Shown here: positions 1-64,000 of the stretch, piece after piece
Numbering within the stretch: position 1 is the first letter of the stretch
Layout of the letters: every line of letters begins with the position of its first letter
Assembly (NCBI GenBank): GCA_018902385.1
Contig: JABSSW010000024.1
Coordinates: forward strand, 579,738-643,737
DNA: 64,000 nt
From: Physcia stellaris
Taxonomy: Eukaryota; Ascomycota; Lecanoromycetes; Caliciales; Physciaceae
Reading direction: 5' to 3'
Position numbers and translations under genes: made by a program
The notes under the pieces: model-generated
Told to the model about the DNA's origin: nothing
Database searches by the model: none
The model's input: only the letters and a program-made list of their open reading frames with translations

Positions 1-149
1 CCTGACAGACGACATCCGCTACCGAGACTCGGCAGTTATTTAACCTCCAACCGGAGAATTGAGCGTTACCCAATTATTCTACCGAAAGTACCACTATGTC
101 GAGTGGCAGGGTAAAGTCTGCTATCTCGTAATATCTCGACTTCCTTTCA

Positions 150-1624
150 ATGGATGCTACAGTACCTTCCAAAGGCCAATGGCCTGTGGACCCTCAAGAC
201 GACGTTCCTGTCTCAAAGGATACAATATGGGTTGATGGATGTTTTGATTTCACTCATCACGGTAGAGGCTCCAATGATGATGGGGTCTGATCAGCAGCTG
301 ATGACGCTCCTGCAGGTCATGCAGGAGCAATGCTTCAGGCTCGACGGCTGGGTAAAGAGCTGGTGGTGGGAATTCACTCAGATGAGGAAATCCTTGAGAA
401 CAAAGGACCCACTGTGATGACTTTGGAGGAACGGTTGGTCATGGGACCTCGTGGAACGAGATGCCGATGACTGATTCCTAAAGGTAGCGTTGCCGCCGTC
501 GATGCTTGTCGATGGTCTACAAAGTCTATTCCTTACGCTCCCTACGTTACTTCCTTGCCGTGGATCTCACACTACGGCTGCCACTATGTTGTTCATGGTG
601 ATGACATTACCTCCGACAGCAGCGGAGAAGACTGCTATAGGTATGTAAAGGCAGCAGGACGATTCCTAGTCGTCAAGCGAACACCGGGCATCTCTACGAC
701 AGATCTTGTGGGGCGAATGTTGTTGTGCACGAGGAGTCACTTCATCAAGTCCCTACCAAGGATGCTAGCAGGAAAGGAAGGCTCCGGTAGCCCTGAAGAG
801 CGACGAGTCACAGGCGAAGAAATGGCCCAGCGGATTAGAGACTACGCTACTGACGAATCTGGCTTGCAACCTGGGCCTTGCGTTCTGAGCTGGAACGTCT
901 CCCAATCTGCGAAGGGAGAGGATGGATATGGAGAAGAGGATAAGTTCTCCACTATGGTCCATGGTAAAGCCCCAAAACCGGGTCAGCGTGTAGTATATGT
1001 AGATGGTGGGTTCGATCTTTTCTCGTCAGGTCATATCGAGTTCTTGCGGCAAGTGATAAAATCGGAAGTAGCAATCGCCCGCGAGAATGGATGGTACGAA
1101 GAAGACTCGATCCGACGGCGCAAGTCAAGCTCGGGCGAGGATTACGGACCCGCTTTTGTCGTAGCCGGCGTACACGATGATGAGGTGATCAACCACTGGA
1201 AAGGCATCAACTATCCCATCATGAACATCTTCGAGAGAGGTCTCTGTGTCCTCCAGTGTCGCGTAAGTCCTTTACCACATTAGACCCGCGTACCATTCTT
1301 AGCCCACAGCATCTAATACCAAATCAGTACATATCTAGTATCATACTCTCTGCTCCCTTTACGCCATCAGCATCCTACTTACGGCTCATTCCCTTTGGTC
1401 TACCATCTGCAGTCTATCACGGTCCAACATCTTTCATGCCACTCACTTTCAATCCCTACTCTGCAGCCAAAGAGCTTGGCATCTATCAGGAGATACAGAA
1501 ACACAACTTTCAGCATGTCAATGCTGGGGAGATTGTCGAGAGGATCATGAAAAGCAGAGCTTTATACGAGGAGCGACAGAGAATCAAAGCAGAGAAGGCA
1601 AAGAAAGAAGGCATGCTTGTGTGA
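150..1624 (+). CDS. ECT1: ethanolamine-phosphate cytidylyltransferase
   Basis: Makes CDP-ethanolamine from phosphoethanolamine and CTP, the rate-setting step of the CDP-ethanolamine (Kennedy) branch of phosphatidylethanolamine synthesis. Four exons (150-261, 316-433, 488-1262, 1328-1624) join to 433 residues, close to the usual family length. Both tandem cytidylyltransferase folds are visible. The first has VDGCFDFTHHGHAGAM, an HxGH-type nucleotide site split by intron 1, followed by VVGIHSDEEI. The second has VYVDGGFDLFSSGHIEFL and AGVHDDEVIN. HYVVHGDDIT and the FLVVKRTPGISTTDLVGRML region between them are typical of the family. The start is the ATG that puts the first fold in frame. The three introns are 54, 54 and 65 nt with GT-AG ends. 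The domain order seen is diagnostic; exon edges were chosen by eye. Confidence 0.93.
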
Positions 1625-2136
1625 AACGGCGGCCTAGCTTGTTCCCTTCTGGGCGGGCGTCAATATCTCGTCAGGTCCCTGAAAAGTTAGGCTAGATTTA
1701 GAGAGTCCAAAACTTTGCAGAGCAACGAAGTTATGAAAATGAATAGGTCGGTTCCAGGCATCCTCTTTTCCAAAAAAATTTGTCATACATGCTACCAGAG
1801 GTAACAAGTCCTGCATCCAAAGCTCACCAGAGGATGAAGGCGCCACTTCTCAATCTAATAATGCGTACACTGGCTTGAAAGAGAAAGAAAAATGTTACAA
1901 CTGAAAAGTCTGAAGCAATCTATCTGATCAGCACGCTCCGTGCATCTTCTTCATCAAACCCTCTTCCTTCCTTCAAGCAATCCATGCCAAAGGTTATCTC
2001 GGGGGATTTCCATCCAAAGTCTGCAAAATCCTGCTAGCAAGCTAGCAGATCCGTGCCAAACCCTGCAGGGTGTCCCAAGTCTGGACAGTGCAAGTAAGGT
2101 TTGCTGTTTTTGGTGTTCTCTTGCCAACTTCGATCC
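1625..2136. other. intergenic, no gene seen
   Basis: This is the 3' flank of ECT1 and the flank of the next, opposite-strand gene. Only short overlapping open frames without recognisable content are present. Confidence 0.5.
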
Positions 2137-2850
2137 TTATAATTTGGAGGATCGGTATATGCCATCACCAATTGCTAAAGGGTGCAGAAAGTCAGACCGG
2201 CAACAACAGACTGAGAAGGAGTTCGAGGCTTGTGAGCTCATACCTTTCGTGTCAAGCCCATTCTCTACCTGCTGGTTTTTCACTCTAGAGATATCATCGA
2301 GAGTCTTCCGACCCTCCGCAGTGAGCCGAACCTCGCACTCGGTAATAGAGCTATTGGGTTGCTTAGATGGGATTTTCTTTATCAATATTCGCACTAGGAA
2401 CTTTCGTTCTAGAAGCCATTTCAGCGTCGCACGTATCAAGTGTCTGGACAAATTGTTCGACGGACCTGCCGTCCTCAAATGGTCTGGCTCCCTATGTCTA
2501 CATCTTTCTGTATGCCACCAGGATGGCCGTGTAAGAGCACCAGGAATTTCGTCGCCATGAAGTTTGATGGCTTTCAGTCTGATACCCCCGCGGTTATATG
2601 AATATTGTGCCTGTTTCCTCGGCTCAACGGCGCGGATCCAGCATATGGGCAGCCACTTTGCTTCATGCTGAGGCAGCCTGTCGAGTAGCATGATATCGAC
2701 ATGATCGCTGCTCATAGCTTCCATCTCGGGTGCTTCCAGTGACTCGCTAGGGCTCAGTGCAAGTTTCGAGGTGAGATGAATAAGGAAAGCGCACGAGTCG
2801 GGGGTGCTAGAAGGACTGATTGATTCTTCGGGGTCGGGTGAGATTCTCAT
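2137..2850 (-). CDS. hypothetical protein
   Basis: An uninterrupted 237-codon frame with an ATG start. I do not recognise a family. The N-terminal third is Ser/Pro/Glu-rich, the middle is basic (RHLIRATLKWLLERKFLVRI), and LTAEGRKTL at about residue 184 is reminiscent of winged-helix proteins, but this is too weak to assign. A competing 206-codon frame lies on the plus strand over much of the same stretch, so the strand choice rests on the more protein-like composition here. It lies tail to tail with ECT1. Confidence 0.4.
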   Translation of the reverse strand: MRISPDPEESISPSSTPDSCAFLIHLTSKLALSPSESLEAPEMEAMSSDHVDIMLLDRLPQHEAKWLPICWIRAVEPRKQAQYSYNRGGIRLKAIKLHGDEIPGALTRPSWWHTERCRHREPDHLRTAGPSNNLSRHLIRATLKWLLERKFLVRILIKKIPSKQPNSSITECEVRLTAEGRKTLDDISRVKNQQVENGLDTKGMSSQASNSFSVCCCRSDFLHPLAIGDGIYRSSKL

Positions 2851-3972
2851 CTTGTTTGCCTAGGTATACCGATGATATGCAATGGACTTCTTGTTAATAG
2901 TAACAATCAGTCTCTCTTATCAAATATCCAAAGAACACGAGGGAAAGTGAAAACGTTGAGACTAGGGTATGAGCTGCTTCCCCTCTCTCTCTCGGTCAGA
3001 TATCAGTTTTGAAAATCATGCAGTATCATGCACACTACATGCATGTCTTCGTCATCCTATCTTGCAAACCTCTTTTGCTTGCATACTTATGCACTTCACA
3101 TAGAGAGTGCCCCTCGATCTGCTTGTGACAGGTCGTCGGTCATCTTCCACTACACGTGGTAAGTGAATTTTGACGCACGAAGGATGCAGCGTGCTTGCAT
3201 CGATTCCTGGAGATCTTGTGGTCAGTCGAATCATTGTCCACGGCTTCAGATTTCTGTCCTTTGATCTTCCTGGCTACATAAGCTCCATGGCTGGGAAGAA
3301 TACAAAGAAGATCTCTAGCTGCAAGCCACTCACGAGAAATCCGCGCTGCATGCGACTACTCCCAAACCCTGAAGGATGCCTAGTGGGCTCGGACCACTTC
3401 AGGGAAAGCTGCAGAGGGTGTTAATCTCCTCCTTTCGGCATGTCGTACATTGATCGCCCTTCTCCGTGCCCGGAGTTTCTTTGGTAAGCGGAGTTTGATA
3501 AAAGTAGAAGGTACGTAGAGGAGAGTGAGGAGATTGAAGCGGATGTGATTGAGAGGAGGGAACAGCTTAGGACGGAGGATATACTTCCTTACTTGGATAT
3601 GAAGAGGTCTGCAGGGGAGAGAGAAAGACATGGGATCTGAATGGTGGATTTGGGGGAGGCGTTGGTGGGAGGTTGAGGAGGAAGTATGGGGTTTGATGTT
3701 GCTTCGTGTAGATAACGCCTGAATCTCACTGGAAGTCAGGCTGCCTGCATATATTCGTCGTGTGCCCTGTCTTGCAGATCGTGTGTTTAGTGTGCCCTTT
3801 CCGTCTTCTATATTCCGTACTCACTCACTCGAAGAGGGGAAGCCCATCTCAGCCCTGGATACTTATTCGAAAAACCCTGTTAGGGTTAGCAATTTGAGAG
3901 AGTTGGCGAGGTTGGGTCAACAAGCGATATATGCAAGAGGTAGGAATCACATACGACTATGTGTTCTCGAAA
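2851..3972. other. intergenic with a possible gene relic
   Basis: Upstream flanks of the hypothetical gene (minus) and TRAPPC13 (plus). At 3440-3640 the plus strand has a 66-codon frame with coding-like charged composition (a stretch rich in Glu, Arg and Asp ending in DILPYLDMKR) but interrupted by a TAA at 3485. I see nothing else. Confidence 0.4.
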
Positions 3973-5098
3973 ATGGAAGCGCCTCGCGAGCCCCATTCAG
4001 TGTCGTTGAAGGGTATGTCAAAGCAAATCTCCTTCTCTATCGCAAATCCGAATTAACAATCAATAGTACTACGGTGAGTTAAAGACTTTGAGATCCTGTT
4101 TGTCATGCATTGAAATCTTCATACGTAGTCTTTCTCGTCCATCGCTTTCTCAAAGTGGACCACCACTTCCAAAGCATGCCTCTGCAACAGGCATTGACTC
4201 GGGAAAGGCTTTGGACATACCCAGCGGTGTCGATGAGGAATTTTGCTTAAGTCCGATTGTACAGTATTGCTGTCGACTTCATCAAACAGCGCTCGCTGAT
4301 AGTCCCCAGCTCACTTTACCACCTGCATTTGGGCAAGCTTACGTGGGAGAAACATTCTCATGTACATTGTGTGCAAACAACGAGCTGCTTGGCGGTACCG
4401 ACCGGATAATCAATGGACTCAAGATAGGGGCCGATATGCAAACACCATCAGGGACTGTTCCCCTCGAGCTTACACCTGAAGATGACAATTCAGTCAACCG
4501 TCAATTGGGACCGGGAGAGTCACTGCAGAGGATTGTTCGATTCGACCTTCGAGAGGAAGGGAATCACGTGCTTGCCGTTAGTCTGAGCTACTCGGAGACC
4601 ACATTGTCAGATGGCAAAGCTGCTTCCAGTGGACGTGTACGGACTTTCAGAAAGCTCTATCAATTTGCAGCTCAGCCGTGCCTTAGCGTACGGACCAAAG
4701 TTTCGGACATTCCCACGGCTGAGCCCAGCAGTGGAACAGATCCCTCATCAAAGCCTACCCGCTTCGCGTTGGAAGCCCAATTAGAGAACATGGCAGATGG
4801 TGCTATCTTACTGGAGAAAGTTACGTTCAACACCAAAGCGCCCTTTCTATCGACGTCTCTCAACTGGGATGCTGGTTCCCAAGACGGGGAACGGAAAGAA
4901 GCGCCGACTTTGGTTCCCCGAGATGTCGTGCAGGTAGCTTTCTTGATCGAAGAGCAACCGCAGGCTAAAGTATCTGTACCTCAGCGGGAGGTCAAAGATG
5001 GTCGGACGGTCCTTGGCCAGCTCAGCATTCGATGGCGTACCGCGATGGGCGATTCTGGCTTTCTCACCACCGGCTGGCTGATGACGAAAAAGCGTTGA
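3973..5098 (+). CDS. TRAPPC13: TRAPP complex subunit 13-like (DUF974)
   Basis: Accessory subunit of a TRAPP tethering complex acting in Golgi and endosome traffic (family knowledge). Three exons (3973-4012, 4067-4073, 4129-5098) encode 338 residues. The N-terminus reads HSVSLKVLRLSRPSL, matching the LKVxRLxxPxL start conserved from fungi to animals, and it is produced only if a 7-nt microexon (tactacg) is included. The body has LTLPPAFGQAYVGETFSC, the typical first beta-sandwich strand of the family. The C-terminus LSIRWRTAMGDSGFLTTGWL is also typical. Introns are 54 and 55 nt. The long third exon alone would start at an ATG at 4111 or later and lose the conserved N-terminus, so I prefer the spliced start. 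Confidence 0.9.
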
Positions 5099-6304
5099 GG
5101 GTAGAAAGTCGACAATAGAAATGGGAGAGTGGTATCTCCCAAGTAGCTGCTACTTCGAATCTTGGTAATTGGATATATACAGGGTTTATATATAAGGTAG
5201 GCAATCGGTGCTATCATGTATGGAGGATAAAAGCGCGGTGTGGTCGTCCGGGCTTGGCTGTTCTGAACTTCTGCGACAGCCAAGAGCTGGACCCTGGTCA
5301 GTGATCAACGCAGGGACGGACAAGCGTTTCTCGTGTCTGCCTGCCACAATTTACTTGTACAAACTGTCCGAGATGCTTCTTCGCGTAGATCGCGTCAACC
5401 ACAATGGGACGAAAGCATAAAAGCTTGGGCCACGAGGCCACGTACCTCCTTTTTTTTTACCCCTGAGTACTAGCATGATATCGTTGATGAATCTGATTGC
5501 ATAGCTGGCGATTACGCTCGAGCATCTTGTAGTCACCGCGCTCGAGAAGGTGGCTCTAATTGCATGCCTCGTCTGTATGCGACTCCCAAGAGGCAAACTG
5601 CAGGCAGATAAGGTTTCATCTCAGGCGGCAGGAGCTGCCCTCGTGCCTGGAATCTCTATCACCAATTTTCATCTATCCGCTGGAAAAGGAGCAGCACTGC
5701 ACACCAAAATGATCCGTACTGCTGCGGTATCCGTATCCCTCATTTGCTAGCCCGTACTTTGATCATCTCGGCCCTTTGGCAGTTCACTAAAACGATCACC
5801 ACCCTCCTAGGCTCAGCTGTCCGGCCCAATCACATGGGCACTAGCATTGTGCCCCTCAGAAATGTGGGGGAGCTTGAGCGACAAAATAACCGCTTCAACC
5901 TTCAACAGTTGGGAAAGTCTTCGTTGGCCTCGAGAAAGACGCACTGCTGCTCCCGGAACACTGGACGGTGGGAATAAACCCCAATCCAGTCCCTGCATCA
6001 CCGTTGCTTGTACATCAGGCGCTTGCTGTCGACCTTGCTGTGTCTCATCCTTAAGCGTCTTGTAGGAATCTTCCGCATATGCGGGCTCCACGCTGCAAGA
6101 GAGCCTCACCTCAAAACCCGGCATCGTGCACATGCGAATGATAGGAGATCGGCTTGTCCCACGTCATGTGTGACCATAATCTGAAGATTTGCACTACATG
6201 AATTTTTGAATCGGCATCTGCTTTGTTTTGCACGCGAGCTTTCCTTCATTCATTGATTTCACCTTCTTCCTTACATTCCTTACCCAGCATTCGCAGACCA
6301 GTCA
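5099..6304. other. intergenic, no gene supported
   Basis: Between TRAPPC13 and the DENN gene. There are several open frames of 60-106 codons on both strands; the longest (minus, 5813-6133, 106 codons) has ordinary amino-acid composition but no recognisable motif and no upstream exon. The last few hundred bases should hold the DENN gene promoter. Confidence 0.4.
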
Positions 6305-9300
6305 ATGGCTCCAGGCCCAACAGCGGAGACGTCGTCTGCTCCCTTGGCAGATTGGTTTTTCATATCTGGTGAGGGCTCAGTGCGACTTCGGTGTTGAAAC
6401 TTCTGCTGATTTTTACTTCAGGCGTCGACAGCGACCAATTGACCTGGGGCCGAGAAGAGGACCTTGCTGCCAATAATGTCTCACCACCTAGTGAGCCCAC
6501 CATCGAGGAAGATAGATTGGCCGAGGCAGAGCATGTCTCCCCAGACTTTCCACCTACCACACCTCGGAACCGCAAGAGGAACTCCTACCAGCGCCTCTCA
6601 CGTCTCTCGGATGATGCCCGTCTCTCCATCGCCTCAATCTCCTCTACACCTGACAGAAAGGGTACGGACAGCAACAGAAGCAGTGCAACAATAAAGGGCA
6701 TACAGATCGTTGGCAAGGGAGTGCTTAATGATCAAGACTTCGACAGAGCATTGCGAAAGTTTGCTTCTGAAAGAGATTCATTTCTCTCGGATCTGACCCT
6801 AAGTGCTGGTGCAATAGTGCCCAACAGGCCAAAGCCTAGACCAAAGACCCAGAGGATTGTCAATGAAGATGCTTCCGCTCTGAAGTCCGGGCTAGGAAGC
6901 ATACGGCGACGGGTTTCATTCAGGGACATGAATAGCTTGAAGAGACAGTCCACCGTGGCAAGACAAGGTAAGCCTTTCAATACTCTGGTCTGGCTCAAGA
7001 GGTAAAATGGCCACGGATGGGTATCGCTTTTCTATCTTTCTAAGCGAGCTCCCTAATTGACCGCTTCACAGCTTCCGTCCGGACGTCGAGGAGAATGAGT
7101 AATTACAACTCCGTCATTCCCAACCCTCAGCCCCTACATGCCGAGGCCTCCACCCATCCCCTTAAGCGGCGGCTAGAGCCAGTGCTCTTGGACCGATATC
7201 CACCAAAAAGCATGGTGGAGGAGACAAAACGAAGAGGGACATTCCCAGATTACGTGCCAATGTTTGCTTTTCCCAACGACGTCAATATCGTTTCTTCGGA
7301 CGAGCGGCCTAGGTCAACCTGGCATGGTTTTTCGATGACATCCAGCGACAATTCCAGGCTTCACGGTATATGCATAATCATGTGGATGCCCCTGAATCAA
7401 CGCGCGTCTGAGGAGTTGGAACGTAGGTGTGAAGAGTGGCGGCGTGACAATATGACAGATGAGGAGCGAGAGCTAGCCAGCAGCTTAGGGGAAAGACTGG
7501 CACTTGAGAGAGTAAAACTATCACGATTACTTGCTAGATTACCCTCTGTGGCTTCTGAGTCAACAGCCAGGGAGATCCTCGAAGATGATATCAGCGCTGT
7601 TGAAGAGAAGATTGGGCTGATGACTGATCTTTTGCGCCCTGTCAGACATGGTGCAGCAGCAAAGATCGATGGTCTCACGAATGGAGAGACTGGCCTATGG
7701 ATACCGAGGTCATATGGGATCCTCGGCCGAGATGCTTCTCTCACCACTTTTTGGAAAGAATGGCTAAGGGCGGTGGTAGTCCCAATGACGGATGGTGGTA
7801 TTCTGCGGGTACCCCCAAGCTCACCCAAGATTGGAATGTGGCAACCTCTGGAACGATACGTGGTGAATCTATGCACAGAAGCCTTGAGTCCTATCACATC
7901 AAAGACCCAAGTCGAAGTTGCTGTCAGGGAGCTACGACTGTTTGCTCGAAAAGAAGCGGTCAATGAGCTTCCCGGGTCCCGCAATGTGAGATACAGTATC
8001 GCAGTTCAATGACTTTCACTGATAGATTGTAGACTGACCTTTATGCATTATTCCGTGCGCTTTCCATTCCAAATATTGTGGTGCTGCTAGAGGTAGGATA
8101 CTTTGCCTCTTCCTGGAGAAATTAGAGTGCTGACACCATTTGCAGTTCGCACTAGCTGAATCTCGAATCATCCTTCTGTCATCCCACACCTCCATGCTCC
8201 ACTTGGCCAGCAAAGCTCTCGTAGAATTACTCTATCCTATGACCTGGGCCGGTGTCTTTATACCAGTACTTCCGGCACGCCTAATTCAAGCGCTTGAGGC
8301 CCCCTGTCCATATATCGTCGGTATCGAGCGTCGATACGAGAAAATCGAGCTTCCAGAGGACGACTTTGTCTTGGTTGACCTAGATCAAGATGAGATCGAA
8401 TCTACTACACGGCCCACGCCAATGCCCAGGCAACAGCGGCGGAAACTCAATTCGTTGCTTCAGGTTGCAGCACCTCATCACAATCGGTTTGGTGTGCCTG
8501 CGGGACCTCCTGCCTATGCTATGGAATCCTTTCCTTTCGACACATTCTCTTCGGAGAACTCTTCTTTGTTCAATGGCCACCCACCTCTGACTACGTTGGC
8601 TAAATACGTAAGTCTGAATTCTACGTCCTTTGGAGACGCCGCCTCTAGTACTTCTTCCGAACTCCCATTGTTCAATGCCTTTTCAGCACAAAACACTCAG
8701 CGTATCGCTGAACGACCTTCGACAAGTAGGTCCGGGAAAGCCACCTCACCTGATTCACCAAAGCTCTCTCCTACATCAATCGCCTTTCCCCCTGTACCGT
8801 CAACTCCCATCTCCAGCATCCATAGAAAAGATTCAGGATTCGACATACAATCCACATTACGCGAGAAACGTTCAGGGCATTTTGATGCCCTCTCGAAGCG
8901 GAGCTCAACGTATGGTGTGGACAGGTATCCTACAGTAAGACGTCCAAGTATACCGTTCAGCGGGCACTCTTCCAACCATTCATCAAACCTTTCCATGACC
9001 ATGTCGACTGATAGTTATCCAATGTCCAATTACGCTCCGTCTACTTACGCACAATCGACTTTAGCAGCTTCAACGGTCATGCCTAATATGCTGATGCAGC
9101 CTGTTCGCAATACAGAGACCGTCAGCTGGACTGAAGGCCACTGTCTACAATGGCATGCACTCGATGATCGGTCAAACTGCTCGATTTGCGAAGACAAAGC
9201 CGAGGGTGGGATCTACAAGTGTACCGGGTGCGGTATATGTGCTCATGGGAGATGCGCTCAACAAATCTGTCTGGTTTGCCCTGCAGCATTTCATCCTGAG

Positions 9301-9971
9301 CAAGTACGAGCGGCTTTCGTGCGGTGTTTCGCAAGCCTGTTCTACACGTATCGAAAGTTCCTCTTGCCTGCCAGTGGCGAGCAAAAGAAAGCAAAGATGC
9401 TATACCGCTTCAATATGGATGGGTTTTTGCGTAGCTTGCCAAATGAGAACGCCGAATACCTGCGGGTACTACAGCAGACGCAAGGCGAGCATGCCCGCTT
9501 CTTTCACCTTCATGTTATCTAATGTTTAACCAGCTTTCAATGAGTTCATCCACGAGCGGGAGACAAAGCCTGCAACTGACCCGAGTATCGTGCTGTTCGA
9601 CCAAGTCATCTTATCGAAGAAAAACCGTGGCCGGACGTCCATGTTCAGCAAATCGAAGACGGATTTCTTGTCGGATACCTCAGATCATCTCTGGCGGTCA
9701 GCAGCTGCCAATCCACCGAAGGGCCGGTTTCCTGGTGATTATAGGGCGATCATCACTAGAAGTAAGCTTTACCGAAAACTGGACTCTTTGTTGATTGGTT
9801 TGCTAACAGGCTCATCTAGTCCCTGCGAAGTTGGACCCTACCTTAATGAAAGAACCCCGCGTGATCCAAGGGGTGCCACGGATCAACACAACCAAGGCGC
9901 AGAGGAAGCCTATTCCCAGTATGCTGGGACCGAACAAGAGGATGAACGGGATGGCTCAATCGCCTTCATAA
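6305..9971 (+). CDS. DENN (AEX-3) domain protein with C1 zinc finger
   Basis: Probable Rab guanine-nucleotide exchange factor acting in membrane traffic. Seven exons (6305-6368, 6422-6967, 7072-7985, 8033-8092, 8146-9484, 9534-9761, 9820-9971) encode 1,100 residues. The order is: Ser/Arg-rich N-terminus; uDENN (DYVPMFAFPNDVNIVS, then WHGF..SSDNSRLHGICIIMW); a Glu/Arg-rich coiled insert (about residues 320-390); cDENN, assembled over exons 3-5 (IPNIVVLLEFALAESRIILLS, WAGVFIPVLP); a long Ser-rich linker; a C1-type finger (HCLQWHALDD, CSIC, CTGCGICAHGRCA); and dDENN, ending QTQAFNEFIHERE. Intron 5 (9485-9533) must be GC-AG to keep this last motif in frame. The DENN-C1 arrangement is known from fungal orthologues. 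Confidence 0.92.
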
Positions 9972-10257
9972 CAGTGCGGTTTTGTCCTGGCTTCTTGAAA
10001 ACACCATAGAAGGCGCACAGGTGGCGTTTGGTGCTCCAGAGGTGGTGGTTTTGCTATTGGATACGCGTTCTAATTGGGACGAATGGAAAGATTTCAAGGA
10101 AAGATTTACGATGCGAGGCATGAATCGGAGGTAAGCGCATCGATCATAAAGTAGGAAAGCCATCTTGTTGTAGTAAATACCCTCAAAAGCGCATTTTGCT
10201 TTTGGGAGAGGATCAAAGCTCGTTTCCTGGAAAATTTTCATCATGACCTGTTTTGCT

Positions 10258-11418
10258 TCATGAACAGATCTCGAACTCCTTCACAGCCTTCAAAAATCCG
10301 TCCACACTGCTCCCCCTCCACCGGAACCTCGTCATGAATGCCCTTGTCTCCTCAACCATCCTCTTCATTTCTTCCCTTGTATCACTTGGGCTCTTTCGTT
10401 CCCGCGCAGCTTCTCCCTCATCTGCGCCTTCGCCTCCCTCTCTATCCCTGCCATGAGAATCAACAACCCTCAGTAAAAACACCAAGAAGGACCACCCCGA
10501 GACATCTCTCGGATGCCGCAGGCACCAGGCATGCACATCCCTCATGCTCCGGATAGCCAGCGCTTCCCGAAACGCCCGCCCCATCTCACGACCCACATCC
10601 CCACCCGAGACTGCCGAGACAACAGCGAAGAGATCACGGAGGTAATTCCAAGCGTAGTAATTGGCAGGATGGCGCTCCGCGGCCTTCGTCACGATACGTA
10701 ATTCCCTCTCCCACTGCTCCCCAAACCACCCGATATTACCCACCGTCCTCGCTCTCGTTCCCGAGTGGGAAAGATACCCCGTCAGCAGCCAGAGGCGGTA
10801 TGACCACAGCGTGCAGCTTTTGGTATGTTTCGGCAGCGGACTGGTCACCAGGCTCTCCAGGAAGGAAAGCTCGTGCTCGATGGTTTCGGGAGTCTGGGTT
10901 GGAGAGTGGTGGGGTGCGGGCGGGAGGTAGGTGGAGAGGTGCTGGCGGCGGAAGTTGGCTGCGGTTAGGTGGTTGGGGTCCCAGAGGAGGAGGACGGCTG
11001 TTGCGTCCAGGGCGCACTTGTGGGTCTCTTTTTCATCTTTTTGGGGCTTTGAGGTGGAGGTAGAGGATATAGTCTGGGGTCGGCTGGTGTAGGAGAAGAA
11101 GCGATGGTGGGCGAGGAGGAAGAGGGGGATTAGTGCTGCTTTGGGGATCCCTAGTGAAGGCGGGTCTTTCGAGTAGAGGATCTCGGGCGGGAAGCTGGAG
11201 GGGAGGATGTCGATTTCGAGGATGAGCGGAGGGGAGGCGGTGAGGATTGAGATGAGCTGGTCGTATTGGGCGGTTGTGGAGGGAGTTGTTGGGGGAAGGG
11301 GTGTCATTGGAGTGGGAAGTGGGGGAGGCTCTGGGGAAGGGTTCCGCTTGGTGGTGGGGCTGATTATACTTGGCGAAATATGATTTTTGGCGATTGGATT
11401 ATTGAGCATCATCCTCAA
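10258..11418 (-). CDS. PTAR1-like protein (prenyltransferase alpha-subunit repeats)
   Basis: A single 386-codon exon. Prenyltransferase alpha-subunit repeats, each built around a W-x-x-R/Y or W-N/S-x-L core, are visible: SCTLWSYRLWLLTGYL (about residue 195), HPANYYAWNYLRDLF (about 258) and HPRDVSGWSFLVFLL (about 312). The N-terminal half is divergent, as in PTAR1 proteins, rather than as in the catalytic RAM2/BET4 subunits. PTAR1 relatives are linked to Golgi Rab and SNARE prenylation in animals; a role here is inference. It lies tail to tail with the DENN gene, 286 bases apart. Confidence 0.8.
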   Translation of the reverse strand: MRMMLNNPIAKNHISPSIISPTTKRNPSPEPPPLPTPMTPLPPTTPSTTAQYDQLISILTASPPLILEIDILPSSFPPEILYSKDPPSLGIPKAALIPLFLLAHHRFFSYTSRPQTISSTSTSKPQKDEKETHKCALDATAVLLLWDPNHLTAANFRRQHLSTYLPPAPHHSPTQTPETIEHELSFLESLVTSPLPKHTKSCTLWSYRLWLLTGYLSHSGTRARTVGNIGWFGEQWERELRIVTKAAERHPANYYAWNYLRDLFAVVSAVSGGDVGREMGRAFREALAIRSMRDVHAWCLRHPRDVSGWSFLVFLLRVVDSHGRDREGGEGADEGEAARERKSPSDTREEMKRMVEETRAFMTRFRWRGSSVDGFLKAVKEFEICS

Positions 11419-11495
11419 TAATGGCTTGAATCAGTCAACAGAAAGCTCAAGCTTCATACAACACAACCACAACAATCCCGTGAACACTGGGGACC

Positions 11496-12307
11496 ATGCC
11501 ATCCCTCGTGATCGTCGTGTTGGCGCTGCAGATTACTATCTATTTGATCAATACCCTTGGCGCACAGGCGATTACTGATTTGGTAAACCCCCAACAGATT
11601 TTAATTCCCCTGCTTCAGGAGACCGTGACGCTGACGGCTTGGGGGTCTGTAGCTATGGAATCTCTACAGCAAAGCCCCAACCCCACACTCCACGACCATA
11701 CGCTCGCAAACGGAGTTGAGGCGAGAGGTGGTCAGGCTGAAGCGCGAGATGGGTGCTACGAGCTCGCAGGACGAGTTCGCGAAGTGGGCCAAGCTGAGGC
11801 GACAGCACGATAAAGCTTTGGCGCGGTATGACGAGACGTGTACGTCTTCCCAGTCCAAAACAATATTTCATAAGTCCAGAAGCAAAGAGTATCTCGGAAT
11901 GTGAATGAGGAACTGAATTCAGAGAAGCTGATGGAATTATATACACAGCGTCCTCCCTCACCGCCTTCAAGGCAACCTTCACCCGCACCGTCAACACCCT
12001 CCGCTGGCTCGGCACCACCGGTACACGTTTTTTTCTGCAGTGGTGGTTCACTAAGCGGCCTATGTTCTGGTTACCGAGGGGGTGGGTCCCAGGCTACGTG
12101 GAGTGGGTGCTTGCGTTCCCGAGAGCGCCGACGGGGAGTGTTAGCATACAGGTTTGGGGCATTGCGTGCAATACCGTGGTGCAGTTGATCGGGGCGGGCG
12201 TGGTAGCGGGGTGGGTGTTGTTTGCAGAGCAGAGAGAGAAGGATAGGAAGGAGAAGAGCAAGATGGGGATGAGGGCTAAGGCGGGGCAGGAGAAGAAAGA
12301 GCTTTGA
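11496..12307 (+). CDS. GET1: GET1, receptor subunit for tail-anchored protein insertion
   Basis: ER membrane protein that with GET2 receives tail-anchored proteins from GET3. Three exons (11496-11582, 11653-11839, 11949-12307) give 210 residues, the family size. It has an N-terminal membrane segment ([19 protein letters not shown]), then a cytosolic coiled coil ([40 protein letters not shown]). The C-terminal membrane part begins [20 protein letters not shown] and continues [18 protein letters not shown], with [14 protein letters not shown] as the last helix and a basic tail. Introns are 70 and 109 nt. Donor GTACGT at 11840 gives the only join that keeps the family spacing between the coiled coil and LRWLG. 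It is divergent from the PTAR1-like gene, whose start is 78 bases away. Confidence 0.92.
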
Positions 12308-12894
12308 TAAGTAGCTGTGCGATGGCGCTTGAGTTTACAGCAGTGTGATTCGAAAATTGGGGGGAAAGAGTCAGATGTTTCTCATCTTATTGACGCAGAA
12401 TCTTTCATGGCAATCGCTGTGATACTGCAACACGAAGTGAGATCACCCCTTGGCAGAGGTATGATAGCTTCTTCTAGGCATGCTTATTGACTTGTGAGGA
12501 CCATGGAGTGGATCGTCAAAGCTTCGATGAAGATGCCACTGATTGACTGGGTATAACGAAGAAAGATATGCTATGTGGTGTTTTCACGAGTCGATGAACT
12601 ATTGGGAAGTTTTGGAGATATCTTGATTAATTCGTATAAAGATCTACGTTTGTAAGGCCAGGACCATTTGACTTGCGACGATGGTCATGCTGGAAACTGA
12701 TTGTTGAGGAGGAAATCCAGTGCAAGGTTAAATTTCGGGATCTGCACAGGGATGTCATCGAATCTCAAGCGCAACAAGCGACAGGAAGCGTGTCTTCAAT
12801 GTTAATGCGAATATCTCTCTGAAGAAATCGCATACCAAATCCCTTCTTCCTTCATCATGCTGCCCAGATAGCATTCGATAAGATCACCTCGACA
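12308..12894. other. intergenic, no gene seen
   Basis: About 590 bases between GET1 and the next plus-strand gene. There are no long open frames and no RNA gene or repeat that I can recognise. Confidence 0.5.
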
Positions 12895-14021
12895 ATGATC
12901 AGCCTTGCAACGTAAGCACCGTATCCATTCACCATGTCTCCCCCTTGCTAACCCCCCATAGTCTCCAAACCCTCCTCTTCACCCTCGGTCCCCTCCTCCT
13001 CCCCCGCCTGATAAGCTACTATCGCAGCCAACGCACCGCCTCAGCTACCTCTTCGCTCTCCATAACGCCCCTCCCACGCCCAGTGCGGCACTCCCTAAAC
13101 ATCCTCTTCCTCTCCGCCCTCCTAGCCTTCCTCTCCACCCTCCCCTTCCTCGCCCCAGAAAACATCATCACCCTCACCTCCTCCCGCCTCCAAACACCCC
13201 CAGACGTCCTCTTCACCCGCCTCTCCGCCCTCCGCCCAAACCACACCCTCACCCCCACCGACGAGCTCCTCCGCCCCCGCATCGCAAGCATAGACGCGCG
13301 CTGCCTCTACCTAACCTACGGCCCAGACACTCTAGCCAACTGCCCCTTCTGCTCCTCCGCCGAGCCAACAACCTACCTCTACTACGCGCTGCCCTCCCTC
13401 CTAACCCCCCACCTCCTCCACCTCCTCGCGCTAGGCCTAGCCACCTCGTCCGCCATAGCCGGAAAAGCAGGGAACCGGTGGCGCACCTACGCGGCTATGC
13501 TGGGCGTCGGCCTCGCCGCGGTGGAGATCTACATGTTCGCCTCCTACGACTACAAAGCCAACGCGCGCGTCCTGCGGCCCGAGGACCTGACGCATTTCTA
13601 CTGGCGCATGCGCACGCTGCGGGGTCTCGTGCTCGCGGTGGCGGATGGTGCGTTCGCGGGCTTGCTGTGGCTCAGCGGGACGAATCGGATGTTTGGGGTG
13701 CCTGTGTCGAGCGCCGAGAGGGTGGAGGGGGTGTTGAAGGTGTTGGAGCAGAGTCGGGGGAAGCTGGCTGCGTTGGGCATTGTGAAGAATGTTGTTGTTA
13801 GGGATGAGGGGTTGAGTGCTAGGGGGAGGGAGTATTGGAGGAAGGAGAAGGTCGTTATGGGCGAGGTTATGGATGAGAGGGAGGTTGTGGAGGGGGTTAG
13901 GAACGCTTTGGAGGCGAGGGTGAGGGTTGGCGAGGTGGAGGAGCAGGCGGCGAGGTATGCGGAGGGGATCGTGGCGGGGATTCCGACGAGTGGGGACGGT
14001 GTGGCGGGTTTTGAGGCCTGA
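12895..14021 (+). CDS. multi-pass membrane protein, conserved fungal type, unknown function
   Basis: Two exons, the first only 17 nt (12895-12911), then a 50-nt intron and 12962-14021; 358 residues. About five hydrophobic segments are visible, near residues 5-24, 47-67, 142-165, 178-196 and 222-241, followed by a charged C-terminal tail of about 110 residues. The short motif YGPDTLANCPFC lies in the loop before the third segment. I do not recognise a named family. The start at 12895 is preferred because the long second exon has no ATG at its 5' end, while MISLAT joins through a clean GTAAGC donor and TAG acceptor. Confidence 0.75.
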
Positions 14022-14949
14022 GGGGAGTAGGTGTTGGACTTGATATCCTAGAGACCTGCATTGAGACGGGGCAGTAGCATCGAGGGTCCTGCATCTGGGT
14101 TGGTCACATTGTCCATTAGACGCATCGGGTTTGATATCTTCATAGAGTTCTCGACCAGTAAGTGTTGCAAGACCAGAGCGTTTTTCAAAGGAGAGATCGT
14201 AATCACCCCGTGCATTTGGATATCAGAATCCCGAGACTCACCATTCTCTCAAGCTCTCTTCGATCAAACACGTATATAGCCAGAAGAGAAATTGATAATA
14301 AGGCAACATTGATCACTCCTCCCGCACATCAAACATTCAGCATCTTGAGTTCAGATTCAACCATCTTCCCTCAAATATCGAATGCTCAAAATGCTCGAGA
14401 ACATCAATAGCGCTTTCCCGACTTGGGCGCAGCGATTTTCAGTCAATAATTGAGATTATCAAGCTGGATTTGGCTAGTACTTGGTGAAAGATAATTCCAT
14501 GTGACGATTTCCTATACTGCAGGACCCATTGCTAACCAGCTACGCTTGTGCAATTATATCGTCCTGAGATCCTCGATGTGACGTTGATGAGATATATACT
14601 GGTCCAGATTCTAGTAGTAAGCTGGGGCTGTCTATCTATATTCTCTAGTCGACTCAAGCGAGTATGTAGCTTTGGCTCTTTCCTGTATGTCCGGTTTTCG
14701 GGTCTGGGGGATGGGTATATACCACCAGGCGAGTAGTGCCAGTCATCCTGCTCTTTTCATCTCTCCTCTCTCCAGCCATCATGAACGCCCGTGAATGCTC
14801 GCTCCACCAGCAAATGCATCCGAAACTCCTCGCTAATAAGCATCAATCAACAAGACCCCCTTCCCAATGCAATCATCAATCTTCTTTATCTCTTCCTTTT
14901 TATTACCACCCAGTCATCAGAGCCCAAAGTTGAAAAAGACCTCGGCGTT
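14022..14949. other. intergenic between convergent genes
   Basis: The 3' flanks of the membrane-protein gene (plus) and the UPS2-like gene (minus). Only short open frames are present; I see no gene, RNA or repeat. Confidence 0.5.
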
Positions 14950-15631
14950 TCAAGCACCGATCCTCTCAGCCTCCCTCTCCCTCTCCCGCTCCCACCCCCT
15001 CCGACTCATCTCCAACACCATCTCAAACCCCTCCCTCCCCTTCCTCGCATTGTCCCCAAACCGCTCCACGCTCGCCTCCTCGATCTTCTCCTTGATCTTC
15101 TTCCACCCGCCACACAGCGCCGTGATGCGCGCCTCCTGGCTGAACCGCGTTCTCTCGTGCCCGGCGCTGAGGTCCGGCTCGTACGTCACCGTTTCCCGCA
15201 CCGAGAGCAGGTTCGACCAGGTCAGGTTCGTGCTGCACATGGTTACCCGCTTGGAACCGGGGTGCACGTAGGAGGTTTCGTAGATGTGTGAGGTGGGCGA
15301 GGTGGCGCCGAGCAGGGTCGAGACCCAGACTGGGCAGGTTTGCGTGCAGGTTATTAGGCGTTCGGTGCGGAGCTGGGGGTGAGGCGGTTAGTTGGCGTGG
15401 GGGTTTTTAGGGGCCAGTCGAGGGGGGAGGTGGTGGTTGTGGAGGATGTGGGAAGGTGGATGGGGAGGGGGAGCTTACGATTCCGGTGGCAGGGTCTACG
15501 CTTCGGGATAAGGTGTCCACGGCGATGACGTGACTTGATGTTTTGTTCCATGGACAGTATTTCTGCCAGTTGGCGGTTGAGACTTCAGACCATGAGTAGT
15601 CGAAGGTGTATGTGGACGAGAAGACTCGCAT
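14950..15631 (-). CDS. UPS2: PRELI/MSF1-domain lipid transfer protein, UPS2-like
   Basis: Intermembrane-space protein family that, with MDM35, carries phospholipid between mitochondrial membranes. Ups2 moves phosphatidylserine for conversion to phosphatidylethanolamine. Two exons (15631-15479 and 15372-14950, intron 106 nt) encode 191 residues, the family size. The PRELI domain fills almost the whole protein: [47 protein letters not shown], then [20 protein letters not shown] and [15 protein letters not shown]. The start [13 protein letters not shown] resembles UPS2/UPS3 more than UPS1. Assigning it to UPS2 rather than another paralogue is an inference. Confidence 0.87.
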
Positions 15632-16362
15632 CGTTGTGAAGCGAGGAAGTAAAGAATGGAAAGGGAGGAAACTGATTCAAACCGAGACAGAGATCCCTAA
15701 TAGATATGGCTTTGTAGTGGGATATGGTGGTATGATGAGGAAGTTTCAATCTCTTGAACAAAAAAAGTAAAGTTCAACCCGGCGAAGATCTCCGGTAATC
15801 GGGTGATTCAGGGTCTATCAGAACCAGGCTCCATCTAGTTAGATCCCGACGAGCCGAGCAAGATGCCCTAAACGGTGCCAAAAGTGAGCATTGGGGCTTG
15901 GCAGATTTTGTCTCCGGACAGTAAAGCTTGAGATGAGAGATTAACTTAAGGTAATGACCAACTCCTCAACGACCAGTAGATCCCCAATTTAGGCTTCCAG
16001 TACCGCTAGCTTCATGGACGAGAGAGATTTCAATTCCAATCACATCAGACACTAACCCAAAGTTTCTGACTAGATCAAGCAGTCTCTGCTTTACAAACAT
16101 AGGTATCAACGCCCAATGGGCCATTGTCTACTTTTGTGACATTCTCGCACCGTATAGTAGCCATCGTTCGAAGCAGCGTTTCTTGTATAGAGAACTCGAT
16201 TGTGGATAAAGGGGAACTCAATGGGTTTGGGGTCTCAACCGGCCTTTTCAAAGCATTTTCCATCATTCTCTGCTTTTTAGCATTGCAGTTTCCCCTTTCT
16301 TATAGTAGGCTGGAGAAAGAAATGCGAAACAGCTGGCCAACCACCACTGCGAGCTCGTATAA
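15632..16362. other. intergenic, no gene supported
   Basis: The UPS2-like promoter and the 3' flank of the SnoaL-like gene. There are a few open frames of about 60-120 codons without recognisable content. Confidence 0.45.
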
Positions 16363-16926
16363 TTACTTGCCCTCGCGTTGCTTGCTTTCATGTTCCTCAA
16401 CATGGCTGTGGATATGCCCACTATCAAGGAACTCTTTGATCTGTGCAATCTTCCCTTCGGAGTTAAATCGTACGAGGTCTACAAACTCGAGATGATACGG
16501 TTTATCTAAAAGTGGAGCAAGATCCTCAGTCACCAGAATTACACCTCAACTTTGGATTGAGTTCAGAACAGTGAGACAGTGAGATATGACGAATTCTTTC
16601 GAAATGCACTAGAGAACCCACTCACCATACTTCGACGTCGCTGTGCACAAGGATTCCACAGCCGCCCACGCCGAGTGTCCTCCCCCAATCACACGGAGCA
16701 CCTCCACACGTATAGTCTCGACTTTCAGAGAGGCTGCGACGCGGGCGTAGATTCCTTCGTGGAACTCCTCCATTGATTTGTAGTGACCGCCAATGTGAAA
16801 GTCCTGACCCACAACGACCACGTCGAGAGGGTCCGCGAGATGTTTGTGGAAAATGTTGGGAACGTCGCGATTGGCGAATATCTCTTCAATTTGGTATGCG
16901 TTAGGGTAGGGGGTATTGGTAGCCAT
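16363..16926 (-). CDS. SnoaL-like (NTF2-fold) protein
   Basis: Two exons (16926-16626 and 16505-16363, intron 120 nt) give 147 residues, typical for small NTF2-fold proteins of the SnoaL/ketosteroid-isomerase type. Family-like features: an N-terminal helix followed by the LADPLDVVVVGQDFHIGGHY region, a central helix FHEGIYARVAASLK, a strand RVIGGGHSAWAAVESLCTAT, and at the C-terminus YHLEFVDLVRFNSEGKIAQI followed by an EFLDS turn. The exon join YDKPYHLEF restores the expected strand. The substrate is unknown; such proteins are often accessory to secondary or detoxification metabolism, but no such cluster is visible here. Confidence 0.8.
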
Positions 16927-18484
16927 GGTCGTGCTACAATCGACGTGGGATGGGTCTTCTCAGTATCGATGAGGTTATCCGATGAGAGAAGCTGCCCAGG
17001 GCAGCACCATATTAATATACGTACGTGGGTAGCACGCTCTCTTGACCTTTCTCCACATTTTGTCTGTGCTTCCCCACTTTCTTCTTTTTCGAAGCTGCAT
17101 CATCCAGTAGAGGCTGCGCACTTTGTCGATAACGGACATGCTCGAATCATAATTCTGCATCATCCAAGGTGGTAGCAATGCAGATCACCACAACCGTATC
17201 TAAGCTGCTCACATTCCAGTCAAAATGGCGTCGCCCCAGTTTTTTGTCTTTCATCGCACCGATGTTTGTGGCTCCTACCGGATTGACAGGTGCGATTCCG
17301 TCTTCGTCGTCATCTTCGCTTACACTGCAACACCAAACTTTGGATCTGCATTGCTGAAATTTCGATACCGGCGTGGCGGATGCATGGCTCACAGATAACC
17401 TGCAGCTCCGCTGATTGTGGGTTTAAGGAAATCATACCAAATCATTCCACTCATCCTGCTTTCTGGCGGGCGTGCTGCAGATCATTCCATAGCTTCAACC
17501 ATCTCGTCTCGTGAATTCGATCACTCTGCATTTAGATGCAGAATGACGTGCTTAATAGGATTTGCTATGTCTTGGAATATCTAATTGGCGGAAGTTAGAG
17601 CAGAGATCACCACGCGTCGTAACTTAAAGTGAGAGTAGTTGCGAGTGATTGAATGGTCAGACCTTGCGGAGATCTCCCTCCGCAGAACGACCTCTGTAAC
17701 CTAGTGATTGACTTTGTAGCTAGGTTGACCGTGTCGATTATCGAAGAAGCGGGGTTCGTGCATGCATGGAAAAAGATCCCTCATGCGATCTCTACACCAT
17801 ACCAGAGGGGATCGTTGTGAGGTATTCAGTATGTAATTGTAAAGTATACTTCCGTGTCACTCTTGGTCTGCTGGATGTGGTTCGCGAAATGAATCTTCCG
17901 CAAGCGCATTTGGACACTTCTTATAAGCAACTGTCATGGACACGTAAACAGCTGACGAGACTACCTCTGTCGATTCATAATGCAGGGACACTCTGGAAAG
18001 TAGCTGGATTGCTGTTAGCCGTGTTATGAATCTAGATTTTACTTAACTACTATCATAAATGCTTTAAATATGCTACCTTAACTCCGAACAAGCAGAGATC
18101 ATCAAAAAGAACTGGTCTAGACATTGGCTAGAGTGATCTTTGGCTAAGTAAAGGGGTGCTTCGAGTCGTGCCATCAGAAGCAGAGCATACTTAGCTCTGT
18201 GGTCTGTGGATTGTGGTTCTTGTCATTAGCACAAATGGCCCGAATCGGGGCAAAGTCGCCTAAAAAGGAGCTGCTGGACAGTTTGTTATAGGAAGTGTTC
18301 TATAGGGCCTACTGGTAAGGAATAAGGTAGATCTGTCGATTTAAAAATAGGTTAAAAATATCATGGTTACCCCTATCCAGCGATACCGTTCGTGGAAGCT
18401 GAAGAAGCCTCCCAACTTTGAAGCATCAAAGGCTGTAGAGGATAGTTGACCCGCGCAGGCATGGTTGTTGGAGCAAATGAACCA
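16927..18484. other. gene-poor stretch left of the LTR element
   Basis: Promoter side of the SnoaL-like gene, then about 1.3 kb with only short open frames (the longest about 130 codons on plus near 16,783, overlapping the gene start). I support no gene here. Confidence 0.4.
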
Positions 18485-18489
18485 TTCCT
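18485..18489. repeat. target-site duplication, left copy
   Basis: The pentamer ttcct immediately left of the 5' LTR is repeated at 20358-20362 immediately right of the 3' LTR. Five bases is the usual duplication made by LTR-element integrases. Confidence 0.85.
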
Positions 18490-18657
18490 TGTTGAAGTAT
18501 TTGGTAGAAACCAGGTCAAAACCAGGTCAATTGTAATGTGTAAGGATGACGATTCTATGTACAAAAAACCTGTTTATGTAGAGCTAAATGTATCACGTGA
18601 CTCGGCTTAATACACCTTCGTATAACAGCATCAATTCGTGAATCGTATATTGCAACA
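18490..18657. repeat. left LTR, 168 bp
   Basis: Starts TGTTGAAG and ends TGCAACA, with short inverted ends TGTTG/CAACA. It contains a doubled 11-mer (aaaccaggtca twice) near its start. It differs from the right LTR at seven positions, all transitions. Confidence 0.9.
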
Positions 18658-18860
18658 CCCGCCCTCGAACCGGGTTCGGGCTGTAAATATACAAAAAGAC
18701 AGTAATTAGACTTCATTAAAACCTTCCGTCTGACAAAACCCTGTGGGAAAAAGCCGAAACGTAAGGAAAAAGAGTGTAATAGTCAGAAATGAAAGACAAA
18801 ACGCCGTAAACAACTGTAACAAAATCAGATAGACTGCGAAGACTTGTATAGACTAGTAAA

Positions 18861-19400
18861 AGAATATCGAAATCGTGAAACCGTGACGCGGTAAGGAGGT
18901 ATGTTGCAGGCTGCAAAGGCTGCAAAGATTGCGAAGGCCGCAGAGGATGTAAAGGTTGTATAGATTAGTGAAAGAATATCGAAATCGTGAAACCGTGACG
19001 CGGTAAGAAGGTATGTTGCAGGTTGCAATGGCTGCAATGGCTGCAATGGCTGCAAAGGCTGTAAAGGTTGTATGAGTTATTGAAGGGCTGTCGAGATCGT
19101 GAAAGCGTGAAACGGTAAGAAGATATGCTGCAGTGGCTGCAATGATTGCAATGGTCGCAAAGATCGCAGGGGGTGTAAAGGTTGTATAGACTGTTGAAGG
19201 CGGCCGAGATCGTGAAACCGTGACGGGATAAGGAGGCTGCAATGACTGCAATGGATGCAAAGACCGCAGAGGGTGTAAAGATTGTATAGCGTATTGAAGA
19301 ATATCGAGATCGTGAAATCGTGAAACGGTAAAGCAGGCTGCAAAGGTCACTGAGAGTGTAAAGATTGTATAGGTCGCTAATGCTTGTATAGGCTACTGAG
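18861..19400. repeat. tandem array A, about 112-bp period, five copies
   Basis: The motif tcga(a/g)atcgtgaaa recurs at about 18,867, 18,979, 19,091, 19,204 and 19,304 (the fourth copy begins ccgag). Each unit continues with a gcggtaaggagg-like stretch, a variable number of ggctgcaa(t/a) nonamers and a ttgtatag ending. Copies differ by substitutions and by the number of the internal nonamers. Confidence 0.85.
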
Positions 19401-19743
19401 AAGGCTGTCGAAACCGTTAGCTGATTGTATAGAATGTTTGATTGAAGGGCATTGAGGCTGTAAATTTCTTTTTTGGCGCAATGCCTCGGCTGATGTATAG
19501 TATAGTATAGAGATTGCAATAAGCATCTCTTCTTTGTCAGTGGTTGTTGAGAGCTTTCTCTTGATTTCATGCTCGTGCAACTCAATTGAACGACGAGTCA
19601 AATGTTCACATCAAATGACCGAGTCGTCGAGCCCACAACGAGCGTACAATTGGTGAAGAGACTTCTTAAGTCGACGAGGCCAAAAAAACGCCTCAGCAAC
19701 CACTGACAGGAGTATAGTATCACGGCAACGTGATACGCAATAG

Positions 19744-20106
19744 AGCGTCGAATTGGCTGACCTCGCCACAGTAACGTGGTATGTATAGAGCGTCGATTTG
19801 GCTGATCTCACCACAGCAACGTGGTATGTAGTAGAGCCACGGCAGCGTGGTATGTAGTAGAGCGCCGAATTGATTGTCCTCTTTGCAATAGAGCGCCAAA
19901 TTGGCTGACCTCGCCACAGCAACGTGGTGTGTAGTAGAGTCACAGCAGCGTGGTATAGTAAAGTCACAGCAACGTGGTACATAGTAAAGCGTCGAATTGG
20001 CTGATCTCGCCACAGCAACGTGGTATAGTAGAGCGTCGAATTGGCTGTCCTCTTTGCAATAGAGCGCCAAATTGGCTGACAAAGCGTCACGGCAACGTGG
20101 TCACTT
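19744..20106. repeat. tandem array B, composite 25-46-bp units
   Basis: About ten units begin with gagcg(t/c)c or a close variant. Longer units carry gaattggctgacctcgccac then agcaacgtggta. Shorter ones have only the cac(a/g)gcaacgtggta part, or a tcctctttgcaata ending. The order of long, short and tcctctttgcaata units is itself partly repeated. Confidence 0.85.
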
Positions 20107-20189
20107 TGTATGATTGATATGAAGGGGTAACAGAGCGTCGCATGACTGCTACTGCGTATATAACGAGCGAATAGCCCGGGCTCATAACC

Positions 20190-20357
20190 TGTTGAAGTAT
20201 TTGGTAGAAACCAGGTCAAAACCAGGTCAATTGTAATGTGTAAGGATGACGGTTCTATGTACAGAAAATCTGTTTATGTAGGGCTAAATGTATCACGTGA
20301 CTCGGCTTAATACACCTCCGTATAACAGCACCAATTCGTGAATCGTATACTGCAACA
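20190..20357. repeat. right LTR, 168 bp
   Basis: The same length and ends as the left LTR, with seven transitions between them (about 4 percent). It is followed directly by the right copy of the target duplication. Confidence 0.9.
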
Positions 20358-20362
20358 TTCCT
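20358..20362. repeat. target-site duplication, right copy
   Basis: ttcct, identical to 18485-18489. Confidence 0.85.
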
Positions 20363-20735
20363 CATCATTCTGCCCAAGATGGCATGATGCAACCAAAGAC
20401 AAAGGGAAAATCGCTACCCACATGCACATGTCACAGTGTAGGAAGAAAAAAAGAATAGGACTGATGGCAGCATGTCTGATGGCTGGGTAGGAGAGAAGTG
20501 AAGATGCTGGGTCGGCGATGTCGGCTCTTGGGGAGATTTTTCATCCATCGCCACTGGGACCAAGCCGAGCAAGCTTGGCTAAGCTGGGCTAGCCAAATAC
20601 AGAAGAAGCTGATCAGCGAAGGGGAGGCCTAAAGGTGGGGCCAAAGGGACCTAGGCTGTGAGGGGTGTAGGCACCAGAAGATCCAGCCTTCTCAACATCG
20701 ACCACTCTGGCCATCACCACGCATGCAACGAAGCA
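20363..20735. other. upstream region of the GFA-type gene
   Basis: The open frame of the next gene extends back to about 20,658 without an ATG. This stretch otherwise shows no gene and presumably holds the promoter. Confidence 0.4.
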
Positions 20736-21203
20736 ATGGAGGCTACAGTCCTGAACGGTAGCTGCCTCTGCGGTCGAGTAACATATAAAAGCTCCTCCCT
20801 CCCGACCAGCTTTAGCTACTGCTATTGCCGTGCTTGTCGACGCCATACCGGATCCGCCTTCGGTGCATGGATGGACGTTCCCCACCTTTCCTTCGAGATC
20901 GAAGAAGCTGGATTTATGCTGCAGCAGAAGTCTGACCTGGCAATACGTTCTTCCTGCAAGGATTGTGGAAGCCCGATGTTTATGACATACTACGCACAAC
21001 CAGACACCATTGCAGTCGCTGCGGGGACCATCGACGAAGAAAGCGTGCAGGGTAAGCTAGCAAAGCTGGATAGCCATATATTCGTGAGCGAGAAACCAGG
21101 TTGGTTTCGCCTTCCTGACGATGGTGTAAAGAGATACGAGAAGTTTCCTCCAGGGTACGAAAATGCTCTGGAGACATGGAAACGGAAAACCAGAAAAACG
21201 TGA
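20736..21203 (+). CDS. GFA/CENP-V-type zinc-binding protein
   Basis: A single exon of 155 residues of the glutathione-dependent formaldehyde-activating (GFA) fold. Zinc ligands expected for the family are all present: C10 and C12 in SCLCG, C29, C31 and C34 in YCYCRACRRHTG, and C74 and C77 in CKDCGSP. YRCRACRR-like and FxSEKPGW-like motifs (VSEKPGWF) are also typical. The substrate of most fungal members is unknown; real formaldehyde activation has been shown only for a few bacterial proteins. The ATG at 20736 directly precedes the first conserved strand, and no in-frame ATG lies upstream. It sits 373 bases right of the LTR element. Confidence 0.88.
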   Translation: MEATVLNGSCLCGRVTYKSSSLPTSFSYCYCRACRRHTGSAFGAWMDVPHLSFEIEEAGFMLQQKSDLAIRSSCKDCGSPMFMTYYAQPDTIAVAAGTIDEESVQGKLAKLDSHIFVSEKPGWFRLPDDGVKRYEKFPPGYENALETWKRKTRKT

Positions 21204-22120
21204 TGGTCTTGCAATTCGAATGGAAGCATACAACATCTCGTCACTTGCACATGTGTGGCTATTTCTTCGATAGTTGTTTCTGATCTTGAGACTGCAGCAA
21301 GCAAGGATCCCAAAGTGTGGTACACTTTGGGCTTGATCAAGTCAGTATGCTCGGTCTGATTACTCTTCGCACTCATTCTGGTATCCCACACTCACCACAT
21401 CAATGGACGATCTCGGTCGTCGTATTTTCAATTCAGCCGAAGCCAGCTGTTCCTGGCCTCGTTTCTATGCTGCGCTCTTGGGGGGCGACGCCTCGATTCT
21501 TTTGATTCTATCGAGCCCGCGAAAACACAAGGCTAGCTTAAACAACTTGCGATGAATGGACCCACACCATCGTCTCCATGATAGCCCTCCTCTACGACCT
21601 GTAAACAGCACCTGCAACGAGCACACTACCAAAGACGAAGACTGCTATCCTCAAAATTGATGATCGATGATAGTTATAGTGGACGATTTGCGTGGTTCGA
21701 TATCATGAGCTCCCAATCCTTACTTATATGAACCCGGAATTGCTATGCGGGCTGCCTGGTCGCTGTTTTACTCGCACATTCAAGGCAAAGGAGGAGAGAA
21801 GGTTGACTTCGGCATGCAGGCGAGGATGCTTCAAGGACTTTGCCTTCGGTAGACATGTCCGTAGTTGAAATAGATCGAAGAAGTAACTTGAAATGAGCAT
21901 TACTGTCATTCATTTCGTTGATTCAAGATTTGCCAGTCCTACAGCAAGCTGTACAGGTTGGTGTTATGGTCTTTCTTGTAGCTTGCGGTATGCTACACCC
22001 CGATAAGGTCGAAAGTCTGTCCACCGAAAAGAACTAGCACAAACAGAGGGCTCTGGTTCAATGGCGATCCGTAGTCGGCTGATCCAGGATTGTGAGTGCC
22101 GAGGCCACACTCAATTCCTT
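21204..22120. other. intergenic between convergent genes
   Basis: About 900 bases with only short open frames; no gene, RNA or repeat recognised. Confidence 0.45.
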
Positions 22121-23526
22121 TCACCCAGGAGCGTAATTGGTCCAGATAGTCCAAAGAAACATCCGATCGTTAGCACCAGCAGCCTTCAGGGTATCGTACA
22201 TTGCACGATTCTTATTCTTCGCTGCACGGATCAATGCCGTGTTAGAGTCGTCATCGCTGGCACCGAGTTTCGCTTTGTGAGCAACAAGCTTGTGGACAAG
22301 CTCCGTATCGCCATTACCAGCAGCACAGACGATAAGGGGCGCATGAGGTGCACACGCTTGACGTATGTCGGGATCCAACCCAAATTCAACAAGTAGTAGC
22401 AGAACCCTTCTGTCACGCATTGGCCAGTTCTTAGGCTGCACGGGCAGGCAGTTGAACCATAGCACCATCTGTTGACGATCTGTATCTAAGAGAGGAGTCA
22501 ATCTAGTAAGGACCAGGTCTAATAAACGGGGGTAGCAAGCCGCAATGCTGCACTCATATTGGGTCGGACGCCTTGATCTATCAGATCTTCTACCAAAGCT
22601 TCTGTTCCCACTGCGTGGCGACTGATAGCGATGTCTAGCAGAGATGTGTTGCCGCTAGGTAGGAGAGCGTTGGGATCAAGTCCATGCTTCAATAACAAGC
22701 GTAGTACGTCGACTGTACGGTTACTTAATTGGTTTCCGTCATGAGGTAAATTCCTAATCCAGTCTTGTATGCACCGATGACTTTCCTTAGAGAGTGGGGA
22801 GAGAATGTCTATGACTTGCTTGACAACTTCTGTGGTAGCATTGGACAAGGCAACCTTGAGCAAAGGCTGACCGGAACCATCATTCAACGACATGTCCGCC
22901 CCGGCTTCGAGGAGATCTGCAATGATGAGACCTGCTTGAGGCTCTCCTGAACGAAGGGCAAGCGCAAGAGCTGTATCTCCATTATCATCCATACACGTGA
23001 CGCTGGCACCGCGGTCGAGAGCTAAGCAGACACCAGCATGCCGTCCTTCAATTGCCTCTTGTAATAGTAGCGTTCGCCCGCATGGTCCAATCCGGTATTC
23101 GACTGATGCACCAGAGTCAAGAATGTCGCCGATTCGCTCCAAGCTGACTTTGGTCCGCAGAGCTGCAAGCGCAGCATTGGGATCCCCTAGCAATAGGATG
23201 GCAGAAGCAACATCGCCAACGTGTAGGCTCCATTCAAGCGGAGTCTTACTGTTTAATGGCGCTGGCTTTTTGCTCGTTCCGTTGAGAAAGTTGTGGCTGT
23301 TTAAGCCATGCGCCTTGATCTTGGCAATGGCTGCCTCGTAGAGCTGGAAAGCAGACGGTAAGTCCTGTCGTTGTTGCATTTCGGCTGCAGTAGCAAGAAG
23401 GTGAAGGACTCCATCTTCAAGGGCGGCTTTGGGCACAGGTAGGTTGCGCTTGGTGACCTCGGAGGGTCTTCGATCTGGCAGCTGGATGCGTCCTTGCTGT
23501 TTAGAGCCCCAGCTGGCCCGTTGCAT
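22121..23526 (-). pseudogene. ankyrin-repeat protein, one apparent frameshift
   Basis: The minus strand holds two abutting coding frames that together make an ankyrin-repeat protein of about 468 residues. The first runs from the ATG at 23526 (about 330 codons), the second from about 22,530 to the stop at 22121. They overlap at a run of five G on the plus strand (22528-22532, sense C). One more C there would join them without other change, and total length plus one is a multiple of three. Ankyrin repeats are visible: GRTLLLQEAIEGRHAGVCLA, DNGDTALALALRSGEPQAGL, then GNTSLLDIAISR and HAPLIVCAAGNGDTELVHKL. There is no other domain; the N-terminal 100 residues are helical. The break may be a sequence error rather than real inactivation. 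Function unknown. Confidence 0.75.
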
Positions 23527-25030
23527 GATGGGGACGTCCGTGCGAGGAAATAGCAGGTTCAAGCACACTTCATGGCGGTATCATAGAGAGAGAAAAGCTT
23601 GCATCGCCTGCCAGCGAGCGTTTTGCTGAACGCGTCACATAGAGTATAACACGTCTGCCTTGAGAAGCCGGTGACTGCAGTCGGTACATCACTTTACTCG
23701 TATGTGGGGCTGTGCACTTGTGAGAGGTACGCTAAATCTGAATGGAATTAAGCCGGAGGGACGGAGTTACATATCTCCGTAGGTAGTCAAGTCTTCCGCA
23801 ACGACGGCTATTTGCACCGCATGAATTACAAGGAATTCTTTCACTCGTTCCAAGACTGAGGGCCGCAACTGATCATTAGAAGCGTGACTCAATTTGCCCA
23901 TTTCCGGGCTGTAGGTGACTACCATCGTTTAGAAGAAACCCTGGACACGATGTTTTGCCCAAGTCGGCCGACCGTTCATCCACCGCAACTCCGCACTCAA
24001 TTGATGTCCGAGGCGAGCTGTTCAACCTCATCGCCTCTGTGATTCTATTTTGTGATCGCCATACGAGATCATCGACATAAGCACACTGGGAGTCATGCCC
24101 CAATAGCTGGACTTCAACTCTCAGTCTCGTGGATGTAACAAGACATTAGGTACCCCATGGTCGGTCAGCCGACCGTGAAACATCGAGATGGTGATGTGTA
24201 GGCCGATTCAGAAGACTGGAATGGAATGCGTCACACGTGTTGTAACGGTCTCGTCTCTGGCCCATAACCAACCCATCTTCCAATTCTCTCTGATACACAA
24301 CTGCCATCACCCAGCTCCCATTCACCGGGTATCGAAACAGCGGCCTAACCAGCATAATGACTACAAGTTCCATACAGTGATACCAACAGCTCTAGAAGGT
24401 TACATCGCAGTATGCTTGATTTTTTAATAGCGACTCTTAGCAGCATAAGACGGTTACACATAACCGAACTACGGCTCCATATGGCCATATTCATCATTCG
24501 AAAAGCCTCGGTAACTGAAGTGATGTACACCCGAGTAATTGCCTCTTTTTCCTCAAGGGGTAGAGTGCATCAAGGGTGATTCCTTGAATGCATAAATAGG
24601 GTAAGTGCGTGTTATCCCTTTTGACTGCTTCTAGTGCACCGAATGTCTCGAATGGCCGTTCATTCATGACGACACAACCCTAGATAAGTTGCCATTCGGA
24701 AGTGTTTACCTTGTTATTCTTAGATTTCAAGCTTCACTGAGGTGTTAAGGGATCACTCGAAATAATATATTTCATTCCATACAACCGCAAGCGTTGTGAT
24801 AGATCACTCAAGCTGATAAGGTTTCAGATAGAAAAATCAATGTTTGAGCTCACTTGTCACCCTTTTCAAGGTACTCCAAGAACGACAAGGCGCTGACACT
24901 TCGTATGCTCTGCTGTCGTTGTAGATCTTTCCACAACCCGCTGCTTGAGCTGAGACATTGAGGCTAAGCACCTTCATCGATTATGGAATAATTTCAAGAC
25001 ATCAAATATCGGAAACAGCTTCTTCCCACG
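23527..25030. other. intergenic between divergent genes
   Basis: About 1.5 kb between the ankyrin gene (minus) and GDE1 (plus), holding both promoters. Short open frames only; I see no further gene. Confidence 0.45.
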
Positions 25031-28000
25031 ATGAAGTTCAGCCGATATTTCCAACAACATCAGGTTCCAGGGTGGGAAGGGTCTTACATGAATTACACGT
25101 ACTTCAAACAGTTGTACAGGTATATCTGCATCGGCACATCCCTTCACGACTTTGAAAGTCAGTAGTTAACCTTCCATCCAACTTCTATATCCAGATTAGT
25201 ACACCTAACCCACCGTAGCTCTCAACAAAAGTCTGACCGCAGAACATGAAAGAATAGAATCATACTATTTCAATCGACTTGCAACCGCGCAAAACAGTGT
25301 TGCGGCTCTGCGTGCTTGGTACGGTATGAATGATGCGTACAGCATCGATATAGACATACAGAAAATCAACAGAGAGGAAGTTCGAGATCTTGCAAGGAAA
25401 AGCTTGGCCCTTTTGGGACAATTTGATGAGCTGTTCAAATATGGGTACCTTAATCGGCACGCCTTCCGTCGTATTTTCCGCAAGCTGGAACACTACTACG
25501 CGCATTCTAAGGAGAATTTCGAAGCAAGCAATCTGGTGGACGCTCACTTCTTCCGCCAAGTGGAAGCATTGAAAGAGATTGACGCGCTCCGTAACTTTGC
25601 CTTCATCCTGTGGCCTATTTGTGTAAGTGATCCGCCTTGTGACGCTACGTTCTCATTACATCTAAGGAGCCATGAGACACTCGACATCAAGGAAAGTCGT
25701 ATTGGGAAGTTGTCCAGTATAATCATACAAAATGACGCCTCAAGTTTGCAGGATGCCCTCAGAAGACATCACAGTCGGTCTCAGGGACAAGACGGAAAGC
25801 TGCAGATACTCCTCTCTGATCTGCTGGAGTTCTCATTAATGTGTCTTTCCAATAAGTGTGTCCGCGCTTTGCTACCGCATATTAGATCGTTCGCGCCCAA
25901 TGATCCTAGCGGTACCGGAAATTTCTTTCACCGCTTGACGAGAACCATCGGTTTGGGGAGTAAAGCTAGTTCAAATCAGCTGATGCATCACGGTGAACCC
26001 CTACCAGCCTTTGAAGGCATAAGCCAAGCTATTGGACTGCTATCAGATATCGTCTCCAAGTTTCCTGAAAAAGTGCGACCGGCACTGGGCCAGAAGGACT
26101 GCTTCGGGCGTTCACCTGTGCACTATGCTGCATTGTATGGCTTGGCTAAGTTGTGCTCTACTTACCTTAAGTGCTTGACAAACGAGCAAAGTGTACCATC
26201 GGCACTCTTAACGAGCTGTCTTGTGTCCCGTGATGCTGACGGGCTTACTCCCTTGCAGCTCAGTGTTCGTAGCGGACACTACGAGACTACTCAGGCTTTG
26301 ACCGATTTTTGTAGACGTATATCTACTGTTGGAGACGTTACCTGCTTGAACGAGGTTGTTCTCGGAGCATTGAACCAAGCCATTACCCGATTTCCCCATC
26401 ATGGGGATCCGCAAACTGCTCACCACCTCCTGTCCACACTCGAGAAAGACAGTATAAATGTTCCGACGACGCTGTACCTTGCTGCTCAATACGGCTGCCA
26501 CAGACTTTTACAGGATATTGTCGCAAAATCCTCAGATCCTGGGAAGTTTCTGAATACTCCGGATACACTGGAGTGGCGGACACCGCTTATGGTCGCAAGC
26601 GCAGAAGGCTACATTCAGACCGTCAAAACACTCACGCAGTTAGGGGCCGATTCGTCTACATGCGACCGTAAGGGTTGGACTGCGAAGGATCACGCTGCAT
26701 TCAGAGGCCACCTAGAGATTGCGGAGTGGTTTGAGGATCGAGAAGCACACGAACAAGGGCGAATTTCCCAATACCCTGTCGATAAAAGCACAACCATGCA
26801 CCAAAAGACCACGCTACATTCACCGCCCACATACCAGCGCCCATTGCCGGTTGCCAAAGACAGAACTCAGATTCTACTTAGTATTGGGCCTGCGAACACC
26901 AGATCTAGTTTGGAAGGAGTCGACATAAGCCCTCTACTATTCTACCATGATGGAGCACCGTGCGATTACAGCGGTTTCGCACTCCAGATACTACCCGAGG
27001 CTGCAACTGGACCTATCGCCCTTGTCCAACTTCCACTCCTAGAGCACAATATAAACGATCCCTGGTGCTATTCGGCGGTAGATAAAGACCGAGTAACGTT
27101 CAGGTTTAATCTGATTCGACTGGACAATGAGAACGATGTCGATGGAAGGACCGTTGCAAGCGCAGTGGCGGTCCTGAAGGATTTGCAACGAGGTTTCTCA
27201 GTCAATCATGAAAGCCTAGACAGAGACTACACTGTCCCTCTTCTACGCCGAGAAGATCTGAAACTTGTGGGGAAAGTAACCTTTAGCTTCCTCGCCGTAA
27301 CACCTTTACCTCATCCATGCAAGACCCCAGAAGGCAGAGCGGGATTCTGGAAGTCGGGTACATCTCCACGGGTCGTGGGGCATCGAGGTACAATTAAGTT
27401 ATTTCGCCTAATGCAGAATACCTGCTCATTGTTTTGTAGGGTCTGGAGCTAATACTGCTGTACAAAGTAGTCTTCAGATTGGGGAAAATACCGTGCAGGT
27501 AGGTGTAGCTCTCCCAATTTAGGATGACAAGGACTAATCGCTGACCTTGGACAGTCTTTTCTCTCTGCAAAAGCTTCAGGGGCTTCGTGCGTTGAGTTTG
27601 GTACTAGTTGTCGCCTAAGTGAACTATGCAATAGCTAAACTACCTCAGATGTTCAATTGACCAAAGACTGGGTTCCTGTGATATTCCATGATTTCCTCGT
27701 CATGGAAACAGGAGGGGACACCCTCCTGCATACCTTAAGTCTCAACCAGGTTAATCTCATCTCTATTGATTAGATATTCGAAGTTTCAATAACCATTTGC
27801 TCAGTTCCTCCATCTCGCCATTTCCCAAGATTCTCGAGGCGATAAAGCAAGCGTTGCAGAAGCTAGATACGCCAGCAAAAATAGAGATTCGCCAGGCAAT
27901 AATCCGAGACTCCGTTCACGGTCGCTTGGCGTGTACGATGATCACAGAAGCGGCGACATGCTGGAAAGGATGAAGCTCACAGACGAGGGAATGCAAAAGC

Positions 28001-28723
28001 CATTGAAAGGCAATGTACGAGGCCTTGCAATACAGGAAATGTTTCCAACATTCAAAGACCTCTTCCTACAGCTTCCCGATGACGTTGCATTCAACGTCGA
28101 GCTTAGTAAGTCCTCCATACATTTGTGTTTTCCCTTGATACGGGAACATTTCGCTGACAGCCTTGGCCTAGAATATCCAATGCTCTGGGAAGCGGAGGAC
28201 CGTTCCATGGAGCTCAGTGCGCCTGAAATTAACATCTTCGTCGATATCATTCTCTCCACAGTTTACCAATATGGCGGCAATCGCAGCATCACGTTTTCAT
28301 CTTTCAGCCCTGATATTTGCATACTCCTCGCCATCAAGCAGCAGCAGTATCCTATCCTTTTCATCAATAAAGCCGGCTCTGTGCCCACAGGAGACATCAG
28401 AGCCGCGAATCTACAGCAAGCGATACGATTCGCAAAAAAATGGAAGCTTTTCGGAATCGTCATGCTATCCAAACCGTTCGTATTATGTCCGCGTTTGGTG
28501 AGCTATGCGAAAAGCGCCGGGTTGATGGTAGGCACTTACGGCGATCTCAATGATCACCCAAGGTGTGCCATGGTACGTCACACTTATGAATTTGGCGATT
28601 GAGAATTATTTTGCTAATGCTTACGGCACGTAGATCCAGGCCGAGGCAGGTATGGACGCTCTAATCGTCAACAAAGTCAAGCTCATCTCGCAAACGCTGG
28701 CATCAATGCGAAACAGTAGTTGA
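25031..28723 (+). CDS. GDE1: glycerophosphocholine phosphodiesterase, SPX-ankyrin-GDPD
   Basis: Hydrolyses glycerophosphocholine (and related glycerophosphodiesters) to glycerol-3-phosphate and choline. Eight exons (25031-25157, 25219-27387, 27440-27498, 27555-27600, 27649-27749, 27805-28105, 28172-28572, 28634-28723) encode 1,097 residues. SPX: MKFSRYFQQHQVPGWEGSYM at the start, with its helical part to about residue 200. Ankyrin repeats: GRSPVHYAALYGL, DGLTPLQLSVRSGHYETTQA, RTPLMVASAEGYIQTVKTL. GDPD: GHRG at 763-766, GENTVQSF, VEFDVQLTKDWVPVIFHDFL, NVELKYPML. The catalytic HRG, GEN and HD motifs are intact, which fits GDE1 and argues against the PHO81 regulator, whose GDPD part is degenerate. 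SPX suggests phosphate (inositol pyrophosphate) control. The first donor (GTCAGT, 25158) is the only one that keeps frame. Confidence 0.92.
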
Positions 28724-29629
28724 GCTAGTAATCACTTTCAAGCATGATCGAGACTCCAACCGTCGAGATGTTTGCCGGTAGATGCTCCCAAGTAGGATTA
28801 TTTCCGCTTGGTACCTATCCCATGGTCTGTAATGAGTGGTGCTAATTTTCATGATGCATCGGCAGATCTACGATTACCCGACTTGGGGTGGAAGCAGAAG
28901 ATGATGTTTTCTTCATGTCATTTTCATATCGTTTTCATGCCGTCTTCATATGCTTTGTACCATAGACGGGTACGCGTTTTGTCATAATGAATGTATTAGT
29001 GACGATGCATCAGAGGCAAGATAGCACCACACCAGACCATGGGATATTGTACTTCGGACAGTAGAAGGTTTTGTACCTTACCTGGTGCTGTCATGCGAAG
29101 GATGCTGTCAGCTTTAGGCACATAGCCGAGAAAAAGAAGCTCTACATCCTCGTTCTCATCAGATGTCTGTTCTATGGCTTCTCTCAATACAAGCACCAGC
29201 TGAGTCAACATTCCCGAATTGGGGGGAATATCCAGTTGTTGTCACTGTCTCGGGCTTATGAATGAGTCATGAACAAGCGTAAGTAGTCTTAACGAACTTA
29301 GCCTGTGACCTTTATTTATTTATGCTCATGACCGTCGTTCACCGTACTAGCTCGACGCTACTTCATTCAGGGTGACGCTTGATTTGTGCGACGAGTAACC
29401 GTCAAGTTGCTATAAATTCATGATGTCTTTTTTTCTTCTTTGACCATTTCAAAAATAAAAAAGCACCTCAACCCCAATCACTACAAATGAACCCATATTT
29501 TACCCATACAAACACTGTCCAAGATACTCTCCACTAGATATGCACCGGGACCTTGAGCGATTTAGGGCTACATCAAAGGACATAGAGAGAGCATGCTGTA
29601 TCAGATAATTATTCGCTGACTAGAGTAGA
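28724..29629. other. intergenic, no gene supported
   Basis: GDE1 3' flank and promoter of the next gene. A run near 28,915-28,960 repeats a ttttcat-like motif four times; nothing else stands out. Confidence 0.45.
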
Positions 29630-31038
29630 ATGATCGAGCACACACACCAAACACCAGCTAATCCCCAAGCCTCAAATCCCCATCCTGATCATCTATCAGA
29701 CTTCGTATTGGACGAGGCAGTGGTTGACGGTCTGTCCATCGCTTTTCGTGGACCATTTCGAAGTGATACTCATCATCAAATTGTAGCTGTGCCGCCAGAC
29801 TGGACTTCGATGACAGCCGACCGGCTCCATCTATCAGCCTTTTCCACGACAGCAAAGATCAGGGCTGTAGCAGCTGATGGAACGATTTCGAGATATTTTC
29901 TCAAGGCAAAGTGACCCGTCCACTCTTCCATGTCGTTGGAAATGTTCCAATCAAGCTGACATCTGGGTTTAACAGTGTGTGGAAGGGGATGCGGGCAAAG
30001 AGCAGATCGAAGGGGAGTTTGCAGCAATGAGCACTCTCTATGAAGCTTCGCCCGATTTCGTTGCAAGGCCAAGAGGACATGGTAGGTGTTCATTACGCGT
30101 ATTGTGCTTCTTCCCCATGGCCTAAGTATATTGGAAGATGAAGTCTCTAGCTTGGAATTTGCCTAGGGACACAACGACTAATTACAACCAATCGATAGGG
30201 AAGTTCAAAGTTGAGTCACCACCAACTTATTTCATCATCGTCGATTTTCTCGATCTTAAGAACGAGCCCCGGATCCGGTGAAACTTGGAGTCCAGCTTGC
30301 AGATCTACATAAGAACACCATCTCACCCAACGGGATGTATGGCTTTCCTGTCACAACCTACGATGGAAAATGGCCGCAAGTTGTCGGCTGGGATAGCAGC
30401 TGGGCTTCTTTTTTCAGTAAAATGCTTATCGGAGCTCTCCAATTGGACGTGGTCACAAATGGACCGTGGAAGGAACTTGAAGACATCGTCGATCAAACAG
30501 TTAAAGATGTGATTCCACTGCTACTCGGCTTCCTGGAAACCGGAGGCCGATCCATCAAACCGTGTCTCATTCATGGAGATCTCTGGGAAGGAAACATTGG
30601 AACCGATAGCGAGACAGGTCGTTTATACGTGTACGACGCGGCGTGCTACTATGCCCACAATGAAATGGAGCTGGGCATGTGGAGGATCAATCATCACAAC
30701 TTGATAGTCGGAAAGTATAGAAAAGAATACCGAAAGAATATGGAAGCCAGTAAGCCGAAGACTCAGTGGGACGATCGAAATCGCCTCTACAGCTGCAAGG
30801 CAAAGCTTCTGTTGTCGGCATCTGTTCCGAAAAGTCGATTTAGAAGCCAGTCAGTACCTCAAGTCAAGATCTAAGTCACTTTACTGATGTAGACAGGGTT
30901 TACGAAGATCTTTCCTGGCTGGTGAGGGCGTACAGCGGAGAAGCGGGAGAGGTCAGAGCCCGTGAGGCTTTCGGGGAGGACGGTGCAGCAGATGCTTTAG
31001 CTGCTGTTGGCTGGGTGCAAGTACCTGAACAAACTTGA
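29630..31038 (+). pseudogene. fructosamine/ketosamine-3-kinase family, one apparent frameshift
   Basis: Exons 29630-29905, 29976-30081, 30199-30849 and 30897-31038 make a fructosamine-kinase-like protein of about 391 residues if one base is added in exon 3. The frame breaks at cccc (30267-30270): KNEP continues into a stop, while adding one C gives the frame that reads on as VKLGVQLADLHKNT. Total length plus one is a multiple of three. Kinase motifs: CLIHGDLWEGNIG (catalytic HGD), YDAACYYAHNEMELGMW (metal-binding D), both typical of the family. Intron 1 (29906-29975) has to be GC-AG. Family members phosphorylate protein-bound sugars to reverse glycation; many fungal paralogues are untested. 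The break may be a sequence error. Confidence 0.78.
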
Positions 31039-31624
31039 TGCGTATGATTCTGAAGATTGGCGTCTAGATTCAGGATCTGTATAGCGTGCTAGCTGAGGAA
31101 TGTTGTTATTCTACAGAGCGTCGTCTGGATGGGGGCTTGCATTTTATCCTTTAGCCTTGGGATTTTATATACCACTCTTCAAGAAGCTCTCTCTCAATCA
31201 CAAGTTGGCACTCTTGTTACATTACAACATGCAATCACAAAATCAACAGGAAGGAGGGTAAGTCTGTGATGATTTGACCAATGTGGCTTAGCACAAATTC
31301 CATACAGGGATAAGGCCTCTTCCCACTGCCTTATTCCCGTAATTAGTGCCGGGCCGAAGCGAAAGCAAGCACAGAGTTTGGGTTCGTCAGTGTCAGCTAA
31401 GGAATGCTAATTGTAAGTCGACAATGTCTAAATGAACCTCAAGAAGGCTATTATTTCAAACTCTCAAAGCTTGAGTGGTACTTTCATACCCTAAAAAGAG
31501 TCTTGAGGTACAACATTTGACCGTCCAGCACTGATGCTTGATCCACCCGCTCTAGCCTTTGAAACGCCCTTTTTCCAAGCATAAGACCACCATTCAAACC
31601 TCTATTATACAGGTCGGACTTTAT
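31039..31624. other. intergenic between convergent genes
   Basis: Nearly 600 bases without a supported gene or repeat. Confidence 0.45.
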
Positions 31625-33003
31625 CTACACATCGTATTGCGAGTTCGGTCCAGTCCCTCGCTTCGCGGGGTTTGGAGTATGATACTCGACGTTCCATGTA
31701 ATCTCTTTCTGGATGATCATCTGCCGGCTACCATGGCTGCCCACACTCTCTGCATCTTCGTGGGTAACTTCTGCCTCATTTCCGAGCGCCTCCGAAAGGC
31801 GTTCTTGCGGCGCCCGCATTCTCGGTGTTCGATTTGCTGACTCACTGCCTTTACGACCTTTGCTGCTCTTTACTCTGCCGCTCTTTCCAAACTTCATCGA
31901 CCCCACGCTACTGAGAACTGAGTGGCCGGTACGGTCAAGTCGCGATAATGCGTTGATTTCCTCCACGCCTCCATAGGATGTATTGAATGCAGCCATGAAG
32001 GGTTTGAGGCAGGCAATATTGGTAGAGATAATGCTGAAATCCACTTCAACGATGGTCCATATGCTGAAGAACACAGCAGCAAGAGTGGGGTTTTGGTAGA
32101 TTGATTCAAAACTCAGATAGTGTAATCGGAGAACGATTGCGGCAATGATACTGATCGTCCATTAGCAACTGTTTGAACGTTGACATCACAGAAACTAACG
32201 CTAGCCGTAGACCGAAAGCAGTCACAACAAAGATTTTCCGTTTCAATTCCATTTGAAGGTTGCTCACAAGCAGAATTGCCATAACGAACAAGGCAACCTC
32301 CAAGGCAATATCCATTGCATTAATTATTTTCCATCGCGTCAACTGTCGATAGATCAGTCATTACTCTTATGGCTCATCAAAGCGTCCTACCAGATCTCGG
32401 CACTGGGTGCCAATGAAGATCCAAGGCTGCGATAGATCACAGCGTAGGGCAATTAGAAAAATCGATAAGACGAGCCAGACGGTTGTTGCAATAAGAATCC
32501 CTTTGGCCACGGTCTTATGCCTCTTTTGAGGTGTCAAACGGATGAAGGTAAGAGCGACGGAGCATTTGGAGCACCACATGGTAATCAGAAAGAAGAAGTC
32601 GGCCACGTAGATGATCTAGAACATCAGCCCCTGTTGACGTTTCTCTCAACGAAGCACCAACCTTCTGCACCGCTACCAGGTCTGGTTCTTGAAGTAGGCT
32701 GGTGGTTTTTCCAAACCCTTTCGCCACGGCCGCGAAGATGAGAGCAGAGTAGAGCAGACAGAAGCCCTGGCTGGGTGTCAGCTTGAGCTGCGTAATAGGA
32801 AGATGCTACCTTACGGTCGCAATGATCAGAGCCAGGTCATCCCTGTCGAAGGGCGGACTGATGATGGCGCGTGAGAGAACACGGATGATCAAGAAGATTA
32901 GGACGAGAATTAAGCCAAAGGCATTGGTGATGATGACCAGACCACCATGTTTATCAGGTGTAATCACCGCCAATGGCTCTGAGATGGTTCCGCTTGATGC
33001 CAT
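31625..33003 (-). CDS. fungal rhodopsin-domain (PTH11-like) integral membrane protein
   Basis: Five exons (33003-32815, 32766-32662, 32615-32391, 32342-32200, 32150-31625) encode 395 residues. Seven hydrophobic segments are spread over the first 280 residues, for example LVIITNAFGLILVLIFLIIR, CLLYSALIFAAVAKG, VADFFFLITMWCSKCSVAL and GILIATTVWLVLSIFLIAL. The pattern ends with the family-typical WTIVEVDFSIISTNIACLKP, then a Ser/Lys/Arg-rich cytosolic tail. The CFEM domain of classical PTH11 receptors is absent. Introns are 46-49 nt. The join LRLA-IIAAIVLRLHYL uses donor GTTAGT at 32199 and preserves family spacing. These proteins are presumed sensors or receptors; the ligand is unknown. Confidence 0.85.
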
Positions 33004-35530
33004 TCTTCATAGGTAAGGGACCATCTGAGTTGAACCCCCAGCAGTAGACTTGGGATCCCGGTCTCAGGAACTGCTTAATGGCACGCTTCTCGCAAATCAC
33101 AAAATCCCACGCCAAACCCGCGAGAAACAACAAGGGCAAGAAGATTAGATATAGGGAGAAAAGAAGAGCATAGCAAACTTTCGACTGAGCGTGCAGCTAG
33201 TCGAGACACTTTCTGTGATCACGGGCTGCTGTAGTGATAAGTCAAAAATTCAGAGCAGCTGCGTTGTCACCCTGCATGGGCATATCTCTTGGCTGCATAT
33301 GCAGATGGCGCTTGCTGGGTACCAATTGACGGGCCTTCCAGAATCCAGTCATGGCTACTTCTGGGAGCAGTGAAACTACCACTATTATTGAGTCTGCCGA
33401 GGTTTTTGTCAGGGGCCAAGGATATGGAATTGGCTCTGCAAGGTGGCGATCCCTTCAACTCAGAAAGAGCCCATCGAAACTTCGTTAAGGGGCCACCGTC
33501 CGCTCTCATAGGTCACAATGGCTTCCTCACACTTTGATTGATGCCGTAGTGGCGGGGAGACGGAAAGAAAGCCATGTACGTTACCAGATGAAGTTGAGCT
33601 TGAAAGACTATTTTTTACGGTATCTGCTGTGATTGGTTCGCAGATTCACATCCAGGGCTAGATAATAGTGCGGGTATCTCAGAATCTGAGCTTAGCCACA
33701 TTTGGAGAGACACGGATCGTAGAGGATTCAGCCTCAAGAAGTCCCGGCCTTCAATATTACTATGCGACATCCGTTCGGAAGGTCTAAATGTTTCCAACCT
33801 TCAATTCTCCGACCTGAGAGAAGCACAACACCATTACTTCCTTCAGCAGTTTTTCCGAGCCCAAAGGAAAATAGATATCAAGGCACTGCACGTCGCTGGC
33901 TCTTCCAAGAGACGATAGTTTTACCTCCGGTCTCGGTCATTGCTGTCGCGGCCCACGCCAAAAACTTGCACGGCAGGTAGTTCGACGCTTGATGGACAAC
34001 CAAAGTGAGACCGGTCACTGGGCACACGTCTGGGGCCACATAGTAGCGTGGGCAGTCTACAAACTGGAGCGATAGGCGTTGAACTATGATCGAGTAGGTA
34101 GGAAAGAAAGAAAAAATGTCTTCCAGTCAAGGGTACGAGTACTCTGCAAATGAAGATCGCAACGGACAAGAGTAGATTTGGAAGCTCATCACCCTCTTGC
34201 TAGCCATCTGTGGTCCTTGAATTTTCCCATCCATTTTGAAACAACGATGATCGCACGAGGTCGCTAAATCCTGCGGTACCGACGAATTTCACACGCGGCG
34301 ACCCGCAAGGTCGATGCGGCGGCGAGGGCGGGTGGTGCAAACCGAGTGTGCCAATCAACGGAGTCTTCGATATTTAGGACACCGTGATGTTACTTAGTCT
34401 CGTCGACACTTGGTAAGAATACAGTCAGTCAAGGAACTTGGTGTATAAGTCCAATTACAACTCACAGATTTTTCGATAAGTCTGCCTCAGTCTTCAATCC
34501 GACTAGGAGCTCTCCTTATCAGGGTGCCTGAATCGAGCCAGTAATGTGATAGCTCAAGTGGTGGACAATTGGCCTGGACGACGGTCTCTCGCACTCTCCG
34601 GGCAACTTGGCCGAAAGAGAACTCTCTTCTAGGCCAACAAATTCAGCTTAAGTGGAAGGCACCGGGCACCCCTAGGTAGCTTAGCAGGCATTTAGCTCCC
34701 TTAATTGACTTTGTGGCAGACACTTTTGGTGGGGAAAGGGCCCGGAGGACTTGTAGCCTCGGATTGCCAAGCGGCGACTTGAACATGGATCAAGGGAGCC
34801 GTAAAGCCTCGTGTGTCTTGCGTGAAAACTGTTGAAATTCAATCGGCCTTTCTTGGATCAGAGGACAACACGCAATACGGGAACAACCTTCTACTGCCAA
34901 CTCTTGTTTCCACGCGGACTGCCATGCGGAGCGATACCTTATGCACAGCGTCAATGCGATGACAATCCTCTCTGAGGCCCCCACGCGAGCTAATTTAATT
35001 GATGGCGGTCCGTTCTTCGACGGAGAGCCATTGGTGCACACGCTTCGTTCCCGACTGGAAACCGCTCAACCAATCCTCTGACATGATGCCGACCCTCATC
35101 CAGCGCCCCTTCCGACTAATCTCCATTTCTCCAACACCTAAGGTACTACGCCAGAATCCAACCCATGCCTTCTCGTGGTAGCGCGCCATCCGCATCTTCG
35201 CCATATAATGACACCCGTACAAGATCGATTGTTTCGCGCAATTTGTCCCGTCCCCCAGCGGGTCTGGATTAATAATAAAGCTACTGCAACCGAGATGGCG
35301 TGGACTCGCGGTCAAAGGCTGGGATTATCTCCCTTGCAAGCTGCATCGGACTGGACATGGTTGCTCCTTTGCAAAGCCTAGGCCAATAGACTTGCATGAA
35401 CCTGCATTTCCCTTAGCGATCGCTTCCCCTCTCCTCCAACAATAAACATCTGTGCTTTCTCCGTCTTGCAGAGTCCACCGCTCTTCCGTGTCCGATAGAC
35501 TGTATTTTGACATCTGTCGCAATCGCCGTC
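33004..35530. other. long intergenic region between divergent membrane-protein genes
   Basis: About 2.5 kb separating the rhodopsin-domain gene (minus) from the permease (plus). It has many short open frames (up to about 125 codons, antisense to the permease start), none recognisable. Some could be relics of a lost gene, but I cannot support one. Confidence 0.4.
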
Positions 35531-37459
35531 ATGGATGCTCCGGAGATCGTGGGGAAGACGGAGCATGGCTGGGTGCAGAGCAAACCTGTGGGTAGCGACA
35601 GCTACTCGGCGGAAATGCAGATGCAGGAGATGGGCATCGTCGCCGACAAATGGAGAGGTACGGATGCGGATCAGCAGGACATGAGGATGCTGGGGAGATC
35701 GCAAGTCTTGCGCGTAAGTCAAGCCTACAACTGTGTAGGAGGGAGTGGACATTGACCATGAGCAAAGCGCAACTTTGGCTTCCTGTCAATTCTGGGCTTC
35801 GCCACGGTCCTCATTTGTACATGGGAGATTCTATTTGCGTAAGTGTTGGTATCGATTCCGGATTTGAAGATAATATCTAATCTCTAGCTCTCAGGCAGAT
35901 GATGTTCGCACTTTTGGACGGAGGCACCGGAGGCCTTTTCTGGGGCTATACGGTTGTTATCATTGCCAGCATTTTCATCTATTTGAGTATAGCTGAGATG
36001 GCTTCAATGTAAGTATCCCCATGTCCGAGGTGAGAAATATCCTTAGATTTGGCAGGTCTCCCACCGCTGGTGGCCAATATCATTGGGTCTCCGAATTTTC
36101 CCCTCGTTGGTGCCAGAAATTCTTGAGTTATATCACAGGTGAAAACCTACCAATCCTCCTTTTTGGGACTTCAAAGCTGACCAATCAGGTTGGGTACTTG
36201 CGACTGGCTGGCAAGGTGCGGTAGTTGGATTGTCATTCATGGTTGGAACCATTATTCAAGGCCTGCTCACCTTGAACAATCCCAATTACGTCCCCCAACC
36301 GTGGCATGGCACTCTCTTGGTCATTGCAGTCGTTGCATTCGCTATCATTTTCAACACTTCCCTGGCCAAGAAGCTGCCGCTCGTTGAAGGGATAATCCTG
36401 CTGATGCACGTAGCCGGCGTATTTGCGATCGTTATCCCTCTTCTGGTGCTTTCTCCTCGAAACGATGCCCGAACAGCTCTGCTTCATTTCGACAATGGTG
36501 GTAATTGGCCTACTATGGGTGTTGCATTTATGGTTGGATTACTCACTTCCTTGAGTTCTATGCTTGGATTTGACTGTTCCGTGCACATGTGTAAGTTTTG
36601 CTTTCCTCGCTTCGGCGAAATAGACAAGCTGACCCATACGACAGCCGAAGAAATCAAGAATGCCTCGGAAACCCTTCCCAAGGCCATGCTGTGGGGTGTC
36701 GGTCTCAATGCCATTCTTGGCTACATCGCTGTCTTCACAATCTGCTTCTGTGTCACAGAGCCACAAGTTCTGCTCGATAGTGATACAGGATACCCTATGA
36801 TCCAACTATTCTACAACGTGACCAAGAGCCATACTGGCACCAATATCATGACCGCCATTGTCATCATCACCCTCGTCTCCGCGGTCATTAGCGAAATTGC
36901 CACAGCGTCTCGGCAAGTTTGGTCATTCGCCCGAGACAATGGCTTGCCTTTTTCGCCACAACTTTCCAAGGTAAGTAGTGATCATGATGAAGATTGAGAA
37001 TTTCATTAACGACTGGGTCAGGTCACTCCGGGCTGGAACATCCCGCTGAACGCAGTATCGGTTTCCATGGGCTTCGGCATCCTAATTGCTCTCCTCAACC
37101 TCGGCTCGGCAGCTGCCCTCAACGCCATCGCGTCGCTGACCATGTCCGCGCTTCTTTCCTCCTACCTCCTTTCCATTGGCTGCTTCATCAGCAAGCGCCT
37201 ACGAGGCGAGCCCCTTCCGCCCTCGCGCTTCTCGCTCGGCAAGTGGGGCATGGCAATCAATGTTATCGCCATCTGTTTCCTCCTCAGCTTCTTCATGTTC
37301 TGCTTCTTCCCCACCGCCAAAGGCCCGACGCCGGAGACGATGAACTGGAACATTGCCATGTTTGGCGGTATCACCCTGTTCGCGACCTTCTATTACATCA
37401 TCATTGGACATAAGCAGTACAGGCCTCCGGTTGACATCCAGAACCGCGATCGTCAATAA
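35531..37459 (+). CDS. APC-family amino acid/choline permease
   Basis: Plasma-membrane or vacuolar transporter of the amino acid-polyamine-organocation family, nearest in look to fungal GABA/choline-type permeases. Seven exons (35531-35713, 35768-35838, 35895-36008, 36056-36138, 36189-36590, 36645-36970, 37022-37459) encode 538 residues. It has a hydrophilic N-terminus of about 60 residues and then about twelve membrane segments. Family motifs: FGFLSILGFATVLICTWE, ALLDGGTGGLFWGY, AEMASMSPTAGGQYHWVSEF, HMSEEIKNASETLPKAM (typical after the sixth segment), SRQVWSFARDNGLPF. Introns are 47-56 nt, all GT-AG. Exon 3 must start at 35895 (acceptor ctctcag) to keep frame. The exact substrate cannot be read from sequence. 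Confidence 0.9.
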
Positions 37460-38967
37460 CCTAGTGGACATAGTCTTGGTGTTTTGGGGCCTGATGGACC
37501 ACCGGAAACAGTGGGTATAAAGCAGCTTTTGTATATACTATGTACACCATCGTTGTAATTACCGGTGGTCAATTCTGCTGTGTCACTCGGCCTTGCGCGT
37601 CTTAGAGGCGATGCGCTGCGTACAAAGAGATGGACGTCCAGCTTCACGTTGAGTAATGACGGCATTTGCATCGACGGGTAGATACAGGCGTTGGTACAGC
37701 TCAAACACGGTCACAGAATGCCTTTACGGATATTTATTAATGTTGTGCGCTTTTTAGCATACTCTGTCAAGATGTTGATTCTTCTGTGCTAGATCAGTTC
37801 ACTGGGTGGGTACGAAGAGACCACTGTAATTTCGCCACAAGGGATCGATCTCTCTCTCTTCTCTTTTCTCTTTTCTTTCTTCTTTTCGCATCCATCAAGT
37901 CAGCCCATCAAGTACAAAATACTCTCATCTACCGATTCTCCCTCTTTTCAGCTCCTGCAATTTCCACTCCCCAGGCACCACAACCACCACAATCAATCAC
38001 ACGCAACCAACTCCCCTCCCCCCAACCGCCGACGCCACTCCAAAATCTCCCTACACGTATGTACAGACCAGCGTCCAGATCTAAATTCACTTCTTTTCGG
38101 GGGGGTTCAAATAACCAATTTCCACTCCCAGTGTCTAGATACAGCCTTCACACCGAATTAAATAATTCGCAATTGCATGAGAAATCGGATTTTCTCGGGC
38201 TGCACGCATTCGAGACGACTGGGTTGGTTTCTATTGATGAGGAAAGTTTCGTGGGTTTTCTAGACTTCGGGGTGTCTTCCATTGACCGTCTGAGGGTTTG
38301 ACCATCTGACGACTTCGACACAGACACTCGCCCTAAACACAATTGAGTGCGGATAGAAAATAGGAATCACTTATCAAATCACGCTTGCTCGTTCTTGGAA
38401 TTCAGAAATTAATCTGATATGAATGGAGTTCTAGATTGACTCTATTTCCCAATTCGAACTTTCGTTGGTTCATTCGAATTCGGTGGATGATTGTGATCAT
38501 CTGAGATGGGACCCGCGCTCAATTTTCCTAGGGCCGAGTGAGGGAAGAAGGATTAAAAATTCTCAAAGATAGGTAGGGATGGTGGAATTCACAACCTCAA
38601 AGCCTTTTGACTGACTACCTGAATCTAGCAATTAGCTCAGGAAATCAGCGTTTTGGGACTCCGCTTATAGACAGCGAATATTGAGTACAGCAGCATAGAA
38701 TTATCAAAGAAGCTCATTCATGTGACTATGTCTCCCCATCCCCTGAAACCCTCATGGTGGATTATGACCCGCTCATCTCTTTGTCCTCGTCACTGATCTT
38801 TTTCGCTTTTTTTCCCTTTCTGAAACCCATTTCTCATTTACTTTCTCATCGTACTTCCTGCGTTTTCTCTCTTCCCATCCTTTGTCTTCCTCACTCCTCA
38901 TCCCTCCCTACCATCTCCTCTTCACACAACCCGCAACCCAAATCAAAGAATATTAAAACAAATCAAA
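37460..38967. other. gene-poor stretch with CT-rich leaders
   Basis: The 3' flank of the permease, then two pyrimidine-rich stretches (about 37,845-37,890 and 38,775-38,930) of the kind found in promoters and 5' leaders of highly expressed fungal genes. A 171-codon frame at 37786-38301 overlaps the first; its composition is low-complexity at the start and I do not support it as a gene. A GTATGT at 38059 could be the donor of a long 5'-leader intron of the small gene at 38968. Confidence 0.4.
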
Positions 38968-39141
38968 ATGACAAACTCCCATCCACCCAATCTCCCTTCC
39001 CCACAACCAACCAAACCAAACTCCCCCACCCACCAATCAACCAAACCCAGCCTCATCCCCACCTCCCACACTAAATACATATCTTCTCGAGCACCGGCTA
39101 TATTCTCTGGTCTGGGTGGTGCATTCTTGGGGAAAATATAA
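38968..39141 (+). CDS. possible small protein, 57 residues
   Basis: An ATG in a favourable context (atcaaaatg) directly downstream of a CT-rich leader opens a 57-codon frame. The first 35 residues are Pro/Ser/Thr-rich (MTNSHPPNLPSPQPTKP). The last 20 look like a structured or conserved segment (YISSRAPAIFSGLGGAFLGK) and the frame ends in TAA. I do not recognise a family. Support comes from leader type, start context and the non-random C-terminal segment. A longer frame on the opposite strand (38943-39419) is low-complexity. It could be a chance frame or the 5' exon of something longer. Confidence 0.4.
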   Translation: MTNSHPPNLPSPQPTKPNSPTHQSTKPSLIPTSHTKYISSRAPAIFSGLGGAFLGKI

Positions 39142-39895
39142 TAAACAGCGTGATCGCTTAACTGTATCAAAAAAAACCAAAAACACCAAAAAAGAGAGCG
39201 GGAAAAAATGAGAAGGAGAGGGCAATGACTTGAAAAGTAAATGATTGAGAACTGATTAAAGATGGATACATGAGACGAGACGAGAATCGGAAACACTGAT
39301 TTCAAGTATTTGTTTATCGAATGAAAGAGTTGGGTGGGTGGGGGGGAAAGGAATTTCGGGTTCTTATTACTATCATTTGGCAGGGAAGGGAAGGAGGAGC
39401 AGCAGCAATGGGACCTCAAACGGTAAAAGCAGGCTGGAATTTAAGAAAAGCTATCATGCAGGGGATTGGACTTTGACTGATTAGTTGGGGTAGACGAGGG
39501 GGATGGGAGGGCGCAAAGGAAGACATTTCTCCATCGTTTTCGAATCGGTAAGCTTAATGGTTGAGTGAGAAGTCGGTTGAGAGAACTTCGCGAGTGGGGG
39601 ACTTGCTTCCCCTGTGTTTCTCCTTCGAGGTAACAATGACGGAGGGTAGGGAGGGAGCGAGAAGGGTAGAAGGAGTGGTAAAAATGATACTGAGCAATGA
39701 ATAGTCGGAACCTGGTTGAGTAATCCTAGAGATGAGTATACTGATCAATCGAACAAACACCGAGCGATCGTATTGCTACTTTGAGAAACAAGAGAGGGAA
39801 GAAGACGAAGATTACATCGATCAAAGGTATTCAGCCAGTAACTCTACATCCATTTCGCTAAAACGTACATGAACTCGATAGAAGACGTGCACATC
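39142..39895. other. intergenic, no gene supported
   Basis: Between the small frame and the MLH3 stop. AT- and purine-rich with short open frames only. Confidence 0.45.
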
Positions 39896-42800
39896 TCAAC
39901 TATCGTCACTCGAACCCCTTTTCCGAGCCCCCTTCCACCCTCTCCAAGCCTCACAAAACCCACCTTCATCATTCATACCACCGTCTCCATTTATACAAGT
40001 ACCCGCAGCCGCAACCCTCCTGACCCCAAAAGCATTCATTCCCGGGCCAATCAAGGCCGAATCAGCTGTCATATCAACCAGCGGAATCATACTGGGCCTG
40101 CCATGGGCGCACTGGAACGGAAAGGCACAATCCGCCAACCTCTGGATAAGATTCTGACACTGTTCCACCGAGATCTCATCATTGAACATAACGGCGCTGC
40201 GGCAAGATCTCGAATTGAGCATATCGAGAATGCCTTGAGGACAGCTGCTGATACGGGAGAGCCAACCTTCGGCCTTGTTATTTCCGTCGTTTGTGTCGGT
40301 TGAAGCTCTTGTATAGGCACCACCTTGCCGTTTCCATACTTCGCCTCTCATGATCTCGATGAGGAGCTGAGGGTCGAGTCTACACTTCTCCGCGATGGAT
40401 TCTGGTAATGTTTTCACTGAGACTCTGCACTTTTCTAGCCTTGATGGTTTAGGTGATGGCTGAGGAGAATGTAGTCGGTATAGGATGCCCCAGTCGGCGA
40501 AGTGACGGGCATGATCGATGAACAATTTCCTTTCCTGCTCTGTTGTCTCGAAGATTATAGGTTTGATGAGTACTGTAGTCCTAATAGCTGAACCTAAACC
40601 TTGATAGCCCATTCCCCGAGTGAGGGGCTGGTCTTGCGATGCTATTGGTATGCATAGATCAGCAAGGAGTTTCTCAACGCGAATACGTTCATCGGCTGCA
40701 TGCTGGTCAACCAAAATCAGAACTCCGTTTCGCTTGATCGTGTGTGGTTCCGAACGACCACTTGCCTGTACATGGTCCATGCTGACAAGTATGAACTTCC
40801 TGTCAACCTGAGCAATGACATGTGCAGTTGCAAGGCCCCGCTTGGAGAGTTTGGTCTGATTGTAGGAGGAGGAGTGCGAGAAAGCCTTCTGTATATCAAC
40901 ATCCGAGCACCGGTGATGTCTTCCATGCAGTAACGCAGAGCTATCAAGGTTCAAGCCGTCAAAAGAGATCTGAGGTATCTTCTCTTCTGTCGGACTATAT
41001 GTTGGGTTCTCCCAGCCTTCAAGAATGTCATTTACCCAAGTCGACCTTTCGATAGCTGATGGAGTCCCAATGACACTTGATGACGACGTAATGTCGTTGC
41101 AAGAAAAATTAAGTCCGCGGATTGCTTTTGCGCCCCGAAGCGGAGTGGCCTTCCTCGTAGCCGTTCTCGAATGTTGAGGAACAATTAGCCCAGTGCGAGC
41201 ATTTACTGTTACGATGGCTTTGGAGACCGGATTCATCCAGTGAACAGTATCATCATTGCAACCAGTCCCAGTCAATTCAGTGGAGACTGAATTTGATGCG
41301 GCTTCGGTGACGATTGCCTTATCTGGACTACTTGTACCGCCAATACCTTCGTGAGATTGCGTATGACAAACAACGCCCTCTCCGCTCGTATATTGCTTTG
41401 AGCCATCTTCTCCGTCAGTGCAAAGCTTTGAGGATACCTTCTGGCTGGGCGCTGCCATGTTATTTTCATTTAAGTTTTGAACGTGGGCTTCCTTCCTAAT
41501 AATCTTGGCCAGAGTCTCTTGATTAAGGAGCTCAGATAGACTTTGGCGACTACCAGTTTTGATACGACTCCATGAATCGAAGGCTCCAGCACTGTACTGC
41601 GTCTGGCAGCTACTGAATTTCGGCAGCTCAGTATCGGCCAGAAGGCCGTGTACCGCAGCGAAGCGACCTGGCCTTTTTGAACATCTCTCTTGCCCCGATG
41701 AAGTGGCAGATCTAGGTCGTTCGCTAGTCGCAAGCTTTGCCCTCTCCTTAGCCATTGGTCTCTGACTATTCGCGAGAATAGCAGGTGGCGAAGAAAGTCT
41801 CCTTGAAGCGCCGCTCATGATTTCATGGTCATCACTGTTCTTGTTGCCATGCTTGACGATTCGTGGCATTTGCCGAGTTAGGAAATGATGGTCCTCGAGG
41901 AATCGAATGATCATCGCCCTCATAACACTAACAATCGCGGAAAGGAGTTCTTGCTCTCGATAAGTGCTTTGGGCACCCTTAAGTGTCGTGCTTTCCTCCT
42001 CCTTGGTGATAATCCGCAAAAAGAACATGGGCCAACGATCTATGCCCTTCCCACAGCCCTTCAGTTGTTTCGTGGTGAATCCTTCCTGCTTCAGGCGTGC
42101 ATGCTGAATCCCGTTCATAGCCGTCTCCGTATCCAAGATTTCGTCATCATTGCCAAATCTCGAGTCGACGAACAGTCGGTTAACCTCTTCATAAAGTACA
42201 TTGTCACCCAAGCCATGATCAAGGTAATTGATTCCAATTGAGATGAATTGTGTTCGCTTTGATGGCGCGGGTTTTAGTGAAATGGCACCTTCTACACTTA
42301 CGTAGGAGCTTCGAGCAGTAGTAGGGATCCAATCCTCCCATTCAGATGGTTCAATATGCCTGGCCTGGGAGAGAACATTTCGGACGGTCTCAATGTCAAG
42401 ATCTGGAGGGGCGGTTGGGTTCTTCAATATTCTCAACATTGGGCCTTCATTTGCTCGTATATACAGAACTTTGGGATCTCCCACAGTTTTTACTCTAACG
42501 GCAAGGGGATTACCCCATGCAAGCAGCAAGCCGACAAGATGCTTACTTAGAGCTTCCACGTGTCTAGCCTCTTGTTTAGGGTCTTTGAAATCTAAAGATC
42601 GTTGTTTTACTCGGACTGGCATATTGCCGAATACATCTCGAACACTAACTCTGGTACCATGCTCGCGGCAAGACAATTGGTGATATGACGGTGCTGGGAC
42701 CATCCTTGCAGCAGGCCTTGAATGGTGCAATATGATTGTCGCAGAAGAATGATTGAGATGGAAATGAGATGTAATCGTCAGTATCGAGAGAGCAGCGACC

Positions 42801-43160
42801 GAGGATAGAAACGTGCCATGACGCCCATGAGTGGATGATGTCCTACCGCTCTTTGAGGTGTCTATATAGTTAGCCAGATAGAAACAATAAAGGCTACGTT
42901 TCGGAAGGCTCACAATATGTTTTCGCCAAATTACCATCTTCCAAGAATTCCGATGGAGGAATTCCACTGCCATCATCCTCGACGTTGCAGCTGCCGCGTC
43001 CATAGTCAACTTCGACATCAAGCCTTCGAGCACCAGCATCCAGTGAGTTCTTCACGAGCCCAACAATAACACAATTCAATGAGGGTAGCGCAGTAGAGGA
43101 TTGGATTTGTTTTGCGACGTCGGGCGGCAAAGGCCGAATCGAATCTGTTCCACTTGACAT
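39896..43160 (-). CDS. MLH3: DNA mismatch repair protein MLH3 (MutL family)
   Basis: MutL homologue that pairs with MLH1 and nicks DNA in meiotic crossover formation and mismatch repair. Two exons (43160-42914, 42861-39896, intron 52 nt) give 1,070 residues. The N-terminal GHKL ATPase has VIVGLVKNSLDAGARRLDVE and NVEDDGSGIPPSEF, then STHGRHGTFLSSVAALSILT and HGTRVSVRDVFGNMPVR. A long disordered middle follows (about residues 450-760). The C-terminal endonuclease region has DQHAADERIRVE at 801-812, matching DQHA(X)2E(X)4E, and RSAVMFNDEISVEQC plus FPFQCAHGRPSM near the end. In the first motif K replaces the E often seen before NSLDAGA (VKNSLDA), a possible change at the catalytic glutamate of the ATPase. 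Confidence 0.92.
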
Positions 43161-43809
43161 ACCAGACGGGCTAGAGAAGGCAGCGATGAGAAACCAGTGT
43201 CGATTACCTCCCCATCATAGCCGCTCCCGAGCTCACATAAGTATGTTGAAATGTCAACCCTCAGCCATCAAGGCGGGTGCCATTTCCGCCCCGGACTATA
43301 AAGAAGCCATGGCAGTTGCATTGGAGCTTGCTATACTTGTCACTTAGGGTGCTCAGGATAGGGAAAAAAGAAGGAAGAGCGTTTGAGCGAAGACAATAAT
43401 GAGCCAAGTCCATTGTACTCGCGCGTGAAGAAGTATTGAAATGACGTTGTTAGGAACAAGTCCCGTGATTGGTCAGTCCGGGGGCAGAATGTCACAGTAC
43501 AGCAGAGCATATATTACGCAAACCCACCTCTCCGACGGACCCCTTGCTCTGAAACATCCAATTTCCAGTACGCGCCTCGACTGCCACTGAAACAACTCAT
43601 ATCGAGTACTCACATTACTTTAAGGTAGCAGATTGGGGCTTCTTGCGGAGGTAGGTATCCTGTAGCTTTCGACGGTGCCCTCAACCGATCATCTAATTGA
43701 CCCAACTCATCAGCTAGTTTCATCATCCTCCACCTCTTCCTACTTAACACCTTCAAGACATCGCTCAGTCACTGTATGATCTTACTGCCGAGCTTGCCAC
43801 AGTAGGAAC
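43161..43809. other. bidirectional promoter region
   Basis: 650 bases between the starts of MLH3 (minus) and the Ser-rich gene (plus). No open frame of note. Confidence 0.5.
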
Positions 43810-45166
43810 ATGGCCGAAGTAGCGCCAGCACAACGATCTCATGGTATGTCGACCGATTGCGCTCTTCCTTTAGCTACCGAGCCAGATGCTTACTTCCAAT
43901 CTAGACAGGCATTCACGCCGAAGACCTTTCTCCAGCTGGATGAAGCGCCTTGCAAATCTCAAAAACTCTTCGTCTGACTCGTCCTCGAACAGCGCCAGCA
44001 AGCGTAGCCAACACCCTCCGCCTTTAAAATCGAGAAAAGACAACACCCCGAAGAACAACCCATACCCCAGCTCAAGTAACTTTAAAAAAGATGCATCGAT
44101 CCCAAATAGTGGTAATGGTCACTTATCCTTCTACACGCCACCATCCGGGCGAAGTGTCAGCAACATGTCACCATCCCACAGCAAGCTATCCCTTCCAGCT
44201 TCAAGCGACGGCCAGCCAGCACCTACAATTAGTAACAAGTCGGCAGCCCCAACCGTTTCAACAAACCCTGACACGGTAAACTCAGATATGGCTCCATCTA
44301 AAGCAGGGACTGCAGCTACAATAGGCGGAGCTGTGAGTGAAAGTAACTTCTCCTCACCTGCGCATTCGGTCCGTTCTCTTACGACCACTCTTACGACTAT
44401 CCAGTCCTCAGCCCCATCCAATCTCCTTGGAGGTACGCAAAATCACACACAGTCGGCTTCACAGCATACGGCTCCTTCCGGCGGTCTCGTTCAGAACCAA
44501 AACTCACAATTCTCGCACCCATTCCCTCCCTCCTCACCAGTTTCCGCCATCCCTTCCCATTTGGTCAACCAAACCAGTGGTGGGGGTCACCCAGCCACCT
44601 ACAGCACCGCTACAGCTAACAACCTCCTTACCGACAACGCCTCAATTATGACCCTAGCCTCATCCTCCAAACGCCGACGCCGAAACTCTTTAGACACGAA
44701 TGCATCAGTACGCGCTCTCGCACCATCATCGCTGTTCGGAGGTAGCAGGGAGTCACTTCCTCTGAGCGTGCTGAGTGCCAATGTTAGCGATCAACCAGCA
44801 GCTAGCCTACATCAAGCCAGACATCCTAGCACGGGCTTGCCGAACACAGAGAGAGCCAGTGTGTACTCCTCTTCCGGCATTGCTCCCGCCTTGAGCAGCG
44901 AGCGAAATAGCTATTACGCTGGAAAACAAAACCATACCGGTGATGGTGGGAGTATGAGGAGTGGGCTCATTGGTCATGGAAGAAACGACAGCATTACGGG
45001 CAGCATTGGTGGCATTGCGGCTAGCAGCCCCCTCGCAAGTCCTAGGGAAATACCGCAGGCGCAGGGCAAACTTAGTCGAAGAAATTCAGGCTGGGGAGAG
45101 GTCAATGAGGAAGATATTCCATCTGATGAGGAGACACGCAGCCTTGACAGAAAACATCACGAATGA
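43810..45166 (+). CDS. Ser-rich protein, conserved-looking N-terminus, unknown function
   Basis: Two exons (43810-43843, 43905-45166, intron 61 nt), 431 residues. After a short lead the sequence RRPFSSWMKRLANLKNSSSD looks like an amphipathic, basic segment. The rest is Ser/Thr/Asn/Pro-rich and probably disordered, with a few repeated short motifs (ASSSKRRRRNSLDTNASVRA, SSLFGGSRESLPLS, and RRNSGWGEVNEEDIPSDEET near the C-terminus) that resemble kinase sites. No enzyme or membrane domain is visible. The length and single long exon make it a likely real gene; I do not know its role. Confidence 0.75.
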
Positions 45167-45719
45167 TCACATGAATACGTTCGATGGGATGGGATGGCCT
45201 TTAGCGGGGCTTGGCCTGAAGGATGCAATGGGATTCTTGCTGGAACCGATCAAACAATCATAAGGCTGGTTGGCTATACCGAAGAAGCTATGGATAAATG
45301 CTTGATACCCTAAGTGCATTAGAATAGAGATGATTTCGTTGAATCAACACGAGTTTTGCTGCCATTGCTCGATACTTGAAAGATGCAAAATCGAACGCTA
45401 AGGCTACGACGCCCTGGAAAGGCCCAGGTAAACCCTGTTGGACTTCATCAAGGACGTATTGTAATATTACGATCTTGTAATCAGATTATGCCGGGCGTGT
45501 TGAGGCGGTTTATCATTTCGTCAAGTGTTGCATTCCATGTTCTGAATCTTGGTGATGCACTAGAGTTCTCCCTAGTCTTTTCAACGTCACTTTAACGACA
45601 TCCTCGGAAGAAACAGCAGGCTTCCAGCTCTGGATGTATGATAATCGAGTGATTACATTACATCTGACTGTTATTCTCAGGCTGAGAACAGCTTTACTAC
45701 AGCACCTTTTGCTGTAATC
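45167..45719. other. intergenic, no gene supported
   Basis: The 3' flank of the Ser-rich gene and promoter of the next. Short open frames only. Confidence 0.45.
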
Positions 45720-47502
45720 ATGCCAGCTAATTTGAAAAGAAACTCAAGTACGCGCGACTCTGTGTCTCCTCCCCCATCAAAGAGACGAGTTGAGTCGACT
45801 ACCACCAGTATGGAAAACCCTCTTTCCTGTGGTCGAAGGTTTGAAGAAGCCCCCGTTGTTGACAGACTCTACAGATAAAGCGGTTGCAAATTTCTTCACC
45901 CCAGCCAGCAAAAAGGAGCCGGACCGGCTTTCCTGGCGTGTGGTTGATGAAAGTCTTCTGATCGGCACATACAGACCGTGTTCAGAAAAGCCTTGTACTA
46001 AGAGAAGCAAAATTGCCGCTTTTGACCTTGTAAGTGTTTGATCGCTGGACCTTTGAGAAGGCATCCGGGTCTGAATGATATTCCAGGATTCCACTGTGAT
46101 CAAGACTACGTCCGGAAATATGTTTGCCAAAGATGCCATGGATTGGCAATGGTGGGACTTAAGTGTACCTGCTACACTCAGGCAACTCTATGCAGATGGG
46201 TGAGTCAATTCTTTACATGCAATAGAAAGGTCAAGAAATGCCATGAAGCTTACATCTCCTCGAGTCATGGTCCAATGTTAAAAGGTCACAAGTCTGCTTA
46301 TATTTGCTAACCTACTACTAGATACATCATTACGATCCTCACAAATCAAGGTCGCTTGAGTCTCAAGACTGACTCAAAATCCATCAAGAATGATCAGCGC
46401 TATGTGACCATCTTCAAGAACAAAGTCAATGCTATCCTTAATCATTTCGACTTTCCCATCACTCTACTCGCCGCTACGGCGAGAGACAAATACAGGAAGC
46501 CTCGCACAGGGATGTGGGACGAATTACTCGATGATATCGACCTGAATGTTGGAGATGGCCCAGACTTGAACGCTTCATTCTTTGTGGGAGATGCTGGAGG
46601 TAGACCAGCACTTGGTAACGTCAAAGCTGATCATTCTTGTTCCGATAGAAATTTCGCAACCAACGTAGGAATCGAGTTCAAAACGCCAGAAGAGTATTTT
46701 CTCAATGAAGAGTCTCGAGCTTACAGCAGGGTTTTCGATCCCGCGGCATATCTCAGTCACTCTGTAGGAGCAACAGCTTTCTTAAAAACAAACCCTACGG
46801 ATCTTGTCATACTGTGCGGAAGCCCTGCTGCCGGTAAATCTACTTTTTATTGGACTGTTCTCAAACCACTCGGCTACGAGCGTGTGAATCAAGACATCTT
46901 GAAGACAGTACGTTGTTTTCCTTTTCGAACACCAATTTGTATCACTGTTTCTCCGCCAATACAATTTCAGGTTCTCCCCTGAGATATTCTGGATGTCATT
47001 CTAACTTTCGAGAAGCGAGACAAATGTGTAAAGGTAGCAACGGATCTATTGTCTGGTGGCATCTCGGTTGCGATTGGTAAGCTGTGAAGAAAGCGAAATG
47101 ATTCAGCATAATCACAGTGGTTAAAAAACTCTATAGACAACACCAACGCCGACATAGACACACGCTTGGTCTGGACCCAGCTTGCCAGAAAATTCGGAAT
47201 TCCAATCAGATGTGTCTACTTCACAGCTTCGTCGAGCCTATGTGAGCACAACGATACAGTCAGAGCATTGGCCGAGTCATTCAATCCTGAGAAGCGTTCT
47301 ATCCTCCCACATTCGGCTTTTGCTAGCTACGCTTCTAGATTTAAAGAACCAAGTTCTAGGGAAGGCTTTCAAGACATCACCAAGATCGACTTTCATGTAG
47401 GTGCTCGTTGTCCATGTAAATTTGTGTGCGCTTACCGAAGCTGTTCATCAGTTCCAGGGCCATGCAACACAACGTCAAATTTGGGCTAAGTATTGGACCT
47501 AA
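45720..47502 (+). CDS. pnk1: bifunctional polynucleotide kinase / 3'-phosphatase
   Basis: Repairs DNA strand-break ends by removing 3'-phosphates and adding 5'-phosphates. Seven exons (45720-45807, 45866-46029, 46087-46199, 46322-46907, 47016-47076, 47137-47396, 47452-47502) encode 440 residues. The N-terminus is basic and disordered and there is no FHA domain, as in fungal enzymes. The HAD phosphatase part has FDLDSTVIK (nucleophile D83, D85), ILTNQGRLS and FFVGDAGGRP (209-217). The kinase part has ILCGSPAAGKSTF (P-loop 288-296) and DNTNADIDTR. The C-terminus FQGHATQRQIWAKYW is made by a small last exon. Acceptor 47016 could instead be 47013 (adds one Lys). Confidence 0.92.
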
Positions 47503-49682
47503 TCGTCTGATCGAGCACGCACAACAGCCATTTGTGATGATCTATTCTTATATCCCAAATCTGTTACGTCAGGTGGCCCTACGCGTGTAGCAGAATCTTT
47601 CACCTCATTAAACGCCGCAGTGAAAGCAACAGGCTCAGCACAAGATCACATTGCATAGGTGGACTTCAATTTCGCGAGTCACAAGCGTGCTAAACTGATC
47701 GTCTCACAAGTTCCTGACCAAGGGATCGAAGACTGCTTACCTAAACCAATTCCTCTAGGCTGCGATATTTCCCTCAACCAACGCGATGCTCCAATCTACG
47801 GACCGTGATCGGAGCAGTTGAGGACTTGAGCGAATCCCAATTCAAATCGCCGATACGTTTATACAATGGCAAGCAACATCCCCATCCATGGAAAGAACCG
47901 GCTGGTTGATATCGTCGCATTCTCTTGCTCCACTCACACAAATGTACGATGACTTGTTATCTTTTGTCCTCTTGTGCTTCCCCACATTTCCTGACCGTGG
48001 GACTGATCGCGTCAAGTGTGGTATATTCTAGGAAAAGGATGAACGACTGGCACAGGACGTTACGTGGTCCATGCACGATGTGCAGGGACTGCATCTTTTT
48101 TTTTTCACTGTGAAGCGGCAAGGGGTTTTTATTCGGCAAAGGTTAGCCTCAAAAGATGGTGGAAGGATAAAGACTAAAGAGCGCAAATGCCGCTAAAAAT
48201 TCTGTGCAGAGGCAACCCGCTGCTTTTATGACTCTAGCCATCCAGGATGAGGCCTGTTCCTCGAAGCGATGGCCCTGCACTTCCCCGTCCGGGCGGCTTT
48301 GCAGGTGGCATGCAGTGCCGTCGTCTCCTCGGGTGCGGTTGTTTTGGACTTTTGGTGGTCGCGAATGCGAAGATCGCAGATGGACCGCATGCCCTTGCAT
48401 GAAGATGAGCAGATGATAAAAGGAGTGTAGGCGAGTTCGTAGTATGAAGGAGCAGTGGCTGCATTCCTGGTGGTGCGCTGTCAACTGTCAATCACTCAAT
48501 GAATAAGCACTCTGAATTAGAGTACTTATGCGAAAAGATGGTGTTTGGAGCGCATCCACCCGTTCCACGTATCGAGTTGTCCTACTTACCTAATAATACT
48601 CGCCGTCTCGCTATTCGTTACCATCAGTGAGTGCTTGCCTTCCTTTTAGTCTCGAATACTCGTCTGTTGTCCGTTGTTGCACGCTTCTTGGTCTTTCAGA
48701 TGTATTGATCACTTCGTAGAACGTCAAGGTTTCAAACCACTCTCTGCTTGCCTTGTTGGTCTTAGTCAGGAAATCCTCTCGCACTCGGTACCTTCCCGTC
48801 ACACCGCGGTTTCCAGCAATGTTGGTGACAGTGACAAGCTGTGCTGGTTTCTCACGGTAGCCGGGGCTAAAACTGCTGGTTATGGTGTGATTCGACCGAG
48901 CTTGACCGTGCGACCCCTGCTCGAGCCCTGGAAGGAGAGGCTACTGCAGCTGGGAAGCACCCCTGTACTTTATCTGGTGTGCCAGCCACTACATTTAGCT
49001 TTTCCAGTTCCCCGACCGTTTGGCGAGAGGGGGTAGAGATTAGAGAATTCATGCAAAATTCTCGACTGTCTCTTGGTCGCGCCTTCACGACTTAGGAACG
49101 CCGACCTTTCATGAATATGAATAAGTCTCATCCAACAACGGCCCGCCGTCTTTCGCTCGTGGCACATGGCCATGAGTACTACTAAGTAGATTTGACCACT
49201 GCCATTTCGAAAAAGTCAAACGGATTTCTTCCTCCTTCCAATGGCCCGTCACCGATGTTTGAATGCTTCGATCCGTTGACTATCCACCTGTGGCAGAGCT
49301 CCTGCCCCACAAAACCCAGACTCAATCCGCCTTCGGGTTCCTATTATTCTGCCGTCCTGTCTCACTCTTTCAATACTCGGTCATTGTTCGATAATCATCC
49401 TGTGCGGAAGATCACGAGCATTGTTTGGGTAAGTCAGCAACGCGCGTGTTTCGCTTCGGGGCCGCGACGGGATCGGTACTCGTACCGTTGCGCCAGTGTG
49501 GCGAATTGGGTGGTTGGCAGCCATTCGGGCACCGCAGATCACTGATGTTTTCTCGCAGGCCAATTCACACGCTCGTTTGACACAGAACCAAGGTTGTGAT
49601 CAATACAGAGTCACTTCTACTGGCTATCGCACAGCCACGTCTTACAGATATTCTTACCTCCCCGCCCGCTCACCAAACATGA
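47503..49682. other. gene-poor stretch
   Basis: About 2.2 kb with no supported gene. Directly after the PNK stop the same frame reads on for about 45 codons to a TAG and then about 50 more to TGA (to about 47,806), with protein-like composition. The rest has short frames and a run of ten T at about 48,102. Confidence 0.35.
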
Positions 49683-51533
49683 TCGCTGGCTGCTGACCTC
49701 CAACCTCCAACAATCACCGCCATCTCCTCAACACAACATGCGGCAATTAAGGCCATTGCAGTTGCCTCAGATGGTCGAAGCGAGAAAAGAGAGGAGACTC
49801 CGACGTCTTCGCCGATTTCTGCTGTATCGCAGGCATCGCCAATATCGGATCTACCCTCACCAAGTACGCCGACCTTTTCGGTTCGAGGCCATGCACGGTT
49901 TCCAAGCTCCACGTCCTCGCTAGCATCTTCTCCTACCGTGCGCGAGTCAATGGACGGCTTCGGCTCGGCAAAAAGACCATTGACGGAGGTGAAGGAGGAA
50001 CCCCCGAGAAGGATGACGACTACGAGATGGTCGATAGCTCAGAGGTTGAGCTCGACAATGACCGTAAGTGATCCCGTTCATTGCGATGTACCATAGCAGA
50101 CTTCCAGCATCCCAAACCACGATTGACCAACATTTCAACCCGACCTCGGCTCGTACATAGCATGTGACACGACCGTATCGACATCCAACCCACTTTTCCG
50201 CACGGTCTACTTTGCGCAACCTGCTGACGCCCGTTCAGGATATCTGTCTGCCTCAGTCTCGTACAGCGAATCCAGCATGATGGCCGAGACTTACATGACT
50301 TCATCAAGTCCTGAATACGACTTGGCGGACGGCGCAAGTGATCTCGAACTCGCAATGAATCCCGTTGTCAAAAGGCAGCGCCCGAGCGATTTGTCTTCTA
50401 ACGGCTTCACATCACGGCTTGGTACTCGATTTCCTTCTTTATCACACAAATGGCGGAACAAACGCGCGAACAACACAACCTCCATTATTGATGGCATGCA
50501 AGAAATGCGCCAGTCACGCTCTCGCGCCAATTCGACGCGTGCACCCTCTCTTGCAGGCTCTGAGACTCCCGACCCAAAGGACCAACCGCTCCCACCTACT
50601 CCTGCTCGGAGTGTCTTCGACGACCGTGAAGAAGATATGCCGACAACTAGTATCGATACTCAAACGGCTAACGCCCACAAAGAGGACACCGAAAATGAGA
50701 TGAAAGCAACAACGCCCCTTCTTCCGCCCATACTAGCCAACATATCCACCCATCTCCAAGACGTTCCCTACCAGTCCCCTTTACAATCGCCCACAGTCGC
50801 CGAGATCGACTCGCCATCAAGTACACACACTCCGCTCACCTCGCCTCTCCTACCAAGTCTGCCTTCACCACCGCTCTCAACAAAACCATCCTTCTCCTCC
50901 ATCCACCGTGGCCGAGGCTTCAATCAGCTTCCTTCGCCGTCTGCCCTCCTACCCTATTCCGAAATCCCACCTCTACCTCTCCCTCCAACATCACTTGCAC
51001 TCACCGCCCAAGATCCCTGGTCCGACGCCCTGGGCCACGCAAACTTCACCATTTCCCCTGAGCCATACCGTCCTGAAACTTTTACTCCTTCAACCTACAA
51101 AGAAATGCGAAAAGACTGGGACCTTGCGAGGCAAAATTATACGCGCCACCTCGCGCGCGTGGGGGAGCATTATGGCGCCACCTCTAAGATCTACCGCCTC
51201 ACGGAGGAGAAGTGGGCCGAGATCGACAATCAATGGAGAGACAACAGCGAGTTTTGTCTCGCGCAAACTGTGGACACCCACGGGTTCGCGACCTCCGTCT
51301 GGCGCGAGACACCAGCGCCGCTCATTAAACTTCCCAGCCTCAATGGGCCCAAAAGCGAGGGGAAGTTCCCCAAGCTTGGTGATGAGGTTATTGTGGGACC
51401 CATGGAGCAGGTCGCCAGCCTTTTAAACCAGCCGAAACGATCAAGCAAGAAACGAAGTTTTCTCAAGTTTCTGCAGGGCATGCTGCCTAGTGAGGGAGGT
51501 ATATTCAGTCGGAGGGAACGCTCACCCTCTTAA
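49683..51533 (+). pseudogene. Pro/Ser-rich conserved fungal protein, two apparent frameshifts
   Basis: The open coding frame runs 49683-50063, then a 44-nt intron, then 50108-51533. Two one-base breaks lie at C runs: ccccc (50001-50005, between TEVKEEP and the EKDDDYEMVDSSEVELDND part) and ccc (50139-50141, between TTIDQHFN and the YIACDTTVSTSNPLFRTVYF part). Adding one C at each makes both exons fit one frame through the intron. Later parts are intact: a long Pro/Ser-rich region, then a conserved-looking acidic/aromatic region (TYKEMRKDWDLARQNYTRHL, EHYGATSKIYRLTEEKWAEI) and a Lys/Arg-rich end. The true start is not found; the frame opens after a stop at 49680 with no ATG. Function unknown. 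Confidence 0.65.
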
Positions 51534-52599
51534 TCAAGCCCGGCCTTTCTCCCACGCCTGGCCATAATCATCTGGGGAGATAAATTGTAAATTTGACAAA
51601 TCTGTACACACCACGAGCTTCACATACCAAACCCTACTTTAACGGCCAACCTTTATGCTTCTACGATTTCACAACGAGGAACCACGAGGAACCACGAATT
51701 TTCCTACTCTCTCAAGACCTAGATCCTAGAGCAAGATTTCTCCACGAGCAATACGTTCCTCCAAGTGCGGTCTCCATTCCTTACTTGGACGTTGACATTT
51801 CCAGCGAGGATGGTCAAATCTGTAAATCCTGACTTCACCTTCACCTTCATACAACCTGTACACACAACATTCAACACCGCCACCGAGCACCTTCACATAT
51901 CGGAGCTTTAACTGACGGCCGCGACTATTCACGCTTTCTACGACGTTATGGAAGAGCTCGATTTCCATATCTTTAAAATAGATTGATACAAGATTCCCCA
52001 GATTGCGATTGGTCTCGGTGTTTCCCTTTTCATTACGCTCATTAGTACCGGAGTTTTAGTCCTCAATTACTGCCCTGGACAGCGATCGGCTTTGGACCCT
52101 TCATCCACGACACTCACCAGAACGGATTTCTTATGTCATTTGTGTATAGCCTTCAAGGGGAAAGAGAATGTATAGGCTGGGATCAGCAATGGAAGGAGAG
52201 CGGAGCCGCGAGGCATGGGAAAGCCCAGATTGGAAACTGGATGTTGGGAGGAGGATAGGGTGGATGGCTGATGGGACAGCTCCTGTCATAACGCTTTGGT
52301 CAAGCGTTGGAAGCCTGCAGAGGCCAGCTAAGCAGAGTAGCCAGGAATTGAAAACCCCATTTAAAAGCTGTGCTTTTCCAAACCCTAGAGTTTTGTTCCA
52401 CTCTTCGCTTTTAATGCTGTTATTGAATGTTTCTTTGCCGAGACCCGGGTTTCATGGATCTCATTTCCTCCGCATCCAATTAGTGAAATTTAGCGTGTTT
52501 TCACGCGATCTTTTCTCTCTCACTTCAATCATCATTACTTCATCAAATTTACGTGTATATGTGTATAATTCAGTGAAAAAGTTCGATAGTATATAAACA
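51534..52599. other. intergenic, transition to AT-rich block
   Basis: The 3' flank of the Pro/Ser-rich gene. Base composition stays normal until about 52,550. A 142-codon plus frame at 52168-52596 runs into the boundary and has no recognisable content; I do not support it. Confidence 0.45.
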
Positions 52600-53084
52600 T
52601 TCAATAATTGAAATATGATTACATTCGAAATTCGTTTGAAATCATTAAATCATTCTCAAATGTTTCGAAACGTTTTCAAATCTTTCTATTGATCAAAACA
52701 CTCGTATGATCATTTCTTCGAATCATGATAAATTTTGAAGCATTCAAATGACACGCATAAATTCATTTTACATGTTATACAATAATCAAACGTTTTACGA
52801 TTCGAACGATGTTGTATATTGACATTTTTGAAATTGAATGTTTGATGTTTTCGAAATTTCGTGTGAAAATTGATCGAATAATCATTTCATTTACAATACG
52901 TCGATTTGACACATTTTGACGATCGATGTATGATATTTGAATTTCGTAAAAATTCATCAATCAATTTTTGAGTAAATACACGTCGATTTTGATGATCAAA
53001 ATTCGTTTGTGATTGATAATGATTTCAAACGATATATGCATTCGTATTGATCGAATTCATCATGTATTCGATCATTCGTTTCGT

Positions 53085-53912
53085 TCATTTGAATTGTTCA
53101 AATCGTGATATCGTTAATTCATTTCGAAATTGATTTGCACAATTCACATGATTCATATGAAAATTGTATTGCATTGCAATAATGAATTGTTTGATGACAA
53201 TTTTATTGAAATCGTCACGAAAAAACATATCGATCGTGAATCGAATTTTTCGTGATGTTTGTTCGTTTGTTTGTGAAATATATGCAATAATAACAAATGA
53301 AATCACGTGATTTCGTTCAAAATTTTTTCACACGAAACAATTGATCAATTCATTCACAATTCGATGTATTCATTGTTTTAATTTCAATTGTGATTTCGAT
53401 GCAACAACTATTTTTTTCAATTTTCGTGATATATTCATTGCATTGTCTCGTACGATGTCACAAATATCAACATTGAAAATCAGAAAAGTTTTGACGAAAT
53501 GAAAATTCGTGAAAAAATTGTCGATAAAACAAACGAAATGATGATGACGTAAATTGCGTGTAATTCGTTCGCAAAAAATATATATTGTTTTTTTTGTAAA
53601 TGAGAAATTAATTTTCATAGCAATGATTTCAGTAATGTTCTTTTTACGTTTTCGAATCGTTTTTGAAAATATATCAATTGTGATATCGTTTTTGTGATAT
53701 TCGAAATCATCGCGAAATTTTCACATCATGAAATCGTGTAAAATGTTTCTATCATTGATCAAAACGTATAGAACGAAATTCTTTCTCGTTGATTTGTGTG
53801 ATAAACGAAATTTGTTATTCATACGATCGTAAAATTCGACTGCGAACTCGTCAATTGCAAAATGATTTTCAAAACGAATGAACGAATATAATTGAAATTT
53901 GAAAACTATCAT
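53085..53912 (-). pseudogene. piggyBac-type (DDE_Tnp_1_7) transposase relic
   Basis: Three consecutive minus-strand frames in transposase order. At 53912-53721: ENHFAIDEFAVEFYDR and NKFRLSHKSTRKNFVLYVL, matching the IDEAM..F.GR...K...P.KP...G.K.Y pattern with Gly and Pro lost. At 53618-53370: RHHHFVCFIDNFFTNFH, the DNFFT block, then CDIVRDNAMNISRKLKKI, matching GTVR.N..G.P..LK. At 53306-53085: YNFHMNHVNCANQFRNEL, matching MGGVDxADQLRxxY. The acidic residues of the catalytic region survive partly, but the frames are broken and the substitutions fit the block's mutation pattern. The N-terminal half and the ends are not recognisable. Confidence 0.75.
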
Positions 53913-54849
53913 GAATCGTGCTTGAATAAACGTAATATTGATTAGTTAAACGAAAACAATAAGTTTGCAGAAACAAATAAATACAAAATGTTGAAATTGC
54001 AAACAATGTGCGACGTCAAATTTCAAATCACGTTAATTTCAACGTAAAATTAGAACATAATTCGTTGCTCGATCACATATCATATTAATTATTTATTTGT
54101 CAAATCTATTTGTCAAACATGTTCGTAACATTATTTTCTTCTTTTCGCGAACGTCGTTTCGACGATTCGTTGTTATTTCGAAATTGAAAAATCTTGTTGA
54201 GAATCTTGTTGATTGATTTAAATGTTTACAAAATTCAGAAATTTTACGATCATCATTTTTCATTTTCAAATGTTTCGTTATTGTTTCAAAACTCGATAAA
54301 ATTTAACAACAATTTTTGAAAATATTTTTGACACGATTCAGCTCTTCATGCGACGTAAATTCTGACTGTAAATAACATCGAAACGATAACGAAAATTAAA
54401 AATTGCGAAAACGTTGCGAGAATGAAATCGAAATGAATGTATTGAATTCGAAATTTTCAAATTTTAATCGAATGTAATTTCGATTAATGTCAACATGATG
54501 ATTTTTTTTCGAAAACGACGACGATTCGTTGAAAAATTTGATTCGTTGACGACGTTTTGAAATATTAAAATCAACGTTTTGAACGATTTTAAATTTGCAA
54601 TCGTGAAATGAGTGCGATGAAAATCGTTCATCACGTCGCGAACATTATCAAACTTTTCGTTGTCGACATAATATCATATTCGATTATACGATCAATTCGA
54701 TCAATTGACACGATATTGAAAACGATTGTAATGATATCGAAATTTCAAAATATCGTTCATTTCTCACTCGAAATTTTCGTTGATTATGACAAAATCAAAA
54801 ATTCATTGATTTGATTTTCGAATGAATCACGAGAATTTTTGCGCAAAAA

Positions 54850-56157
54850 TCAACAGTGAAACACATCGTAAATATGCATGATTTCAAACAATTCGAATCG
54901 ATATGAATTGTTCATACGTTGTAATATTTTGTAAAAATTTAGCTTTTTGTCATCGAATTTGTCAAACGATTTGATCGTTTTGATGTTTTGTCGATCGAAA
55001 AAAACGAAATTTTTTTCGACGTATTTTACGATTTTTCGATGTTTGTTGATTTGAATTGTCATACGTTTTTGAGTCATTTTTGCATGATTTCGTACGTAAT
55101 TGAAAATATTTTGCATTGTGTCGATAATATTTTTTGTTTTGACGATCAAAAATCGCTTTTTCGTTGTAACATACGAGATAAAATTTGATGAAAAACTCAT
55201 ACGAAAATGAAAATTTTTATTGATGAAAAATGAAAATAATTTTGTTGTTGCAAATATTGCGTTGTTGTTTGCAAATTCGATCATGAACAATTAAACATTT
55301 CAATCGTTTTGCATGTAATTGCAATATTGTCGCAATTGTTTTTCGATATTTTGATTGATTTTTTCGATTTGTTCATCGATTTTTGAATGAAAAACGATGA
55401 AGAATTTACATTTGATATCGAAAATTCGACAAAATGTTTGTCAAACGAACGATATGAATTGAAAGTTTCGATCAAACGTTATCGAAAAAAATAATTCATG
55501 TGTACGAAATACGTAATTGATGAATATTTTGATCATGATTTCAACATTGATATTCTCGTCGTCGACGATACAAAGCACGTAATGACGTTTTTTGTTAAAT
55601 TTGTCAATTATCGTGCATATGACATTATGATCGTGAACGTCGAACAATTCGATGATGAAATTCATTGATATGTCGATTCAACGTTGCAAAAATATAATCA
55701 AAAAAATAAATAAATCGTTTTTGCGATTTTTGAAAATTTTCGTGCGTTGATATTCATGACAATTACATACGTATCGACGAATCGTTTTGCGCATATTGAA
55801 TCAATAATAATCGTGACGTATAAAATTCTTCATGCGATTAAAATTTGAATGTTTCGAAACAAAGAATTCATGAATTTTTTTGAAAAAATCAACGAGTAAA
55901 GAAACATCGACGAGCATTCAAAATCGATTTTTTCGATACAAAACGTCGTTCTTTTCAATGCAATTTCGTAAATCAATTTCATTCATTGAAATGAAATTTT
56001 GTTCGATGATTTCACGATAAATCGTGCAATCATCGTCAATTCTGTTGACAACAAAAACTCGTTCATAAATAAGTTCGTCAATTTTCATCGCGTGAATCTC
56101 GAGTCGTTTCGAAATAAACAATATTGTTGAAAGCAGAAATGTGTAAAAAAGATACAT
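54850..56157 (-). pseudogene. Ty3/gypsy integrase relic, element 1
   Basis: Minus-strand frames in integrase order. 56157-55918 reads DDDCTIYREIIEQNFISM and DVLYRKNRF, the zinc-finger-proximal part. 55665-55441 is the integrase core start (NFIIELFDVHDHNVICTIID, then FSITFDRNFQFISFV, matching the SDRGxQFxS block). 55290-54850 is the core end and C-terminal part (FANNNAIFATTKLFSF, then KNFVFFDRQNIKT, YKILQRMNNSYRFEL, the GPYxILxxV-type motif). Reverse transcriptase of this element is not seen; to its right lies a different gypsy element, so this one is truncated or interrupted. Confidence 0.75.
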
Positions 56158-57001
56158 TAAAAATTATCGAGAAGTTTCGACTTATAAGTTTTAATTACAT
56201 GTGAAAAAAAAATTCTTTTCGTTTTTTTCGATGAAGTTAGTCATTTCAACGAACAGACATTCAGATCAAGCAAATCAAATCGTCGATGACATTTAACATT
56301 CTGTTTCAATCAAAAAAACGACAACGTCTCGATGTCAACAATGTTTCTGTTGTATGTTAACAATGTTTTCATTGTATGTCAATATACGTTCATCAAAAAG
56401 CTAATTTCTAATCATACTTTTCAATCATATCATATTTTTATTTCTTCAATAATCGAGCGAATCGAAGAATCATCGAGTCAATTATTGACGAAATCGATGA
56501 TGTAAATTCTGACGAAACAGAACTCGCGTCGACGAACGAACTTGATTTTGTTGTGAAAGATTTTCGAACGACGACAGCAAATCGTTGATTAAACCTAAAA
56601 GTGTTGAATTGATTGATTGCGAAAAGTTTCTTCGTATCGAGACGTTTAGTTGATTTGTTTTTAGTCGATCTGTCGATATCGTCTAGTCGTTCAAACAAAA
56701 AAATTGCAAATTTCATGACGAATTCGTAATCGTGAATTAAATTCATTGCGTTTTTTAATTTCGAAAAATTGCGTCATTCATCGAATTGCGAAAAATATTT
56801 TAATTAACGAACAAAATATTCAAAATCACGACGAACGATTTGACGTTTATTGATTAAACGTTCGATTTCAAAAAATTTTATCAATTCAATGTTTTTTTCA
56901 ACAAAAATGAAATTCGAATGAATAAATCGTGATTTACGATAAAAATTTTCGTCAAAAAACGTCGATTTCAATTGTGTCATTGATAAAACAAAATGTATAC
57001 G

Positions 57002-60000
57002 TCAATGCGTAAACAAATCAAATCGATAAAATAATTGATCAATTTTTTTTAAAATTTTGAAAAATTCAACGTATTGTTGATTAAATTTCGATTCAAACAT
57101 CGCAATAACAAAAATATCGTATTTATGATGTAATCGAATGTAAACATAATTTTCAAACTTCATATAGAAAAATTGATGTTTTCGATTATAATGATGTTTG
57201 ATTTGCATTTGAACGAACGCGATAAAATCAACGACTTCGATTCTGACGCGCGCAAAAAATGAAAATGACGTTTTTGTGAAAAATTTTCATTTCATGATCG
57301 ACTGCTTTGCATCGACAAATTTTCGCAAACTAAAAAATTGCATTGACGTGAAATCATAAACGATTTCATTAAATGTTTTGTCGATGACAATTGATCGATG
57401 ATTGTTAAAATGACGTTGAATCACAAACAATACATTTGATCAGTCAACAAAATTCTTCATGATAATCAAATAAAATCGAAAAACAATTTTAATAATTTGA
57501 TTAATGCGTTCATTTTGTTCGTCGATTTGAAAATGATACGTTGTCGAATACATGAATTTTATTTTCAATTTTTCAAATATTGTCGTTCACATATCGGAAA
57601 GAAATTTTCGATCTCTATTCGAAATAATGATTTTTGATAGATTTCAGTTTGCAATATCTAATCGATCGAGTAAAACGATGTTTCATTCTTTGACAAATCA
57701 TGTTTTTTTGTCAGAAATAACAAAATTACGCTTGAAAAATTTGCAAAACAAAGACATAATCGTATCAAATTCTTGACGCGATAAAAACAAAACGAAAATG
57801 AAATTCAAAGTAACAATGTGAAATGAAATCGAAAAAATCAATATTGATTGCAACGAGTCATAAAACGCGTGTCGACGCGTTTGATATATCTGACATTGAA
57901 AACAATGTTTCAAATAATCACGTAAATATCGTGACAAATTTCGAATGTAATAAAATGACGAAATTTTCTCGAAACATTTGACGTAATCAGCGTGATCATC
58001 GTCATGAATTAATCGCAAAATATTCGAAACGACAAAATGCGATATGCACAGTCGACAAAACTCGTAAACATGATCATCAATAATAATGTTTTCAAAGCGA
58101 AAAATAAAATCGTTTTTTTTTATAAAAAGAAAGATTAGCGACGCTTTCGTTGTTCAATTCAGCATTTTGATTCAAAATGTTGACAATTTTTTGTCAATTG
58201 AAATTTGTTTTGTAATCATTCAAAATGCGCTGTCTAAAAACGAAATTCATTTCGATTAATGAAACAATGAACAGAACATCAAATTCATCTTCATTGTGAC
58301 TAGACGAATTGATGTTGACGTTGATCAGTTTGAATAAAACATTCGACACGATATGTTGTTTTGTCAAATTTGTGACGTATTTTCAGATTGAAACGTTGTA
58401 TGTAATTAAACGTTTTGATTAGTCGAAAATTCAATTTGTCGATTGATGAAATAGTAAAAATAATTTGACTAGCGATTTTCAATGTTGCGTCATGATCGAT
58501 ATAAATAATGTTTTTATTTGAAATCTCAACAATATGACGAGTTTTCTTCAAAATTCATACAATGTCAACAATTTCAAATTTTGTTGATCAATATTTTGAC
58601 TTCGCGTCAATGACAAAACGATTGAAAAAAAATATCGACTCGATTGCGTGACGCGAAGAATATTTGTTTTTCAAATTATTTTTTAAAAAGAATTTTTTAA
58701 CATAATACAGCATGATTTCGAAATCAAACTTTTTGTTGACATCTAAATCAATAAATAATGATCGTTTGATGTCGACATGAATCAAATAGAAAAGTTTTAA
58801 CAACATGATTTGCAAAGTCTCGAAAAAAACTATTTCTAATTCAGTTGAATTTTTTAATCGAGTTTTGATCGAGTAAAATTTTCGAACATTGTCAATTGTC
58901 GAATCATGACGCAAAAACTCGATTTTACGATTTTGAAATGATTTGAAAATGTCAACATAATAAAGCACGTAATTTCGCATTCAATCGATCAAATGCAAAT
59001 AGATTTTTAATTGACGTAAAATACGTGAAAAGCGAAACTTCGATATTGTTTTAAACTTTTTCTCAGAAATAGTCAAATCAAATGAATCAACTTTCTGATT
59101 TAAAAGTGAAATCGACGAATAATCAAAAAAAGCTTTGACAATCTTGACGAATATGTTGTTTTCGACTAGAACGATAAAAACGCGTCGCAGATGAGACTCG
59201 TGCTTTTTTTTTATATGTGAAAAAATCACGATGTCATCGACATATGCGCGAGCGAATTCGCGAAACGTGCGAAATAATCGATTTATTTGACGTTGAACGT
59301 ATGTTGATGAGTTTTTGTAATTCATTATTGTCACATTGAAACTTTTTTGATTTCGATGATTAACAACGATGAGTTTATGTTTGTCGATCGAATGTACTCT
59401 TCATTGATAAAAAAAAGCAAAGCAATCGATGACGAATATATATTTGCAATCGCGAATCAAAATGAAAATATTCGTTTGAAATGACAAAGAATAAACATTC
59501 GATTGAATGATGACATTCAAATCACGAATGTCGACAATCATTTTGTTTTTTCGTTCTTTTTCAACTGTTTTTCAGACACAGAAAATCGAATAAAAAAAAG
59601 ACGTTGATTCGTTAATTCAAAACAACTTGTCGATACGATGAAACTCGTCGAATGTCTGATCGACTAACTCGCGATTTTTGATTTTTAGTGAATATATTTT
59701 GATTTTGTCAAATACACGCGTTTTTTAATCAGATTTGAATGATATACGCATTCATTTGTTTTCAGACATGCTAACAAAATCGATGTCGTGTCATAATGTC
59801 GAAAAATCGTTGACGATTTTGACGAAAAAGTCAACGATATTCGACTCAGAATTGTAAATAGTGACGTCGTTGAATAGCACAGTTTCTGATGAATTAAAAA
59901 CATTTGAGAAAATCTTTCTCAAATCAAAAAGTGACGCGATTGAGAAATCAGACATTTCTGACGTGCTAAACGATATGAAAACGTTGATTAGATTGAAAAA

Positions 60001-61718
60001 ATCGATGAATGTTGTTTCGATCTTGATAACGATAACAATTACATACGTTGTAACGCAGACAGAAATGAGTTTTTTAAATCATTCATCTTTATGAAAAGTT
60101 TTGAATTTCTTGATCGCGAAATGTTTGACGTCATTTAAATTCTCAATGTGAAAAACATTCGAGAAGTTTAGCTCAAATACACGATTTAGTCGATAATTGC
60201 GTGATATTTTGATTGAAATATTTTTATCATTGCGTATCAATATAGCAATAATGTTGACGTCAATAAAATGAACATACATGATCAATTTCGTGTCTTTTGA
60301 CTCGAACAGAAAATCGCGCGAAACAAATAAATTGACGTTGTGAATTGACACAATCATTTCAATATGCGACGAAATAATAACGATTTTCTTTAAATGTATT
60401 AAACGTTGAAACGACGTCTTTGCTGATTTCATTTCGATAAAAATTGAAACGTCGATATTTTCAATTACAATTTGTTTAATTTTCATATCAATAATGAACT
60501 GCTCAAAGTCGATGATATCATTGTCAATTAACATGTTGATTTTGAGATTGTTCATCAAATGAACTTCTCGTTGAATAAACGAGATGACATTTTTGTCGTT
60601 TTTCGATTCTGACAAATAAATGTCACAGACAGCATATTTTCATGTTTGATGACGATTCGTGCTCAGATCACGAATTTGCAAAAGAGAAATCATAATTCGA
60701 ACGAACGTATTTGACGTCTGAATTTTGAAAAACGTACGATTTATCAATGAAACGTCGACGTCAATGTTTAAACAAACATTTGTTGACTCGACGATTAGCG
60801 AAAAAAATATTCTAACTTTGACGTAATTTCAATTTTTGAAATCATAGTCGATATCGACGTCAAGAACGAAATTGACGTTGAAACGTAAAATAGTTTTTTC
60901 GAATAATGAAACGATTGACGAAATCGATGACATCGATTCGAACGAAACGAAATTTTTGATAATTTCGATAGACGACACGAATACGACAAAATACACGATT
61001 TCGAATTTCGACGAATCAATTGTGAAAATTTTTTCATACTGATTTTGATTAACGTTGAACAATTGACACGAAAATGCTCGATGCAAATTATTATTGAACG
61101 AAAAAATTTTTACAATGACGACAACGAGATTTCGACGTCGTCGCAAAAACAAATAAAATGAAATTGACAATTTTCATCATTTTGACTATTCGATTCGTAA
61201 TATGTAAAATTTTCATCGTCAACGTGATTTTTTTTTTTGCTTTTGATTTTGTTTTTCGTGAAAGTTTTTTCAAATTCATTTTTTCGTCGACAACGTATGT
61301 TTTGATTTTGTCAACACGATTATCGAATTTTTTTCGTTTGTTTGAGAATCAGATTTCGTTTTCGCTTGATTTTTCGAATCTGATTCGCTTTCGAAAATTA
61401 ATTGAAAAAATTGCTTGACGAATGATAAAACGATTGCAATTGAAACAAATTTTTCGACGAAAAATTGATATTGATTTTTTTGATTTTGATAAGTTGAATT
61501 CTTGAATTGATATGAAATGTAATCAAATGAAAATCATTCTTCATACTGTTCTGAATAAAGATAAGAATAAGAAAATTGAAAATCGTTGACGTCAAATTGC
61601 TGTTGATAGTCATTTTGTCGCTTTCGATTCTGTTTATTAAATCGATTAATTCGATCAGCAATATTTTGAAATCAACGTCAAAGTTGTTAGAATCACGTTG
61701 ACGAGCAGTCATATTCAT
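57002..61718 (-). pseudogene. Ty3/gypsy polyprotein relic, element 2
   Basis: Minus-strand frames in gag-pol order, read from high to low coordinates. 61718-61398 is possibly gag. 60615-60079 is protease-like (NLKINMLIDNDIIDF, IEMKSA, LFESKDTKLIMYVHFID). 59334-58981 is reverse transcriptase with the catalytic FARAYVDDIVIFSHI. 58980-58588 is the RT connection and RNase H start. 58551-58300 is the RNase H end (YIDHDATL, then LNFRLIKTFNYIQRFNLKI). 58018-57698 is the integrase zinc finger and core start (HCFQCQIYQTRRHAFYDSL). 57208-57002 is the integrase C-terminus (RKHQFFYMKFENYVYIRLHH). The integrase differs from that of element 1, so these are two families. No LTRs could be found by eye. Confidence 0.78.
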
Positions 61719-64000
61719 TCAGACATTTTTTTTAACGTTCAACTGAGTCAGAAAGTTGAATAAAATAATATTTTTCGCGAAGTTCAGAAATTTGCGCTCG
61801 AAAATCAAGCTCAAAATTGTTTCAAAATGATACATTGATGAAAAACGAACGAATAATCGACGATTTTGAAATATCGTAATATATTTTGCATGTAAACACG
61901 TGATTTACGTTCACGACGAGCATCGACGTAAATATAAAACTCAATTTGTAATTTTTCAATGTTACAGAATTTTTTTGAATCGCTTTTATTGTGCGTGCAT
62001 CAACGTTCAATTGTAATTTTTTTGAAAAAAATTTTTTCGATTTCAGTAAATTTCGAATTGTATCAGCGTAAAGCTTCTTTTTTAAAACAAATAGTCACAA
62101 ATTCTTTGATTCTAGAATCAGACGTGATTTTGTTCAAATTTTTGAAATGATCGATAAAAATGTAAACATTTCGATAAAAAGTTGTGTTTATCGAAATTCA
62201 CAATAAATTGATCAATATCGATCGAATTTTCATAATTCGAGTCAAAATAATCAACATTTTCAGCAAATTTGATGATCGATTGCAAATCATTATTTTGTTG
62301 ACAGAAAAAACTTTCAACAGCGAATCAAAATACTGAAACGAACGCGATAATCACGATCATGATGTCATTTCATAAAGTCGAATTTATTTCAATTGACGAC
62401 GAAATTGTTGAAAACATGATGCGACGAATTTTTTTTTCAATCTGAATGAAAAAAATGTTTGATTATTGTTAATTTTGAGCGCTGACTGAATGCATCATTG
62501 TTCGTTTTGATTCGACGATTTAATTGACGAGAAATATTGATTCACTATCAAAATTGATAATGAGAAAATAGCTAAATGCTCGTGACGAGAAATTAAAACT
62601 ACGAATTTTTGAAACGCTATTTCGTCGAAATTTCGATTTGACAAAGACATCAAATCGATCAAAAACAATAAATTGAACGAGCGTTTTTAATTTGATTACG
62701 CGCGACATCGATGAAAAAATTGAATTATTGAACGTTGAACGATAATTTCAAATCGAGACAAAAAGTTGCGAAAAATTTTCGATTGTTTGAATTGCTGAAT
62801 ATCGACACGAAATTGATTGATAACGTTTTGCAATGAAACAATGTCGTTGATTCACTGAGATTTAATAAAAAAATCATGATTTTGATTTTGAAAATCGAAA
62901 ATTTTGACAATCAAAATTTGAATCGCACGTTGATTCTCGTTATTGAATGTAATGAAACGAAGTCGATCAAGCGAACGCTAAAACGTTGCGAGTTTAACTT
63001 TCGCATCTCGTGTTTATATATTCGAAGTTTCACGAACTTTTTTCTGTTTTTTTAACAATTAATTCTATTATGTGTTTAGCATTTATCATAGCAATTAATA
63101 TTATTATTCGCACATTTTAGTCACGCAATGTTTACATTTTTACAATTCTAATTGCTTTACATCAAGAATTGTTCGATTAAAAATATTCAATTCAACAAAT
63201 GCGTTTCGTCGTCGCGAAATTCGTTCGCAAACTCGTGATCGTGCGATCGTATTGATTGCATCACAATCAAACATCATTTTATCAAGCAATTTTTTTATGT
63301 TTTTTCTTTATCAATCGAGTTACTGAGTTGTTTGATGATGCTCAATTCGAAAAATTTTGATTAAAACAATGATTTTGTCGATTTTGATGATGTCGACGTT
63401 TCAATTAAACACATTTCAATTTTCGAATTTCTGATTTCAAATGTTGATCAATTTTTCAATTCAGCATTTGTTACGCATTCTAATCAAAATGAAACACAAC
63501 GAAAAAATGATTTTGTTTCGTTGTCGTCAAATAGCGATGTCGCTGTGTTTGCTGCTGTCGATTCAAACGTGATTTTCAAACAAATGAAAATGCGTATCAA
63601 AATGTTGAAAACTGAATCAAAATTCAATGATTTTAAAATATTTCTGATTAAAACGAAAACGAAACGTGATCGAAATCGTCGTCGTCGTCGCAACAACGAT
63701 AATCAATATGAAAATTCGTTTTCGCATATCAAGAAACGAATCGCACGATCAAAATCTCAAACACGCAAAAATGCTAAAATTGAAACAATTTGAAAAATTG
63801 ATTGCGTGATTGCGAAAATATATCGTTTTCGATTTTGTTAATTTTCAAAAAAAAAATGAAAACAAGTTGATCGACGTCGCTTTTGATAACGACAAAAAAA
63901 ATCAATGACGTAATTATGTTGATGTTCAATTTGAAAACAAACATGAAAACAATATAAAGATTATTTGTTAACGTTGTTTAGCAATTCGATAATTCGTGTC
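61719..64000. other. AT-rich, unassigned
   Basis: A continuation of the mutated block with short frames on both strands that I cannot assign; part is probably the gag and leader of element 2. CT and AG are slightly more frequent here than at 53-58 kb. Confidence 0.4.

Follow-up and report, generated by a model that had tools for sequence, protein, structure and literature searches.

Composition and borders of the block

The terminal part of a contig of Physcia stellaris (JABSSW010000024.1, here C24) raises the question of which process could have removed nearly all CpC and GpG dinucleotides from a stretch of DNA and spared CpA and CpG. The window analysed here comprises 64,000 nucleotides. 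The depleted block covers its positions 52,526-64,000, affects both strands and ends where the contig of 643,737 bases ends. Its left border is sharp: the likelihood change point falls at 52,521-52,544 (a range of 24 bp), the last CC to its left lies at 52,476, and positions 1-52,476 are of normal composition. Contamination was ruled out, since the block is continuous with a normal contig, and many contigs carry the same signature.

The GC content of the block (52,600-64,000) is 0.289. From its base composition about 480 CC and GG would be expected; two are present, a CC at 56,594 and a GG at 57,596, which excludes chance. These are exactly the two single cases that the first-pass annotation had named. 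The observed/expected ratios in the block and in positions 1-52,600 are 0.00 versus 0.97 for CC/GG, 0.34 versus 1.07 for CT/AG, 1.27 versus 1.11 for CA/TG, 2.95 versus 0.84 for CG and 0.41 versus 0.69 for TA. The densities confirm that CpT/ApG is rare (35 per kb, 133 outside) and that CpA/TpG (131, 139 outside) and CpG (61.5, 51.1 outside) are still abundant, as the same annotation had stated. Within 53,041-53,160 all 19 cytosines precede A (11) or G (8), and neither AG nor GG occurs. CpA depletion with TpA excess was not found: the density of CpA/TpG is kept and the ratio for TpA falls, at a TpA density of 52 per kb against 44 outside. Loss of CpT is partial here; elsewhere in the genome there are stretches where it approaches completeness.

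Transposon relics in the block

According to Pfam, the relics in the block are those of one piggyBac-like and two Ty3/gypsy-type transposons, all on the minus strand (Table 1). The piggyBac-type relic was also matched in the own-genome search at 53,034-53,885 (four TGA, E 2.7e-5). Relic A shows a DNA identity of 70.5% to L041 over 53,906-55,323 and of 73.6% to L037 over 55,325-56,108; the differences are nearly all C>T/G>A. The DNA homology of relic B to L025 spans 56,823-61,173. Its SH3_Tf2-1 match (E 1.1e-4) lies below the respective Pfam cut-off and its RT_RNaseH match (E 4.4e-5) just below. The reverse transcriptase/RNase H frame, a region with 93 matches across the genome, is interrupted by six in-frame TGA and by no TAA or TAG. 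A Pfam search of the frame upstream of it gave no match. LTRs or terminal inverted repeats were sought within the block by repeat search, which returned short matches only, and an Rfam scan of the window gave no match at gathering scores.

Table 1. Transposon relics identified in the block (window coordinates).
Feature	Position	Strand	Evidence
piggyBac-type transposase relic (DDE_Tnp_1_7)	52686..53945	-	Pfam PF13843, E 1.7e-8, TGA read as W
Ty3/gypsy relic A, 3' part	53906..56108	-	un-mutated relatives on C12 and C5
Relic A, SH3_Tf2-1	frame 54,784-55,290	-	23.5 bits, below Pfam cut-off 30
Relic A, integrase H2C2	frame 55,291-56,163	-	Pfam
Ty3/gypsy relic B, integrase region	56804..58255	-	Pfam Integrase_H2C2, E 4.4e-9
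Relic B, reverse transcriptase/RNase H	58300..59724	-	Pfam RVT_1, E 3.5e-7
Relic B, open frame upstream of reverse transcriptase	59725..61185	-	mutated homologous copies elsewhere

Sequence context of the cytosine changes

Two copies of gypsy A on C5 and C12, which differ at about 5% of sites, are both un-mutated and served as references; the pair is labelled L036/L037 and again L043/L044. When positions 55,325-56,108 of the window were aligned to L037, 203 of the 207 differences were C>T/G>A. Tabulated by the next base, conversion affected 119/126 CpC, 74/82 CpT, 6/102 CpA and 4/124 CpG sites. With L036 as the reference (209 of 229 differences C>T/G>A) the figures were 115/124, 74/84, 9/99 and 11/128, respectively. 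The comparison of L044 with four mutated copies of 2.27 kb each (L045-L048), in which both strands are affected, gave 1112/1213 CpC, 878/1160 CpT, 87/1148 CpA and 73/1129 CpG. Most changes fall on CpC and CpT and not on CpA; this comparison with un-mutated copies that belong to the same element and genome directly supports the earlier proposal of a cytosine-mutating process that prefers CpC/CpT. The sparing of CpA and CpG is not absolute, as about 1-10% of these sites were converted. The proposed saturation holds for CpC; CpT was converted only in part in this block. For 12 of the 65 unconverted CpC sites, loss of the 3' C does not account for the retention, and in each of the six copy pairs leftover CpT sites slightly outnumber those expected under independence.

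These counts refute a misreading, from base composition, of classical CpA-directed repeat-induced point mutation (RIP) or of decay of 5-methylcytosine at CpG. RID-like and DIM-2-like genes are present in the genome and the targets are transposons, as such a reading would have it; however, CpA/TpG and CpG densities are retained, and conversion of CpA (6%) and CpG (3%) stands against 94% for CpC. High TpA/ApT with low (CpA+TpG)/(ApC+GpT), the mark of classical RIP, is not seen: the two indices are 0.41 and 1.35, values that a published cut-off classes as negative. Nor is the CpG loss with TpG/CpA gain that marks CpG decay or basidiomycete RIP-like mutation. Simulated in one trial each, a CpA model, a CpG model and a model of uniform C loss all failed to fit the block. 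A CpY-only simulation of the window's normal 52 kb, its two rates chosen manually so as to reproduce CC and CT, came near the rest of the dinucleotide table, the worst deviation being that of CpG (51 simulated versus 62 observed per kb).

The effect of the 5' base is small. Over the four 5' bases, conversion ranged from 0.91 to 0.95 for CpC and from 0.69 to 0.79 for CpT, totalled over nine comparisons in which copies are used repeatedly. The base 3' of the target cytosine decides, and the 5' base is of little weight. In APOBEC-type mutation it is the base 5' of the target that decides. C>T hypermutation of retrotransposons involving CC might otherwise recall a deaminase of the APOBEC type at work on the intermediates of reverse transcription. 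This explanation is extremely improbable, given that the first C of CC changes (CC to TC), that the two strands are about equally affected and that the piggyBac-like DNA transposon is mutated too.

An error of assembly or base calling where cytosines are modified, such as methylated CpY read with T for C by nanopore, would agree with the restriction of the signature to repeats in the sequence examined. A modified cytosine is expected to disturb reads of its own strand only, whereas in the window copy 84/89 CpY sites were changed on one strand and 108/118 on the other. Since the same assembly also holds un-mutated copies and a graded series of copies, and long frames run without frameshift, such an artefact is very improbable.

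Distribution in the genome and proposed process

The signature was present in 8 of 40 genome samples, absent from 31 and ambiguous in one; in none of the 40 was the classical change of CpA to TpA found. By genome searches, many contigs and several families of elements were found to carry it. In 317 half-kb bins, drawn from partly overlapping loci, CC is lost first and CT later, and CA and CG are retained. Ordinary single-copy genes are spared and the borders are sharp, as judged from positions 1-52,476 and the sampled sequence. In-frame stops over 66 matches comprise 398 TGA, 133 TAA and 4 TAG. The excess of TGA (about three quarters) arises because TGG is changed to TGA while CAA and CAG, like CGA, are largely spared, and the relics therefore stay fairly readable.

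The evidence on a trigger by duplication is mixed: repeated families are mutated and the single-copy element L038, whose next relative has 31% identity, is un-mutated, yet the 95% identical gypsy A pair is intact. L035 is likewise one un-mutated copy, with its best mutated relatives at about 50-60% protein identity. Either the process is now inactive on the pair and on L035, or they arrived after the last sexual cycle.

We propose, with a probability of roughly 0.85, that the block is a stack of transposons on which a repeat-directed, RIP-like C-to-T process of a presumably filamentous ascomycete acted with its target order inverted (CpC > CpT >> CpA, CpG). A cytosine is converted primarily if followed by C, secondarily if followed by T, and is nearly immune before A or G. 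C:G to T:A transitions are found on both strands of repeated sequence, as in RIP; in MIP of Ascobolus methylation occurs without mutation, and here the sequence itself is altered. The process acts on both strands, spares ordinary genes in the sampled sequence, alters the copies largely independently and saturates CpC. Presumably it is RIP proper, that is, premeiotic and triggered by homology.

Vegetative CpY methylation of the DIM-2 type followed by spontaneous deamination over a long time, with no burst of RIP, would also yield C>T changes only, dependent on the 3' base and limited, in the sequence seen, to transposons, and residual CpT would suit a graded process. Such slow decay is nevertheless quite unlikely. 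From L043 to L045 (2,268 bp), 491 of 583 CpY sites changed alongside 11 reverse transitions and 6 transversions; the neutral divergence depends on the reference, with 25 transversions and again 11 reverse transitions from L044. Furthermore, 5-methylcytosine in MAGGY of Pyricularia oryzae is reported at CpG/CpA at about ten times the level at CpC/CpT (PMC7979813).

Comparison with known systems

The RIP-like process proposed here resembles RIP of Neurospora crassa (RID/DIM-2) in the C>T changes on both strands of transposons, the sparing of genes, the sharp border and the presence of RID-like and DIM-2-like genes. It differs in the order of targets, CpC>CpT>>CpA~CpG as opposed to the CpA>CpT>CpG>CpC reported for N. 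crassa (PMC5496416), and in its negative RIP indices. For the Tad1 family of N. crassa, RIPCAL gives CpT above CpA (PMC2621366). In Magnaporthe oryzae, Botrytis cinerea and Sclerotinia sclerotiorum, CpT is described as the main or second RIP target and, in 10-40% of TEs, goes together with CpA (Amselem et al. 2015, PMC4352252). These fungi share the effect on CpT and the presence of RID-class enzymes (here, RID-like genes) with the present genome, in which, unlike there, CpC leads and CpA is spared; the main text of that paper nowhere mentions "CpC". The order printed for Trichoderma reesei, 'CpA~CpG CpT>CpC' (PMC5496416), is nearly the reverse of the one found here, C>T change in repeats being common to both. 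Double changes of CpC to TpT accompany classical CpA-to-TpA changes in Monilinia (PMC8959702), whereas here CpC is the main target and CpA is spared. In the RIP-like mutation of basidiomycetes, as exemplified by Rhizoctonia solani AG8, raw SNPs between nuclei occur every 214 bp at CpC and every 370 bp at CpG, and the authors infer a CpG bias and find genes mutated as well (PMC4014442). C>T change is shared with that system; in the present genome CpG is spared, and so are genes.

MAGGY methylation is likewise a repeat-directed cytosine modification with contexts split into CpR and CpY (PMC7979813), and its sites, at CpG/CpA and scarce at CpC/CpT, are the mirror image of those mutated here. In an alternative model with two activities, an enzyme of the RID/DIM-2 class would methylate and thereby protect CpG/CpA of repeats, and a repeat-targeted deaminase would convert the unprotected CpC, then CpT. 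If this unlikely model were true, the mutation pattern would be a photographic negative of normal fungal methylation, with loss and retention written by two activities and not by one enzyme of changed preference.

RIP with a preference for CpC was not found in the open PMC literature among the top-listed matches consulted, a scope outside which lies Clutterbuck 2011, reportedly the main dinucleotide survey. A k-mer survey of 1,239 fungi from 2025 concludes that a CpA preference is common to RIP-like defences (PMC12543289); the present genome is an exception to the preference so stated. Index-based surveys search for a loss of CpA with a gain of TpA. Repeats mutated as described here score RIP-negative, and species of this sort may therefore escape notice.

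Candidate methyltransferases

The genome was screened for genes of the RID/DIM-2/Masc1 type, as the first-pass annotation had suggested, and one DIM-2-like and two RID-like genes were found. The DIM-2-like product matches PDB 9bap, which we take to be N. crassa DIM-2, with an E value of 2e-181. The two further genes match PF00145 (C6 gene, positions 2-323; C5 gene, positions 2-160 and 254-322) and both carry PPCQ; we presume, from their motifs, that they belong to the RID class. A C5 methyltransferase of the RID or DIM-2 class whose recognition of the +1 base is altered may be the agent of the RIP-like process. As this is a natural switch of specificity, comparison of the RID-like and DIM-2-like proteins with CpA-type relatives could reveal the residues that read the 3' base and show which enzyme mutates.

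The catalytic cysteine of 9bap (chain position 928) fits C926 in the numbering of the DIM-2 paper (PMC11315935) at an offset of 2, and a contact of N1170 with the opposite strand at the +1 flank is reported there. At the sites aligned to 9bap, the DIM-2-like protein carries A for N1170, I for R1175, S for K1143 and F for T1144, in a comparison with 9bap only, where the aligned block is identical at 45/100 positions and a shift of the local alignment is possible. These substitutions, at residues whose roles are taken from the DIM-2 paper, are a candidate basis of the specificity and a lead only. R1145, T1164, T1166, T1167 and D1173 are retained in the same alignment.

Composition and limits of the block

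The block depleted in CpY (CpC and CpT) begins abruptly and extends to the end of contig C24. Its GC content is 0.29, compared with 0.49 outside. CC+GG falls from 118.6 per kb outside to 0.2 in the block and CT+AG from 133 to 35, with little shift in CA+TG (139 to 131), CG (51 to 62) and TA (44 to 52). These densities bear out the near-loss of CpC/GpG, the scarcity of CpT/ApG and the retention of CpA/TpG and CpG described in the first-pass annotation, whose positions for the sole CC and GG and whose dinucleotide count for one interval were reproduced exactly by counting. TpA/ApT is 0.41 in the block and 0.68 in normal DNA; (CpA+TpG)/(ApC+GpT) is 1.35 and 1.29, respectively. One published survey regards values above 1.15 and of at most 0.75, respectively, as RIP-positive (PMC7882544), so the block would score as RIP-free.

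Coordinates of the features (window positions unless a contig is named)
Feature	Position	Strand	Observation
CpY-depleted block	~52,526-64,000
Counted interval	53,041-53,160		every C before G or A
Sole CC	56,594
Sole GG	57,596
Direct repeat	18,844-19,343		~400 bp, offset ~112 bp, 79% identity
Divergent composition	38,001-40,000		CC O/E 1.26, GC O/E 0.59; differs from remaining window
MLH3-like frame	39,896-43,039	-	1,047 residues; PDB 6shx_B, E 2.1e-25
Genome stretch L070	C2:1,000,001-1,001,000		GC 0.41, CC 54 per kb, CT 133 per kb (normal)

Direct mutation counts and mechanism

The Ty3/gypsy relic A of the block has two un-mutated relatives, on C5 and C12, which are 95% identical and differ from each other without CpY bias; the C12 copy has one TAG within the searched frame. 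Comparing the window copy with the C12 copy gives 207 differences in 784 sites, C>T or G>A accounting for 203; with the C5 copy, 209 of 229 differences are of these types. Four more mutated copies (L045-L048) were the next-best loci from the gypsy A pol frame search. Tabulating C>T by the following base against less mutated copies, as the first-pass annotation had proposed, revealed that CpC and CpT are converted and CpA and CpG mostly spared. The 5′ base has a small effect on the rate (CpC 0.91-0.95, CpT 0.69-0.79, lowest after G). Among 65 unconverted CpC sites, 53 are no longer CpC because their own 3′ C was changed to T, which leaves 12 unaccounted for.

C>T conversion in gypsy A copies by dinucleotide
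Comparison	CpC	CpT	CpA	CpG
C5 vs C12	23/489	20/431	17/446	14/459
Window copy vs C12	119/126	74/82	6/102	4/124
Window copy vs C5	115/124	74/84	9/99	11/128
L045-L048 vs C12, summed	1112/1213	878/1160	87/1148	73/1129

We consider a RIP-kind C>T process with the order CpC > CpT >> CpA, CpG to be the best reading, with a probability of about 0.85. Judged from sequence, it would require an altered preference for the +1 base and no other novelty. The same contexts would be matched if a RID/DIM-2-class enzyme methylated and so protected CpG and CpA while a repeat-targeted deaminase converted the remaining CpC and CpT, but this requires one extra activity and appears improbable. Under the RIP reading, the altered preference could reside in either methyltransferase class, since RID as well as DIM-2 is able to cause RIP in N. 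crassa (PMC11969663).

From the C5 copy to L045 (2,268 bp) there are 503 C>T/G>A changes, compared with 11 reverse transitions and 6 transversions; from the C12 copy there are 25 transversions, the figure being reference-dependent, and L046-L048 have 11 to 55 with both references included. Leftover CpT sites are shared slightly above independence in all six copy pairs (minimum 17 vs 16.2, maximum 28 vs 18.2 expected), which indicates that the copies were mutated largely separately. Mutated loci were also surveyed, together with flanking sequence, in 317 half-kb bins; part of the window block is represented again in L005, and L025 overlaps L028. Where CC is below 5 per kb (283 bins), CT spans from below 5 (7 bins) to above 70 (20 bins), and bin-class means remain steady for CA (115-135 per kb) and CG (53-65 per kb). 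This cross-section of bins suggests that CC is lost first and CT afterwards.

Extent in the genome

Relatives are numerous in the 44.0 Mb genome (147 contigs): the reverse transcriptase frame of the block has at least 93 matches (best 90 of 560 candidates scored), RVT_1 at least 150 (best 150 of 527), the gypsy A pol frame at least 66 (best 59 of 1,352) and the piggyBac family 25 (all 37 candidates scored); several matches may be fragments of one copy. Pfam's own cut-offs are not reached by either SH3 match in the block, nor by the RNase H match. In-frame stops amount to 398 TGA, 4 TAG and 133 TAA in the 66 pol matches and to 498, 16 and 141 in the 93 reverse transcriptase matches, TGA making up about three quarters in both sets. 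CpY mutation would turn TGG into TGA and any TAG into TAA, leaving CAA, CAG and CGA untouched; the latter conversion to TAA may explain the rarity of TAG.

Forty stretches at round-number positions fixed before inspection (20 spanning 1.5 kb and 20 spanning 1 kb) were sampled. The CpY-loss signature is present in eight (L051, L057, L064 in part, L071, L075, L080, L081 and L088), and classical CpA-to-TpA change in none of the 40. In the second sample set, CA+TG goes no lower than 105 per kb (L088, GC 0.23). The ambiguous L070, outside the eight, is possibly an early stage with CpC alone mutated so far.

Four retroelement copies are un-mutated (L038 on C39, L035 on C52 and the C5 and C12 copies), three of them with many mutated relatives. 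The single-copy L038 is in line with the RIP expectation, as one case. The two gypsy A copies and L035 show that some repeats escape, pointing to recent arrival or a paused process.

Methyltransferase genes

The PF00145 profile gave four genome matches in three genes. The first-pass search list of RID/DIM-2/Masc1-type methyltransferases yielded one DIM-2-like gene and two, on C6 and C5, which we take to be RID-like from their motifs. RID-class genes are known only from Pezizomycotina, so the host is probably a filamentous ascomycete. The genome holds two divergent RID-like genes, one short: of the hand-spliced proteins, that of C6 has 510 residues and that of C5 at least 798. They share 39% identity across 184 methyltransferase-domain residues, and both contain PPCQ. 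The DIM-2-like gene (C3) matches PDB chain 9bap_A, labelled DNA (cytosine-5-)-methyltransferase, with E 2e-181; residue numbering suggests that 9bap is N. crassa DIM-2. A and I at query residues 831 and 836 replace N1170 and R1175 of its DNA-contacting loop, a lead, not a result, as to specificity.

Comparison with known RIP

PMC5496416 gives the RIP order CpA>CpT>CpG>CpC for N. crassa and prints 'CpA~CpG CpT>CpC' for Trichoderma reesei, in contrast to the CpC-led loss here. The nearest precedents found are CpT-type RIP (Amselem et al., PMC4352252), alignments in which CpT changes dominate, both of RIP-capable fungi (PMC7882544) and of N. crassa Tad1 (PMC2621366), CpC->TpT double changes alongside CpA changes in Monilinia (PMC8959702) and a raw CpC SNP excess in Rhizoctonia solani AG8 (PMC4014442). 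The authors of the last study interpret its pattern as biased towards CpG. Badet and Croll describe CpA preference as common to RIP-like defences (PMC12543289). CpC-preferring RIP was not found among the listed open PMC full-text papers, and its novelty, judged against open-access papers, is provisional.

Other observations

A conserved 5.8S rDNA word has no exact match in the whole assembly, so rDNA may be missing from it or altered. Some 9 kb separate the MLH3-like frame, a mismatch-repair gene, from the mutated block. The direct repeat is a short tandem repeat without the CpY-loss signature; the 2-kb bin holding it has a GC skew of 0.195, without CpY loss.
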